Source: a virus. Taken from it: a stretch of DNA of 52,217 bases. Positions within the stretch are counted from its first letter, which is position 1, and every line of letters begins with the position of its first letter. Below, piece by piece: positions 1 through 52,217 of this stretch. Under the pieces are notes generated by a model. It had not been told where the DNA came from and searched no databases. It saw only the letters and a program-made list of their open reading frames with translations. The stretch lies in IMG/VR virus record IMGVR_UViG_3300045284_000036, positions 1 through 52,217 of that record. The stretch is one strand, 5' to 3'. A program made the translations under genes and the position numbers.

Positions 1-596
<596 letters not shown>

Positions 597-600
<4 letters not shown>

Positions 601-2165
601 ACTATCCTTGGACTGTTCCAACATTTCCATGGCTTAGAGACAGGCGCGACGAGATTGCTGCCAAGTTGAAAGATTTTGACTGGTACCGCGAAAAATATCT
701 ATGCATTCGTCCGCGCGAAGGTGGCAATCGAAAACTTTTTCGTATCAACGCACCGCAGACAGTTCTGAACCGCAGGCTGTCTACTGAACTCAAACAATTT
801 GGAAACGTCCGTGCTCTGGTTCCTAAAGCGCGTCGTATGGGTGTTAGTACCTATATTAGCGGTCGCTTCTTTCATCGTACCGCTACCCAACGAGGTACGC
901 GTGCTCATGTGGTCGCTCATCGCAACGACAGCGCCACTAACATTCACCGCGAAGTAAAAGAGTTCTACGCCAATTTACCTGAACCGTTGCGACCGTCGCT
1001 AGGCGCGTCCAATGCTCGCGAACTGATCTTTGACAAGCTGCAATCAACTTACAAAGTGTCATCTGCTGAAGGTGGTGATATCGGGCGGTCTGACGATACA
1101 CATCTGTTGCATATGTCAGAAGCGGCCTTCTTCGATAACAGCGAAGACTTGTCATCAGGTTTAATGAAAACTGTGCTGGATATCCCCGGCACTGAAATCA
1201 TTGTTGAGAGTACCGGCAACGGTGCGAGCGGTATGTTCTTTGATATGTGCGAGCAAGCGTACCGTGACGGTAACAGAGGCTTGTGGCGACTTCATTTTCT
1301 GGCGTGGCATCTCATGCCGGAATACATTCATGAAGCGCCATCAGACTGGACCCCGCCGAAGGAATTTGCCGACTACGGCAAGATGCACGGTCTGTCAGCA
1401 GCACAGGTTTATTGGTACTGGCGCGAGAATTATACGCTCGCTGTCATGAACGGTGGTCAACCGGATGCCATACACAGACTGACGAGACAGGAATTTCCAG
1501 CGACTTATGCCGAATGCTTCATGACTGATAGCACGCTGGACTTCTTTCCAGCGTCGTTGGTACAGGAAGCAATGCTATCAAAAATCGAACCAACAGTAGG
1601 TACTCTGAAGATTATTTCGGTTGATCCGGCTGGCGACGGTAGTGATGATCCGTGGGTATGTGACCGTCAAGGCTGTGTCATTGGCAAGCGCATTTGGGGC
1701 GCTATCAAATCGAAAGATCAAAATGTTCAGGCTGATTGGCTGGTTGCTGCTTTTCGTCGTTTTACCATGGATGTTATTATTATCGATAGTGGTGGGCTTG
1801 GCAAAGGTCTGGTGGATGCTTGTCGCTTACGCATGCGAAACCAAGCTGACAGAATTATTGCCATCAACTTCGGAAGTGGGGCAAACAACAACACCCAATT
1901 CGGTAATAAGCGCGCGGAGCTTCATTTCAAATTTCAAATGTGGCTTCAAGGTCAAGTGAACATGCCAAACGACAAGCTGCTGCAAGAGGAATGCGCGTCT
2001 TATAAATGGGGTTCTGGCGGGTGTCGCCGCGACGAGTTCTCGCGGCTATTCATGACACCAAAAGAAAAGATCAGATCGGATATCGGACGGTCGCCTGACC
2101 GGCTTGATGCCATGGTCAACAGCTTCGGTATCAATGACTACGCGTTGCAGCCTAGTAAGGTCTGA
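597..2165 (+). CDS. terL: Terminase large subunit
   Basis: This is the packaging motor ATPase and headful nuclease, 522 residues, a normal length. The N-terminal ATPase has a Walker A of the KARRMGVST type at about residues 77-85, a known variant in large terminases. The Walker B-like segment reads [11 protein letters not shown] at about 170-180. The C-terminal RNase H-like nuclease has acidic clusters [11 protein letters not shown] (about 342), IIIDSGG (about 393) and DRLDAM (about 502). The ATG overlaps the stop of the preceding gene. Its 3' end converges with a minus-strand gene by 14 bp. No small terminase was recognised; one of the small unknown genes may serve. Confidence 0.93.
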
Positions 2166-2325
2166 TTGTAACTTTGCCCTTTTTCGGCGGACTGTCGATA
2201 TCAAGCATGTCGGCTTTTACTTCATGCAAGCGGCTTTTGACGCGGTGCTTGTCCGCTAACTTTCTGTGGTCATCGCTGGTCATGCTCTTGGGCTTGGGTT
2301 TAATGGTGGCTGCTTTTTTCTTCAT
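2152..2325 (-). CDS. Small Lys-rich protein
   Basis: This 57-residue basic protein starts MKKKAATIKPKPK. I chose the ATG at 2325 because it overlaps the stop of the upstream gene (ATGA) and has GGAG upstream; an in-frame ATG five codons earlier lacks spacing for that signal. It is the last gene of the minus-strand portal operon and overlaps the terminase 3' end by 14 bp. No family was recognised. A DNA-binding or head-associated role is only a guess from charge and position. Confidence 0.6.
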   Translation of the reverse strand: MKKKAATIKPKPKSMTSDDHRKLADKHRVKSRLHEVKADMLDIDSPPKKGKVTIRPY

Positions 2326-2885
2326 ACTTTTATTCTCCATCCTGCACCAGAAAATTGTCCCTTGGTAGTTCCGGCATTGATGACAGCTTCTGTGTCTGCG
2401 TACTTGGAATTGAACTGTTTATTGCGCGGGTCCATGCTCTGATACATATCGTGCAGGATCTGGCGATTACGCTTCGCGACTAGTTCGCCAATACGCTTGG
2501 ACCGCGCCATCAAAATTGGCTTGGTAATCTTGCCGCTCTTGTCAGTGCCGGAAACCTTGCCTTCAAACAGCTTGACCATTTCCTGATCGTCAACGACTTG
2601 CCAGCCCTTGCGCATGGCTTCGGCCATCTCCTGCGGCACGTCGTTGATGATGTGAAATTCGTAGTCAGAGTATCTTTCACGGTCTGGGATGTAGAGCGGC
2701 AACGGGCGGTCGAGTGTCAGTCTGCTGATAATGTCATCAACATTTTGCGGTTCTTTGAAGGGTGATAGCGATGCCATGGCGTTCCCCGCTTCAGGAGCTT
2801 CCGGTATGTCGGGCGGCGGATTTGGAATAAGGTTTTCAGGAACGCCAGTAGGAACAAATGGACTGAATTGGGTTTTGGGGGCCAT
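2322..2885 (-). CDS. Conserved podovirus head-region protein of unknown function
   Basis: This 187-residue soluble protein has a Pro-rich N-terminus and then an alpha/beta segment around YSDYEFHIINDVPQEMAEAM. Similar proteins sit close to portal genes in podoviruses, as far as I recall. The start is the ATG at 2885, preceded by AGGA at good spacing; a longer reading up to 3008 would overlap the upstream gene. It is translationally coupled to the small basic gene downstream. A virion role is inferred from operon position only. Confidence 0.75.
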   Translation of the reverse strand: MAPKTQFSPFVPTGVPENLIPNPPPDIPEAPEAGNAMASLSPFKEPQNVDDIISRLTLDRPLPLYIPDRERYSDYEFHIINDVPQEMAEAMRKGWQVVDDQEMVKLFEGKVSGTDKSGKITKPILMARSKRIGELVAKRNRQILHDMYQSMDPRNKQFNSKYADTEAVINAGTTKGQFSGAGWRIKV

Positions 2886-2944
2886 ATCAACAGTTCCTAC
2901 ATATGTTTGGTTTGAATGGTTCTGCCGGTGGCAGCGGTGGTTCG

Positions 2945-3172
2945 TCAGAAGTGAAAGGGACCGGGCACTTTTACCCCTGCTGTTCCCAGCAATGCCAGAA
3001 TTACCCACAGTACGACCAACACAACGATGACGGTCATTAGCACACGAATGATGGTTCTGAACGGTTCACCAAGCGGGATAAGCGGTAAAAGCTGTTGGAC
3101 CGCCCACCATACCACACCCAAGATCAGGCATACGATAATGATGCTTATGAGCGTTCCAATGATGCCACTCAT
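2945..3172 (-). CDS. Two-TM small membrane protein (Thivi_2564-like; holin candidate)
   Basis: This 75-residue protein has two hydrophobic helices: about residues 4-32, with a VWWAVQQLLPLIPLGEP turn, and 41-64. It resembles the small membrane proteins called Thivi_2564 family. The start overlaps the stop of the scaffold-like gene. Size and topology suit a holin, but it lies with head genes, while another TM protein at 45625 sits directly before the endolysin. The holin role is therefore undecided. Confidence 0.7.
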   Translation of the reverse strand: MSGIIGTLISIIIVCLILGVVWWAVQQLLPLIPLGEPFRTIIRVLMTVIVVLVVLWVILALLGTAGVKVPGPFHF

Positions 3173-3789
3173 TTTTTGTTCCTCTGAGCCGCAGCATAAG
3201 CTGTGCCAAGCGCAGTTGCGATGTACTTGTCTTTTTGTTCTTTAGTGGCGTTGCGAGTAAACTTTTCAGCTGCGCTCTTGATCTGATCGGAAATTTCTTT
3301 CGGCGCATCAGCCAACTTAATCCAAGGGCCAGAAGTGCGACGGGAAGATGTACGGTTACCTTCAGTAGATGGCGCGTCGGTCTTTCTGCGTTCTGTCTTT
3401 CTCTCTTCCTTTTCTTCTTTTTCTTCTTTTTCTTCATCTGGTCTGTCACCAGCTTCAAATTCGTCTTCAACAGCTTCGATAACGGCTTCCGCAAAGTCCT
3501 CCGCGCTCTTGAAGCTTTCCGGCTCCATGTTCTTGCCAAACTCAACTGCCTTGGCACTGCGGCGCGGATCTACGCCAAACCAAGACGCCTTCGCTTTGAT
3601 GGCTGCGCGAATGTCAGTATTGGTAAATTGCACGGGGGCCGATTTGATGGTCTTCAAAGCGAAGTCCTGAAGCCTCTGGGTAGCTTCTCTGGCAGCTTTG
3701 ATATCACCAGCTTGTACAGCGCTGTCCAATGCATGCGTTAAATTAGCATGCACTTGATTACGCAACATCACTTCCAGATCATCCGCCAT
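3169..3789 (-). CDS. Scaffold-like head assembly protein
   Basis: The 206-residue protein is predicted to be highly helical. An N-terminal helical region is followed by a very charged Glu/Lys/Arg stretch at about residues 118-140 and a basic C-terminal helix ending in AAAQRNKK. Charge pattern, length and position downstream of portal fit a capsid scaffold, but no signature motif proves it. It overlaps the 3' end of the GroES-like gene by 11 bp. An alternative is another internal head protein. Confidence 0.65.
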   Translation of the reverse strand: MADDLEVMLRNQVHANLTHALDSAVQAGDIKAAREATQRLQDFALKTIKSAPVQFTNTDIRAAIKAKASWFGVDPRRSAKAVEFGKNMEPESFKSAEDFAEAVIEAVEDEFEAGDRPDEEKEEKEEKEERKTERRKTDAPSTEGNRTSSRRTSGPWIKLADAPKEISDQIKSAAEKFTRNATKEQKDKYIATALGTAYAAAQRNKK

Positions 3790-4282
3790 TTTGACCGTCC
3801 CTGCTATAAACTACGCGTTCGCGAACCCCGGCATCAGGTCCAAGAGGTAAGTCGCCTTGCGCCGCTACCATGCCGAGTTTTTCGTCATCGCCTTCTTCCC
3901 ACTCTAACGTATCAGGCGCAGGCATGTCAGATGCCGAAATAATCCCGATAACGTCATTGAAAGAAGAGATATATCGCCATCCACCAGTCACAACAATGCC
4001 CTTGGATGCCTGAAACATCGTGCCAGCGCCCCAGCGAATGAGCACCCAGTCACCAAGGTTTGCTGTTTGTCGCGACAGTCCCTGACCGTCTTTGTACTGG
4101 AAGGCAAGCGGTCCCATAGCGCGAATGATGCCAGACTGTACGCCATGCTGACCTAAGTCACGCCAGATATCCGGCGTGATGACGCTGCCTATTCTTCGTG
4201 GCGGCAGCGGCAGCTGGATTGCGATGATATCGCGTGCAGGCTGAACTTTATCGTGTGGAATTTCGAAACCATAAATGCTCAT
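3779..4282 (-). CDS. GroES-like co-chaperonin (Cpn10 fold)
   Basis: The 167-residue protein follows the Cpn10 pattern. An N-terminal strand reads ARDIIAIQLPLPPRRIGSVITP, a mobile-loop-length insertion follows, then GIIRAMGPLAF, LGDWVLIRWGAG and a C-terminal VIGIISASD. A C-terminal extension of about 45 residues goes beyond a normal 95-residue GroES. Phage co-chaperonins such as T4 gp31 replace GroES so that host GroEL can fold the capsid protein. Its place between portal and scaffold-like genes supports that. Its ATG overlaps the stop of the gene overprinted on the portal end (ATGA). Confidence 0.78.
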   Translation of the reverse strand: MSIYGFEIPHDKVQPARDIIAIQLPLPPRRIGSVITPDIWRDLGQHGVQSGIIRAMGPLAFQYKDGQGLSRQTANLGDWVLIRWGAGTMFQASKGIVVTGGWRYISSFNDVIGIISASDMPAPDTLEWEEGDDEKLGMVAAQGDLPLGPDAGVRERVVYSRDGQNGG

Positions 4283-4512
4283 TTTTGTTCCTTATATAGC
4301 ACTTCCATTAGTTGGTCCGGGGGGAGGTCCCATAGGTGGAGTAATTGGTGATAAGTCACCGCCTGCCCCTGCCTGATCGGGTCCACCGGGCGGTTCGAGA
4401 GGAATTCCGCCAATATCTGGTCGAGGCGGCGGCGCAGGAGTGTTTGCAATTGGTGACTGACCGGGTGCCCCAGCCACTCCCGTATCTGATGTTCCGCTAC
4501 TGGCCGTATCAC
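4279..4512 (-). CDS. Small head-region protein overprinted on the portal 3' end
   Basis: This 77-residue, GTG-started frame overlaps the portal gene by 221 nt in another frame. Its product is ordinary globular/helical sequence (EWLGHPVSHQLQTLLRRRL and onward), of a type I associate with small proteins near phage portals. The portal product in the same DNA is a featureless Pro/Gly-rich tail. The stop overlaps the GroES-like start in an ATGA junction, as in the rest of the operon, and GGAG lies 10 nt before the GTG. The function is unknown. Confidence 0.6.
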   Translation of the reverse strand: MIRPVAEHQIREWLGHPVSHQLQTLLRRRLDQILAEFLSNRPVDPIRQGQAVTYHQLLHLWDLPPDQLMEVLYKEQK

Positions 4513-6286
4513 GGGCTAATTGCTCCATTGTTTTTTCAAGCTGTGCGACTTGTATTCGCATCATATCGATGTTGCCGGGAGCTTGTGCCGCTTCGGCCAG
4601 TGCCTTGACGGCAGATGCCAATTGGAAAGCCGACTGAGCATTTGCCTTGATACGGTTGGTCTTTTCTTTTTCTACCGCCATCATGATATCGATCTTCTCT
4701 ACCGGCGTAGGTTCTGGCTTCGGCGGCGGCGGTGCGATTAGTTTTTCCGGGTTGGGGAAACGCATGGTCTGCGCGTATCGCAGCGCGACTTCATGCGGGT
4801 TGAACACCATGGGAAATTGCAGCATGTCATGGTAAGCTTGCGCTACTGCGGCACGATGCATTTCCGTTGCCATAGTCGGATCAGCCGTAACTTCAATCGG
4901 GATTTTACCGTCGATGTTTTCCGGCAAGTGATCCAGAGCATCTGCCATAGCGGCGAAAGATCGCATTTCTTCAGTAATGCTGCCGACAATCCGGCGATGG
5001 ACCGCGCTGTGTTGCTGCGCGCCGTTGTCAATGATGCCTTTCGCTAGAGTGGCGGTCATGCTGGCTGGCGCGTTTTCCAGCAAGTTCAGGGTACCAGCCA
5101 AACGGTCACCCAAGGTCATGACCTTTTCGAGTGTCTGAAACATTCCCGGCGTGACTTGCTTAGTGGGGAAGAACGAAACAACATCGTTGATGGCGCGACC
5201 GTCTGTATTGAGAGTAGTCAGGCGGTTGCCTTTCAGTTCGATCTTGTCAGGCAGCCCAATGCCACTAATGGCAACAATGCCGCCTGTCTCACTTGAAGAC
5301 TTGGCAGTGTCATCAATGGCAGCTAGCAGGCGGTCTGCGGTGTGTTCTGTTTTTCCCAATAGCCAGCCAAAGCCGCGTGGAAAGAATGATCCGTTTGTGT
5401 TGGGGATCATCTTGTAGGCGTAGTAGCGGCGGGGTGGACGGAACAGCAGTAGTTCTTTTGTGTCAGTGACAGTCTTTCTGGACCAACGCGGAACAGCTTT
5501 AACGAGGCACGGTCTGTCTTCAAGATTTACTGTAAACGTCCACGGCTCGTCATAGCCGTCACCATCCATATCAATCCACATATCGGTTTCGTAAAACGAA
5601 TGTGGCTCTTGTGGATCAACATCATCAAAGTTTGGATCGTAATCAACCCAGTGACCCATTTCGATTGAGCGTTGAATTTCGTAGGGGTACTTGTCTATTT
5701 TGTGAGTAATACGCGGTACACGATCTAGCGTCTTTGCAGTTTCATTTATGATGACTTCATTGACGTTCAGGAATGTACTTCGAAACTGTCCGTCATGTTC
5801 ATCAAACCAGCGTTTGCGCCAAGCCAGACCGGTCACGGCCATGTGCAGGATTAGCGGGTCTGTATCGATTACCCAATCTGGATCTACTGTGCGAAGTTGC
5901 GAACACATCCATGAGGCCAGAGGTTCGCCACCGGGTTCAGACGCTTTCACCAAGTCGGGTTCTGAAAGAAGTGATCCGGTAATGCGGGCTGTGGCTTGAA
6001 TGACCGACGATAGCGTTAGGCATGTGGAAGGTACGCCGCTGTCTTCGCCGCTGCCTTGTTGCTCCATATTCTGGGGCATTGAGCGGTTATCGTCTTTGTC
6101 AATTTCGTCAAGATAACCGTTGGCCTTTCCAAGCCATTCCGCCATCGACCGTTCATCGATTTTTACGAGTTCAATAACGTGGTCAGCAATCTGCAAGCGG
6201 TCGCTCTCGTTAAGCCGTTCTGCGACGTTTCCGATTTTCTCGGGTGCCTTCAGATCGAGCTTCAACTCGGGGCTTTGAAATTGCAT
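4292..6286 (-). CDS. Portal protein
   Basis: This 664-residue protein forms the dodecameric DNA channel at the head vertex. The length, the helical N-terminus, the central region with DMWIDMDGDGYDEPW and FRPPRRYYAYKMIPNTNGSFF, and the coiled-coil segment near 540-590 match P22/podovirus-type portals. The last 75 residues are Pro/Gly-rich and coincide with a second gene in another frame. It is the first gene of the minus-strand head operon and starts at an ATG with GAGG upstream. It is divergent from the capsid gene. Confidence 0.88.
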   Translation of the reverse strand: MQFQSPELKLDLKAPEKIGNVAERLNESDRLQIADHVIELVKIDERSMAEWLGKANGYLDEIDKDDNRSMPQNMEQQGSGEDSGVPSTCLTLSSVIQATARITGSLLSEPDLVKASEPGGEPLASWMCSQLRTVDPDWVIDTDPLILHMAVTGLAWRKRWFDEHDGQFRSTFLNVNEVIINETAKTLDRVPRITHKIDKYPYEIQRSIEMGHWVDYDPNFDDVDPQEPHSFYETDMWIDMDGDGYDEPWTFTVNLEDRPCLVKAVPRWSRKTVTDTKELLLFRPPRRYYAYKMIPNTNGSFFPRGFGWLLGKTEHTADRLLAAIDDTAKSSSETGGIVAISGIGLPDKIELKGNRLTTLNTDGRAINDVVSFFPTKQVTPGMFQTLEKVMTLGDRLAGTLNLLENAPASMTATLAKGIIDNGAQQHSAVHRRIVGSITEEMRSFAAMADALDHLPENIDGKIPIEVTADPTMATEMHRAAVAQAYHDMLQFPMVFNPHEVALRYAQTMRFPNPEKLIAPPPPKPEPTPVEKIDIMMAVEKEKTNRIKANAQSAFQLASAVKALAEAAQAPGNIDMMRIQVAQLEKTMEQLARDTASSGTSDTGVAGAPGQSPIANTPAPPPRPDIGGIPLEPPGGPDQAGAGGDLSPITPPMGPPPGPTNGSAI

Positions 6287-6305
6287 CTGATGATCCTCGG
6301 TCGAG

Positions 6306-6334
6306 TGTATACAATGTCAAGTACTATTTTACAA
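6306..6334 (-). promoter_or_regulatory. Candidate promoter of the portal operon with GTGTATAC site
   Basis: On the minus strand TTGTAA, a 17-nt spacer and TATACA form a sigma70-like pair upstream of the portal ATG. The -10 lies inside AGTGTATACAATG (6304-6316), a motif shared with four other intergenic regions. The same 126-bp region must drive the divergent capsid gene. Confidence 0.5.
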
Positions 6335-6401
6335 GATGCCACTAAATATGGTAGGGGTACCTCGCATGCCCGTCTGGGCTGGTCATTTGCATCAAAGCAA
6401 T

Positions 6402-6415
6402 AGGAGGCTCCCATT
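6402..6415 (+). promoter_or_regulatory. Shine-Dalgarno AGGAGG deciding an ATT start
   Basis: AGGAGG (6402-6407) is followed after 5 nt by ATT (6413-6415) in the capsid frame. No ATG, GTG or TTG in frame lies at usable spacing. The first in-frame TTG (6470) and ATG (6479) have no ribosome binding site. Confidence 0.7.
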
Positions 6416-7339
6416 CAGGTCATCGATAGAAGTTTACAGCCGTCCCAGTACTGGCCCGGACTTCATGCGTTGTTTGGTATGGATTACGACAGACTGGCTC
6501 CAATCTATACCAGTTTCTTTGACAGCAAGCCGTCAGAGAAAGCATTTGAAGAGTTCATGACTGAACGCGCCGGTCTCGGTCTCGCTGTTCAGCAGCCTGA
6601 ACTTGAACCAGTTCAGTTTGATTTCCCGAATGAAGGGTATCGCACACAGGTCACCCACGCTAGCTACGGTCTTGGCGTTGCAATTTCCCGCGAAGCAAAA
6701 GATGACAATCTCTACGAGGATGTTGCCTCACGCATGATGAAAGAACTGGCGTTCTCCGCGCGCCAGACCGAAGAGTACATCGCACATGCGCCCCTCCAAG
6801 TGGCTGTTGATCCTGTCAATGGTATACGTGCTGACGGCGTCCCTCTTGCTTCTGCATCTCATCCTACCGCTGCTGGGCTACAATCCAATCTTCTAGTATC
6901 AGCCAACGTTTCTGAACTGGCTTTCGAAAACGCTGTGATCCAGATTGGCTACGCTCGCAACGGTCGCGGCTTCATCATCAACGTACTGCCCAAGTGCGTT
7001 ATTCTCTCCCCGGAGAGTGGGCCGGAAACCCGCCGCATCCTTGGCTCACCTTTGCAATGGAATGCGTCTACCAACAACATTAACGTTCTGCGGGCGACCG
7101 GTGCCTTGCCGGAAGTAATCGAGACCCCGTATCTGGTTTCGAAGGATGACTATTTCATCCAAACCAGCATCCAGAATTTGGATAACGGTGAAGGCTTTAC
7201 GTTCTGGGAACGCTCTGGTCTTGAAACGCGCGAAGACAGCAACTGGTCCAATCAGGCAGCACTGATTGCGATCTGGTTCCGCTGTTCAGCGTCGATCATC
7301 GATTGGCGTTCCGTCTTTATGTCACCGGGTGCGACTTAG
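6413..7339 (+). CDS. Major capsid protein
   Basis: This is the shell protein, 308 residues from the ATT. The core (FDFPNEGYRTQVTHASYGLGVAI and ISREAKDDNLYEDV) and the C-terminus (DDYFIQTSIQNLDNGEGFTFW) are typical of HK97-fold capsids of this podovirus group. The residues between ATT and the first TTG include PSQYWPGLHALFGMDY, and capsid homologues carry a PGxxxxFGxxY segment there, so the longer product is favoured. In-frame TAG at 6401 bars a longer extension. Its strong ribosome site fits a highly made protein. Confidence 0.88.
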   Translation: MQVIDRSLQPSQYWPGLHALFGMDYDRLAPIYTSFFDSKPSEKAFEEFMTERAGLGLAVQQPELEPVQFDFPNEGYRTQVTHASYGLGVAISREAKDDNLYEDVASRMMKELAFSARQTEEYIAHAPLQVAVDPVNGIRADGVPLASASHPTAAGLQSNLLVSANVSELAFENAVIQIGYARNGRGFIINVLPKCVILSPESGPETRRILGSPLQWNASTNNINVLRATGALPEVIETPYLVSKDDYFIQTSIQNLDNGEGFTFWERSGLETREDSNWSNQAALIAIWFRCSASIIDWRSVFMSPGAT

Positions 7340-7897
7340 TTGCATAATGAACGACCAAAGTTTCCAAGGTTTGAAACATGGGGTGCCTGTTCACGTTGTG
7401 GTGCACGGGTACGCTATAGTACGCTTGCTCGCGAGCGACTGACCGGTCTACTCGTTTGTTCCCCCGCGAGCGGTAGACCGGTTAAGCCGTGTCTGGACCC
7501 TTGGCCTCAAGTTTATGACTTTCAAGTTTTTCCAGACAATTCTACAGATCCACCCCCAGAGCCTCTACCGGCACGCTGGGGGCTTGATGATATCTTTTCG
7601 ATAGAGAAGGGCATGAAGCCACACGTAGACGACGCAGCGCGTTTACAAAGTTACATGACCCCGCCACCGAATACGTATTCAACTGGCACTGCGGATTTCG
7701 TCAGCTATCAAAGAATGCTTAATCAAAATCAAGACCGCGCTTCGGTACAGTATGTACACCCGGCTAATTATGACGGAACATTCGTACCCAGCAATTCAGT
7801 AAGGACGGTCACGCCACCTGACGCGAACAAACAACTTGATATTCTGGAAGCTGATAGTGGTTGGTATCCTCCGTGGGCAGTTAAAAAAGGTGTGTGA
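7340..7897 (+). CDS. Zinc-finger virion protein next to capsid
   Basis: This 185-residue protein has an N-terminal Cys motif, CSRCGARVRYSTL, a later Cys pair and then PWPQVYDFQVFPD. It matches a family that recurs between capsid and tail-hub genes in P22-like podoviruses. The most upstream start is the TTG directly after the capsid stop, without a strong ribosome site, so translation may be coupled to capsid. The C-terminal part carries Pro-rich linkers. The exact role is unknown; head completion is plausible. Confidence 0.75.
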   Translation: MHNERPKFPRFETWGACSRCGARVRYSTLARERLTGLLVCSPASGRPVKPCLDPWPQVYDFQVFPDNSTDPPPEPLPARWGLDDIFSIEKGMKPHVDDAARLQSYMTPPPNTYSTGTADFVSYQRMLNQNQDRASVQYVHPANYDGTFVPSNSVRTVTPPDANKQLDILEADSGWYPPWAVKKGV

Positions 7898-8571
7898 TGA
7901 CAACCGCTGCCGACGTTATCACGAATGCGATGCATCTCTATGGCATCATTGACCAGACAGAACAGCCAACGCCTGCTGAATTGTCTAATACCCTAACGGT
8001 ATTGAATGACATGCTTCGCAGCGAGCATGTAGATGGCGCAGCACAATATCTGATGAAACGCACAACCGCAGTTTTACCAGCGGGTAACGTCGGTTCAATT
8101 TATACATTCACAGTCGGTCCCGGTGCGGAAGTCCCGGTTGACGCAGTAGCTATCAAAGCTATCTGGTGCAATGACATTAGCCCCACTGTTAACCGCGAAA
8201 CGCGACAGGCTCCCATTGCCGATGTAGTGCGTACAACTTTCCCCGGCATCATTACCAAGTGGCACCAAGAACGTCAGATAAATGGTTCTGTTTTAGTGAC
8301 CGCATGGCAACCGCCGCGTATTTCCACTACGTGCCTGATCGAGTATGGCGGTCGCATAAGCGCGCTGACTGCTGATGACGGATCAGACACTATAGGTCTT
8401 CCACCGGAAGGCATTCACGATGTTACGTTGATGCTGGGCAGACGTATTCACGGTACTTATGGACGAAACCCGCAAGCGATTGCCGCGATACTTTCTGACA
8501 GTGAAGCAGTGAACCGTCGTTGGAAAGACTGGGCGCGCGGTCAGCAATGGCTAAGGCTTGTGAGAAGCTGA
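7897..8571 (+). CDS. gp4-like head-tail adaptor (tail accessory factor)
   Basis: The 224-residue protein fits the P22 gp4 tail accessory factor family. It has an N-terminal helix pair (ADVITNAMHLYGII, then ELSNTLTVLNDMLRSEHVDG), a central beta region and a C-terminal helix with RRWKDWARGQQW. Such proteins bind under the portal and seal the head to the hub. The ATG overlaps the preceding TGA. Order capsid, zinc finger, gp4-like, gp10-like supports the call. Confidence 0.8.
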   Translation: MTTAADVITNAMHLYGIIDQTEQPTPAELSNTLTVLNDMLRSEHVDGAAQYLMKRTTAVLPAGNVGSIYTFTVGPGAEVPVDAVAIKAIWCNDISPTVNRETRQAPIADVVRTTFPGIITKWHQERQINGSVLVTAWQPPRISTTCLIEYGGRISALTADDGSDTIGLPPEGIHDVTLMLGRRIHGTYGRNPQAIAAILSDSEAVNRRWKDWARGQQWLRLVRS

Positions 8572-10011
8572 ATGGGCGCACTCAACATAATCAGTTCTTT
8601 TGCTGACCCTCTTAATCAGGATCAGGGTTCAGCCAAGCTTGTCAATTGCCGGGCTGTTGTACGCAGGCAGGAAGAACAAAAACTGTCAGGAATTCGTCTT
8701 GTTGGTTCTCCCGGTTTAAGCAAAGTCTGTAAGCCAACGACATCTTCATGCATCGTATTAAAACAGGCTCTAGGTACTGTATGGTCTGGTCATGCTGACG
8801 GTAGTATTTACAGCGGTGTTGAAACAGCTACCCCAGTTCTTAGGGGTACTGTTACAGTTGACCCTGTGTATCCGGTTATTCGTTTTGCTGAAGACCGTAC
8901 TGCACTAGCAATTGCGTCTAACGCCCCAAGTACTGCTGGTCTTGGTGGGACAGGTTACATAGCAACTATGAGTGCTGGCGTTCTTAACTGTAATTTTTTA
9001 GCTACAATCAATTTTGATCCTTCAGCTGTATGTAGCTTGGACAACTATACGATATGGGCTGCTGCGTCGAATTCCATAGGTACGCCGCCTCTCAATCAAT
9101 CTGATAAAATGTATTCGTCCAAACCCCTTGAGCCAGCTACAGTTATAGCTAATTCGTTTGCTACGGCTGAAGCCAGAGCGGACATGCTTTATGACGTAGT
9201 TACTATTGGACGCACGTTCTGGCCTTTTGGTACGCGTTCAATTGAGATGTGGTACAATCAAGGTGGCAGCGCAGATTTCGCTTTCACTTCCTTTACCAAT
9301 TCCATGCTTGAAGTAGGACTGGCGGCACGTCGCACGCTTGCCAATTTGCATGGAATAGTGATGTGGGTTGCGACAGACCGTCGTGTGTGGATGGGCAAAG
9401 GCCAGAGCGGTCAGCCGGTATCGTCTGGCTGGGTTGATTTGTTATTACAGCAAATCGATTTGCAAAAACTGACTGCGTATATGTACGCACAAGGTGGTGA
9501 TGAATTTTACGTACTTAGTATGGAAAAAGAGTGGTCCATTGAGTTAGCTATTTCCACTATGTCATGGGTTTACCGGCAAACGTATGGCCGCCCAGATCAT
9601 GCCGGTCGTTGTGCTTTGGAGCATAACAATGGCATTTGCTATGTTGGGCTGGATACCGGCGAGATATGTACAGTCAATCTGGCGACAGCTTCTGAACCAG
9701 CTGGCGTGATGCCACGATCTATCATAACGATGTGGATTGGATTGCAAGAATTACGTCATGCCATCAATCAAGTTGATATCACCAGTTACATGGGACCAGA
9801 CGCGGGGGCATTCACGCTTGATTGGTCAGAAGATCGCGCTATTACATGGCGAGGGCAGCGTACAATTACGTGGCCGGAACCGGGTGCTCGTCGCGCAGTT
9901 GCCAGAGCTATGGGTAGCTCCCGTCGCAGACAGCTAAGATTGCAGTACGGTGGTTCTAAAGCGCCATTCGAAATGGACGAATTTTTTGTTCAAGTCAGCG
10001 AAGGAAACTAA
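8572..10011 (+). CDS. gp10-like tail hub / packaged DNA stabilisation protein
   Basis: This 479-residue beta-rich protein resembles P22 gp10, which plugs the portal-adaptor channel and holds the fibres. Supporting segments are RLVGSPGLSKVC near the N-terminus, the WPFGTRSIEMWYNQGG strand pair at about residue 222 and a repeated WVATDRRVWMGKG blade motif. It directly abuts the gp4-like gene stop and its own stop overlaps the next start (TAATG). No lysis or enzymatic motif was seen. Confidence 0.8.
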   Translation: MGALNIISSFADPLNQDQGSAKLVNCRAVVRRQEEQKLSGIRLVGSPGLSKVCKPTTSSCIVLKQALGTVWSGHADGSIYSGVETATPVLRGTVTVDPVYPVIRFAEDRTALAIASNAPSTAGLGGTGYIATMSAGVLNCNFLATINFDPSAVCSLDNYTIWAAASNSIGTPPLNQSDKMYSSKPLEPATVIANSFATAEARADMLYDVVTIGRTFWPFGTRSIEMWYNQGGSADFAFTSFTNSMLEVGLAARRTLANLHGIVMWVATDRRVWMGKGQSGQPVSSGWVDLLLQQIDLQKLTAYMYAQGGDEFYVLSMEKEWSIELAISTMSWVYRQTYGRPDHAGRCALEHNNGICYVGLDTGEICTVNLATASEPAGVMPRSIITMWIGLQELRHAINQVDITSYMGPDAGAFTLDWSEDRAITWRGQRTITWPEPGARRAVARAMGSSRRRQLRLQYGGSKAPFEMDEFFVQVSEGN

Positions 10012-10235
10012 TGGCTGACATTAACAAAAGATACATCCCCCCGCCACCAGCGGAGTTTGCTACGAATGATCCGGTTTTTAACCGATGGCTTCATGACGTA
10101 ACCGGTCGTTCGCAACTCTTGAACGGAACCGTCGTACCTGATCCGAAACGAGGTATCAATGGTGACTGGTACTGCAACACAACGGCAAAACATATCTACG
10201 TCAAAATAGCTAACGCGTGGGTTCTGATAGTGTAG
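10011..10235 (+). CDS. Small tail-associated protein
   Basis: This 74-residue protein begins with PPPPAEFATNDPVFNRWLHDVTGR and ends in GDWYCNTTAKHIYVKIANAWVLIV. Such short proteins with a terminal YV..A..W segment follow hub genes in podoviruses. It starts on the hub stop codon (TAATG). The function is unknown. It converges with the VRR-NUC gene, with 26 bp of 3' overlap. Confidence 0.75.
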   Translation: MADINKRYIPPPPAEFATNDPVFNRWLHDVTGRSQLLNGTVVPDPKRGINGDWYCNTTAKHIYVKIANAWVLIV

Positions 10236-10545
10236 CCCACGGCCAATCATACGATCTTACAATTTCCTGAAATTCTTCGTATGACCGCGCGATGTGATAT
10301 CTGAAGCCACAATGCTCCCATCGCTTTTGAAAAAGCTTTTGTGGGTCTGACTGTCTGCCGTTGTCTTCTTTCAGTTCAATGGCAATGCCGTGACCGGGGA
10401 TGAACATCAGGAAGTCGGCCACACCCGGCACCACACCCATTCGCTTCAGCTTCATTGCAACAACAACGTCGCGTGGCTCACCGCTGGGAACGTGAAAGAT
10501 CAACAGATCAGGATAGTAAGTCTTGACCCATTGCCATGCCTTCAT
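10210..10545 (-). CDS. VRR-NUC domain nuclease
   Basis: This 111-residue protein has the compact VRR-NUC (PD-(D/E)XK superfamily) pattern. GVVPGVADFLMFIPGHGIAIELKEDNGRQS supplies the Asp and the E-x-K catalytic core, followed by Q..L.QKRWEHCGFRYHIARS. It probably acts on branched or nicked DNA during replication, as in related phage modules. I favour the ATG at 10545, 14 nt after the upstream gene; an ATG at 10671 would add 42 basic residues and overlap that gene by 113 bp. Confidence 0.83.
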   Translation of the reverse strand: MKAWQWVKTYYPDLLIFHVPSGEPRDVVVAMKLKRMGVVPGVADFLMFIPGHGIAIELKEDNGRQSDPQKLFQKRWEHCGFRYHIARSYEEFQEIVRSYDWPWATLSEPTR

Positions 10546-10558
10546 GTGTATTTCTCGT

Positions 10559-10768
10559 TCAGAAGAAATTCGGTGGGAAAAGTCCTTGGGCGACTGCTTC
10601 GCGCTCTCTGGCTTTGATCCAGCTTTCGACTGCGTCTTTGACGCCTTCCGCCCGGTCTTCAATCGCGTCATGGTTTCTTACCAGCCAATCAAGTCTTGCT
10701 GCCAAAGCAGCGCTTACCCTTGTTGAAATGACTACGGTTTGGTTGCCGCGTATCCTGCGTCTGGTCAT
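10559..10768 (-). CDS. Ribbon-helix-helix-like DNA-binding protein
   Basis: The 69-residue protein has a basic arm, a beta strand (TVVISTRVSAAL) and two helices, as in Arc/MetJ-type repressors. It is the first gene of a minus-strand pair with the VRR-NUC gene, and its promoter region carries an AGTGTATAC site. It may be a transcriptional repressor of the phage. The target is not known. Confidence 0.62.
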   Translation of the reverse strand: MTRRRIRGNQTVVISTRVSAALAARLDWLVRNHDAIEDRAEGVKDAVESWIKAREREAVAQGLFPPNFF

Positions 10769-10800
10769 GTTGCCATCTTCTGCTATACTCGGACCAATTT

Positions 10801-10813
10801 AGTGTATACAATG
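10801..10813. promoter_or_regulatory. GTGTATAC site in divergent promoter region
   Basis: AGTGTATACAATG lies between the divergent ribbon-helix-helix gene (-) and the injection protein gene (+). It is identical over 13 bp to the site at 6304-6316 in the portal/capsid intergenic region. It could be an operator or part of a promoter. Confidence 0.55.
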
Positions 10814-10828
10814 TAGAAAGTCAATGCA

Positions 10829-11638
10829 ATGGCAGACGACGGCATTCTTGGAGCCATTGGCAGTACACTAGGCGGATTGTTCGGCGGTCTTAGCAGTCTT
10901 GCATCAACGCAGGCTGGCGTAAGCGCTGTTGGTGATCTGACAAATATCGGTGCATCGCAAGTAGCTCCATACAATTTCACAGGCGCGAACTATCTTGGAC
11001 CGGCTGCCAGCCAACTGATAGGCGCAGGCTCTGGCGAGATTGGCATGGGGCGCATTGATGCTCCCTATCAAGCGCCAAACCTCTCTCACAACTTCATGGG
11101 AACGACGAGCGCGGACCCTGTGAACTTTCAAGACTTCGCCAAAAACTACAACACTTCCGAAGGTGCCAAGTACCTGATGGAGACCGCTTCGGCCACGCAG
11201 GATAATTCAGCAGCTGCCAAGGGCGGTCTTCTATCTGGTGCTAATCTCCGCGCTCAAACCACGCAGCAACTGGGTATCGCCAATCAGGATTTGATGCAGC
11301 AATACCAAGGTTATGCAGCGGGACAGCAGCAAGGCTGGCAGCAAAACATGCAGAGCCAGAACCAAGGCTTTCAGCAACAGCTGTCAACCGTGCAGGCAGA
11401 ACAGGCCGCTCAACAGCAAGACTTCCAGCAACGTGAGACTTCCTATCAGAATATGTACGGTCAGGAAGCTATGGGTCTTCAGGCTGGCATTGCTGAAGCA
11501 GGCACGTATGCGCAAGGTGCTCGCGCGATTGGACAGCTGTATCAAGGGCTGTCAAACTCGACCGGACAATCCGGCAGTTCGTTTGGCAGCGCGCTATCAA
11601 GTGTCTTTGGCGCTATTGGTAAAGCTTTTGGTCTGTAA
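10829..11638 (+). CDS. gp7-like DNA injection / internal head protein
   Basis: This 269-residue protein has a Gly/Ser-rich hydrophobic N-terminus (SLGGLFGG-type), a central region LLSGANLRAQTTQQLG and a Gln-rich coiled coil at about residues 150-215. It ends in a glycine-rich AIGKAFGL tail. This is the pattern of P22 gp7 ejection proteins, which leave the virion and help DNA cross the envelope. It has its own divergent promoter region and ends two bases from a convergent gene. Confidence 0.8.
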   Translation: MADDGILGAIGSTLGGLFGGLSSLASTQAGVSAVGDLTNIGASQVAPYNFTGANYLGPAASQLIGAGSGEIGMGRIDAPYQAPNLSHNFMGTTSADPVNFQDFAKNYNTSEGAKYLMETASATQDNSAAAKGGLLSGANLRAQTTQQLGIANQDLMQQYQGYAAGQQQGWQQNMQSQNQGFQQQLSTVQAEQAAQQQDFQQRETSYQNMYGQEAMGLQAGIAEAGTYAQGARAIGQLYQGLSNSTGQSGSSFGSALSSVFGAIGKAFGL

Positions 11639-11863
11639 TTATTTACGCCTCATTTTTAGTTCTCTTAAAACAGCTGAACGCATGAAGTCGCCTTGAAACT
11701 CGCCTTCTTTCAGCGCGTCATTAACACGCTTTAAAAATCCGGCAGGCATGCGGACAATCGTCTTGTCTGGAAACATCAGCGGGCGACCGTTGGGACGCTT
11801 CACTGCTTTCTTCTTTCTAATAGTGGTCTTCACTTCAGTTCCAATCCAGTTTTCCATTTTCAC
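11639..11863 (-). CDS. Small basic ribbon-helix-helix-like protein
   Basis: The 74-residue protein has a Lys-rich arm, a strand (KTIVRMPAGF) and helices (LKRVNDALKEGE and QGDFMRSAVLRELKMRR). This suggests a ribbon-helix-helix DNA binder. Its ATG overlaps the DNA polymerase stop (ATGA), so it is made together with polymerase. It is unrelated in detail to the similar-sized protein at 10559. Its role is unknown; an autoregulator or replication accessory is possible. Confidence 0.62.
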   Translation of the reverse strand: MKMENWIGTEVKTTIRKKKAVKRPNGRPLMFPDKTIVRMPAGFLKRVNDALKEGEFQGDFMRSAVLRELKMRRK

Positions 11864-13758
11864 TTCCTCATTCTCGGGGCACTATAGCCTTCTGCATCAA
11901 GCGGCAAGCCTTCAGTCCAGAAGCGTGGTCGCCGCATGATTGTACGCATTTGTTCTTCGCGTTGTTTCGCTACCTCTATTGGCGCTACCGCTATAATGCT
12001 ATCGTAAACGTCCAGAAGAAGTGTAGTATCCGGCATTTCTTTTTCGATATCGTCTTCGCAAGCGGTAAGAATATCTCTACACATACTCTGACAGGAGATT
12101 TCTAGCAAGCTGCCTCCAAAGACTTTCTGGGGCAGCATCGCGCCGAATTTGGCACGAAAGAACCCCATATTGCCTTCTTCATCTACAAAGACCGAATAAT
12201 GAGGGATGCTGCGGCCACTGGGGAGGGTCATCCAGATAGTAGTGCCGTCTTTCATCAGGGCAATCTTTCCAGCATAGAAAATCAGCCCCGGCTGTTCATA
12301 AAAGCAATTGTAAAAAGCGGTCTTCAGTTCACTCCAAAGGCGAACCAGTTGTGGATTGGCTCTGCGATAACTCGCAATGTCATCCTGCGCTTTCTGGTCA
12401 GTAATAGCCATTCCTATACGGCGCATGTGCGCCTTGTAGGTTTTCCATCCAAGTTGATAGTTGCCGCCTAGTGTTGTTGTCTTGCCGTCATACCGTTCTT
12501 TCGGATGGGTTTTTTCCGTTGCAGCTGTGGGCAAATTCCACATGGTGATGGCATTGTGCATATATAAGTCACCGCCATTGGCGAGGATGCCCAAACGTCC
12601 ACTGTCACCGGACTGCCACAAGGCCAAACGTAACTCTGCGTTCTTGAGGTCGTTATCAATAATCGCGTACCCGTTCGGCGCAACAATGCATCCGCGTAGT
12701 GCATCGGTGAGGGCTGTATTGTCATATTTGAACCCCGCTTTCAGGCCAGCTATGACTTCTTCAACTACGTACTTACGAGAAGGCCGCGCGATGTTAAACA
12801 TATTCGCGCCTTCTGATGTGCCGCGACCGGAGCGGGCACCATAGTATCGCGTGGCGTCTTTATACCACCCGCTGACATGGCGGTCCAAGAGTGCTTGCGC
12901 TTTCATTGGCGCGCTGCCGCCATTTTCTTGTACTACTTCCAGCACTACGCGAACGTCAGGATGTAGTTCCGGGTTATCCAGTGCCTCTGCAATTTCGTGT
13001 TTCTTCGTACCTGTTAGCTTGGCTACGCGGGGAAACTCATTAGCCCAATTCAAAATACGTTGACGCTGCGTGACCGCTGTAACAGTGTTGCCGGTAATCT
13101 CCCGCAATATTGTGGACGCTTCGCTTTCAATTTCGGAACGTCGCAAGGCAATGGCGGTCGCCAGTTCAATATCAATTGGTAGCCCAATATCATTCTTGCG
13201 CCATGACCGTTCGAATATCTTGCGTTCATCCGGGTTGAGTTCTGGCAGCTGTTGATGGGCGGTCATCAGGCAGTTGGTATCCTGAATGTTGTATTTGAGA
13301 AGTTCGCGAAACGTTTGTATGTCTTCGTGAAACTTTCCGTCGCGTCCGGGCTTGCATGTTTTCATGACCAAAGCCCGGCCAGCTGGATCTTTACCTCTGA
13401 GGTTCAGAGCCATGCACAATTCGTCCAGACCACCCGGCAGCGACAGCGATTGCGCTCGCGCCATGGTGCAGGAAACCTTTGAGACCGGAATGTCTAGAAA
13501 AGGGTTCTGACCCTTCAGAATGTTCACGTCGAAACCGGCGTGATGGGCAACGACGCGGTTGCAAGCGTACAGATCAGCAAACAGTTGTGAAATTGGATGG
13601 TCCCCAACTGTTGGGTGTACTGGACAGGCAGTTTTCATGGTACCGTTAAAATACCAGACTGCCGTTGTGATCTGAGTGGAAGGATCTAAAGCGTAGCGGC
13701 GAGCACCGGCAGCTTTCAGGTCCACTCTGGAACGGGTCTCTAGGTCAACGAACAGCAT
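11860..13758 (-). CDS. Family A DNA polymerase with 3'-5' exonuclease domain
   Basis: This 632-residue replicative polymerase has exonuclease motifs VDLETRS (Asp5, Glu7), HHAGFD (Asp77) and YNIQDTNCL (Asp160). In the palm, motif A reads DLKNAELR (Asp370, Glu375) and motif B lies at about residues 422-436 (GKTTTLGGNYQLG). Motif C reads VYDSI (585-587) where family A normally has VHDEI/V. The C-terminus PRFWTEGLPLDAEG...RMRK matches the phage clade that co-occurs with DUF2800 and DUF2815 genes. Start ATG is preceded by GAGGT. A strong terminator precedes the gene. Confidence 0.9.
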   Translation of the reverse strand: MLFVDLETRSRVDLKAAGARRYALDPSTQITTAVWYFNGTMKTACPVHPTVGDHPISQLFADLYACNRVVAHHAGFDVNILKGQNPFLDIPVSKVSCTMARAQSLSLPGGLDELCMALNLRGKDPAGRALVMKTCKPGRDGKFHEDIQTFRELLKYNIQDTNCLMTAHQQLPELNPDERKIFERSWRKNDIGLPIDIELATAIALRRSEIESEASTILREITGNTVTAVTQRQRILNWANEFPRVAKLTGTKKHEIAEALDNPELHPDVRVVLEVVQENGGSAPMKAQALLDRHVSGWYKDATRYYGARSGRGTSEGANMFNIARPSRKYVVEEVIAGLKAGFKYDNTALTDALRGCIVAPNGYAIIDNDLKNAELRLALWQSGDSGRLGILANGGDLYMHNAITMWNLPTAATEKTHPKERYDGKTTTLGGNYQLGWKTYKAHMRRIGMAITDQKAQDDIASYRRANPQLVRLWSELKTAFYNCFYEQPGLIFYAGKIALMKDGTTIWMTLPSGRSIPHYSVFVDEEGNMGFFRAKFGAMLPQKVFGGSLLEISCQSMCRDILTACEDDIEKEMPDTTLLLDVYDSIIAVAPIEVAKQREEQMRTIMRRPRFWTEGLPLDAEGYSAPRMRK

Positions 13759-13770
13759 GGGTACCTCATA

Positions 13771-13808
13771 AAAAAACCTCCGGTGACTTGGGGGAAGCCA
13801 CCGGAGGT
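13771..13808 (-). terminator. Intrinsic terminator between SSB and DNA polymerase genes
   Basis: A perfect 10-bp stem (ACCTCCGGTG with CACCGGAGGT) and a 13-nt loop are followed on the minus strand by seven T residues. It sits between the SSB stop and the polymerase start, so polymerase expression should be attenuated relative to SSB. Confidence 0.85.
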
Positions 13809-13821
13809 CATCCCGTAGTGC

Positions 13822-14646
13822 CTACTGGCGCGGCGGGAAGCCGGTGGGCGCGTTAAACCCACCGGGAGTAGCAAAGCCATTGCCCGCTGGCGGCTGCACA
13901 GGCGACGGCGCGAAGCCCGTCTGTGGCCCATTAGAAGGGGACGCAAACCCAGCTTGCGGATGTGGCGTCATAAATGGCCCCGTCGCAGTCTGGACGACAG
14001 CCGGTACCGGTGTCGGGGCAAATCCGAAACCCTGTTGCGGTGCGCCGCCGCCCCCAAACCCGGTCACGTTCAGCCCTTGGGCCTTGGCACCCGCCATCAG
14101 TTCAGCGGCACTGACCGAAGTACCAATGACGATTTCTTCGCCGGGAGCCATGAACATGACTTTGTTAAGGTAACACTTGACACCACGGGGGTCATTCATC
14201 TTGACCGCCAGCGCCGTACCTATGGCAACGTAGTCGCCATTTTTGACTTCAGCTTGGTTTCTCAAAGGGGTTGGTACCCCGTTCTGAACCATGGTGACTT
14301 CAATGGCTGACGTAGATGAACCGGTCAGCAACCACTGACCTTTGCGCCACTCTGCCGGTGCTCTGCCAGCTTCGTTTACATCGCCGTCCTTAATCGGCCA
14401 CTGAACTTGCTGGAACGGCACATGCGACAGCGCCGCAGTATACAGTTCTTGACAGGCACGGGTGAAGTCGGCCAGAGCCGGTTCTTCAAACCAGTTTGCA
14501 CGGGTTTTCTTGATAATGACCGAAGCCAGATAGTTGGGCTTCTCGGTGGGCTTACCCATGTATTCGCGGGAAGGTATCCACAAGTTACGCATGCCGATAA
14601 TGCGGGCGTCATAGATAGCAGCGGTCTTATAAACACGTCCAGCCAT
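13822..14646 (-). CDS. Single-stranded DNA-binding protein, DUF2815-like
   Basis: The 274-residue protein has an OB-fold-like N-terminal two thirds (YLASVIIKKTRANWFEEP; KNGDYVAIGTALAVKMND; VKCYLNKVMFMAPGE). The last 85 residues are a Pro/Gly/Phe-rich disordered tail, as expected for T7 gp2.5-like SSBs. DUF2815 proteins commonly accompany family A polymerase and DUF2800 nuclease in phage replication modules. It has a well-formed promoter and GGAG ribosome site upstream. The tail lacks the acidic end typical of SSB. Confidence 0.83.
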   Translation of the reverse strand: MAGRVYKTAAIYDARIIGMRNLWIPSREYMGKPTEKPNYLASVIIKKTRANWFEEPALADFTRACQELYTAALSHVPFQQVQWPIKDGDVNEAGRAPAEWRKGQWLLTGSSTSAIEVTMVQNGVPTPLRNQAEVKNGDYVAIGTALAVKMNDPRGVKCYLNKVMFMAPGEEIVIGTSVSAAELMAGAKAQGLNVTGFGGGGAPQQGFGFAPTPVPAVVQTATGPFMTPHPQAGFASPSNGPQTGFAPSPVQPPAGNGFATPGGFNAPTGFPPRQ

Positions 14647-14685
14647 GTGAATTCTCCATTCAAGAGTTCAAAGTTCAGCGATAGC

Positions 14686-14714
14686 ATTATCGTATAGTAA
14701 AGTTAGACTGTCAA
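14686..14714 (-). promoter_or_regulatory. Sigma70-like promoter of the SSB gene
   Basis: On the minus strand TTGACA, 17 nt and GATAAT form a near-consensus promoter. The -10 is embedded in an imperfect palindrome reading CGATAGCATTATCG on the plus strand, similar to elements at other minus-strand promoters. Confidence 0.75.
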
Positions 14715-14914
14715 GTCCACTTCATACGTCCGTTTTTCGACGGCATCTTGAAACGGTAGTACACTTTCTTGTCTTCTACGATACGTTCAGCTTTGCCAGC
14801 TTTAATAAGCTTGTTGATGCGCCGCCGCACATCCCACCCAGTAGGTTCTGTCTTGTATTCCATGTCAGTGAGGAAGTAACAAAGTTCATTCCAGCGAAAT
14901 GTGTGAGTAGTCAT
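14711..14914 (-). CDS. Small winged-helix-like protein
   Basis: The 67-residue protein reads as helix, helix, wing: FRWNELCYFLTDMEYKT, then GWDVRRRINKLIKAGKAERI and VEDKKVYYRFKM. This fits a minimal winged helix-turn-helix. The ATG is preceded by AGGGAGC. It ends at the -35 of the SSB promoter. A regulatory role is possible, but no target is known. Confidence 0.65.
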   Translation of the reverse strand: MTTHTFRWNELCYFLTDMEYKTEPTGWDVRRRINKLIKAGKAERIVEDKKVYYRFKMPSKNGRMKWT

Positions 14915-14983
14915 GTCAAATGCTCCCTATTAGGTTTCGAAAAATTTTTCCCAAAAAATTCTTCATTTTCAGCTTCCCACAAA

Positions 14984-16009
14984 TCAATAGCTTGCTTTCA
15001 TTTCCGGCTCTGGCTTGTGGCTAGCAATGGTCGCGTACATTTCGGCTTCAGCCGACAGTTTCTTTGCGGCAGCCGGGGTGACCGGCTTGACGCCTTTGAC
15101 GCCATGTAGCTGGTAGAGTTTTTCAGCGGCTTGACGTTCGTCATTCCAAGCCTGCCATTTACGGCTGGGCTTGAGTTCGGCCCCATCAACGACTGCGCCG
15201 TTCTTGAGGCGATTGGTCAATTCTGCTTCCAGATTTTCTTTCATGTCGCTGACCCCGCGAATGATCCGCAACATGCGCAATAATTCAATTGGCAGTAACG
15301 TGTCAGGATTGCGTGAGATAGCGCCCATCAGGAAGCCTGCGTCTTGCAACATGGCCGGGCAATTTGAGAAGGCAGCACACCAGCGGCACTGTGGACCGGG
15401 TATCGGTGGTCCCGTATAGGCTATGGCGTTCAGCACTTGTTGCCGGTGCGCTTCGACTTCAGCGCGGGTGTGAAGGTGCTGTTTGAAACCTTCCTCTTGC
15501 TCGTTATTTATCTTGTTCATCCAGCTATTGGGCTGGAAGATAACAAGCCTGAACCATTGCGCAGCCGGATATTTATCAAGAAACGTTGCTGCATAAGTCA
15601 GCATTTGCTTGTTATCTTTGGCTTCAACATCCCAGCTGCCGTTCTTGTAATCAACGACCGTGATAACATCTTGTGCGATGTGCCCAACGTCCAACTGGCC
15701 CCAGCATCCCTTTGTCAGAAAAACGCGTTCTTCAATAAACATAAGACCGCCGCCTAACTGTTTTATGAAGTCTTGCATACGCGCTGCAACTTCGTGGTCT
15801 GCCATGTTCTTTGATGGCGATAACCACGGTGCCGGTGGCGGCGGCAGTTCGCCTGTACGTAAAGATTTTTCAATGACAGTATGAACGCGTGAACCTTCGA
15901 TAGCTGCCGGGCTTGGCCGTTGCGGCAAGCCTTGAGAAAGCGTGGCGGATGCCGGGCATTTAAGCCAACGGTCACAAGATGATGGTGCCCAGATTGCATG
16001 TTGGTTCAT
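14984..16009 (-). CDS. DUF2800 PD-(D/E)XK nuclease (RecB/Cas4-like)
   Basis: This 341-residue protein has an N-terminal signature of the SSCDRWLKCPASATLS type, then GSRVHTVIEKSL. The catalytic part holds FLTKGCWGQLDVGHI and VVDYKNGSWDVEA (D...D-Y-K). A Cys cluster, CRWCAAFSNCPAM, fits an iron-sulfur or zinc site as in Cas4/AddB-like nucleases. The start is the ATG at 16009, which overlaps the stop of the small upstream gene (ATGA); the ATG at 16021 is less favoured. It probably processes DNA ends in replication or recombination. Confidence 0.85.
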   Translation of the reverse strand: MNQHAIWAPSSCDRWLKCPASATLSQGLPQRPSPAAIEGSRVHTVIEKSLRTGELPPPPAPWLSPSKNMADHEVAARMQDFIKQLGGGLMFIEERVFLTKGCWGQLDVGHIAQDVITVVDYKNGSWDVEAKDNKQMLTYAATFLDKYPAAQWFRLVIFQPNSWMNKINNEQEEGFKQHLHTRAEVEAHRQQVLNAIAYTGPPIPGPQCRWCAAFSNCPAMLQDAGFLMGAISRNPDTLLPIELLRMLRIIRGVSDMKENLEAELTNRLKNGAVVDGAELKPSRKWQAWNDERQAAEKLYQLHGVKGVKPVTPAAAKKLSAEAEMYATIASHKPEPEMKASY

Positions 16010-16149
16010 GATTTCTCCCACGGAAATTCTTCAAGTGCTTCGTTGGCAACTAGAACCATATTCTTGATGATTTTGCGTAACTCACTAGAAGTCATTGTCG
16101 TAATATCAACGTCTTGCCAGCTAGCGATGACTTGCAACGCTACTCGCAT
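16006..16149 (-). CDS. 47-residue hypothetical protein
   Basis: A small frame starts at ATG 16149 (MRVALQVIASWQDVDITTM) and ends in EALEEFPWEKS. Its TGA overlaps the DUF2800 start (ATGA), and it begins 9 nt after the upstream gene ends. This tight fit supports a real, coupled gene. It is predicted to be amphipathic and helical. The function is unknown. Confidence 0.6.
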   Translation of the reverse strand: MRVALQVIASWQDVDITTMTSSELRKIIKNMVLVANEALEEFPWEKS

Positions 16150-16157
16150 TTTCTCGG

Positions 16158-16457
16158 TCACTTGCCGCGCTCCTGCGTAATGGTGAAATCGCCAGTCAGA
16201 ATAATTTCGCTGCCAATTTCTGGGACCGGTGCGAAGGCGGCGCGGTACTTTGCAATCAGCATGTCCGAAGTCTTATAGAACGGGACCGCCGTGCTTTCCG
16301 TGGCGTGCTGCCAAACGATATCGACCAGTAACCGCAGATTGGCATCATCGGTACGCAGCGCCGCCTCCAGCGCCTCAATGTGGGCGGCGGCTTCAAGCGC
16401 CAGTTTTTCGCTTAACGGCCATTCCCGCAATCGCTCAACTATTCGACGGTCGTTCAT
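16158..16457 (-). CDS. Hypothetical protein
   Basis: The 99-residue protein has an N-terminal helical half (RIVERLREWPLSEKLALEAAAHIEALEAAL) resembling the coiled, Ala/Glu-rich segments of small phage early proteins. A short beta segment ends it. The start overlaps the stop of the upstream gene by 4 nt. No family was recognised. Confidence 0.68.
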   Translation of the reverse strand: MNDRRIVERLREWPLSEKLALEAAAHIEALEAALRTDDANLRLLVDIVWQHATESTAVPFYKTSDMLIAKYRAAFAPVPEIGSEIILTGDFTITQERGK

Positions 16458-16714
16458 CTATCATACTCTCGCTGTACCGTTGGCATCATTGTCCGGTAAG
16501 CTATTTCACACATTTGAACGAACGTATCTTCGTCCATCTCCATGACGAAAGCCGCTCTTATCAATTCGTAAATTAGCGCGCTCAATACGATGCCGACTGT
16601 TTCTCCGTTATCAACATCGGCTACCCTGCATGTTGATGCCGTGTCGCTAATGATGGTTCGCAGCCTTCGCGCAAAGTGCTGTTCTAGATCCCTGAGTATT
16701 CTATCTTGAGACAT
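16454..16714 (-). CDS. Hypothetical protein
   Basis: This 86-residue, mostly helical protein contains ILRDLEQHFARRLRTIISD and TVGIVLSALIYELIRAAFVMEMDEDTF. The hydrophobic stretch could pack in a soluble bundle. It is the first gene after a hairpin terminator, and its end is coupled to the next gene. No known family or motif was recognised. Confidence 0.68.
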   Translation of the reverse strand: MSQDRILRDLEQHFARRLRTIISDTASTCRVADVDNGETVGIVLSALIYELIRAAFVMEMDEDTFVQMCEIAYRTMMPTVQREYDR

Positions 16715-16731
16715 AGTGCCCTCTTGAAAAG

Positions 16732-16758
16732 CAGGGGAGGCATTTGCGCCCTCCCCTG
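16732..16758 (-). terminator. Hairpin, probable terminator or attenuator
   Basis: A perfect 9-bp stem (CAGGGGAGG with CCTCCCCTG) has a 9-nt loop. On the minus strand it is followed by CTTTTC, a short T run. It lies between two minus-strand genes. Confidence 0.6.
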
Positions 16759-16789
16759 TAGTTGTTCGCCGGATAACGTGGCGAATTTC

Positions 16790-17176
16790 TTAGCCAACAA
16801 GCCGTGGCGGTGCGTATGAAAGAAGACCCCACTTACCTTCAGCATGTTGACGGTATCTGCTAGGATTTTTCTTGAAGCCGTTTATAATTTGCTTTTCTGC
16901 AATTTCGTTACTGCTTGCCAGACGTACTCCGCGCTCTCTTAGAGGTTCGATCAAGTCTGCCGGAAGTTTCGGACTGTCTTTGACCAAATCTCTAAGATGA
17001 TTGCCGAAAGAAACATTCAAGTTGTTGACTACTCCGCGTTTCTTGACCGGCAGCGGTTTTGCTATTTCGAACATCGTTGAAACGATGCTGACAAATTTCT
17101 CGCCGTCTTCTGGACTGAGTTTGAACTTGCTGATGGCACTGATGGCTTCGCTTAGTTGGTCATACTCTGTAGTCAT
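16790..17176 (-). CDS. Hypothetical protein
   Basis: This 128-residue protein starts MTTEYDQLSEAISAISKFKL, followed by a basic middle (KKRGVVNNLNVSFGNHLRDL) and a C-terminus KNPSRYRQHAEGKWGLLSYAPP. I chose the ATG at 17176 because GGGAGGT lies just upstream; a longer reading would run through the terminator at 17204-17223. It sits between replication genes. No family was recognised. Confidence 0.7.
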   Translation of the reverse strand: MTTEYDQLSEAISAISKFKLSPEDGEKFVSIVSTMFEIAKPLPVKKRGVVNNLNVSFGNHLRDLVKDSPKLPADLIEPLRERGVRLASSNEIAEKQIINGFKKNPSRYRQHAEGKWGLLSYAPPRLVG

Positions 17177-17203
17177 GGTTACCTCCCGCTTTAGAAAAAG
17201 AAA

Positions 17204-17223
17204 CTGGGGGCTGGTGCCCCCAG
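17204..17223 (-). terminator. Intrinsic terminator
   Basis: A perfect 8-bp stem CTGGGGGC / GCCCCCAG with TGGT in the loop is followed on the minus strand by TTTCTTTTTC. It lies directly after the stop of the gene at 17227-17697. Confidence 0.8.
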
Positions 17224-17226
17224 CTA

Positions 17227-17697
17227 TTACCCCTGAATGCCAAGCTGCGGGGCAATTTGCTTCAGCTGTGCTTCGGTCATGCGCGGGATGAAGACTTGCT
17301 TGATCTGATCCAGCGTAGCCTGCGCAGCGTCGGGTCCAATTTGCGAACGAAACCATGCCGCGATGCTTTCGGTAGGCTGACCGCTCCCGATAGCACCATC
17401 GATTTTCCCAATGACCGCTGTAGCCAGCGGGTGCATGGGAGCGGCAGCACCATTGCCACCGGGGAAGCCTTGAGCGACGGGTGAAGGCGCGGGCTGGAAA
17501 GCGTTGACGGCTTGCGTTGCCGGTGCAGCTTGCGTTCCCAGAGTAGTAGCCGCAGCGCTATTCATCTGTGCCACTTTTTCCGTAACTTCTTCAACGGTCA
17601 CGTCGTCATCCTTGACGTTCTTGCCGCGCGTTTTCTTGCCGCTGGTGCGGAAGAGTTCCATTTCTTCCCACGTATCGAATTCAACTGAAATTTTCAT
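17227..17697 (-). CDS. Hypothetical protein with disordered linker
   Basis: The 156-residue protein has a charged N-terminus (FDTWEEMELFRTSGKKTRGK), an Ala/Pro/Gln-rich linker at about residues 45-85 and a helical C-terminal domain. That domain ends QATLDQIKQVFIPRMTEAQLKQIAPQ. A ribosome site AGGAG precedes the ATG. It follows the HicA-like gene with 4 bp overlap and is closed by a terminator. Head-to-tail linker design suggests a partner-binding accessory protein, unproven. Confidence 0.7.
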   Translation of the reverse strand: MKISVEFDTWEEMELFRTSGKKTRGKNVKDDDVTVEEVTEKVAQMNSAAATTLGTQAAPATQAVNAFQPAPSPVAQGFPGGNGAAAPMHPLATAVIGKIDGAIGSGQPTESIAAWFRSQIGPDAAQATLDQIKQVFIPRMTEAQLKQIAPQLGIQG

Positions 17698-17903
17698 GCT
17701 GCTACTCCTAACCCATTTTGTCTGATTAACCGCCTAACAAGGGAACGGGCCTTAACCTCACCCAGACGGTCTGAACATGAGACACTGCAAACGATAATCG
17801 GGAGACCTTCAACTTTGATTTTATGGTGCTTACCACCATTCATCACTCGGTAAGGCAACCCGATACGTTTCAATTCATCAATGGTAACACTGAGAGTACT
17901 CAT
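17694..17903 (-). CDS. HicA/YcfA-like small basic protein
   Basis: This 69-residue protein has the compact pattern NGGKHHKIKV...LPIIVCSVSCSD followed by a C-terminal KARSLVRRLIRQNG helix. It resembles HicA-fold double-stranded RNA-binding proteins. The conserved His (KHHK) is present. No HicB-type antitoxin is encoded beside it, so a toxin-antitoxin pair is not supported. It is coupled to the helicase gene by 4 bp overlap. Phage versions usually have unknown roles. Confidence 0.6.
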   Translation of the reverse strand: MSTLSVTIDELKRIGLPYRVMNGGKHHKIKVEGLPIIVCSVSCSDRLGEVKARSLVRRLIRQNGLGVAA

Positions 17904-19507
17904 ACCTGATGGACCTTTCCATCTCTCCCATACCAGCCTTTCACAACCATACGTCCATTCGCAGTCTTAATCAAGTAAACGCTAACGATATCGCTTGGTA
18001 AAATTGTGTACGGCCAAATCACTGTGGCGTACTTCGTTGGGATCTGCCAAGTAGTGCCGTACTTGAATGGCGGCTCACAGATAGCCTGCCATGGTTCAGC
18101 TTTGATGATTTCAGTGATGTTGATTAGTTCGTTGTTTGCTCCGGTCTCGGTCAGGTCTTTTCCGGGTTTCTGCACACTCGTATTATCGTATCCGCAATGT
18201 GGACAGAGTGGATGAAGCCATGTGGCGTATATTCCACTACAAGCATTGCACGACTTGACTGCGGTTTGTCGTAACCCGCAGTGGGGGCAGACGGCTCCAT
18301 GGTAATGCTGATCGAACCGTTCGGTGCATCCCTTACACTTGGTTGCGCTTTGATGAACTCGATTGCATTTTGGACAAGTTCGTCCATGTTCCCATGTCTC
18401 CCATCCAGTGCCGCAGTCATCGCAAACCAGTGTCGCGCCGGGAGCGGCGGCGATCTGGTCCAGTGAACCGTGACGGGCGACGTTACCGCCAAAGTCGAGC
18501 ACCGCACAGTTCTGTGCGAATGGCGTGATCCTAGCGCCTCTGCCAAGCGCCTGCGCAAAGAATACCGGCGATTTGGTAGCGCGGCAGAAGGCCAGCATGT
18601 CAATGTCAACGACGTTGAAGCCGGTATCGAACATGGCGACTGATATCATGATGGGCAGTTCGCGCGCCCTGAACTTGGCTACCATCTTTTCCCGCTTGCC
18701 CTTGGGCGAGTGGGAGTGGACGGCAGCGGCTTCGATACCCAACTTGTTCAGTTTCTCTTCCAGCACGTCGGCATGGGCGATATTACAGGCAAACACTAGC
18801 ACGCACTGACGACGTTGGCGCTTCATGGTCTCAACGATGGCTTTGGAATGGATGGGCGACAGCGCAATGGCGCGGGATGCCTGTTCTTCAAGGTCATAGT
18901 CTTCGCCAATGACCTTCAGACCATCCACATCAATTTCAGCCTTACTGTCTGAATGTGCCGGGATCAGCGGCTTGACATAGCCATCCTGTAGCGCGTCCAG
19001 AAAGCTGTACTTGAAGATGATGGGACCGAAAGTCTTCTCAAGGCTTCCGGTCCCATCGGCGCGGAACGCTGTACCTGTTAATCCGCGAACTTTGGCTTTG
19101 GGGATGGCTTCGAACACTTGACGATAACTGGAAGTCTTGTTGACCGGGGTCCGGTGGACTTCGTCAACAAGGATCAGCGTCACGTCCTGAAAATACTTGG
19201 TACGGCGAACTACCGTTTGCACGGTACCCACTGTAATCTTCTGGTACACGTTCTTGCTGATGGACGCAGAGCAAATGCCCGGCTTGAGACCGACTTGCTG
19301 GCAAGCCAGCGTGTTCTGCAATACCAGTTCTTTATTATGGGCCAGAATGAGGGTCCGACCGGTAGTGTTGCTGGCGGCGAGGGAGCCGAGTATCAACGAT
19401 TTGCCACCGGCAACGCTGACTTCAGCAACGGCATATTTGTCCGGGTAGGCATTGAGAGTGTCAATGCATTCGGTTTGATGGGTTCGGAGTTTCAATAGCT
19501 GGTTCAT
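17900..19507 (-). CDS. DEAD/DEAH-box superfamily II helicase with zinc ribbons
   Basis: The 535-residue protein has Walker A in the form VAGGKSL (about residues 33-39), DEVH motif II, LTGTAF motif III and QALGRGARI motif VI, so both RecA-like domains are present. The C-terminal third has at least three Cys pairs of CxxC type, including CDDCG and CPHCG, probably zinc ribbons. Similar helicases belong to phage modules with VRR-NUC, SSB and PolA. The ATG has no ribosome site, and the promoter upstream places the transcript start on it. Confidence 0.87.
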   Translation of the reverse strand: MNQLLKLRTHQTECIDTLNAYPDKYAVAEVSVAGGKSLILGSLAASNTTGRTLILAHNKELVLQNTLACQQVGLKPGICSASISKNVYQKITVGTVQTVVRRTKYFQDVTLILVDEVHRTPVNKTSSYRQVFEAIPKAKVRGLTGTAFRADGTGSLEKTFGPIIFKYSFLDALQDGYVKPLIPAHSDSKAEIDVDGLKVIGEDYDLEEQASRAIALSPIHSKAIVETMKRQRRQCVLVFACNIAHADVLEEKLNKLGIEAAAVHSHSPKGKREKMVAKFRARELPIMISVAMFDTGFNVVDIDMLAFCRATKSPVFFAQALGRGARITPFAQNCAVLDFGGNVARHGSLDQIAAAPGATLVCDDCGTGWETWEHGRTCPKCNRVHQSATKCKGCTERFDQHYHGAVCPHCGLRQTAVKSCNACSGIYATWLHPLCPHCGYDNTSVQKPGKDLTETGANNELINITEIIKAEPWQAICEPPFKYGTTWQIPTKYATVIWPYTILPSDIVSVYLIKTANGRMVVKGWYGRDGKVHQV

Positions 19508-19513
19508 GATTTA

Positions 19514-19542
19514 CGTATACGCTATCGCTTTTGATCCGTCAA
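19514..19542 (-). promoter_or_regulatory. Promoter of the helicase gene giving a leaderless start
   Basis: On the minus strand TTGACG, 17 nt and TATACG are followed by exactly 6 nt before the ATG at 19507, so +1 would be the A of ATG. The spacer carries GCGATAGCG, related to elements at other minus-strand promoters. It lies inside the 3' end of the upstream gene. Confidence 0.7.
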
Positions 19543-19767
19543 TAAAAAATTCACTAATTCGGTAATTGTTATTCGCGGGTCCGTAGTCCGGGGGTGACCT
19601 TCCACCTTAATCGTAACCGGAGTGCCATCCACCAAGACCATTTCGACGTTCATGTTAATGCCTTCATCCAGAACGGCAAACATTCTTTTGGTGGCGTTTA
19701 TGGATACGCTTACGCGAATATGCGTATCCATAAACTGTTGATAATTAAATTCCCAAGGGTACTTCAT
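19522..19767 (-). CDS. Hypothetical protein
   Basis: The 81-residue protein reads KYPWEFNYQQFMDTH at its start and then a beta-rich region (HIRVSVSINATKRMFAVLDEG; VEMVLVDGTPVTIKVEGH). It ends in a helix TITELVNFLLTDQK. Its start overlaps the upstream stop by 4 bp. The 3' end contains the helicase promoter. The family was not recognised. Confidence 0.68.
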   Translation of the reverse strand: MKYPWEFNYQQFMDTHIRVSVSINATKRMFAVLDEGINMNVEMVLVDGTPVTIKVEGHPRTTDPRITITELVNFLLTDQKR

Positions 19768-20045
19768 TCTTTTCCGTTGAGGAATTTCTTGTGAGCTTCA
19801 ACGACGCTTTCGCCAAACATTTTCAGACGGCCATTCACGTCTTCGATCAGCGCTGAATGTTCTTTGATTTGCGCATTGATATCTTCTGCCAGTGCCTTGG
19901 TGCTGGCTAACAGGTTCTGCGCTTCGGTCACTTGATCTTCAGCAGCCCGTATCAGCACGTCGGTCAGTTGGCTCCCGATATCTTGAAACTCATATTTGAC
20001 TTTTGGCGGTTCCGTTCTAATTCCCGTTTCTGCCACATCTGACAT
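19764..20045 (-). CDS. Hypothetical coiled-coil protein
   Basis: The 93-residue, almost entirely helical protein has heptad-like spacing over about residues 25-85 (LTDVLIRAAEDQVTEAQNLL onward), so it is probably a coiled coil. Its 5' end overlaps the upstream gene by 82 bp, which is unusual here. Either that overlap is real or a later start such as GTG at about 20036 is used. The function is unknown. Confidence 0.6.
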   Translation of the reverse strand: MSDVAETGIRTEPPKVKYEFQDIGSQLTDVLIRAAEDQVTEAQNLLASTKALAEDINAQIKEHSALIEDVNGRLKMFGESVVEAHKKFLNGKE

Positions 20046-20179
20046 GCTTCTTGTGCCTTCTCATAGGTTCGAATGTTGGTTTGAACGACGAGGTATTGTG
20101 CGGTGCCGTCTACCCTGACGACTTCATAGACGCCATGGTCTTCCGTTACTGCGTAAAGAATTTCAGAGATTGACTTCAT
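19964..20179 (-). CDS. Hypothetical protein, first gene after the GcrA divergent promoter
   Basis: This 71-residue protein begins MKSISEILYAVTEDHGVYEVV. The middle is beta-like and the C-terminal helix is basic (EACQMWQKRELERNRQK). The ATG at 20179 has GGGGAGC at good spacing; an ATG 12 nt upstream would overlap that signal. It is the first gene of the minus-strand operon that diverges from the GcrA-like gene. The function is unknown. Confidence 0.62.
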   Translation of the reverse strand: MKSISEILYAVTEDHGVYEVVRVDGTAQYLVVQTNIRTYEKAQEACQMWQKRELERNRQKSNMSFKISGAN

Positions 20180-20198
20180 GATGCTCCCCAATTAGAAA
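20170..20198 (+). promoter_or_regulatory. Candidate promoter of the GcrA-like gene
   Basis: TTGACT, 17 nt and TAGAAA form a moderate sigma70-like promoter on the plus strand. It is interleaved with the minus-strand promoter at 20203-20231, so the two divergent units could be co-regulated. I saw no GANTC site in the region. Confidence 0.45.
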
Positions 20199-20202
20199 TT
20201 AT

Positions 20203-20231
20203 CGCATACGTTATCGCGAAAGGATTGTCAA
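20203..20231 (-). promoter_or_regulatory. Promoter of the 19.5-20.2 kb operon
   Basis: On the minus strand TTGACA, 17 nt and TATGCG form the promoter. The spacer end GCGATAACG and the -10 align with those of the helicase promoter (GCGATAGCG then TATACG), suggesting a shared operator. Confidence 0.6.
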
Positions 20232-20665
20232 TGCCGATTGAGTGGACTGAAGCGATGTTTGAGATGTTGATAAATCTCGCCAACGATGAAGAGAATTTTA
20301 CTTACGATGTTATCGCAGTAAAAATGAGCGACACGTTCGGAGTGAATTTCACCAAAGGCAGCGTGATTGGTAAAGGCAGAAGATTGGGTATTCCACAGCG
20401 TCCACCGAAGTTGCGAAAGCCGAGAAAAGCAAGGACACTTGAAATGGGACCAATTCCACCACGCATTCCGCGCGCCAAGAAAGGCGAGCAAGTTACTATC
20501 TATCAATTGCGTGAGGGAATGTGTAAGTGGCCGTTTGGCTCTGATCCGCCGTACTTATACTGCGGGTGTCCCGTCAAGAATGCTGGTGGTTCTTGGTGCC
20601 CGGAACACCGCAAGATCGTTCATGGCAAAGTTATTTTCGACAGCGCCATCCCCCTTCGTGGTTGA
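20231..20665 (+). CDS. GcrA-family transcriptional regulator
   Basis: This 144-residue protein has the GcrA layout. An N-terminal helix-turn-helix (IEWTEAMFEMLINLANDE, then GSVIGKGRRLGI) is followed by a basic Pro-rich linker. The C-terminal sigma-binding zinc-like region reads MCKWPFGSDPPYLYCGC and SWCPEHRK. GcrA of alphaproteobacteria acts with sigma70 at promoters carrying methylated GANTC. The start is the ATG at 20231 with AAAGGA upstream, not the TTG at 20225. It is the only plus-strand gene within the replication block. It may redirect host polymerase or control early genes. Confidence 0.87.
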   Translation: MPIEWTEAMFEMLINLANDEENFTYDVIAVKMSDTFGVNFTKGSVIGKGRRLGIPQRPPKLRKPRKARTLEMGPIPPRIPRAKKGEQVTIYQLREGMCKWPFGSDPPYLYCGCPVKNAGGSWCPEHRKIVHGKVIFDSAIPLRG

Positions 20666-20969
20666 CCTTGCGCATGCCGTGACGCTTGCAAGTATCTTTT
20701 GCAGGCGTTACGTCAGCCAGCTTGTCTAGTTCGTTCTTTTCATTTTTCGGGATGAATGGCACCGGGGTAATTTTTTCCGTAGGTACTGTCTTGGGTACGG
20801 TCACGTCGTAGGCATTCCATCCCACCATCGACTTGCCGTTAACTTCAAAGGCATGCATCAACGCCTGAAACTTGGCATCTTCGTCAGGTACTACCGGTGC
20901 TACCATCGCCAAGTCATTAGCCATAGCGCTGGTAGTCATCAACAATAAGAACAAGCCTACTTTTTTCAC
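20631..20969 (-). CDS. Small exported protein with signal peptide
   Basis: The 112-residue protein starts at GTG 20969 within the stop region of the primase-helicase gene (GTGA), with GGGAG upstream. Residues 1-18 form a signal peptide (KKVGLFLLLMTTSAMA, then NDLA), so it probably goes to the periplasm. The mature part is Pro-rich, and its C-terminus has two Cys (TCKRHGMRKVNHEGGWRCRK). It converges with the GcrA-like gene by 35 bp. The role is unknown; envelope modification or exclusion is a guess. Confidence 0.72.
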   Translation of the reverse strand: MKKVGLFLLLMTTSAMANDLAMVAPVVPDEDAKFQALMHAFEVNGKSMVGWNAYDVTVPKTVPTEKITPVPFIPKNEKNELDKLADVTPAKDTCKRHGMRKVNHEGGWRCRK

Positions 20970-23284
20970 TGAGCCATCTCCCACGGCATTTTGAATGCAA
21001 ACGGATTTGTCTGCATTCTCGGTTGGCGCGTTTCATTCCAGTCATCACCAATCAACCAGACACTGTCAGAGTTGAACGTGGCGAGACCGCGTATCTTCAG
21101 GCTGTTCAGGCAGTCCTTGCCGTTGACAAAGCCTGCTTCGATTTCCCTGATCGCCACATCGGTCAGCATCATGTAGGTAGCTTCAGGCGGCGCGGTCTCT
21201 GGTGCATATTGCGCCTTGACTTCGGCGGTAGCTGGCGTCTTCGGGCAACCTCTTAGAACATCGATAACGCCTCTAATTCGCTCCCGATACGGAAGCCCCA
21301 CAGCCATGTACCAACCACGCGAAGGCTTGCTGACTTGGTTGTTAGCCATCAGCCGCCCAAGATAGGTTGCCACATTCTTTTCGGTGATGCTGGTACGTTT
21401 GGAAATATCGCCTGCGGTCAGGCAGCACGCAGCTGAACTCAACGCCAACAACACCGCACTAGCTTTAGTGCCTTCGTTTGGCGCGTACAGTTCCTGTACA
21501 GTTTGCGCGGGTTTCCACATTGGACTTCCACCTTCTTTAATCAGTTCGAATTCAAAATCAGCTATGTCGCGCATTCGGCTTTCGATTTTTACAATGTCGC
21601 CATCTCTGCCGATAATAATGCCGCCATCAGCTGCGCCAATGACGCCAAATGATCCGTTGATAGCGTCGATAGCGTCATCTACTTTGCCCTTTTTAACGTG
21701 ATGTACAACGATAATCAAGACGTTGTGTTCTATTGCCAGCTTCTGAATTGCGCCAACAACTTTGTAGTCAACCTGATAGGCATTATCGCTTCTGTCTTGC
21801 GTGCCACGAATACGTTGCAGCACGTCAACCACTACGAACTTGATGTATGGGAAACTGGTCAGATGCGCTTTGATATCATCCAGCAACGTGCCAGTGCCAT
21901 CAGAGTTGACATAAAAGGGACCATCCACCGAATAGCGAAGCCGCAGCCTGTCTTCAACGTTCAGACCAAACGGTCTCAAAATGCTAATGCGTTCCTTGAT
22001 GCGACGTTCGTTGTCTTCCAGCATGTACATCAGGACTTCGTTCTGTACGCATTGCTCGCCCCAGAACTTGCCGCCTTCGGCAATACACATTGCCAGTTCC
22101 AGCACAATCCAGCCTTTGCCGATTTTCGGCTTGCCTGCGAGCACGATGCAGCCGCTGTCAGTCAGGAACCGGTTGACCAGAAATTTAAGCGGCGGAAGGT
22201 TCTTCAGCATCAAGTCTTTGGAAGTCTGCGCGGGATGACCGCGACCGCTTGGCGGTGTCAGCGGGTTCCTTGCGCGCTCTACGGCGATACGCTGGCCTAA
22301 TCCCATTGAAGTACCCACGCCACGCGCGAAGTCCCTGCGGTCCCCTGCGCCAAGTGTTCCCGGTAACACCGCGAAAGCACTCTCGGCGGCTTGACCTATC
22401 TCAATCAGCAGCGGGTTAACGACAACGTCGAATTCAATCATTTCCCTTGAGACTTCACGCGCGGCATCAATCAGCATTGGTGCTTCGCCGCTTGCCTTAA
22501 TCAGTGCGCCATACTTGATGCCGAGATGATGCAGCTTGGTTCCGCGCCCTGAACCCGTTGGGCTGCGCTCCACATCAAAGAGCATGCTCTTTATGCTGTT
22601 GCGGAACTCCTGAAGATTGGCGGGGGTCAGCATGGCAATATCGGCGGCGCACAGCGGCACGGCAGAAAAAAGCATGCTTTTCTGGATTATGGGTATCCCG
22701 GCTGCGGCCAGCCCCGCTTCCATGGCGGCTTTCAACGTCATGGCTGGGACAACGGGCGGCATTTTTTCGAAAATGCTGGGGCCTTCGTGCCAGTATTCTG
22801 CCGGATCTGTCCCTAACGGAACCTTATTCTGGTATACACCGTCCCATACGATTTGCTTTCCCGCGCCAAGCAGCTGCACCGGTCCAAACTTCTCTTGCTT
22901 GATGATGCCCGGCTGCGTGAATACAAGCGTGGCGGGCCGCCTGCCCCAGCGCCATTGATCGCAAGTGAAGAAGGATTGCAGGGTACCAGCAAAAAGCATG
23001 CTTTTTGCGTGCTCGTTAATGTCGCAGTCCATGCCGCGCGCTTCGACCGGTCCCAGCGTCGGGTGGAACACCAGTCCACATTGGATGCCGACACCGGTAC
23101 AGGCGTCGGTATTGATGTGCTGCATTCTCGTTTCGAATGGCAACGTGTTCCATCCGGTGCCACCCATCGGTACCTTGCCCATAACGGGTACAGGGAGTAA
23201 CCCGTGGGTGCTTTGAAGACTGCGCGCCAGATTGAGCAATTCAATTTTTGTCACTGCAACGTTCTTCATGAGGCGGGAATTCAC
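20966..23284 (-). CDS. Bifunctional primase-helicase (prim-pol-like N-terminus, RepA/AAA25 helicase)
   Basis: The 772-residue protein has an N-terminal region with the bifunctional primase/polymerase look (GWNTLPFETRMQH; VGIQCG; GMDCDINEHA at about 80-90). A central RecA/RepA-type ATPase follows, with Walker A AGKPKIGKGW at about 379-388 and Walker B FVVVDVLQR. Near the C-terminus lies a winged helix (ISKRTSITEKNVATYLGRL). It should open and prime DNA at the fork. Three in-frame KSMLF pentapeptides come from GCATGC palindromes. The GTG start at 23284 is uncertain; an ATG five codons in lacks a ribosome site. Confidence 0.82.
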   Translation of the reverse strand: MNSRLMKNVAVTKIELLNLARSLQSTHGLLPVPVMGKVPMGGTGWNTLPFETRMQHINTDACTGVGIQCGLVFHPTLGPVEARGMDCDINEHAKSMLFAGTLQSFFTCDQWRWGRRPATLVFTQPGIIKQEKFGPVQLLGAGKQIVWDGVYQNKVPLGTDPAEYWHEGPSIFEKMPPVVPAMTLKAAMEAGLAAAGIPIIQKSMLFSAVPLCAADIAMLTPANLQEFRNSIKSMLFDVERSPTGSGRGTKLHHLGIKYGALIKASGEAPMLIDAAREVSREMIEFDVVVNPLLIEIGQAAESAFAVLPGTLGAGDRRDFARGVGTSMGLGQRIAVERARNPLTPPSGRGHPAQTSKDLMLKNLPPLKFLVNRFLTDSGCIVLAGKPKIGKGWIVLELAMCIAEGGKFWGEQCVQNEVLMYMLEDNERRIKERISILRPFGLNVEDRLRLRYSVDGPFYVNSDGTGTLLDDIKAHLTSFPYIKFVVVDVLQRIRGTQDRSDNAYQVDYKVVGAIQKLAIEHNVLIIVVHHVKKGKVDDAIDAINGSFGVIGAADGGIIIGRDGDIVKIESRMRDIADFEFELIKEGGSPMWKPAQTVQELYAPNEGTKASAVLLALSSAACCLTAGDISKRTSITEKNVATYLGRLMANNQVSKPSRGWYMAVGLPYRERIRGVIDVLRGCPKTPATAEVKAQYAPETAPPEATYMMLTDVAIREIEAGFVNGKDCLNSLKIRGLATFNSDSVWLIGDDWNETRQPRMQTNPFAFKMPWEMAQ

Positions 23285-23666
23285 TCTACTTCACTGAAAT
23301 AAAAAAGCATGCTTTTTCCTATTCGTCCGGTTCGATTTGTTCGTTGGTATCGTAGCGCTCTTTGATATCGCTGCGGTAGCGCGCCATCTTGCGCGCGTGG
23401 CATTTCGGACAAGTGTAGCAAAGGAAGATGCCGTAGCCGTCATACTGCGGCTCACCCGCACCCTTCACCATGCAATCACATTCGACCATCGTTTCTCTCC
23501 CTGAATAAAAGCATGCTTTTTTCGATAGCGCAATCATAATAAGCATGCTTTTTTCGATAACGCAATCCCTAAACAAAAAAGCATGCTTTTTCTTGTGGCG
23601 CTAGTGTCCCAAGGGGCAAAAAAGCATGCTTTTTCCTTTGTTGCAGAGCAAAAAAGCATGCTTTTT
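22577..23666. repeat. Cluster of GCATGC-centred palindromes (AAAAAGCATGCTTTTT)
   Basis: Copies centre at 22577-22592 (AAAGAGCATGCTCTTT), 22668-22681, 22989-23008 (20 bp perfect), 23302-23317, 23507-23520, 23541-23550 (degenerate), 23576-23591, 23619-23634 and 23651-23666. The first three lie in the primase-helicase gene, and the others are intergenic. They lack a loop, so they are likelier protein-binding DNA palindromes than hairpins. The flanks of two copies are also repeated (TTCGATARCGCAATC). Confidence 0.93.
23319..23489 (-). CDS. Small zinc-ribbon protein
   Basis: This 56-residue protein has CDC near its start and CYTCPKCHARKMARYRSD, enough cysteines for one zinc site. The ATG at 23489 has AGGGAG at good spacing; a longer reading up to 23576 would run through two GCATGC palindromes and is rejected. 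It ends in acidic residues. It lies just upstream of the primase-helicase gene in the same direction. The function is unknown. Confidence 0.68.
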   Translation of the reverse strand: MVECDCMVKGAGEPQYDGYGIFLCYTCPKCHARKMARYRSDIKERYDTNEQIEPDE

Positions 23667-23732
23667 CTTCTTTCCCCAGCCGCCCGGCGCGATGCTGCAC
23701 TGCACCACGCGGCGCTGCACCGCACAATCGGC

Positions 23733-23873
23733 TGGTATACAGTATACCAAGATCGGTGGTATACAGTATACCAGATACCACGGGCTGTGGTATACAGTAT
23801 ACCAGATGCCACCATTCGTGGTATACAGTATACCAGATACCATCGTTCATGGCATTTGGTATACAGTATACCA
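23733..23873. repeat. Array 1 of five TGGTATACAGTATACCA palindromes with 7-nt-phased spacers
   Basis: Perfect 17-bp copies lie at 23733-23749, 23757-23773, 23788-23804, 23819-23835 and 23857-23873. Spacers are 7, 14, 14 and 21 nt. The heptamer right after a palindrome is often GATACCA or GATGCCA, a repeat of the half-site TATACCA. The array occupies the 430-bp gap between minus-strand genes (23490-23920), which otherwise holds only the GCATGC palindromes. Confidence 0.95.
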
Positions 23874-23920
23874 GCAGCCGGTTCCAATGCCCGATAAGTG
23901 GAATTGGAACCATATGCCCG

Positions 23921-24109
23921 TTAACGTTCTTTTTCCTTTTCCCGTGCTAAGTAGTCGAGCGGGTTTGCATTAGCAAACGTGACCGTTGCTAAGTCACGTT
24001 CATTGAGCCGGAACAGCAATCCGGTTAAGTCAATCTGGTCTGGATAGAGCGGACCTTTGATTGCGCTGCGACCGTCCATGTAGTCGAGTGTAATCCATAC
24101 GGCAGGCAT
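23921..24109 (-). CDS. Hypothetical protein
   Basis: The 62-residue protein PAVWITLDYMDGRSAIKGPLY has alternating hydrophobic strands and ends in a charged helix DYLAREKEKER. Its start is the ATG two bases after the upstream stop. It is the last gene before the palindrome array. No family was recognised. Confidence 0.65.
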   Translation of the reverse strand: MPAVWITLDYMDGRSAIKGPLYPDQIDLTGLLFRLNERDLATVTFANANPLDYLAREKEKER

Positions 24110-24111
24110 CT

Positions 24112-24249
24112 TTAACCCTTTCGTTCGCGGTCTAGTTCACAGCGGTACAGATACTCGATTGCAGCCACTAGCGCGGCTTGCACTTGTGCTGGCGTCTTGG
24201 CTGCCTTGGCATCGTCTAATAGCTTGGCAAGCTGCAATAGCGGTCTCAT
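24112..24249 (-). CDS. 45-residue hypothetical protein
   Basis: A small frame from ATG 24249 reads MRPLLQLAKLLDDAKAAKTP and ends ELDRERKG, all helical. Its stop lies two bases before the next gene start, and the preceding leader contains stem-loop 1. No strong ribosome site is visible (CAGGCAGCC region). The function is unknown. Confidence 0.5.
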   Translation of the reverse strand: MRPLLQLAKLLDDAKAAKTPAQVQAALVAAIEYLYRCELDRERKG

Positions 24250-24335
24250 ATCTGGCTGCCTGTTCGTTATTCGTGGGACCGTGCTAGGTAGGTACCCTAA
24301 CCCGGAAGGCCATTGCTTGGCCTTCCTACGCCTTC

Positions 24336-24366
24336 AAGCCCGGACCTTGTTTCCAAGGCCGGGCTA
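24336..24366 (-). repeat. Intergenic GAAA-tetraloop stem-loop, copy 1
   Basis: Outer stem AGCCCGG/CCGGGCT, inner stem CCTTG/CAAGG, loop GAAA on the minus-strand RNA. The inner stem differs on both sides from copies 2-4, so pairing is kept. A second hairpin (GGAAGGCC/GGCCTTCC) follows at 24304-24326. Confidence 0.85.
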
Positions 24367-24384
24367 TCGGGCTATGTGGGACCG

Positions 24385-24747
24385 TTACCGGTCTAGCTTG
24401 TCCTCATGCTCATACTCTTCGCTGTCCTCATCAGACGGCCAATGGAATGTCTCATCCCTATCATTCCATTCCATGCCAACCGGGACTAACCACAAATCGC
24501 CGTCTTGGTGCAGGCGGTACTGAACGCCGTTTTCATCCGTCACGGTCGCATCCTCGCAAACGTTTTGCCACGCGTCCCAATAGCATTCATTATCATCAGG
24601 ACCGTTTTCAAGATGTGTCCAATCCTGAACGCGAACGCCTTTGACGTGCTTGTCCCGGTCAACAAACGAGTTTGCGAAATCGCGCGGGATGTAAACGCCG
24701 CGACTATCGGACAGCCATAACAGGGTATCGGGTTTCGTTTTAATCAT
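24385..24747 (-). CDS. Hypothetical acidic protein
   Basis: The 120-residue protein begins IKTKPDTLLWLSDSRGVYIPRD and continues with ECYWDAWQNVCEDATVTDENG and DGDLWLVPVGMEWND. It ends in a strongly acidic tail. The N-terminal segment recurs in uncharacterised plasmid and phage proteins as far as I recall. It is first-strand-coupled to the next gene by 4 bp. An acidic surface could mimic DNA, but nothing proves it. Confidence 0.72.
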   Translation of the reverse strand: MIKTKPDTLLWLSDSRGVYIPRDFANSFVDRDKHVKGVRVQDWTHLENGPDDNECYWDAWQNVCEDATVTDENGVQYRLHQDGDLWLVPVGMEWNDRDETFHWPSDEDSEEYEHEDKLDR

Positions 24748-24959
24748 TGGAAAATATCCTTCATAGCGGTTTCAATGTGCTGGTCGTTGTAGTTGCGATA
24801 GAGTTCAATCAAGTTAACGCGGCCCTTTTGCCGCGCCATGTGCAGAACGTTCCAGCGTTCGTAATTGCTGCCGATTTGGCTAGGCTGAATGTTGAATTCC
24901 GCTAGCGTATCAAGCAACCCGGTTCGCAGTGTTTCGTAGTCAGCCTTTTTCATTTTCAT
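24744..24959 (-). CDS. Hypothetical protein
   Basis: The 71-residue helical protein starts MKMKKADYETLRTGLLDTLA. The ATG at 24959 has GGAGC upstream; the longer reading to 25007 is disfavoured. It overlaps the upstream gene 3' end by 20 bp. It contains SNYERWNVLHMARQKG, a helix pair seen in small phage early proteins. The function is unknown. Confidence 0.68.
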   Translation of the reverse strand: MKMKKADYETLRTGLLDTLAEFNIQPSQIGSNYERWNVLHMARQKGRVNLIELYRNYNDQHIETAMKDIFQ

Positions 24960-25362
24960 TGGTTTGCTCCATTGTGAAAAAGGGTTTCGGGTTTCCAGCG
25001 TCAACATGCATGGTCCAATAATGACCGCGTGCCGTTACCTTGCCGTCGTCGGAATATTCGCAAGCGCCGATGCCGTTGCGCTCGTAATAGTCCGCGCGCT
25101 TGCTATGCGTCGAGTAAAACGTTCCAGCATAGAAACCACCATGAACAAGGCTATAGCGGTACAGATTATCAGTCAGGCATTTTTGATAGCCTCTGACAAA
25201 TTCACGCGTCCATCCGGGACAACGGTCTAGTGTTGTCAGGATATCGCAAAAGCGCGAGTTGATATTGGCTGATGACATGCCGAAGCTTTCCGCGCGGCTG
25301 TACAAATCGCGCAATGATGAAACCGCGCTATCCCGTTTCCTAAGTGCAAGTGATATGTCCAT
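24940..25362 (-). CDS. Hypothetical protein
   Basis: This 140-residue protein has a helical first half (LALRKRDSAVSSLRDLYSRAE, RFCDILTTLDRCPGW) and an aromatic-rich second half (YRYSLVHGGFYAGTFYSTH; GHYWTMHVDAGN). It starts after stem-loop 2 with AAAGGAAAAG before the ATG. No family was recognised. Confidence 0.7.
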   Translation of the reverse strand: MDISLALRKRDSAVSSLRDLYSRAESFGMSSANINSRFCDILTTLDRCPGWTREFVRGYQKCLTDNLYRYSLVHGGFYAGTFYSTHSKRADYYERNGIGACEYSDDGKVTARGHYWTMHVDAGNPKPFFTMEQTNENEKG

Positions 25363-25397
25363 TGCTTTTCCTTTCAGGGCTTATTCCCTACGCCTTC

Positions 25398-25428
25398 AAG
25401 CCCGGTAATGCTTTCGCATGCCGGGCTT
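25398..25428 (-). repeat. Intergenic GAAA-tetraloop stem-loop, copy 2
   Basis: AAGCCCGG/CCGGGCTT outer stem, ATGC/GCAT inner stem, GAAA loop on the minus-strand RNA. It is identical to copies 3 and 4 and lies 34 nt before the start of the gene at 25362. No T run follows. Confidence 0.88.
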
Positions 25429-25447
25429 AAACGCGATTTGAAAGAGG

Positions 25448-25720
25448 CTAGCTATAGCGGCCCTTTTGCATGTGTATCCATTCCGACAAATCATTGCGTG
25501 CGCGTTCAATATCTTTTTTGCCGGAATATTTCGCACCAGTGATGCTGCTAGCCTTGTCGAGCGCGAGTTTAAGGCTTGTCCATGTCCTATGAGGTTTGAT
25601 GCCGACAGCCATTAAGCCAAGCCCGGATCTAAGCGCGGCTGCATTGAATACTGCGACAGCATCGCCACTAAACGAGCGCGCGTTTCCGTTTTCGTCATAA
25701 GTGATTTTGTTCTCTTGCAT
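25448..25720 (-). CDS. Hypothetical protein
   Basis: The 90-residue protein starts MQENKITYDENGNARSFSGDAV and contains LRSGLGLMAVGIKPHRTW and a C-terminal helix IERARNDLSEWIHMQKG. It begins five bases after the upstream gene ends. It is of the small-early-gene type. No family was recognised. Confidence 0.7.
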   Translation of the reverse strand: MQENKITYDENGNARSFSGDAVAVFNAAALRSGLGLMAVGIKPHRTWTSLKLALDKASSITGAKYSGKKDIERARNDLSEWIHMQKGRYS

Positions 25721-25724
25721 GATG

Positions 25725-25928
25725 CTAGCCTTTCGATGGTTTGAGGATATAGGCGAACCGGTATGCTTCCGGGTTATTCTCTTTCAGATTGCGCATATAA
25801 ACGTCAGCTAGCGCTTTCGTGCTAGCGGCATAGATCCAACGCATTTGGTTTGGTGGATCTATCACAACGTTCCACGTTGTGGCGCTGTATAGCGGCGTTT
25901 TGCTTTTGGATTGATGCCACGTTGCCAT
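25725..25928 (-). CDS. Hypothetical protein
   Basis: This 67-residue protein has a beta-like N-terminal half (TPLYSATTWNVVIDPPNQMRWIYAAST) and a helix ALADVYMRNLKENNPEAYRFA. Its start is a few bases after the upstream gene stop. It is part of the 25.4-26.2 kb gene string. The function is unknown. Confidence 0.7.
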   Translation of the reverse strand: MATWHQSKSKTPLYSATTWNVVIDPPNQMRWIYAASTKALADVYMRNLKENNPEAYRFAYILKPSKG

Positions 25929-25931
25929 GGT

Positions 25932-26201
25932 CTAAGCCTCTTCCTTCAAACGACGGTAACGACGAATAGGTGATGATCCGTTGTAATGTTCGCAACGAAT
26001 AGTCGGCTCGCCATACATGGCTTGAAACGCGTTCAAAAACTTTCCAGCGTCGCAATCCTCTTCTAAATATAAATCGTCATTCTTGCGATACGAATACCGG
26101 CTGAAATCATTGATGTGGAAACGCAGCATGGTGATTTCAGCAATGGTGACGCGCAACCAACCATGACCGTTGTCAGTGTGCAGTGTGAAAACTTTTCGCA
26201 T
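25932..26201 (-). CDS. Conserved hypothetical protein (HTDxGHGWLRV type)
   Basis: The 89-residue protein carries FTLHTDNGHGWLRVTIAEI and YLEEDCDAGKFLNAF, segments I recognise from a widespread uncharacterised plasmid and phage family. The ATG at 26201 has AGGAAA upstream. A reading up to 26327 would run through stem-loop 3 and is rejected. Function unknown. Confidence 0.75.
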   Translation of the reverse strand: MRKVFTLHTDNGHGWLRVTIAEITMLRFHINDFSRYSYRKNDDLYLEEDCDAGKFLNAFQAMYGEPTIRCEHYNGSSPIRRYRRLKEEA

Positions 26202-26240
26202 TGTGTGGTTTCCTATGCCGGGACTATTCCCTACGCCTTC

Positions 26241-26271
26241 AAGCCCGGTAATGCTTTCGCATGCCGGGCTT
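26241..26271 (-). repeat. Intergenic GAAA-tetraloop stem-loop, copy 3
   Basis: It has the same sequence as copy 2. It lies between the stop of the gene at 26290 and the start at 26201. The flank GAAGGCGTAGGGAATA follows on the minus strand, as after copy 2. Confidence 0.88.
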
Positions 26272-26289
26272 GGGATTGTTTGGCTAGGC

Positions 26290-27171
26290 TTAGGCCCATC
26301 CAAACTTTTCAGCGCATATCGGACCAATGCCGCGAAGCTTCCATGCTGACTTTAGAGTGGCGTTGCAAATGCAGCATGTGCCGGTGGTTTGGCCGTACAC
26401 TTTCGCGGCTTGTTCTGGATCTGCAACGAAGGCTTGAACCTTGGCAGTATCAGCGGGCGTACAAGCCGCAACGGCATGAAAGCGACCGTTTGCAATCTTG
26501 CCTAGATACTCGGTCCCGGCTTTCACATAGAGCGCACCGGGATTTGCGCTATGCGCTTTGGCCGGGCTGATTGTCATGCCGTCAATTGTGATACGCGGCG
26601 AAAGCTTCAAGCCCTTTGCAGCGCTATACGCTACCGCCTGATCGAACGAAGCTTTCAGCCGGTCAATCCCTGCCTGATCCACAGCGGGCTTATCAGCGGG
26701 CTTGGCAACCCTTGCAGCGTCCCGTTCAATGCCGCGCTGAACAAGCAGCATTTGCTTTTCGGTCAGCGAACCATATTGCTGCAAGCCCGCCAGCAATGAC
26801 GCGGCCACATCCCAACGTGCAGCGGTCTTTTCCAGCCAAGCATATTCAGCCGGGTTGGCATCTTTCCAGATTTGAACGAAACCGGCTTTCATATCAGCCC
26901 GCCTTTCTGTTGCTTTTTCTCTGTTCTGTTCACGGGTTGCGGCTGACGTTTTGAACGTCTTGGAACCTTTACCCTTGCAAGCAAAGCATTCACCCAAGAC
27001 GCGGCCAGACCACGAGGTAAAACGTCCCGTTCCGTTGCACTTGCTGCAACCTTCTTCAAAGCGCTGAACGGCTGATTTGTAGACCGGGATTGCGCGAACC
27101 GGAACGAAAGGTTCAGCGGGACCGGTATCACCGGCGAATAATGCGTCTAGGCTATCATTTAGATCAGACAT
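26290..27171 (-). CDS. DUF6011-like protein with DnaJ-type zinc finger
   Basis: The 293-residue protein has a zinc finger CSKCNGTGRF...CFACKGKGSKTF at about residues 42-68 and a helical middle. The C-terminal CCICNATLKSAWKLRGIGPICAEKFGW is the pattern of DUF6011. It is the first gene behind the strong promoter at 27209-27236 and has an AGGGG ribosome site. A nucleic-acid-binding role is likely from the zinc sites, but the function is unproven. Confidence 0.78.
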   Translation of the reverse strand: MSDLNDSLDALFAGDTGPAEPFVPVRAIPVYKSAVQRFEEGCSKCNGTGRFTSWSGRVLGECFACKGKGSKTFKTSAATREQNREKATERRADMKAGFVQIWKDANPAEYAWLEKTAARWDVAASLLAGLQQYGSLTEKQMLLVQRGIERDAARVAKPADKPAVDQAGIDRLKASFDQAVAYSAAKGLKLSPRITIDGMTISPAKAHSANPGALYVKAGTEYLGKIANGRFHAVAACTPADTAKVQAFVADPEQAAKVYGQTTGTCCICNATLKSAWKLRGIGPICAEKFGWA

Positions 27172-27200
27172 TGGTTTCCCCTAAAGGTTATGGCCCTAAC

Positions 27201-27236
27201 CCGATAACGTTATCGGATTAGAGCCAAAACTGTCAA
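27201..27236 (-). promoter_or_regulatory. Early promoter with perfect palindrome over the -10
   Basis: On the minus strand TTGACA (27231-27236), a 16-nt spacer and GATAAC (27209-27214). The -10 lies in the perfect 16-bp palindrome CCGATAACGTTATCGG (27201-27216), a good operator candidate. It drives the DUF6011-like gene. Confidence 0.75.
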
Positions 27237-27328
27237 CCGATAATTGCGGCTATCCCGAACGCCATGGTCGAAATGAACAGGATTAAGACGGCAGCCGATA
27301 GCCAGTCTGCAACGGTATCATCGGTCAT
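27233..27328 (-). CDS. Small single-TM protein
   Basis: This 31-residue protein, starting MTDDTVADWLSAAVLILFIST, is almost all one membrane helix. The ATG at 27328 overlaps the end of the upstream gene by 11 bp, with GAGG at longish spacing. It ends on the -35 of the next promoter. Size suits an inhibitor of a host membrane process, but that is inference. Confidence 0.5.
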   Translation of the reverse strand: MTDDTVADWLSAAVLILFISTMAFGIAAIIG

Positions 27329-27545
27329 GGTTGCAAGCCTCAATGAACCGGTCAGCATTAAACTTGCCATTGGACCGTTTGCAGGCAGCCACAAACGAAT
27401 TAATGACCGATTGCCATTGTGCCATTTTGTTAGCATCCCAATGTGGAGCGGGCTTGCTGTCAGCCATAACCGCTGCAATGAAACAGAAATGACGATGTTG
27501 CAATTCCGGCGTTTTATTCATGGTTGATTTGTCGCGTCCGTTCAT
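27318..27545 (-). CDS. Hypothetical protein
   Basis: The 75-residue protein contains HFCFIAAVMADSKPAPHWDANKMAQ and AACKRSNGKFNADRFIEACN. The second segment is similar in style to small phage proteins of unknown role. The ATG at 27545 has CGAGGT upstream and is preferred to an ATG 12 nt earlier. Stem-loop 4 and a second hairpin lie in its leader. Confidence 0.7.
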   Translation of the reverse strand: MNGRDKSTMNKTPELQHRHFCFIAAVMADSKPAPHWDANKMAQWQSVINSFVAACKRSNGKFNADRFIEACNHDR

Positions 27546-27588
27546 GGTACCTCGCAAAGTTAAGAGGCAGGATTGCCTCTAATGCTTC

Positions 27589-27619
27589 AAGCCCGGTAAT
27601 GCTTTCGCATGCCGGGCTT
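27589..27619 (-). repeat. Intergenic GAAA-tetraloop stem-loop, copy 4
   Basis: It is identical to copies 2 and 3 over 31 nt. The downstream flank differs (GAAGCATTAG instead of GAAGGCGTAG), and an AGAGGC/GCCTCT hairpin follows at 27563-27580. Confidence 0.88.
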
Positions 27620-27637
27620 GATAGCGTGTTGACCGGT

Positions 27638-27961
27638 CTATGCGGCGGTCAACCTATCCTCAAAATTTTCCAGCATATCGCGGGCGTGTGCTAGCGCGTG
27701 GCTCAATGCATCCTCGCGCAATGTGAGAACGGCGCGGTCTTTACGACCGTTGAAAAACACGCGGTTATCCCGTCCCGATACGACGGTAGCCAAATCGACA
27801 GCGACAGCATGACAAACGTCGTTGTTGACCTTGACGGCCAGATGATATTCCGGCCAAACGAAAACATAGCCATAGGTGCGGCTATTGCGTTCAGCGGTTA
27901 GCGCGGTTTCAAGCTTGGCAACGTTAGAGCGCAACACGCGCAAAAATTGGTTCTTATCCAT
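27638..27961 (-). CDS. Hypothetical protein
   Basis: This 107-residue protein has a helix (QFLRVLRSNVAKLETALTAER), a beta middle (YVFVWPEYHLAVKVNNDVCHAVAVD) and a C-terminal helix. It starts with AGGGGAATAA upstream and is preceded by stem-loop 5. The composition is that of a small folded protein. No family was recognised. Confidence 0.7.
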   Translation of the reverse strand: MDKNQFLRVLRSNVAKLETALTAERNSRTYGYVFVWPEYHLAVKVNNDVCHAVAVDLATVVSGRDNRVFFNGRKDRAVLTLREDALSHALAHARDMLENFEDRLTAA

Positions 27962-28009
27962 TTGTTTATTCCCCTATGGGACCGGCTTGATTGCCTCTCC
28001 TACGCCTTC

Positions 28010-28040
28010 AAGCCCGGATCATGTTTCCATGACCGGGCTA
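28010..28040 (-). repeat. Intergenic GAAA-tetraloop stem-loop, copy 5
   Basis: Outer stem AGCCCGG/CCGGGCT as in copy 1, inner stem TCATG/CATGA with GAAA loop on the minus-strand RNA. Both sides of the inner stem differ from every other copy, so pairing is conserved. Confidence 0.87.
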
Positions 28041-28059
28041 TATTGGGCTGTAAATGCGT

Positions 28060-28248
28060 TTACCTATGACGCTTCCACTTGTGCGCAGTTTCGGAATAGC
28101 GCGCCACTCGCGCTAGGTTGCTTTCCAAATGAGTGGCGATTTCATCGTCAGAGAGAAACCCGCAAAATGTCATAATGTCTTGATTGCAGCATGCGGGATG
28201 ATTTTGGACTTGAGCAACGGCAGCAATCAGATCAGCGCGGCGGGACAT
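28060..28248 (-). CDS. Hypothetical protein
   Basis: The 62-residue helical protein (SRRADLIAAVAQVQNHPACC, then FLSDDEIATHLESNLARVARY) has a sequence like small regulators with a single helical hairpin. Its ribosome site is GGAGG. It is the first gene after the promoter at 28302-28329. The function is unknown. Confidence 0.7.
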   Translation of the reverse strand: MSRRADLIAAVAQVQNHPACCNQDIMTFCGFLSDDEIATHLESNLARVARYSETAHKWKRHR

Positions 28249-28293
28249 AGGGCAAAGCCTCCAAATCGGGTTAAGATGACATATCTAACCATG

Positions 28294-28329
28294 CCGATAG
28301 CGTTATCGTAAAGTAACGTATTGTTACAA
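28294..28329 (-). promoter_or_regulatory. Early promoter with CGATAGCGTTATCG element
   Basis: On the minus strand TTGTAA (28324-28329), 16 nt and GATAAC (28302-28307). The imperfect palindrome CCGATAGCGTTATCG (28294-28308) overlaps the -10, as at 27201. Confidence 0.65.
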
Positions 28330-28859
28330 TGGACCGCCTCTAGGATTGAATTAGGGGCTTGTGGGATAGCCCTACATGACCGGGCTAGTTTGGTACCCTA
28401 TTCGCGTTTTAACGCATGGGTGACGTTTTCGCGTTTTGTTCTCCGAGCAATTGCTAGCTAGTGTATACACTAGGTTGTAATTGACTGGGCAAAAGGCCAT
28501 CCCACAAGAAACCCAACAACAGCCCTACAAATGCTGATTGTGGGATTGACCGGTCTTGGAAAGATTAGCGAATTCGCGATAGTCCCACAAAATAAACCCG
28601 GCTGCTTTAGAGGTATGTGAAAATTAGTGGGCTTGTAGTAAAGCGATAACGGTAAATATCAGGATACCTATGGACCGGGTTAGGGGCTGCCACAATGCTG
28701 CCATGTTTCCCGGACGCGTCCCACGAAAAAAGGCCAAAACCACAAGCAATCCTACACTCTGTAAACAGCGCATGTTTACGAAAACACTAGCGAATTCGCT
28801 CTAATACCTACAACCCTACAAAATCCCTTTAAAACAGCCCTTTTCGTGTGGGATGTATT
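28330..28859. other. Gene-free 530-bp region, possible replication origin or control region
   Basis: No convincing gene is visible. It holds the perfect palindrome CTAGTGTATACACTAG (28458-28473), two copies of GCGAATTCGC, repeated TGTGGGAT and CCTACAA words, and TTCGCGTTTT-type direct repeats. Such density of short repeats fits an origin or a regulatory node between divergent early units. That is inference. Confidence 0.5.
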
Positions 28860-29276
28860 TTAGCGCGTTTTATGCAATCGGTCGATTATGTGCAGATCTG
28901 GCGCGGATTGCGCGAGCGCGTAAAATGCGATTGGAGCGCGGTCCATTGCGATGTGGAGCAAGTGATAGGTTGGACCGTAAAAGAGGCTTTCAACGACGCC
29001 AATGGCGCGGCCCGCCTCAATGCGCGCGGTTACTAGGTCAATAGCGCTTGTTGCGTGTTTGATCTGCCATTGCGCGCCTTCGTAGGAAAGCACGGCAGCA
29101 AATAGCAGATTAAGGGCATCTAGGACTAAGTCAGCTTGATCTGCTGGTAAGCGCAGCATTTCGCGCTTTACCGGCATCAGATCTAGTCCGGGTTGCTTGA
29201 GCGCGCGAGCACCAGCGTCAAGAATGTCTGATAGCTCGTTGCGCGCCTCTCGATACAGCGTCAAATCATTAGCCAT
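28860..29276 (-). CDS. Hypothetical helical protein
   Basis: This 138-residue protein starts MANDLTLYREARNELSDILD at ATG 29276, with AGGG upstream. It consists of amphipathic helices (MLRLPADQADLVLDALNLLF; TARIEAGRAIGVVESLF). The longer reading to 29345 runs across the divergent promoter and is rejected. It diverges from the gene at 29344. No family was recognised. Confidence 0.68.
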   Translation of the reverse strand: MANDLTLYREARNELSDILDAGARALKQPGLDLMPVKREMLRLPADQADLVLDALNLLFAAVLSYEGAQWQIKHATSAIDLVTARIEAGRAIGVVESLFYGPTYHLLHIAMDRAPIAFYALAQSAPDLHIIDRLHKTR

Positions 29277-29293
29277 TGCGTTGACCCTACGGG

Positions 29294-29307
29294 TTAGTGT
29301 ATACGAT
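29294..29307. promoter_or_regulatory. GTGTATAC site in divergent promoter region
   Basis: TTAGTGTATACGAT lies between the divergent genes at 29276 and 29344. It is close to the palindrome CTAGTGTATACACTAG at 28458 and to the sites at 6304 and 10801. Confidence 0.5.
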
Positions 29308-29343
29308 CTGATTGTGGGATAGTCCCACATTGGAGGATTGAAC

Positions 29344-29631
29344 ATGCGTTTAGAGGTTATCGACTATGCCGCTATGGTTGACGAATTAGCGGAACTAAAA
29401 GCAGCCATTGCGCCATTGCAAGCGCGCGAGGATGCAATCAAAACCGCGCTCAAGGCAACGGGACGGGACCGGATTGACGGAACCGAACATACCGCTGTCG
29501 TGACGCTGTCGGAACGGGAAACAATCGACAGCAAAGCGCTTAGGGCTGATTTGGGCGAGGCTATCATTGCGCCTTACCTCAAGCGGTCCATTGTCGAGAC
29601 CTTGAAACTAACAGCCCGCAAGACGCATTAG
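29344..29631 (+). CDS. Conserved phage hypothetical protein (Gp157-like size and layout)
   Basis: The 95-residue protein has a helical N-terminus (AAMVDELAELKAAIAPLQARE), then IDGTEHTAVVTLSERETIDSKALRADLG and IIAPYLKRSIVETLKL. Proteins of this layout are common early products in rhizobial and related phages as I recall. The ATG at 29344 has GGAGG seven nt upstream; the TTG at 29338 is not used. Function unknown. Confidence 0.75.
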   Translation: MRLEVIDYAAMVDELAELKAAIAPLQAREDAIKTALKATGRDRIDGTEHTAVVTLSERETIDSKALRADLGEAIIAPYLKRSIVETLKLTARKTH

Positions 29632-29642
29632 GACGGTCGCTG

Positions 29643-29810
29643 ATGCATCATGCAATCTGGCTGGCCGGATTGCTAGGCTTGATCGCATTCGCCTTTGGTG
29701 AGGCTTGTGCAGTCATCCTAGCCCGGTTCCTGATCTATGCAGCCTTGACAGCTGCGCTGCTATTGGCCCTTGACGTGCTAACCCATGGGCGGCTGTCGGA
29801 TCTGATCTGA
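29643..29810 (+). CDS. Small membrane protein
   Basis: This 55-residue protein (MHHAIWLAGLLGLIAFAFGE, then a second hydrophobic segment with YAALTAALLLALDVL) has two membrane helices and a short polar end. AGGACGG precedes the ATG. The gene lies directly after the previous one and is closed by a terminator. Its role is unknown. Confidence 0.65.
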   Translation: MHHAIWLAGLLGLIAFAFGEACAVILARFLIYAALTAALLLALDVLTHGRLSDLI

Positions 29811-29819
29811 CCTATTAAT

Positions 29820-29852
29820 AGGCCCGGAACGGTATAGCCCCGTTCCGGGCCT
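29820..29852 (+). terminator. Terminator hairpin after the membrane protein gene
   Basis: A 13-bp perfect stem (AGGCCCGGAACGG with CCGTTCCGGGCCT) and a 7-nt loop are followed by TTCGG. The T run is short, so it may act in either direction or need help. Confidence 0.7.
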
Positions 29853-29866
29853 TTCGGCTGCGCAGC

Positions 29867-29997
29867 TGGCATCTGGTATACTGTATACCATATGCCACAT
29901 GCCAGCGACCTTGGTATCTGGTATACAGTATACCAGAGGGGCTGGCATAATGTATACCAGATGCCAGCAATGCTGGTATACTGTATACCAGATGCCA
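29867..29997. repeat. Array 2 of TGGTATAC palindromes with 7-nt-phased spacers
   Basis: Copies lie at 29874-29890 (centre CTG), 29919-29935 (CAG), 29943-29959 (degenerate left arm, centre ATG) and 29974-29990 (CTG). Spacers are 28, 7 and 14 nt. The heptamer before the first copy is TGGCATC and those after copies 1, 3 and 4 are TATGCCA or GATGCCA, extending the palindrome. The rest of the 390-bp gap (29811-30202) has a G/C-rich hairpin and one TAAAGCATGCTA. Confidence 0.93.
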
Positions 29998-30202
29998 AAA
30001 GGTACCGCAATGCACAAAAGGGTGGTACATCGTCTTTCGGGTACCGGTAACAAGCTTCGGCTGGGGCAGGGGGTCTCTCGAAATTTACCCCACCCCCAAA
30101 ACTTTTAGTATACAAGTTTACATAAAGCATGCTACTGAAGGGGATGAAAAAACGCATAATGATGCTAGAACAACAGCTTGAATACATAAAGGAGTGTTCC
30201 CA

Positions 30203-30391
30203 ATGGATGAAGATGAACCTGACTTCCAAGACCCCGGAGGGCGCTCCGCTCTGCGCCGATCAACCCCCAAAAACCCCCGTAACTTACCATGCCCGAATTG
30301 CGGGGCCAAAAACCGACTAACCCCCAAAGACCGGTCCCTTGGCTATCAGTGCGACGAGTGTGCCGATAAGTTGGAGCGTGGTTGTGACTGA
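30203..30391 (+). CDS. Small zinc-ribbon protein
   Basis: The 62-residue protein has an acidic start (DEDEPDFQDPGG) and a zinc ribbon CPNCGAKNRLTPKDRSLGYQ followed by CDEC. The ATG at 30203 has AAGGAG upstream. An upstream frame from 30129 overlaps it and is less convincing. The stop overlaps the next gene start by 8 nt. It probably binds nucleic acid or a partner; the role is unknown. Confidence 0.68.
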   Translation: MDEDEPDFQDPGGRSALRRSTPKNPRNLPCPNCGAKNRLTPKDRSLGYQCDECADKLERGCD

Positions 30392-30662
30392 TCCCAAACC
30401 CGTCCCCTTCCCCAGAGCGGTCCCCAAGCGACGGTTGAGGCGGTCCCCGTCCAAGACCAAGCGTAAACTCAAACCGGCCACCTATCACGATATGGCCCGC
30501 CGCCGAGGGCTGGCTGTCAAAAAAGCGGTATGCGGTGGCTGGTATGTGACCATTATGACGGCTAACGAAACTTTCGTGCCGGTGCTATATTGTACGCATA
30601 CGTGGAGCAGGATTGGCGCGTTCATCAAAAAACAGCCGATTTTGATATCGACCGAAGAGTAG
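30384..30662 (+). CDS. Basic hypothetical protein
   Basis: This 92-residue protein starts at GTG 30384 with GGAG seven nt upstream. The N-terminus is very Lys/Arg/Pro-rich (PKRRLRRSPSKTKRKLKPAT). The folded C-terminal part reads YHDMARRRGLAVKKAVCGGW. It is probably a nucleic-acid binder by charge. No family was recognised. Confidence 0.63.
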   Translation: MTDPKPVPFPRAVPKRRLRRSPSKTKRKLKPATYHDMARRRGLAVKKAVCGGWYVTIMTANETFVPVLYCTHTWSRIGAFIKKQPILISTEE

Positions 30663-30666
30663 GGCT

Positions 30667-30858
30667 ATGCGACCGAACACGCCGGTTATTGCCGAATGGT
30701 ATACGTGCTTCGTGCCGTGCAGGCGGGTAGCGGTCGTTGTGCGCTACTCGCTGGCGCAGCAATGGCTTGAACAGGGAGCCAAATTCAGTATCAAGATCAT
30801 TGATCCGGTCCTCGTAAACCATGCCAACGTGATAGCTATTTCAAAGGTCAATCAATGA
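30667..30858 (+). CDS. Hypothetical protein
   Basis: The 63-residue protein (RPNTPVIAEWYTCFVPCRRVAVVV, then SLAQQWLEQGAKFSIKIIDP) has two Cys and a beta-like pattern. It begins four bases after the upstream gene and its stop overlaps the next start (ATGA). The function is unknown. Confidence 0.62.
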   Translation: MRPNTPVIAEWYTCFVPCRRVAVVVRYSLAQQWLEQGAKFSIKIIDPVLVNHANVIAISKVNQ

Positions 30859-31028
30859 GCATTGCATCGCTGCCAAAGCCTATCAAACCACGGCTGCGCG
30901 ATGACGAGGCGATAGCCGAGATGTGCAAATGGCTGAAGGCGCGCGGGCTGATTGCACTGGGTACACGGCGCGGTCAGCTGGTCATCATGGACAAGCCGCC
31001 CATGGACGAAGAAGGGCTGAAATGCTAG
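30855..31028 (+). CDS. 57-residue hypothetical protein
   Basis: A small frame starts at ATG 30855, on the stop of the previous gene (ATGA), and reads MSIASLPKPIKPRLRDDEAI with a helix AEMCKWLKARGLIALGTRRG. It ends 39 bases before the ejection protein gene. The helix plus the following QLVIMD strand resemble a small DNA-binding fold. The function is unknown. Confidence 0.6.
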   Translation: MSIASLPKPIKPRLRDDEAIAEMCKWLKARGLIALGTRRGQLVIMDKPPMDEEGLKC

Positions 31029-31067
31029 GTCTTGGGTTCCATCCCCCTTTGAGGGCGGTTTTCAACC

Positions 31068-34000
31068 ATGGATCTAGACGTAGCCGGTCCCGACATATCG
31101 GGCGAAAACCAGTTCAACCTCAACCCCGGCAGCGGCATCGATCCGGGCCGGTTGGTGCGGGCTATCCCCACGGCAGCAACGGCTGTCTACCCCGAAACGT
31201 CATCTGAACTGGTCGCGCCGGTCTCGGTAACAGCTGCACCGCGCGGTTCAGAAACCCGGCCCATCGCCGCTGCGCCGGGAAGGCCGGTCGATCTGGCACC
31301 GGTCAATCCGGTACGGCTGGCGCAGGCGCAGCCCGTTGCCCCCGTGGTGACGCGCGGCTCGATTGCGCCAACGGTCTCCACCGACGCGGTCGATGCCGCT
31401 GGCGCAGGCGACAAGCCACGCCCGGCCCAATATCCCGGCGAAGGCAAAGGTGTTGGCGGTACCCTGCGCAGAATGGACCCCGGCTACCAAGGCCCCGATG
31501 TCAACCCGCTGGAACAGGAACGCCAGCAGCTGATTGCCCGGCGCGATATCGCTGCGCGCAAGGCGCAGGGACCGCTGATGCAGATACTGGATACCGAATG
31601 GTCGAAGAACCAAGCCAAGGAAGCCGAACTGGCTAACCAGCGTATCGGCCAGATCGACCAGCAGCTGCAAGCCCAGAAGACCAACGCCCAGTACGCCAAG
31701 AACATGGGCATCGAAAAGAACATGGGCGCGACGGCTGACACGGCAGCGATCAACGAACAGGCGCTTGAAGAATGGCGCAAGAACGGCAACCTCAACGCCT
31801 ACAAGGGGCTGCATGGCGCGGGGCTGGGCGGTCGCGCCGATCTGTACATGGACGAAGGCATTGCAGCGCTGGGCAAGAAAACCGATAACGCTAACACTTT
31901 GATCGAACGGCTTTCCAACGCACCAACCCAGCCCGCGTACAATCAGATCCGCAACGACATTCTGAAAGGGGCCAAAACCCCCGGTCACGATTATTCGCAA
32001 TTCGGCATCAGCGATGAAAATCTGCCAAAGACCAAAACCGAATTTGACGCGCGGCGGCCCGACATTACCGCCAAGCTGAATAACGCGTCCACCATGGTCA
32101 GCCAGTTTCAGCAGAAGCAGCGCGAACTGTCGCAAGTGAAGCCGATCACCGACGAGAAAGTTGGCGGTCAGGTCACCGGCAGGCACAAGTTTGCTACCGG
32201 CGAAGTAATGCCCAACACAAGCCCGGTGACGCTGCCAAATGGCGCACAGGGTGCGCAGGCGCAGCAAAATTCCAAAGACTTGCATAATTACGGTACCGGG
32301 GGTCCAAACAGCTGGAATAACGCCACGCCCGGTCAGGCCGAAACCTTCGTCAAGCAACTCGCCACCGAAGAAGTCAAAGGCGCGCTAGGTCAGTACAAGA
32401 TGGCGAAAGCGTTTTCCAACGCCGCCAACAACAACGAACTTTATAAATATCCAGCCGGTCATGCCTTTCTGGCTGACGCGCTTGGCGCGATTGGCCGTGA
32501 CGTGGCTGAAGGTTCAAAGGCCGCAGGCTCGATTGGTCTGGTTAAAATTCTTGAGAGCAAGTATGGCGGCGTTGAAAACTTTTTGAATGGTGCCACCAAC
32601 AACTGGGCCGCCTACAAGGCGTGGGTTCAGGGCGGCAGAAAAGGCGAAGAAGTCAAACTTATGCCGCGCCTGACCCAGCAATCAATTGAAGGCTACAAGG
32701 CGGTTGCCAATTTCAAGATGGAAGAGACCAAGAAAGAACTGGACCGTCTTGGTTCGCCCATCGAAACGGCGGGGCGCTACGGCATTGCGCTTGACAAGCT
32801 TGGACTGGACAAGGAAACGCAGGAACTGGTCAAGCCAATACATAGCAAGGCGGTAGAAGAAGCCCGTCTTGCTTATGACAAATATCCCTACATGGTCGTC
32901 GGTTCGACGCGCGTGATGCTGCCGGAAGATGCCAACGTGCCCGGCATGAAACCAGCGGGCGGCTACGCCAAAGAGCGCGGCACGGCAGCGATTGAAACGC
33001 TTGAGAAAGCGCCACCGGGAAGCCCGCCGCCGCCTGCCACACCCGGTGGTCCTCCGGGCGGCCCGCCTTCGACGGTGGTGCCATCAGCCATCAACAGAAC
33101 GCCAGCGGCGCAAGTGGTGTACGGCGCGGCGGGCGAGACCGCGCATAATCTGTCAGGCGGCAACGTCAACGTTGCCAAGAACGCGGCGACGATTGTCACG
33201 TCTTCGGCACAGAGCGAAAGCGATTTCAAACACGATGCCACGCATGACGTTGATCCAAAAACCGGGCAGCCCATCGGTCAGGGATTGTTTGGTCACAACG
33301 CAGACCGTCTGAAGGCATTGCAAACGTTTGCTGGTGTGCCTGCAACTGGCAAACCCGGTGCGCCCATTCCGCCCGACGTACAATCCAAATTCTTTGCCCG
33401 CGAACTGATGACAGCGGCATCGACCGACAGGTTCATTGCGGCAACGCTGAACAATCCGAATGCCACGGCGGAAGACTTGACCAAAGTCCAGATCCGGCTG
33501 GAAAAACCCGCTGGCTACAAGGGACCGGGCACGGAAGAAAAAGTGCCAAGCTGGAATAAGCGGCTGGCTTCGACGCGCTTGCTGGCAGAGGGACCGGAAA
33601 CGCAAGCGCCGCCACCCCCGGCTGGGCATACCCAAGCGCAGACCCCGGCTTCGCTCAAACTGCCCTACCCCAACCCCAAGACACGCGAAGAAGCACAGGC
33701 CAATTACGCTGCCGGGCAGCGCCAGAGTGCGGAAGAGGCTGCCGCCTACATAGCCCGCAGGAACGCGCTGGCAGCGCAGGCGACAACGTCGGCTGCCAAC
33801 ATAGCCCCGGCAGCTTTAGGCACCGCTGGAGCCGTCGTAGGCAGCGTGGGAGGCCCTGTAGGCACACTGGCAGGCGGCACCGCTGGCGGCGCAGCGGGTG
33901 GCGCGATCAAGAATTACTTTACGGGCGGGGAAGCCAATCAAAATCTGCCCGGTTATGCCAAGGCGACCGGGATAGGTGCGGCACAGGGCGCGGTCGCAGG

Positions 34001-35336
34001 CATTCCCGGCGCGGGGGTGGCGGGAACGGCTGCGCGCGTCATTGGCAGCGGCGTTGTGGGTGGCACCGAAGCCGCTCTGGAAGGCGCAGAGGCAGGCGAT
34101 ATCGTCAACAAGGCTGGCGGCAGCATGTTGGGGGCGGCCGTAGGCGAAGCTTTTGGTCAAGCACTGGGTATGACAGGCCATAAAATTTATAATTATTTTT
34201 CTGGTACCGCGAAAGCCGAAGTGCAGGCGGCAGCGAAGGTTTTGGCCGAACAACAGCCTAAAAACGTCCTTGCAGACGGTAAAACCGTTGAAAATATTGC
34301 ATATACCAAGGCTGAAAAACTCGTCAAAGACAGAGGTCTGGACCCCGATCACGCCGCTTATGCCTACAATCAGGTAGCAGCAAAGGCTTCAAAGGGCGAA
34401 GCGCTCACGCAACGCCCCGGCGAAGTTGAAAAAGTGCGTGCCGCTGCGGAATTGGAAAAGGTCAAGAATACAGTTGGTGACGCTGGGGCTGCTGCGAAAG
34501 TTACTCCGCGTTCGCCGCCAGCTGGTGCGCCATTCAAGGCGATACCGGGCGGTCCAGTGGACAGTATTCTGACTGGAACAAGTGGTACGGGCAAACTAGC
34601 TGCAACGTACATGCCTGAAGCTGTGCATGCTGAAAATTTATTGCAGAAGTCCGCTGCTAATATGCGCGAAAGATGGGAAAACGCGGCTACTGCGCGCACA
34701 ACTTTGTTGGAACATGAACGCAAAGCAATACGGGATGGTGATGAAGCTAAAGAAAAAGCCATGCGCACTATTGCTGATACGGTTCGCGATCAACAAGAAA
34801 AAATGGCGCGAGCAGTATTACCGCAAAAAGAAGCTGACGCACTGATACAACATTTGAAAACGGCAGATACGCGTTACCGTAAAGCTATGCTGGCTGGTGG
34901 CGATAACATTGTTAAAACCATCGCTGCTGGTGGCAGCAAAGGCAATACGGCGAAAGAGGCATTCGAAGCGCTGGCGGGCAACGATCACGCCGCCAAACAC
35001 ATCATGAATTCGCTGGTGCGGGCAGAGAACCGGAAAAAAGAAGGCACGGACGTATTGAAAATAGCCGGTGCGTCACTGGCTGCGGCGCATTTTGTACCGC
35101 TTATTGGTACTGCTGCTGGCATGGTTGGTGGCGCGGTGACTGCTGCTAAAGCTGGACAAATGTTGAAAGACTGGATGGTGCAAAGAGGCGCTGGGAAAAC
35201 GGTGTCTTTTAAACAGCTGATGGCTAAAGAGATGACCGACAAGAGCAAGCTTCATTTCAGAGCCAGCGGTGCTGCGCTTGGAGGTGCTGTTGGGGGAGAG
35301 GCGGCGGAAAGTGCGATGGCTTCTCCTGCCCCTTAG
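31068..35336 (+). CDS. Large internal virion / ejection protein with phage lysozyme-like domain
   Basis: The 1422-residue protein is the largest in the genome. The N-terminus is Pro/Ala-rich and disordered; about residues 130-640 are helical. At about 690-770 lies a tail-lysozyme-like domain (AATIVTSSAQSESDF with Glu717 as likely catalytic acid, then GQGLFGHNADRLKALQTFAG). Two Gly/Ala zipper segments (about 915-950 and 1340-1375) could insert into membranes. T7 gp16-like ejection proteins share this logic: locally cutting peptidoglycan and forming a DNA conduit. It follows small genes and has no sequence similarity to T7 gp16 that I can see. Confidence 0.8.
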   Translation: MDLDVAGPDISGENQFNLNPGSGIDPGRLVRAIPTAATAVYPETSSELVAPVSVTAAPRGSETRPIAAAPGRPVDLAPVNPVRLAQAQPVAPVVTRGSIAPTVSTDAVDAAGAGDKPRPAQYPGEGKGVGGTLRRMDPGYQGPDVNPLEQERQQLIARRDIAARKAQGPLMQILDTEWSKNQAKEAELANQRIGQIDQQLQAQKTNAQYAKNMGIEKNMGATADTAAINEQALEEWRKNGNLNAYKGLHGAGLGGRADLYMDEGIAALGKKTDNANTLIERLSNAPTQPAYNQIRNDILKGAKTPGHDYSQFGISDENLPKTKTEFDARRPDITAKLNNASTMVSQFQQKQRELSQVKPITDEKVGGQVTGRHKFATGEVMPNTSPVTLPNGAQGAQAQQNSKDLHNYGTGGPNSWNNATPGQAETFVKQLATEEVKGALGQYKMAKAFSNAANNNELYKYPAGHAFLADALGAIGRDVAEGSKAAGSIGLVKILESKYGGVENFLNGATNNWAAYKAWVQGGRKGEEVKLMPRLTQQSIEGYKAVANFKMEETKKELDRLGSPIETAGRYGIALDKLGLDKETQELVKPIHSKAVEEARLAYDKYPYMVVGSTRVMLPEDANVPGMKPAGGYAKERGTAAIETLEKAPPGSPPPPATPGGPPGGPPSTVVPSAINRTPAAQVVYGAAGETAHNLSGGNVNVAKNAATIVTSSAQSESDFKHDATHDVDPKTGQPIGQGLFGHNADRLKALQTFAGVPATGKPGAPIPPDVQSKFFARELMTAASTDRFIAATLNNPNATAEDLTKVQIRLEKPAGYKGPGTEEKVPSWNKRLASTRLLAEGPETQAPPPPAGHTQAQTPASLKLPYPNPKTREEAQANYAAGQRQSAEEAAAYIARRNALAAQATTSAANIAPAALGTAGAVVGSVGGPVGTLAGGTAGGAAGGAIKNYFTGGEANQNLPGYAKATGIGAAQGAVAGIPGAGVAGTAARVIGSGVVGGTEAALEGAEAGDIVNKAGGSMLGAAVGEAFGQALGMTGHKIYNYFSGTAKAEVQAAAKVLAEQQPKNVLADGKTVENIAYTKAEKLVKDRGLDPDHAAYAYNQVAAKASKGEALTQRPGEVEKVRAAAELEKVKNTVGDAGAAAKVTPRSPPAGAPFKAIPGGPVDSILTGTSGTGKLAATYMPEAVHAENLLQKSAANMRERWENAATARTTLLEHERKAIRDGDEAKEKAMRTIADTVRDQQEKMARAVLPQKEADALIQHLKTADTRYRKAMLAGGDNIVKTIAAGGSKGNTAKEAFEALAGNDHAAKHIMNSLVRAENRKKEGTDVLKIAGASLAAAHFVPLIGTAAGMVGGAVTAAKAGQMLKDWMVQRGAGKTVSFKQLMAKEMTDKSKLHFRASGAALGGAVGGEAAESAMASPAP

Positions 35337-35445
35337 CCATGTAGATGAAGGTTGCCAGTACCAAGGGGATGACGATGAACGGAGCGACTTCCTCATACAA
35401 AGCCATAACCAAGAGCGAAGCGACAACGGCGGCGATGTAAATCAT
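35257..35445 (-). CDS. Antisense two-TM small membrane protein (candidate)
   Basis: This 62-residue minus-strand frame begins MIYIAAVVASLLVMALYEEV and has a second helix FIVIPLVLATFIYMAKG, then a Pro/Gln-rich tail. GGAG lies 8 nt before the ATG. It covers the gap between the ejection protein and the next plus gene and overlaps the ejection protein 3' end by 80 bp. Its ATG also overlaps the plus gene start. A holin-like or envelope role is possible. Confidence 0.45.
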   Translation of the reverse strand: MIYIAAVVASLLVMALYEEVAPFIVIPLVLATFIYMAKGQEKPSHFPPPLPQQHLQAQHRWL

Positions 35446-35734
35446 GTCAGATGCTCCAAATGCTTTCCTGTTGGCAGTCTCTGCCGGTCACACCGATAAG
35501 GCAGCGGCTGGCGTAGCTGGGTGGACGGTCGAAGAGGCAACGGTTTTTACCGAAGCCAACAAACGCGATTACGATATCGCTGACAATAAGCGACAACATA
35601 CTTACGAGCAATACCTAATTGCGAGTGGTCGCGGGGCCGACATTGCCCGCGTTGCGTTGCGGCAAGAGACCAGATCGTGGGTTCAGAAGGCGGAACCGAT
35701 ACCTGTCAAGATACTTGAGGACTACGTTGATTAA
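35444..35734 (+). CDS. Hypothetical virion-region protein
   Basis: The 96-residue helical protein (SDAPNAFLLAVSAGHTDKAA, then ANKRDYDIADNKRQHTYEQYL) follows the ejection protein. The ATG overlaps the ATG of the antisense membrane gene. The ribosome site is weak. Its neighbours suggest an accessory of the internal virion complex, unproven. Confidence 0.65.
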   Translation: MSDAPNAFLLAVSAGHTDKAAAGVAGWTVEEATVFTEANKRDYDIADNKRQHTYEQYLIASGRGADIARVALRQETRSWVQKAEPIPVKILEDYVD

Positions 35735-35747
35735 TGGAGGATGGACT

Positions 35748-36143
35748 ATGGACGAAAAAAAGAACGAAAAGCACATACCTGTTGAAACCAAGCATGCTGA
35801 TCCCAAGCCTGCTGACCCCAAACTTGATCCAAATCTTACGTTGGGCGAGAAACTGAAAATCAAGGTCGATGAAGCTCTTGAAAGCGAAAAAGATCTTGAC
35901 CCAATTGCTGCGGAACGGGCGGTCCAGATTTTCAACGATGCAATAGCTGGGATGCCGCCGCCAGCGCCAACAGCAGATGCCTCTGCACCTGAAGTTACGA
36001 TGGCGCAGCAGACCAAGGCGAAACTGGATGCCGCTGTTGCTGCTTCTACTATTCCAGAAGGACTGGCTAAGAAACTTGAAGGGCTTCTTTCGGATATCGA
36101 AGCCGCATATAAGCCTAAAGAGCCTGTTCCCGCCAAGGGCTAA
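35748..36143 (+). CDS. Acidic helical hypothetical protein
   Basis: This 131-residue protein begins DEKKNEKHIPVETKHADPKP and has helical stretches LGEKLKIKVDEALESEKDLD and LAKKLEGLLSDIEAAYKPKE with an Ala/Pro linker between them. The ATG at 35748 has GGAGG upstream; an extension to 35619 crosses the previous gene. It may act as a virion linker or scaffold. No family was recognised. Confidence 0.68.
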   Translation: MDEKKNEKHIPVETKHADPKPADPKLDPNLTLGEKLKIKVDEALESEKDLDPIAAERAVQIFNDAIAGMPPPAPTADASAPEVTMAQQTKAKLDAAVAASTIPEGLAKKLEGLLSDIEAAYKPKEPVPAKG

Positions 36144-36149
36144 CACCGG

Positions 36150-36743
36150 ATGAATGAAGCGATTTACTTTAAGGATGACGTGCTGCCTAATGAGAAGAGG
36201 CGAGAAGTAAACAATCTTCTGCATAAGGGTGGCGCGTCAGCCCCTTGGGTACATGGCTGGAAGTCGCGTGAAAAAGTTGACACTTTTTCATTTTGGCACC
36301 GGCATTTTGCCGGGTACCGCAGCGCGACCAAAGGCATCGCTTATGATTGCGAAGCGGAGTTGGCCGAATTTCCAGTCATCCATGAATTTTGGCAGACGCT
36401 TGCAGGGGGCCTGTTGCATGGTCACCGGCTGGTTCGTTGTTATGCCAATGGCCTTGCTTATGGCAGCGACGGCACGCTTCATACGGACACCAGAGTACCA
36501 AACAGCTACACTACCATTTACTATCCACATGAAAGCTGGAACCCGGATTGGGGCGGCGAGACAGTATTTTTCAATCGCGAGAAAGACGATATTCTGACTT
36601 CGATCTATCCGCGTCCAAACCGGTTACTGATGTTTGATGGAACGTTGCCGCATGTAGCGCGTGGTGTTTCCAGAAGCTGCCCGTTGTTGCGTGTAACTTT
36701 GATGTTCAAGACGGACAAGCACGATGCTGGACCCCAAAATTGA
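36150..36743 (+). CDS. 2OG-Fe(II) oxygenase (prolyl 4-hydroxylase-like)
   Basis: The 197-residue protein has the facial triad HTD (His111, Asp113) and His168 in LPHVARGVSRS, plus Arg181 to bind 2-oxoglutarate. The double-stranded beta-helix core spans about residues 95-185 (LVRCYANGLAYG; WNPDWGGETVFFN). Such phage enzymes may hydroxylate proteins or nucleic acids. The genome encodes several collagen-like Gly-X-Y proteins, which are attractive substrates. It overlaps the DUF6817-like gene start by 20 bp. Confidence 0.85.
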   Translation: MNEAIYFKDDVLPNEKRREVNNLLHKGGASAPWVHGWKSREKVDTFSFWHRHFAGYRSATKGIAYDCEAELAEFPVIHEFWQTLAGGLLHGHRLVRCYANGLAYGSDGTLHTDTRVPNSYTTIYYPHESWNPDWGGETVFFNREKDDILTSIYPRPNRLLMFDGTLPHVARGVSRSCPLLRVTLMFKTDKHDAGPQN

Positions 36744-37191
36744 AGAATTTGTTCGTTCCAGAACTGCGAATGTTAAACATTCCGGGCGTACTTTCTTTGA
36801 ACATCTGATTGGCGTTTACAACCTTTTGGAAGAGGAAGGTGAACCGGATTACGTGTGTCTGGCAGGATTGTGCCATTCCATCTACGGAACTAATGCTTTC
36901 AAGCAACAGGTAGCGTTGCTCACTGAACGTAATGAAATAGTTCGTATTATTGGCGGGAATGCAGAGTGGCTGGCATTTCTGTTTTGTTCTTGTAGTCGTC
37001 CGAGTGCATTGATTGAAGCTGTTATTGCCGGGCCACCTTACTACGTCATTAGCCGTCACACGGAAGAAAAAATTTACCTGTCAGTAGATACTTTGCGAGA
37101 CTTGTTGAAGATTGAAGCTGCCAACCTAAAAGAACAGAAAAGCGTCAAGATGCTTCCGGCAGTAGAGGAAGCACTAGGCTTCCTCCATTAG
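36724..37191 (+). CDS. DUF6817-like protein
   Basis: This 155-residue helical protein carries HSGRTFFEHLIGVYNLLEEE and VCLAGLCHSIYGTNAF, an HD-domain-like pattern of conserved His that I associate with DUF6817. It is translationally coupled to the 2OG oxygenase, so the two probably act together. Its catalytic status is unknown. The C-terminal third is helical (LRDLLKIEAANLKEQ). Confidence 0.75.
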   Translation: MLDPKIEEFVRSRTANVKHSGRTFFEHLIGVYNLLEEEGEPDYVCLAGLCHSIYGTNAFKQQVALLTERNEIVRIIGGNAEWLAFLFCSCSRPSALIEAVIAGPPYYVISRHTEEKIYLSVDTLRDLLKIEAANLKEQKSVKMLPAVEEALGFLH

Positions 37192-37788
37192 TTCTTCGCA
37201 AACTCCACAAATCAAATTTGCAGTAACTTTTGCCCATGCGTTTTGACCGCATTCCGGGCAGACGAACTTGAATTTTGAAGTCTTGCCCTTTTCCTTTTTG
37301 CTGGCAGTGACGATGTCACCAAATAACGTCATATCGTTCTTCTTTTGAAATGTCTCAAACGCCACGTCGAATTTGCCATCCTTGACGATGTAATGGCTGA
37401 CATAGCGTCCGGTCTCGGCCCCGCCCGGCTTAGCGGTATCGCTGGGATACAGCCCGATCTGCTTCATCATCGCCGCCCACTGCTTGTTGTGGTAGGCGTT
37501 CTTGGGCGGCTTGCCATGCTCCTGCTGAAGCTGATGGACCATTTCATGGGCCAGCGTTCCAAAGGTGTCCTTGGCCTTGCGCTCGCGGATATGCGACGGA
37601 TTGAGCGCAATTTCGTGGACGGTGGTCTTGCTGCCGTTCTGGCCGAAGCGGTCAGCGCAGAAGTAGCCATAGGCGTTGCGATGACGGTGCAGCAGGATCA
37701 GGCTTTCAGACAGTTTGTTATTGAACAGTTCCTTGTTGAAGAAATTGAAGGCGGCGCGAAGTACGTCGTAGGTTTCCATAGGTTTCAT
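37174..37788 (-). CDS. SprT-like zinc metalloprotease
   Basis: This 204-residue protein has the gluzincin motif HEMVH at residues 81-85, preceded by EIALNPSHI and followed by HNKQWAAMM. A C-terminal zinc ribbon (CPECG...CGVCEE) completes the SprT/Spartan-like layout. Known relatives cut DNA-protein crosslinks. The ATG at 37788 has GGAG upstream. Its own promoter lies at 37817-37845. It converges with the DUF6817-like gene by 18 bp and diverges from the structural gene at 37937. Confidence 0.85.
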   Translation of the reverse strand: MKPMETYDVLRAAFNFFNKELFNNKLSESLILLHRHRNAYGYFCADRFGQNGSKTTVHEIALNPSHIRERKAKDTFGTLAHEMVHQLQQEHGKPPKNAYHNKQWAAMMKQIGLYPSDTAKPGGAETGRYVSHYIVKDGKFDVAFETFQKKNDMTLFGDIVTASKKEKGKTSKFKFVCPECGQNAWAKVTANLICGVCEELMEEA

Positions 37789-37805
37789 AGGTAGCTCCAT
37801 CGATT

Positions 37806-37845
37806 GCGATATCGCTACCGTATTCATTTTACATGGTACCGTCAA
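37806..37845 (-). promoter_or_regulatory. Promoter of the SprT-like gene with GCGATATCGC palindrome
   Basis: On the minus strand TTGACG (37840-37845), 17 nt and TACGGT (37817-37822). The perfect 10-bp palindrome GCGATATCGC (37806-37815) lies at the start of the transcript. Confidence 0.6.
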
Positions 37846-37875
37846 CAACTATTTTGCGGTATTTAGGTAAGCATT

Positions 37876-37887
37876 AGGTGTATACAT
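37876..37887. promoter_or_regulatory. GTGTATAC site upstream of the 37937 structural gene
   Basis: AGGTGTATACAT lies in the divergent intergenic region. It may form part of the promoter for the long plus-strand structural operon (TATACA as -10), with no clear -35. Confidence 0.45.
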
Positions 37888-37936
37888 AAATACGTGTAAC
37901 AGTCAAGTCCTTCTCAACCCAAACGAGGAACTGGAT

Positions 37937-38671
37937 ATGGTTAACATCGTCAATGCAACCGCTCTGGGCGGTGGCTTCCGTCACTACAACGGTTTGGTGC
38001 CTGTGAACCTTGGCAGCGGCGATGTGGGCCATGCTTCGGTCAAGATTTTCCACGTCCCAGCTGCCAACGCAGCTGCAATCTTTCGTGGTGATATCGTCGT
38101 AATGGCTGGTGCGGCAATTGGCGTTCAGGGCGGCGGTGACATGCCTTACAATGTGACTGCGCCTTCCGCGTCGGTGGTGATTGGTGGCGGCGGCGGTACC
38201 GGTCTCGGCAATGCGTCGATGGCTCCAAATGTTACACGCTGGGTACCGGGCGACGTGGCAGCTACCAGCATTATCGCTGGCGTGGTTGTCGGCTTCGGTC
38301 CTATTACGCTCTACATGGCAAAGAACGGCTTCCAATACATTCCAGCGAACACTGAAGCATGGGTGGCTGTCGAAACAGATCCGCATGTTGAAATGTACGC
38401 GACCGTGCCGACTGTGCCGGGTACTGCGTTCAATCTTAATCTCAACTCAGGCGCAGACGTAAAAGCCAATGCTGGTCAGCAATCAGCACGCTTTGGCATT
38501 TCCGGTCTTTCACTTGATCCGGCTTTTGCTCTGACGGCTACGTTGCCTCTACGCATCATTAGCAGCGGCGAAGAAATCGGCAACGATCCGACTGCGGCAG
38601 GCTTCATTGCTAAGGTCACTTTCAACAAAACACGTCACTATCGCGGTACAGCTGGCTTCGTTGCTACGTAA
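37937..38671 (+). CDS. Major structural protein (capsid decoration or fibre type)
   Basis: The 244-residue beta-rich protein has no catalytic motif. It contains FRHYNGLVPVNLGSGDVGHA, a glycine run at about 83-88 and a C-terminal AKVTFNKTRHYRG. GAGGA precedes the ATG. The first position in a long plus operon and its strong start suggest an abundant virion protein, such as a head decoration or adhesin base. The capsid call belongs to the gene at 6413. Confidence 0.65.
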   Translation: MVNIVNATALGGGFRHYNGLVPVNLGSGDVGHASVKIFHVPAANAAAIFRGDIVVMAGAAIGVQGGGDMPYNVTAPSASVVIGGGGGTGLGNASMAPNVTRWVPGDVAATSIIAGVVVGFGPITLYMAKNGFQYIPANTEAWVAVETDPHVEMYATVPTVPGTAFNLNLNSGADVKANAGQQSARFGISGLSLDPAFALTATLPLRIISSGEEIGNDPTAAGFIAKVTFNKTRHYRGTAGFVAT

Positions 38672-38681
38672 GGAATAACCC

Positions 38682-39068
38682 ATGGCTGGCATCGATATTC
38701 TTAACCAGTTTCCAAATTCGAAAATGGCACAGGCTGTCGATCTGGGACAGTCGCGGTTCATGTCCACTGACAGCACGACTGCTATAACGCCTACGCAGAA
38801 GACTGGTACGGCTACGCTGACTGGCGTAGCTGGTAACACATCAACGGCGCAATTGGGGACTTTGTGCGGTCTCACCACTTCGTTTGCTACGATCATGCTT
38901 ACGATAACAACGTCAGTGGCGGGCGTTACGATCACTCAAGGCGGCGCTGCGAAAAAATACATGCAAGGTGAAAGTGCAACGTTTCAAAACGTTACTCTTA
39001 CACAAAACCAACTTCAGGTTTTCACTGTTACTGGTGACGTAGTGACGATCAATTATGTTGGGGTGTAA
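38682..39068 (+). CDS. Hypothetical beta-rich structural protein
   Basis: The 128-residue protein has a helical N-terminus (FPNSKMAQAVDLGQ) and a Thr-rich beta C-terminus (ATFQNVTLTQNQLQVFTVTGD). AGGA lies before the ATG, ten bases after the previous stop. It is probably a virion surface or fibre-linked component. No family was recognised. Confidence 0.65.
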   Translation: MAGIDILNQFPNSKMAQAVDLGQSRFMSTDSTTAITPTQKTGTATLTGVAGNTSTAQLGTLCGLTTSFATIMLTITTSVAGVTITQGGAAKKYMQGESATFQNVTLTQNQLQVFTVTGDVVTINYVGV

Positions 39069-39073
39069 CTGCC

Positions 39074-39418
39074 ATGAACCCCGGAACCAACAACCTTGAT
39101 CTTTATCGGGGTGACACTAAGCGTTGGCAATTCAAGTTGTGGATCGACGTTGCCAGAACTCAGCCGGTCGATCTTACAGGCGTAGTTGCTAAGGCTACTA
39201 TTCGAGACAAGGCAGTTGGCGGCAGTTTTGAATTGCCGCTGACTTGCACTGTGACGGTACCAAACATTATCGACATGGTGTTGACTGCAAACCAGAGCAA
39301 TACGTTACCAGCAGTAGGTGTCTGGGACTTGCAGCTGACTTACCCTAGTGGTGATATCATTACACCACTAAAAGGCGCAGTGACTGTAACACAAGATGTA
39401 ACTTACGTTGCCTCATGA
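39074..39418 (+). CDS. BppU-like N-terminal domain protein
   Basis: This 114-residue protein, NLDLYRGDTKRWQFKLWIDV then DLTGVVAKATIRDKAVGG and WDLQLTYPSGDIITPLKG, matches the immunoglobulin-like domain found at the start of phage baseplate upper and fibre proteins. Its stop overlaps the collagen-like fibre start (ATGA), so the two probably assemble together. It could anchor the fibre. Confidence 0.75.
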   Translation: MNPGTNNLDLYRGDTKRWQFKLWIDVARTQPVDLTGVVAKATIRDKAVGGSFELPLTCTVTVPNIIDMVLTANQSNTLPAVGVWDLQLTYPSGDIITPLKGAVTVTQDVTYVAS

Positions 39419-41853
39419 ACCAGATCACGACCATTGACGTATTCCTGAACGATGAAGTCACTGCTGTTGACGTTTTTCCTGAAAGTTCAATCGTTATTGT
39501 CGATGTACGGCCTGATACTCCGATCAGCATCATCGACATTAACCTTGAAGATAAAATCACTACCGTTGACGTACATTTTGATCCGTCAACGGTAGAGATG
39601 ATTGGTATCGCTGGTGTTGTCGGACCAAAGGGCGATCAGGGCATACAGGGGATACAAGGTGTCAAAGGCGATAAGGGCGACCAAGGTGATACTGGCCCTC
39701 AAGGGGCGCAGGGTGTCCAAGGCGTCAAGGGTGATAAAGGCGATAAGGGCGACAAAGGCGATAAGGGCGACAAAGGCGACCAAGGTGATACCGGAGACAC
39801 CGGACCCCCCGGAGGTCTAGGTGAAGCACCTGAAGACGGCGAAATTTACGGAAGATCTGACGGCGAGTGGGTTGAAATAGATACTGGCGGCGCGGCGGTG
39901 TTCTTGTCGGACACGGCACCAGCGGGTGCCGCAACTGGCAACCTCTGGGTCGAGACTGATACCGGCTTGATGTACGTCCGCTTCGATGACGGCACTAGCC
40001 AGCAATGGTTCGCGACTTCTGGCGCGACCAGTGGCGGTCCAATGGGGCCACAAGGCATACAGGGTATACAGGGCATACAGGGTCCGCAGGGTATCGCAGG
40101 CGCGTCTACTTCCCGGTTCTTTTATCGCAAGGACAACGCTACAACAGCTTCCAATCCGGGCGACGGCAGATACCGCTACAACAACACAATACAGGCGGCA
40201 GCGACTACCGTGCTGTATTTCAGCAATCTCACGCAGGATAATTTCGACGTAACTACGATGTTCGCGTTGGCAACGCTTGACGATGATATCGTTATTCAGG
40301 ATAAAAATTTAGCTTCGGATTACCAGCATTGGCGGATGATGGGACCGGCCATTCCGCATTCAGGTTGGTTTGAAGTACCGGTCGCGTATGTAGATGGCAG
40401 TGGTGTAGTATTTATCGGCAATCAGGATGTTGCCGTGCTGGTGCGTACTGTTGGTGAACAAGGCATACAAGGCCCTGTAGGTCCGCAAGGCCCTGTAGGT
40501 CCGCAAGGCATACAGGGAGAAAAGGGCGACATAGGCAACCCTCAACCGATTTATATCAGCGATACGCCGCCGCCTTCGCCTCTGGATAACATGCTGTGGT
40601 ACGAGAGCGACACGTCGATGTTGTTCTTGAGGTATCGTGACGTTGATGGCGTGCAATGGGTTTCGTTGCCCGGTGGTCCTGCTGACAGTGTGCGCTACGG
40701 TGCAGCACAGACGCTGTCAGCACCGCAGAAAACACAGGCGCAGACTAACATCGCAGCAGTCGCGTATGAAACGCAGACGTTAACAGTGCCGCAGCAAACG
40801 CAAGCGCGGCAGAATATCTACGCTGCTCCGCTTGATCTGATTGCACTGACTGGCATGCAGTACAACGGTTCAATAGAAGTGAACCAAGAGTTAGCAGGCG
40901 CGGCGCGTGCAACTGGCGGTCATATTGCTGATAGCTGGGAGCTATCAAACACTGGCACGATGGTTTTATCGGCGCAGCAAGTGGCCGACGCGCCGCCCGG
41001 TCTGATTTATTCGGCCAAGATAACAGCGACTACCGGACAGGCGGTGCTGGGTGCTAGCGATTACTGGACAATCATCCACCGGCTTGAAGGCATTCGCTGT
41101 GCGCGGTTGGCGTTTGGTACGGTGAACGCACAGCCATTGACGATAGGTTTTTGGGCTAAGTCATCGCGCACGGGCGTTTTTACTGGTTGCGTTCGCACTG
41201 CGACAACTATCCGCTCCTATCCGTGGACCTATAACATTAGTGCTGCGAATACTTGGGAATGGAAAACTGTTACGGTTCAGCCTGATCCAAGTACAGCACT
41301 TGATACTGGTATGGTACCAAGTTTGCATGTGTTGTTTACGCCAGCAGTAGGCGCGACACGCGCGGGACCGCCCGGCGCGTGGTCATCTAACAATCCGACT
41401 TATCTCGGCGCGACCGGTGGCGTGACTGCGATTGCGACCAACGAGACGTTTCAGATTACAGGGATAATGCTGTTGCCCGGCATTGAAGCGCCGCCAGCAT
41501 CACGGTCAGCATTGATTATGCGGCCTATAGATCAAGAATTGCTAATTTGTAAGCGTTACTTCTACAATGGCTGTCCGTCACTTCAAGGCGTTACCAACGG
41601 CAGCACGGCGTTATCCCGACTTTCGGGAAGTCATCCTGTAACAATGCGGATAGTACCAGCGTTAACGCTGGTTGCGGCCCTTCCGATTTTCGAAGGTGCA
41701 GTAGCTACAACGATAGCGTCGCTTGGTACTAATTACAGCACGATTTATGTTTTGGAGACTGAGGCAACTACTGCTGCTGCAATGACCGCTGGTCGAGCGC
41801 CAAAGACTTACCAAGGTAGCGGCGGTAATCTTTGGGTGAGCGCGAGGATGTGA
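39415..41853 (+). CDS. Collagen-like tail fibre protein
   Basis: The 812-residue protein has an N-terminal beta domain of repeated TxVDVF/IDI-type strands (about residues 1-58). Gly-X-Y collagen repeats follow at about 62-140 ([11 protein letters not shown]-rich), with shorter ones at about 202-225 and 350-375. A large C-terminal domain follows. Collagen-like triple helices stiffen trimeric fibres. It lies in a fibre cluster, so host recognition is its likely role. Confidence 0.83.
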
Positions 41854-42221
41854 TGGCGTATCAATATCCTAATTCCCCAACGATAGGAGATATGGCTAAC
41901 GGATACGTTTGGGATGGAGAAAAGTGGATTGCATCAAGCAATCCGGTAGCGGAAAATTTCGATACGCGATACGTCAATGTTACTGGTGATGCCATGAGTG
42001 GCAGCTTGACGCCAACCGTTACTGGCACGCTCAATCTTGGTTCAGCTTCGTTCCGCTGGGCAACGGTCTATACGTCTGACTTGGACCTTAACAATGGTGT
42101 TGGCGACTGGACTATTGTTGAAGGCGAAGATGATTTGTTCATCTACAACAACAAGAATGGCAAAGTGTACAAGTTCGCGCTCTATGAAGTTGCTCCTGCC
42201 ACAGCACCACTAAAGAGGTAG
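41853..42221 (+). CDS. Fibre-linked hypothetical protein
   Basis: The 122-residue protein begins AYQYPNSPTIGDMANGYVWD, a short domain that recurs in the gene at 44177. It continues with RYVNVTGDAMSGSL repeats typical of fibre subunits, then a beta-rich end. The ATG overlaps the previous stop (GTGATG). It is probably a tail fibre component. Confidence 0.7.
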   Translation: MAYQYPNSPTIGDMANGYVWDGEKWIASSNPVAENFDTRYVNVTGDAMSGSLTPTVTGTLNLGSASFRWATVYTSDLDLNNGVGDWTIVEGEDDLFIYNNKNGKVYKFALYEVAPATAPLKR

Positions 42222-42223
42222 CT

Positions 42224-42769
42224 ATGGGTATCGATGTTGGTGGTTTCACGATAGCTGGTGTCAGCGGAACGCAAGCATTGAAGTTTGCCGGGTCTTCAGA
42301 TGCGTTCACCATCGACACCACTGGTCGTACCTACTACCCAAATCAAGTTGGGTTCATTGCAGGTTTTAATGTGGACAATGGCTGGACCGCGCAGACTGGT
42401 GCGGCATGGACTGCACAAAAATATTTCAATGGTGTCAGTCTTAACAAAGGTAGCGGCTACTTGGCGGGACGTTTCACCGCGCCAGCTACAGGCGCGTATT
42501 TACTGCATTGGACCGGCTACCAGTACAAGGCTTCTGCGGCAGTGGGTCATTACATCCATCCGCAGTTTTGGGTTAACGGTGGCGGCACGCCAACTTCTTA
42601 CCGTTTGCGAGGGTACTTCACACCGACAGGCTATGCATTCGTTGGCGAGATTGTCGATATCTTCCAGTTGAACGCTGGCGACTATGTCGAGGTAAACGTT
42701 TATTGCGCCGCTGCTGGTATCAGTCTCTATCAGTACTACTCCATGTTTGCTGGCTATTTGGTGGGCTAA
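42224..42769 (+). CDS. C1q/TNF-like jelly-roll fibre protein, paralogue 1
   Basis: This 181-residue protein starts MGIDVGGFTIAGVSG. Its C-terminal domain has GRFTAPATGAYLLHWTGYQY and a closing YVEVNVYC...GYLVG strand, like the C1q/TNF-type trimeric heads of phage fibres. The next two genes are paralogues with the same N-terminal Met-Gly-Ile-Asp. The stop overlaps the next start (TAATG). Confidence 0.75.
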   Translation: MGIDVGGFTIAGVSGTQALKFAGSSDAFTIDTTGRTYYPNQVGFIAGFNVDNGWTAQTGAAWTAQKYFNGVSLNKGSGYLAGRFTAPATGAYLLHWTGYQYKASAAVGHYIHPQFWVNGGGTPTSYRLRGYFTPTGYAFVGEIVDIFQLNAGDYVEVNVYCAAAGISLYQYYSMFAGYLVG

Positions 42770-43332
42770 TGGGCATCGACCTCAACAGCACGACACTAAT
42801 AAGCAGCGCCGGGTTGGTCGCCACCTTCAGCGGCAGCCAGATTATGAAGATGGGACCAACTGGCATCTTGCAACGCTACAATGCGGGTCAACCGATGTTT
42901 CGGGCGGGTGGCTCTGGTACTGCTGTTCAGACCAATGTTTCCGGCACTGTCAATACGTTTGCCACGGTCATCCTCAACGCCACCAACGTCAATGTCGGTT
43001 CGTGCTACAATACCAGCAACGGGCGCTTTACTGCGCCAGTCGCTGGTGTCTATTTGTTTACTGCGTCCACTTACTGCACTGGGACAGGCGCGGGCTGGCA
43101 TATCCATGCCATGTTCTATGTTAACAGCAGTGCCACTGCGCGTAGACCTTCTGGTCCGTTGTATCGCATTCACGGTCACGGACATACTACTGGCTACATC
43201 GATGACACCGAGAGCTTTGAAATCATAGCGCTGTCCGCAGGCGATTATGTAACTTTTGAGAACTACTCTGGTGGGTTCATCAACACTTACGTTTTGCAGT
43301 ACTCAAGATTTGAGGGGTATCTGTTAGGCTGA
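42769..43332 (+). CDS. C1q/TNF-like jelly-roll fibre protein, paralogue 2
   Basis: The 187-residue paralogue starts MGIDLNSTTLISSAGL. It has NGRFTAPVAGVYLFTASTYC and ends SRFEGYLLG, matching its neighbours in both places. Middle loops diverge strongly between the three, as expected if they bind different surface sugars. Its start overlaps the previous stop. Confidence 0.75.
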   Translation: MGIDLNSTTLISSAGLVATFSGSQIMKMGPTGILQRYNAGQPMFRAGGSGTAVQTNVSGTVNTFATVILNATNVNVGSCYNTSNGRFTAPVAGVYLFTASTYCTGTGAGWHIHAMFYVNSSATARRPSGPLYRIHGHGHTTGYIDDTESFEIIALSAGDYVTFENYSGGFINTYVLQYSRFEGYLLG

Positions 43333-43892
43333 TGGGTATTGATATAGGAGGCAACGCGATCACGCAAGCTAGCTCAGTGCTCGCTATCAATACTGGCGTC
43401 AGTATGAGCCTGCTGTCGGCTGGCAGTGTGGTGCGGCCAAATCAAATTCAGTTTCAAGCGTATGGCAATCAAGTAACGACGTGGGTTAACTTCACTCAGG
43501 GCGCATGGAATATAATGCCGTTCCCCAATGTCGTCGTGAACATCAATTCTTGTTTCAACACTACTACCTCGCGCTTCACTGCACCGGTCACTGGAATGTA
43601 TTTCTTCCAAGCCAGTTGCTACATCCTCAAGGATGGTGCGAGCGATGGTTATTACTGGCACCCGGTTTTTTACGTTAATGGCGGGGCAAGTGGTTCGGTT
43701 AATACCGGCTATCCCAACTATCGTATCCGCAGCTATGGCGTTCCGGTTGCGAGCTATCACGATAGTCACATCACACAGGTCTACTTACTGAATGCTGGTG
43801 ATTACGTCGAACATATTTGTTATTCGAATGGTGCTCCAACCAATCGTTACCACACACCTTACCAGCGGTTCACTGGCTTCCTGTTAGGATAA
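43332..43892 (+). CDS. C1q/TNF-like jelly-roll fibre protein, paralogue 3
   Basis: The 186-residue paralogue starts MGIDIGGNAITQASS. It has SRFTAPVTGMYFFQASCYIL and ends RFTGFLLG. The start overlaps the stop of paralogue 2 (TGATG). Three consecutive paralogues suggest hetero-oligomer assembly or alternative binding modules. Confidence 0.75.
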   Translation: MGIDIGGNAITQASSVLAINTGVSMSLLSAGSVVRPNQIQFQAYGNQVTTWVNFTQGAWNIMPFPNVVVNINSCFNTTTSRFTAPVTGMYFFQASCYILKDGASDGYYWHPVFYVNGGASGSVNTGYPNYRIRSYGVPVASYHDSHITQVYLLNAGDYVEHICYSNGAPTNRYHTPYQRFTGFLLG

Positions 43893-43896
43893 AACA

Positions 43897-44187
43897 ATGG
43901 CTACAATCACAATTACAATTACAAATGATGAAATGCTGGCTTTGGAATACGTGGCAGTAGACCCAGTGGAGTGGGTCACCAACTTCACTAAGGTTCGCGC
44001 TGCTGCTGCCATGCAGGAAATTTACGAAACTGAAATGGCGCGAATGCTGGCAGACCCAGATATCAAGACCATTCCTGCCGACAAAAACGAAGTGATACGC
44101 GCTGCCAAAATTAAGAGTGCGGCAGCGCGTCAGAAAGAATTTTTGGCTAATCCTCCAATTCCGGCGGTGCCGCCCGATGGCGTTTAA
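43897..44187 (+). CDS. Hypothetical fibre accessory protein
   Basis: This 96-residue protein begins ATITITITNDEMLALEYVAV and continues helical (VTNFTKVRAAAAMQEIYETE; SAAARQKEFLANPPIPAVPP). Short proteins of this type often follow fibre genes and may assist assembly. AGGA lies upstream of the ATG. Its end overlaps the next gene by 11 bp. Confidence 0.68.
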   Translation: MATITITITNDEMLALEYVAVDPVEWVTNFTKVRAAAAMQEIYETEMARMLADPDIKTIPADKNEVIRAAKIKSAAARQKEFLANPPIPAVPPDGV

Positions 44188-44920
44188 CTTTCCAGACAGC
44201 CCGACTGATGGTCAAGTGTTCAATCAATGGACATGGAGCGCCGCGACCGGAGCATGGAAGTTAACACCGCCACCAGCCTATACAGCTGCGGAAGCTGACG
44301 CGCGATTTGTCAATGTCAGTGGCGACACGATGACAGGTCATTTGTCGTTGCCGATTACGCCAACTAATCCCAATGCGGTGCGCAAAGATTACGTTGATGC
44401 GGCAATTGCCGCGATCCCGCCCGCAGTCTTTTTTCCGGCTGGTACGGTAATGCTGTTCTATCAAGCCGCCGCGCCGACCGGCTGGACAACAGTAACGACG
44501 CACAACAACAAGGCTCTGCGAGTAGTTAGCAGCGGTGGCGGCGCTAGTGGCGGCACCAACGCCTTTTCCACAGTGTTCGCGCAAACCGTAACCGGCAATC
44601 ACACTAACTCAGCCGCGACACAAACCAACATGAACGTCGGTGTGTCGGGCACGGTGACGGTGTATCCGCTCGCAAATAGCGGCTACTATTACCACATCAT
44701 CGCTGGAGGCAACGCCCTCTCGCAAGATGTATGGGGTGGTAATCCATCCTATTCGAATTACGTATGTTATTTCTACCAAGCCGCTGGCACTCAGAGTTAC
44801 TACATGCAAGCCGGTAACAGCATGGCGGGCGCGACTAACAACGGCAGCGGCGGCGCGCACAATCACACAATAACGATGGCGATCCAGTATATAGATATCA
44901 TTCTGGCGAGTAAAAACTGA
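44177..44920 (+). CDS. Tail collar-like fibre tip protein
   Basis: The 247-residue protein begins with FNFPDSPTDGQVFNQWTWSA, related to the N-terminus of the gene at 41853, then RFVNVSGDTMTGHL. The C-terminal domain has FPAGTVMLFYQAAAPTGWTT and GAHNHTITMAIQYIDIILAS, the pattern of collar/tip domains with a metal-binding HxH. It probably forms the receptor-binding tip. The start at 44177 lies in the end of the preceding gene. Confidence 0.8.
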   Translation: MAFNFPDSPTDGQVFNQWTWSAATGAWKLTPPPAYTAAEADARFVNVSGDTMTGHLSLPITPTNPNAVRKDYVDAAIAAIPPAVFFPAGTVMLFYQAAAPTGWTTVTTHNNKALRVVSSGGGASGGTNAFSTVFAQTVTGNHTNSAATQTNMNVGVSGTVTVYPLANSGYYYHIIAGGNALSQDVWGGNPSYSNYVCYFYQAAGTQSYYMQAGNSMAGATNNGSGGAHNHTITMAIQYIDIILASKN

Positions 44921-45219
44921 TGTTGGTTCCGCATGCCGCCAAGGGTCCGGTCTGTCCGCTGCACAAGAAAGACGTGAGTACGGTTTGCCACAAGTGCCCG
45001 TGGTGGACGCGGGTAGTTGGCAAGAACCCGCAGAGCGAAGAACTGATTGACGATTGGCGTTGTGCGGTATCGCTGCTGCCGATGCTGTTGATCGAGAACT
45101 CGCAACAGCAACGCGCGACTGGCGCGGCGGTCGAGACACTGCGTAACGGCATCGTAGATGCCGCCGAGCGAGCGACGAATATCAGGAGAATTGAGAGTGC
45201 GCGTAACAATCATAGTTGA
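44920..45219 (+). CDS. Conserved hypothetical Zn-type protein
   Basis: The 99-residue protein has CPLHKKDVSTVCHKCPWWTRV and IDDWRCAVSLLPMLLIENSQ, then QRATGAAVETLRNGIV. Both segments belong to a common phage family of unknown role. Four Cys/His residues at the N-terminus could bind zinc. The ATG overlaps the stop of the fibre tip gene. Confidence 0.75.
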   Translation: MLVPHAAKGPVCPLHKKDVSTVCHKCPWWTRVVGKNPQSEELIDDWRCAVSLLPMLLIENSQQQRATGAAVETLRNGIVDAAERATNIRRIESARNNHS

Positions 45220-45628
45220 TGACAACACAGTTCATGTCGATGGCGTGAGCCGCACAGTCGATTGTACGCCGCTGCTGTCTGACAACATTCATGCTGTGCA
45301 GTGGAATACTGACCACGGCGAAATCGAATTTCGAAACACGGTGGATGTTGAGCAAGGTATTATCAATCGCGCACCGAATGAGTTTATTCGAGATTTTACA
45401 CCATACCAGTCCTACGTCGATGCGTGGGAGACCGAGAATGCCAAGCAGGAATTACTGGAATATACCGTTGAGCGAAAGCGAAAAGAAGATTGGGAAGCCG
45501 GGCAAGCTGAATTGAAGCGAGCGGAGGAAAATCCGCCGCCACCGATGCCAAGGCCCCCAATGGACGACAGGGTGGCTGATGCACTGGAAATGATCCTGCA
45601 ACGGCTGGAAAAGCTGGAGAAAGGATGA
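45197..45628 (+). CDS. Hypothetical fibre accessory protein
   Basis: This 143-residue protein has a beta-like N-terminal half (VTIIVDDNTVHVDGVSRTVD) typical of proteins near phage fibre genes, and a helical, Pro-interrupted C-terminal half (YTVERKRKEDWEAGQAELKR). The GTG at 45197 is chosen for AGGAG eight nt upstream; the TTG at 45191 is too close. The stop overlaps the next start. Confidence 0.65.
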   Translation: MRVTIIVDDNTVHVDGVSRTVDCTPLLSDNIHAVQWNTDHGEIEFRNTVDVEQGIINRAPNEFIRDFTPYQSYVDAWETENAKQELLEYTVERKRKEDWEAGQAELKRAEENPPPPMPRPPMDDRVADALEMILQRLEKLEKG

Positions 45629-45918
45629 TGGTTGAGGGTGCTAAATCGTGGCTAAAAGAAAATCAGACGCTGGTTTACTTCCTGATTGCACAGATGATCG
45701 CAATTGGCGCGGGCGCGGCGAGTAGCATCGCTTACATGGTTAAGCTGGAAACAAGAGTGTCGATCATGGAGGAACGCGGGGCGGCCTACACAGTGGGCCG
45801 CATGGATGAAATGAAAATAAAAATTGCCGTGCTTGAACATCAGATCGATGAAAACGAAGATCAGATCAAGCGTATTCGCGAGATTATGTTGCGAGACTTC
45901 GGCAAAACCCTGAAGTGA
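45625..45918 (+). CDS. Holin candidate with one TM helix and C-terminal coiled coil
   Basis: The 97-residue protein has one membrane helix, LVYFLIAQMIAIGAGAASSI (about residues 16-38), and a charged coiled coil at about 60-90 (MKIKIAVLEHQIDENEDQIK). Its position directly before the amidase endolysin fits a holin or spanin-like role. The two-TM protein at 2945 is a rival. The ATG overlaps the previous stop (ATGATG). Confidence 0.65.
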   Translation: MMVEGAKSWLKENQTLVYFLIAQMIAIGAGAASSIAYMVKLETRVSIMEERGAAYTVGRMDEMKIKIAVLEHQIDENEDQIKRIREIMLRDFGKTLK

Positions 45919-45929
45919 AGGAGGGTGTA

Positions 45930-46910
45930 ATGGGTTACAGCAAAATTTGCATTAGTTCAGGACATTCGACCAAATGCCAAGGGGCCGTTGGTGTCTTGAA
46001 CGAAGTTCAAGAGGCAACCAAGGTAACTGACCAACTTGCTAAAGATCTAAAATCGCGTGGCGTCGAAGTCTGGACCTTCCATGACACGGTTTCTGACGAC
46101 AGTTCAGAAAATTTAAATCGCATTGTTGATTGGCATAACAGCAAGACGCGCCAACTCGATATTTCGGTCCACTTCAATGCCAGCGACAGCCACACCGGTC
46201 ACGGCACTGAAGTTTGCTGGTACACACAAGAAAAACTGGCTGGCGAATTGTCGGCAGCGATTGCCCATGCCGGTCATCTGACTGACAGGGGTGCGAAGTA
46301 TCGCGATAATTTATTCGTACTCAAGAATACCAGTGCCCCCTGTGTCTTACTCGAAATCTGCTTTTGCGACCATGCCGACGACTGTGCAAAGTATCGTCAA
46401 AACTTTCTGGCAATCTGCACAGCAATGGCGGAAATATTGACTGACGGTGAAGTAATTGAACCGGTGCCGCCTGAACCAGAAGGCGAATATTTATTTGAGA
46501 CAACTGGAAAGTGTAGTTACTTCGGGGGACCAGATGATACAGGTGTTTCAGCTTCGGAGGGTTTGGCCTTTCATTTTACGCTCAACGAAGCCAACCAGCA
46601 TTTATTCTTGCCCATCCAACCTGTTGGAACGACTGGCTTGGCGCGAAGGCTCAATGCAAAAGGCGTCCACTACATCGCATGTAGATTTGACTACGACACC
46701 ACTCCTAAAGAAATGTTGGCAACTGATAAAATGGCGCTGGTAACTTCGGTCGCGACCGGCGTGTCTGCGACAGCTTTCTGTGCTGACTGGGGACCGCATA
46801 GCGACACTAAACGCGTTGCGGATCTAAGTCCCGCCCTCATGAGGGATTTGGGATTGGTGACGGACGACATTGTTGAAGTGGTGTACCCGTGGAATGGCGA
46901 GCCATGTTAG
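45930..46910 (+). CDS. N-acetylmuramoyl-L-alanine amidase endolysin with extra C-terminal domain
   Basis: The 326-residue protein has an Amidase_3-type domain (about 1-175): His12 in ISSGHS, Glu25, His81 in SVHFNA and catalytic Glu142 in LLEICF. It cleaves the amide between MurNAc and the stem peptide. The C-terminal domain (about 185-326; GKCSYFGGPDDTGVSASEGL) resembles a double-psi barrel-like module often added to endolysins. The ATG at 45930 has GGAGG upstream. No signal peptide was seen, so a holin is needed. Confidence 0.85.
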   Translation: MGYSKICISSGHSTKCQGAVGVLNEVQEATKVTDQLAKDLKSRGVEVWTFHDTVSDDSSENLNRIVDWHNSKTRQLDISVHFNASDSHTGHGTEVCWYTQEKLAGELSAAIAHAGHLTDRGAKYRDNLFVLKNTSAPCVLLEICFCDHADDCAKYRQNFLAICTAMAEILTDGEVIEPVPPEPEGEYLFETTGKCSYFGGPDDTGVSASEGLAFHFTLNEANQHLFLPIQPVGTTGLARRLNAKGVHYIACRFDYDTTPKEMLATDKMALVTSVATGVSATAFCADWGPHSDTKRVADLSPALMRDLGLVTDDIVEVVYPWNGEPC

Positions 46911-46975
46911 TGATGCTAGCAAAGCTGTTCGCAAAAATACGACGCTGGCTCTTACGCAAGGAAGGAAAATCGTAA
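46904..46975 (+). CDS. 23-residue cationic amphipathic peptide
   Basis: A frame from ATG 46904 reads MLVMLAKLFAKIRRWLLRKE and then GKS. It is amphipathic and positively charged, overlaps the endolysin 3' end and its stop overlaps the next start (TAATG). It could act on membranes, but only its composition says so. Confidence 0.4.
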   Translation: MLVMLAKLFAKIRRWLLRKEGKS

Positions 46976-47076
46976 TGGCGAAAAAGTCCAAGCCCGCAAA
47001 ACCAAAGAAAGTTGTGTGGACTGCTGCGATGAAAGAGAAGCTAAGAAAGATGAAAGAGAGGGCAGCAAAGAAATGA
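46975..47076 (+). CDS. 33-residue Lys-rich protein
   Basis: A frame from ATG 46975 reads MAKKSKPAKPKKVVWTAAMK and then EKLRKMKERAAKK. It is extremely basic. GGAAGG lies upstream. Its stop overlaps the next gene start (ATGA). It could bind nucleic acid. The function is unknown. Confidence 0.55.
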   Translation: MAKKSKPAKPKKVVWTAAMKEKLRKMKERAAKK

Positions 47077-47951
47077 GCAAAAAGACCAAGCCAAATCCCA
47101 CACCCAAGCAGGAAGGCCGGTCACCCAAAGTGGTCGCAACCTACTTCCTAGCCAAGCATTCCGGCTTGTTCCAACCGGGTCAGCCATTTATTCTGTCTCA
47201 TACGTTATCGTCCGCTAAAACTGGAAAAACAAAAACGCTTTCTATGGATAATATTCGCTATCCTAGAGGTAAGTCTCAGGGTGGAGGGGGAAGTGGTGGC
47301 GGTGCTTTGCCTGTCATAATAAGTAATCCTGCATTTCGATCTTTGACCAGTACGACATATGCCGTGCGGAGTTCTACTGCTGTTACGGTGCCTGCGGGCG
47401 TAGTTGATGGCGACATTCTGATTGCGATGTTTGTAGCAAACCGTATTGCTGCTTCGACTACGCTTAATGCTCCTGCCGGATGGACACTGATTGACAGCAG
47501 CCGGGTCAAGGACAGCACAGGACTGACGTGTGACGCTGCCATTTACTGGAAACGGGCGTTAGGTGAGACTGGCAGCTATACTTTCACTAACACATCGGCC
47601 AGCACTCAATTGGTGGTACTGGCCTATTCAGATAATGTCGCAGCAGGGTCACCAATTGCATCTTCATCTAAAAATTTTACTACTGATCCGACTTCTTCTG
47701 GGGTGACAGCCAGTGCTTTTGCAGTGACGACGCCAGCTAACAATGCGTATGTAATTTATCTGTCGCATAACTGGGTGAACAGTGGTGCGCTAGTGCCGCC
47801 AACTGGAATGACAGAACGGTTTGATAGTTTCATCTACGTGTCAGATCAGTTGGTTGTTACAGCAGGAAGCATTGGACCGTTTTTCCAAGTTAGCGGCAAT
47901 GCCGCCGCGCAGCCATGGGCGGCTTATGTCGTTGCGTTGAAGCCAGCGTAG
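47073..47951 (+). CDS. Structural protein with Ig-like/jelly-roll domain
   Basis: The 292-residue protein has a basic N-terminus (SKKTKPNPTPKQ), a glycine-rich linker (GGGGSGGG at about 72-79) and a beta-rich C-terminal domain. That domain has the pattern VPAGVVDGDILIAMFVANR and GWTLIDSSRVKDS, common in phage fibre and adhesin domains. The ATG overlaps the previous stop. It is probably a fibre or decoration protein. Confidence 0.7.
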   Translation: MSKKTKPNPTPKQEGRSPKVVATYFLAKHSGLFQPGQPFILSHTLSSAKTGKTKTLSMDNIRYPRGKSQGGGGSGGGALPVIISNPAFRSLTSTTYAVRSSTAVTVPAGVVDGDILIAMFVANRIAASTTLNAPAGWTLIDSSRVKDSTGLTCDAAIYWKRALGETGSYTFTNTSASTQLVVLAYSDNVAAGSPIASSSKNFTTDPTSSGVTASAFAVTTPANNAYVIYLSHNWVNSGALVPPTGMTERFDSFIYVSDQLVVTAGSIGPFFQVSGNAAAQPWAAYVVALKPA

Positions 47952-47967
47952 GATGGGATAATCCGGC

Positions 47968-47996
47968 TTGTTCCTGCCGGGTACCCCGCTTATACT
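47968..47996 (+). promoter_or_regulatory. Candidate promoter upstream of the 48039 gene
   Basis: TTGTTC, 17 nt and TATACT lie in the 87-bp gap after the structural gene. This is the only gap of that size in the late fibre region. Confidence 0.45.
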
Positions 47997-48038
47997 GGCC
48001 CACACCCTTCCTATGCAAAAGTCGAAGGAAAAGCCAAA

Positions 48039-48278
48039 ATGACCAAGTTTTGCGGATTTAACGCCTTTGGTGATAGCGCGGGCGACGATCTATCAAGACA
48101 GAGCACTGAATGGAAGGGTCGCGGAGTGCTGCCCAAAGGCAAACTCAAGAACGTCCCCAGCGAGACAGCTAACATTTCTGGTGGCAACCGCCGTCTGGCT
48201 AAATCCAAGTATGGTCACGGTGGCAGTCTCGGCACCAGCTATCGCGGTCCCAACGCACTTAGCAGGGGAAAGAAATAA
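48039..48278 (+). CDS. Hypothetical small structural protein
   Basis: The 79-residue protein (TKFCGFNAFGDSAGDDLSRQ, then NISGGNRRLAKSKYGHGGSL) is Gly/Lys-rich and likely extended. AAGGAA precedes the ATG. It abuts the next gene with no spacing. No family was recognised. Confidence 0.65.
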   Translation: MTKFCGFNAFGDSAGDDLSRQSTEWKGRGVLPKGKLKNVPSETANISGGNRRLAKSKYGHGGSLGTSYRGPNALSRGKK

Positions 48279-48695
48279 GTGCTGTATCGTAAAGGCGGTT
48301 CCTCAACACGTATTAACACCCAGTACGACGAGGTTTACGCTGACTTTATCGATGGCGCTACCGGGTGGCTGGCTATCAACAAAGGCGACTGGATTGCGGT
48401 CAATGTTTGCCGCGCGTCCATCATCTTCGATAACCCTGCGACTTCAGTCGTTCTGAAAGCAACTACAGCCCCAGAAGTGCAAATGCTTTTGGAGTTGAAG
48501 ATGTTTGGTGGCGATGTTGATGGTGCGGCCTATCCAATCGACCAATGGCAGAATACGGTAGTTGCTACTGGTCTGCGCGGTCATCGTTCAGGATGGGTTC
48601 GTTTACGCATTCTCAATATTAATAACATCGATGGCACGGGTGTTGCCATGGCGCTGCAAATTTCACGTACCGGGGATAGCGGGGCCGCAACATGA
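48279..48695 (+). CDS. Hypothetical beta-rich protein
   Basis: The 138-residue protein starts at GTG 48279 directly after the previous stop. It has beta-like segments (VYADFIDGATGWLAINKGDW; GWVRLRILNINNIDGTG). It probably forms part of the virion surface or fibre. AGGGG lies upstream of the GTG. No family was recognised. Confidence 0.65.
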   Translation: MLYRKGGSSTRINTQYDEVYADFIDGATGWLAINKGDWIAVNVCRASIIFDNPATSVVLKATTAPEVQMLLELKMFGGDVDGAAYPIDQWQNTVVATGLRGHRSGWVRLRILNINNIDGTGVAMALQISRTGDSGAAT

Positions 48696-49321
48696 GTGGG
48701 TTTGACACGTCACGCAACTCGTCCGGTACTTACTTCCAAGCAAAACAGTTTGGCTCTATTTTGCGTGGCTACGGTCCACCCGTTCCGCAGGCGGGCGTTG
48801 TCGGTGATATGTACATCGACGTAATGAGTTGGCAGCTGTACGAAAAACGCGATCTGAATGGACTTGATGACTGGGGCCACTATCTTTTCGTGGTACCGGC
48901 ACTTTATCGATCATCCCTGAAATGGTATGGCCCGGCAGCACCCAGCAATTCTATCGGTGTTGCAGGAGATTATTTCATACAATGGGCTGGCTTCCCGAAT
49001 TACGGGATGCAGCCCATGATATGGGGGCCGAAGGAATGGACTGGCTGGCCTGAAAACGGTGATGGTTCTGATACCGTTATTGCGGCCATGCATCCCGAAG
49101 TGCATCAGCTTGGCATGACGGATGAAGGCCCGGACAAGGTAGATATGGGCCTTACCCAACTGATCGCTGTTGGTCTCTTCGATGAATACAATATCCCCGT
49201 CATCGTTACTGCAAATCCGGGTGACCCCGTGTTGCGTCTTGGCACGCAGAGTTCCGGGCAACTGGTTACAATCGTCATCAATTCGCTGTACACCGCAGAA
49301 GATGAACATGCGTTATTGTAA
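48692..49321 (+). CDS. Hypothetical fibre-region protein
   Basis: The 209-residue protein contains GYGPPVPQAGVVGDMYIDVM, a linker also typical of fibre adaptor domains, and WYGPAAPSNSIGVAGDYFIQ, so it has two related short repeats. The N-terminal SSGTYFQAKQFGSIL and the C-terminal part are ordinary. It overlaps both neighbours (4 bp and 1 bp). Confidence 0.68.
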   Translation: MSGFDTSRNSSGTYFQAKQFGSILRGYGPPVPQAGVVGDMYIDVMSWQLYEKRDLNGLDDWGHYLFVVPALYRSSLKWYGPAAPSNSIGVAGDYFIQWAGFPNYGMQPMIWGPKEWTGWPENGDGSDTVIAAMHPEVHQLGMTDEGPDKVDMGLTQLIAVGLFDEYNIPVIVTANPGDPVLRLGTQSSGQLVTIVINSLYTAEDEHALL

Positions 49322-50292
49322 TGGTTTATAACCCGTCATCTGATTTTGTAGGTTTGTGGCGCACCATTACTGGCGGCGTTGTCAAGGCTGAAATGCCGGG
49401 GCTGGATTTTGTCGTGGCCGCACTTGGCCGCGCCGGTCTTATCACGGTGGTATTTTCTGCTACGCCGCCTACGTTGAACCAACCTACGACTGCGTGGTTT
49501 CAAACTGCTGTACCAAGTTATGCGGCAGAAGGTGCGCTGTATCTATGGAATGGCGACACTAACAGTTACCAGCCAGCCACGCCTGATTTGTTCGTTCAAT
49601 ATTTTGCGTTAGCCAAGCACCAGACTATCTTCGCTACAACGGGTGGACCGCCATTAGACAGCGTAGGTTCAGATAACGACTACGCTTTCAGAATGGATGA
49701 ACCGGGTGGCATCTACGGTCCCAAAGTAGGCGGCCACTGGCCTTCTACGCCGCTGCCGGGCACGTCGAATGCTGACATTAGCAAAGCACTGGATTTTCTT
49801 GGTACTACGCAAGGCGGCGTTCTTTATCGCGGTGCAACAGGGTGGACAGTGTTGCCACCGGGTACAGCTGGCTACGTGTTACAGACGCATGGCCCCGGTA
49901 CAGATCCGACGTGGGCGCTTGCAACTGGGCCAACAGGCGCGCAAGGCGTCAAAGGTGACAAAGGCGATAAAGGTGATCCCGGCATTCAAGGTCCGCAGGG
50001 CATACAAGGTATTCAAGGCCCCGGTGGAACTGGACCGCAGGGACCAATAGGTCCGCAGGGTATTCAGGGCTTAAAAGGCAACACAGGCAATACAGGCGCA
50101 CAGGGGCCACAGGGCATTCAGGGGCCAGCTGGTGGCGTTGTGACCACGGTTGGCGCAGTCGGTACCTATCGCATAGTCAACTTCCCCGGACCGCCTTGGT
50201 ACGCGGGTACTTGGATTGAAGTTGACAGGTTTACCATAAATCCGGGGTTCGGAGATCCTATATATTACTATTTCATTCTTCGCGTAGCTTAA
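49321..50292 (+). CDS. Collagen-like fibre protein with duplicated N-terminal domain
   Basis: This 323-residue protein has an N-terminal domain (about 1-98) that is closely related to the whole protein at 50305 (SSDFVGLWRTITGGV and EMPGLDFVVAALGRAG). A linker follows, then Gly-X-Y collagen repeats at about 204-270 and a C-terminal beta tip. Start overlaps the upstream stop (TAATG). Confidence 0.75.
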   Translation: MVYNPSSDFVGLWRTITGGVVKAEMPGLDFVVAALGRAGLITVVFSATPPTLNQPTTAWFQTAVPSYAAEGALYLWNGDTNSYQPATPDLFVQYFALAKHQTIFATTGGPPLDSVGSDNDYAFRMDEPGGIYGPKVGGHWPSTPLPGTSNADISKALDFLGTTQGGVLYRGATGWTVLPPGTAGYVLQTHGPGTDPTWALATGPTGAQGVKGDKGDKGDPGIQGPQGIQGIQGPGGTGPQGPIGPQGIQGLKGNTGNTGAQGPQGIQGPAGGVVTTVGAVGTYRIVNFPGPPWYAGTWIEVDRFTINPGFGDPIYYYFILRVA

Positions 50293-50304
50293 AGGAAAGC
50301 GGTC

Positions 50305-50601
50305 ATGACCTATCAACCCAGCACTGACTTTGTTGGTTTGTTCCGCGCTGTGACGGGCGGTGCCCAAAAGGGTGAAATGCCCGGTCTTGACTTCATGGTG
50401 TCTGCGCTCAAGCGTTCTGGCATCCTGAACGTTTCGATTGCCGGTACGCAGCCAACATCCAATCAGGCGAAGACGGCTTGGTTTCGCCCGGCAACGCCAA
50501 GCTATTCTGCGGAAGGTACGCTGTATCTTTGGGATGCAACGGGTTCTGCTTATGTTCTCGCCACTCCGAAACTGTTCTACACGTATCTGCAAGCCCAATA
50601 G
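50305..50601 (+). CDS. Free-standing copy of the fibre N-terminal domain
   Basis: The 98-residue protein STDFVGLFRAVTGGAQKGEM is a paralogue of the first 98 residues of the collagen-like protein just upstream (shared DFVGL, TGG, EMPGLDF, PSYxAEGxLYLW). It may compete or co-assemble at the same virion site. AAAGGAAAG precedes the ATG. Confidence 0.72.
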   Translation: MTYQPSTDFVGLFRAVTGGAQKGEMPGLDFMVSALKRSGILNVSIAGTQPTSNQAKTAWFRPATPSYSAEGTLYLWDATGSAYVLATPKLFYTYLQAQ

Positions 50602-50613
50602 GAGGTAACTCGT

Positions 50614-52217
50614 ATGGGTGGTGATGGCGGTGACGGCGGCGACGGCGGCGACGGCGACGGCGACGGCGACGGCGATGATGGCGGCCCCGGCGCACCCGGT
50701 GGTGATACTGGTGGTGATACCGGTAGCTCTACTTCAAGCGACAGTAGTACCAGTAGTACGGCTGCGGCTGAAGGCTCATTAGGCAGCCCCGGCAGTCTCG
50801 GTACGGCGGCTGAAGGTGACGCAGCAGCGAACGCTGCGCAGGCTGCGGCTGAAGGTGCTTTAGGCAGCCCCGGTAGCCTTGGCACCGCAGCTGAAGGCGA
50901 AGCTGCGGCTAATGCTGCACAAGCTGCGGCTGAAGGCGCGCTAGGCAGCCCCGGTAGCCTTGGCACCGCCGCTGAAGGCGAAGCTGCGGCGAACGCGGCT
51001 ACGGCTACGGCTGCCAGCATTGGCGAAGGTATTGGCGAGGCAGCGTTAAGCGCGGCTGACGAAGGTCAGGCTGCGATGGCTGCGCTTGCAGCACAAGTTG
51101 GCATCACCGCAGAAGTATCCAGTCTGGGGCTATTTGGTATTGCTGAAAGTCCTGCGACTACCACTGCTAACGTTAGTGTTGCTCAAGCACCAAGTGAAAC
51201 GCAAACTGACGTATCGGAAGTAGCTGTAGCACCACAAACAGAAACACCGACTGAAGCAAAACCGACAGAAGCAAAACCGGCTGAAGTAACGGTAGCGCCG
51301 CAAGCACCGGTAGCATTATCGCCAGTAGCACCAGTAGCGGAATTTACGCATAACATAACAACACCTGTAACCGTTACTGAACCATCACCGCAGGCTCCTG
51401 TAGGCATACCCGGTGTTCCCGGCACTCAAAACGCGCCTGCCAATGTTTCTGTGCCCGGTACTCAAAATGCGCCTGCTAGTTTGGCTGCGCCTGCACTTGG
51501 AATGTCTTCCGTAACTGACAGCACGCTTGGCGAAGCTGCACAGACCGCTGCGGCCAATCTTGGCTATTCCGGTCCCGTTGGTTCTACCAGTGCTACGTTT
51601 GGTCCTGATCTGGGCATTGCCGTTCCGGGTGTTGGTCCTTTTGGCAATCTCGGAAAAGGTGTTGGTGTTATTGGCAATAGAAGCGGCATTGCAACTTCGG
51701 TAGAACAAGCTCGTTCTGCCATGCCGGGCGCGATTAGCGCGACACAACCAAATATCACTGTTGAGGTACAGAAGGCTCTTGATAAGCTTGCAGAAGTACC
51801 TTTTGCAAAATCAATACCAACAATTTCAGTAAAACCTACTGATCCAACAGCGCCTGTTGCGCCGCCTGCGCCTGTTGCGCCGCCCGCGCCTTCGCCTGCG
51901 CCTTCGCCTGTAGCACCGCCAGCACCAGAAGCACTAGCTCCACCGACTAATATGACGGTTTCGCCTAAAACCAGTCCTAACATTTCGATTGTTGGGCCAA
52001 CGGCACCCGTTACTTTTTCACCGCCACCTATATCTACAGAACCGTTAGCACCACCTACGCCAACACCGACGCCTACGCCAACACCGACGCCTACGCCAAC
52101 ACCGACGCCTACGCCTACGCCTACGCCTACGCCTACGCCTACGCCTACGCCTACGCCTACGCCTACGCCTACGCCTACGCCTACGCCTACGCCTACGCCT
52201 ACGCCTACGCCTACGCC
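50614..52217 (+). CDS. N-terminal part of giant Pro/Thr/Ala-rich protein (3' end lies at 1-600)
   Basis: The ATG at 50614 has AGGAGGT upstream. The product has a Gly/Asp-rich start (about 1-30). Three near-identical repeats around EGALGSPGSLGTAAEG follow at about 50-130, then Ala/Pro/Thr-rich repeats and a final Pro-Thr tract. The frame is open to the window edge and continues in the same Pro-Thr phase at base 1. The whole product is at least 730 residues and lies just before terminase. No enzymatic motif was seen. Confidence 0.75.
   Translation, partial: MGGDGGDGGDGGDGDGDGDGDDGGPGAPGGDTGGDTGSSTSSDSSTSSTAAAEGSLGSPGSLGTAAEGDAAANAAQAAAEGALGSPGSLGTAAEGEAAANAAQAAAEGALGSPGSLGTAAEGEAAANAATATAASIGEGIGEAALSAADEGQAAMAALAAQVGITAEVSSLGLFGIAESPATTTANVSVAQAPSETQTDVSEVAVAPQTETPTEAKPTEAKPAEVTVAPQAPVALSPVAPVAEFTHNITTPVTVTEPSPQAPVGIPGVPGTQNAPANVSVPGTQNAPASLAAPALGMSSVTDSTLGEAAQTAAANLGYSGPVGSTSATFGPDLGIAVPGVGPFGNLGKGVGVIGNRSGIATSVEQARSAMPGAISATQPNITVEVQKALDKLAEVPFAKSIPTISVKPTDPTAPVAPPAPVAPPAPSPAPSPVAPPAPEALAPPTNMTVSPKTSPNISIVGPTAPVTFSPPPISTEPLAPPTPTPTPTPTPTPTPTPTPTPTPTPTPTPTPTPTPTPTPTPTPTPTPTPTPTPT
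52107..52217 (+). repeat. (CCTACG)n hexanucleotide tract, right end
   Basis: Roughly eighteen copies of CCTACG run to the window end, after degenerate ACCGACGCCTACGCCAAC repeats. They match the tract at 1-114. The last two bases do not complete a unit. Confidence 0.95.

Follow-up and report, generated by a model that had tools for sequence, protein, structure and literature searches.

Paired arrays of 7-bp half-sites in an uncultured phage group as candidate operators for a phage-encoded dimeric regulator

Two palindrome arrays in a viral contig were found to be built from a 7-bp half-site, TGGYATN, whose spacing follows a grammar that is kept in related phages. The window, meaning the whole stretch of DNA analyzed, was a complete IMG/VR record (G000, 52,217 bp). 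At each end the record enters the same CCTACG hexamer repeat; probably the genome is circular or circularly permuted and the contig was broken inside one of its repeats. We read the arrays as cooperative operators for one phage-encoded dimeric regulator, probably of the ribbon-helix-helix (RHH) type. Judged from sequence, the likeliest binder is a 69-aa protein that would regulate itself through TGTATACA, and we put the probability of this reading at about one in two.

Array composition and half-site grammar

The arrays and the half-sites abutting their palindromes were as follows:

23733–23873, no strand assigned: left array, five TGGTATACAGTATACCA palindromes with spacers of 7, 14, 14 and 21 nt; additional abutting half-sites GATACCA, GATGCCA, GATACCA and TGGCATT
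29867–29997, no strand assigned: right array, four palindromes, one of them a variant, with spacers of 28, 7 and 14 nt; abutting half-sites TGGCATC, TATGCCA, CATGCCA, TGGTATC, GATGCCA and GATGCCA

The palindromes start at 23733, 23757, 23788, 23819 and 23857 in the left array and at 29874, 29919, 29943 and 29974 in the right, where outer half-sites stretch the array out to 29867–29997. Eight of the nine are exact copies of TGGTATACNGTATACCA, and the ninth (29943–29959) is the variant TGGCATAATGTATACCA. The coordinates and spacers of the two arrays described in the first-pass annotation were thereby reproduced exactly. Its remark that heptamers beside the palindromes repeat the half-site was also borne out. 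Half-sites occupied 9 of the 18 slots abutting a palindrome in the window, and tests at 20 other offsets from the palindromes returned a sole match, at +7, which is in register. Scrambling the 119 spacer and outer-flank bases in 20,000 trials gave at most 3 half-sites versus 10 observed; because the observed count was never reached, chance was excluded as their source. Adjacent half-site pairs conforming to the grammar numbered 26 in the 52-kb record, and all of them lay within the two arrays.

The deeper unit of the arrays is the half-site rather than the palindrome. Five lineages contributed nine arrays, in which 66 half-sites matched TGGYAT, with the consensus TGG[T/C]AT[A/C]; position 4 was T in 46 and C in 20 and position 7 was mostly A or C, the invariance of the remaining positions being fixed by the search pattern itself. 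Direct neighbors in these lineages abutted in 23 of 25 cases, and the other two, with a gap of 7, each skip one degenerate heptad. Convergent pairs were separated by 3 nt in 19 of 22 cases (10 nt in two, overlapping in one), and divergent pairs by 7 nt in 9 of 13 cases, 6 nt in three and 8 nt in one, placing all 13 within 7 ± 1 nt. The pairs that depart from these spacings can be traced to one degenerate half-site (gaps of 7 and 10) or to one fused dyad (TGGCATGCCA). Viewed as GTATAC-like dyads, TGGTATACAGTATACCA contains a pair of dyads spaced by 7 bp, to which every abutting half-site adds one more, a further 7 bp outward. The dyads are 7 bp apart inside runs and 16–18 bp apart from one run to the next.

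This grammar accounts for the window's spacers being multiples of seven, since a spacer is made up of one divergent gap of 7 nt and, for each extra half-site, another 7 nt. The divergent gap is sometimes 6 or 8 nt in the relatives, so the rule breaks there, with palindrome spacers of 6 nt (G001), 20 nt (G004) and 29 nt (G002). Strict divisibility by 7, the feature on which the first-pass annotation had staked its proposal, thus held in the window and failed in related phages, and strict 7-nt phasing was ruled out as the rule. The half-site steps of 7 bp were kept. The true invariants are these steps, the 3-nt convergent gap and the divergent gap of 7 ± 1 nt. The earlier suggestion of a DNA-binding protein site stands insofar as the layout suits a protein lining up in 7-bp steps with dimers side by side; the strict divisibility attached to it does not.

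Helical phasing by 10.5 was also rejected as the rule, the dyad spacings being 7 and 16–18 instead. The arrays do not read as clusters of −10 or extended −10 promoter elements (TGGTATACA/T): the flanking TGGYATC/G half-sites are not −10-like, and no −35 was seen at the proper distance.

Distribution among related phages and genomic position

Array-bearing relatives were recovered by an exact-pattern scan of IMG/VR and whole-record searches, yielding the near-identical pair G001 and G005 together with G002, G003 and G004. In full-length comparisons, helicase identity to the window was 66–69% for G002–G004. It was 57–61% for three array-less relatives (G006–G008), which held no conforming half-site pair and no array. 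Arrays were likewise absent from the 20 kb fetched of L246, a more distant record with 48% helicase identity, and from ~1.3 Mb of other viral contigs retrieved by motif-like patterns. Pattern scans with GTATACCAGATRCCA and GATRCCANNAGGTACCG returned numerous contigs that matched by chance but added no lineage with arrays. A helicase alignment scanned against a bacterial genome collection found no relative, and there was no close relative among the phage records of the collection searched. The arrays are limited to one phage group, and their copy number varies inside it. The same grammar occurs with different spacer sequences in independent metagenome contigs, so the arrays are not the assembly artefact considered earlier. 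The two arrays lie ~5.9 kb apart in G002, 4.5 kb in G003, 6.6 kb in G004 and 6.1 kb in the window. G001 has no left array, so the bracketing of the early block noted in the first pass holds for four of the five array-bearing lineages.

Gene direction, as given by open reading frames, is mostly leftward from ~29.3 to 10 kb and rightward from 29.3 kb on. The leftward genes comprise small block genes and those for helicase, nuclease, ssDNA-binding protein and DNA polymerase. The following features surround the arrays:

20966–23284, minus strand: AAA/DnaB-like replicative helicase-primase, located downstream of the left array in the leftward replication unit
29820–29852, plus strand: strong, terminator-like hairpin with a 13-bp perfect stem (AGGCCCGGAACGG/CCGTTCCGGGCCT)
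30001–30050, plus strand: composite module GGTACC-N14-GGTGGT-N13-GGTACCGGTAA, starting 3 nt past the right array
30108–30121, plus strand: GTATACAAGTTTAC, an imperfect GTATAC dyad that precedes the rightward genes, with a related element in the relatives

The left array precedes the leftward replication operon, being upstream of an 85-aa gene and the helicase, with several copies of AAAAGCATGCTTTT in between. The hairpin sits just upstream of the right array, and the rightward genes come after the array. A GGTACC-N14/15-GGTGGT-N13-GGTACCGGT module begins 3–4 nt past the right array in all five array-bearing lineages, its second GGTACC being degenerate in G003, and is followed by a GTATAC-containing upstream region and then the rightward operon. 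The corresponding place in the array-less G006 and G007 has a TTGACT promoter-like sequence between two GGTACC.

This position bears on whether the arrays are replication-origin iterons that flank an origin block, where an initiator or helicase loader would bind to control replication. The left array adjoins the helicase operon, and both the cumulative GC-skew minimum (~27–28 kb) and a mostly non-coding stretch with its own palindromes (~28.3–28.86 kb) fall between the arrays. GC skew here, however, also follows gene direction. Since the helicase is kept in relatives that lack arrays, the left array is missing from one lineage (G001), and an initiator of the iteron-binding kind was not recognized, we regard an iteron function as unlikely. 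For the operator reading, the same position matters in another way: the arrays lie upstream of two diverging units, so a single protein could control the two of them from the early block in the center.

Candidate binding proteins and the TGTATACA site

Both the GcrA-like and the RHH-like proteins named in the first pass are present in the record. The candidates and the associated site are:

10559–10768, minus strand: 69-aa RHH-like protein (RHH#1), encoded in all eight genomes and the foremost candidate for the binder
10803–10810, minus strand: TGTATACA, within the promoter-like TTGACT-N17-TAAATT stretch that precedes the 69-aa gene
11639–11863, minus strand: 74-aa RHH-like protein (RHH#2), in eight of eight genomes
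20225–20665, plus strand: GcrA-like protein (PF07750), in array-bearing genomes only (5/5 vs. 0/3)

The genes for RHH#1 and RHH#2 flank the DNA polymerase region, and by sequence pattern their products look like RHH proteins. Neither gave a usable match to Pfam, PHROG, NCBIfam or the sequences of solved structures. The AlphaFold monomer of RHH#1, a low-confidence model (pLDDT 80, pTM 0.42), has residues 1–19 extended or disordered and helices at 20–31 and 33–60; a fold search with it found no PDB match and only BFVD matches at E > 3. RHH#2 was modeled as two helices past an extended N-terminus, too poorly for a fold search. By analogy to Arc, V13, S15 and R17 of RHH#1 would be expected to face DNA. 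These residues are almost unchanged across the eight genomes, which would fit a conserved GTATAC specificity. The 69-aa protein also occurs in the three array-less genomes.

RHH#1 is favored as the binder because TGTATACA lies upstream of its gene in all eight genomes (in G004, ~200 nt upstream). Within the −35/−10 spacer it occupies two alternative places, one seen in genomes with arrays and the other in genomes without them; a −10 box would not shift in this way, and the site therefore looks like an operator. The array dyads (TGGTATACAG) and the promoter site of G006–G008 (CTGTATACAG) have a TACAG arm in common. Across all eight genomes TGTATACA was ~tenfold above expectation (32 vs. ~3), although promoter sequence may account for part of the GTATAC enrichment, several promoters having possible −10 boxes (TATACA) that overlap the motif.

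A regulator of the host might instead use these sites, letting the phage sense host state. The phage clade is uncultured and the phage-encoded binder is putative, which leaves room for such a protein. Confinement of the arrays to a single phage group, with copy number varying inside it, and the constant association of TGTATACA with a regulator-like gene of the phage itself nevertheless make host control quite improbable.

About equally improbable is that the arrays are activator sites for the phage's GcrA-like sigma-70 cofactor, recruited to promoters with poor −35 boxes. GcrA acts at GANTC-type sites, which differ from TGGYAT, and to our knowledge there is no link between GcrA and TGGYAT arrays. 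At the place occupied in two array-less relatives by a good TTGACT promoter, the array-bearing phages have the array and the module with no obvious −35, and the GcrA-like gene follows the arrays through all eight genomes. However, the co-occurrence counts for little, since many block genes are distributed in this way and the array-less genomes may all fall on one side of the tree. Encoding a GcrA-family protein is a trait that the window phage shares with phiCbK-like phages, which carry GcrA homologs (PMC3556154). We retain RHH#1 as the likeliest binder, on account of the site at its own gene.

Likeness to omega/ParB and proposed mode of action

The closest parallel to the layout is omega/ParB of pSM19035, which places one RHH dimer on each contiguous 7-bp repeat, direct or inverted, binding weakly to single repeats and strongly to pairs, and whose complex was modeled as a left-handed spiral around straight DNA (PMC9499535). 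Its heptad operators and parS, like the arrays here, are made of abutting 7-bp repeats in direct and inverted orientation, and those of omega lie at promoters and are bound cooperatively (PMC9499535). Abutting direct repeats were likewise the norm among our direct neighbors (23/25), but the omega consensus WATCACW does not match TGGYATN in the 66 half-sites, and the arrays consist of short runs of 2–5 dyads. No sequence match to omega was found. As the consensus differs, no ParA was recognized in the scanned proteins and the binder is putative, the arrays cannot be filed with the omega heptad operators, although by analogy they would work like them. A partition or centromere site for a plasmid-like stage, proposed in the first pass and recalling parS of pSM19035 in its contiguous direct and inverted 7-bp repeats (PMC9499535), is unsupported and very improbable, since no ParA-type ATPase, integrase or lysogeny gene was recognized among the proteins scanned, a scan outside which some small ORFs fell.

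In the operator reading, each site would be a GTATAC-like dyad for one dimer; adjoining dimers would be set 7 bp apart, 2–5 to a run, with 16–18 bp from one run to the next. The bound dimers may wrap DNA much like omega/ParB on its heptads, and their cooperation is suggested by the behavior of that protein on contiguous repeats. The rightward transcription unit would be controlled from the right array and the leftward replication unit from the left one, by repression or by activation, and the 69-aa protein would control itself via TGTATACA in its own promoter. Coordinated control of both diverging units is the simplest function for the two arrays. Looping between them may also occur. A more elaborate version, which we consider doubtful, involves a phage regulator of an undescribed family. 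It would form discrete short spirals (2–5 dimers, one every 7 bp, in runs 16–18 bp apart) on arrays separated by 4.5–6.6 kb, and perhaps join the two in a loop, which would insulate the early/origin block and switch the operons on either side in concert. In this version the arrays would have arisen within a single group of phages out of one ancestral TGTATACA operator.

The spacing grammar offers a clean, testable code for DNA tiling by a small regulator, in a phage clade for which the collection searched contained no close cultured relative. Should the 69-aa protein be the binder, relatives with one, two or no arrays would form a natural series from single operator to cooperative array, and 7-bp tiling, known so far from a plasmid system, would be extended to phage gene control.

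Other known systems resemble the arrays in part. The RHH antitoxin CcdA of the F plasmid reportedly recognizes GTATAC, a target resembling the dyads here, although no toxin partner was seen in our case. A literature search for CcdA with GTATAC found no supporting match, and we know of no 7-bp tiled arrays for CcdA. Repeated sites in one genome are also a feature of cluster A mycobacteriophages, which carry operators or stoperators for a phage repressor (PMC6550527). The stoperators are 13-bp sites that are spread genome-wide, mostly in one orientation relative to transcription, whereas the sites described here are symmetric and concentrated in two dense arrays.

Putative operator families near the helicase and in array-less relatives

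22670-23663: eight AAGCATGCTT-centred palindromes of the AAAAGCATGCTTTT type, distributed between the helicase ORF and the 85-aa gene leader
L170:300-400, L172:14800-14910 and L246 (array-less relatives): GGTACC at promoter-like sequences

The AAGCATGCTT-centred palindromes were found in all eight genomes, both with and without heptad arrays, at 5-9 copies vs. ~0.1 expected. Some of those within the helicase ORF translate as KSMLF. These palindromes constitute a second operator-like family. Promoter-like sequences of the array-less relatives repeatedly carried GGTACC, often as GGTACCGyGAA, and in two of these genomes a TTGACT promoter was bracketed by it; GGTACC represents a third operator-like family.

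Early-block hairpins and a candidate origin

24332, 25394, 26237, 27585 and 28006: repeated CTTCAAGCCCGG hairpins between small leftward genes
28300-28860: ~560-bp, mostly non-coding stretch immediately right of the cumulative GC-skew minimum

The hairpins appear to be terminator-like spacers of the early block. The non-coding stretch, a possible replication origin, contained two copies of GCGAATTCGC, one GTGTATACAC and several copies of GTGGGA/TCCCAC.

Contig ends and host

1-117 and 52108-52217: CCTACG hexamer repeat in a Pro/Thr-rich coding stretch
20225-20665: phage-encoded GcrA-family protein

Because the hexamer repeat is identical at both contig ends, the record was probably cut within it and may be near complete. 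The encoded GcrA-family protein suggests an alphaproteobacterial host.
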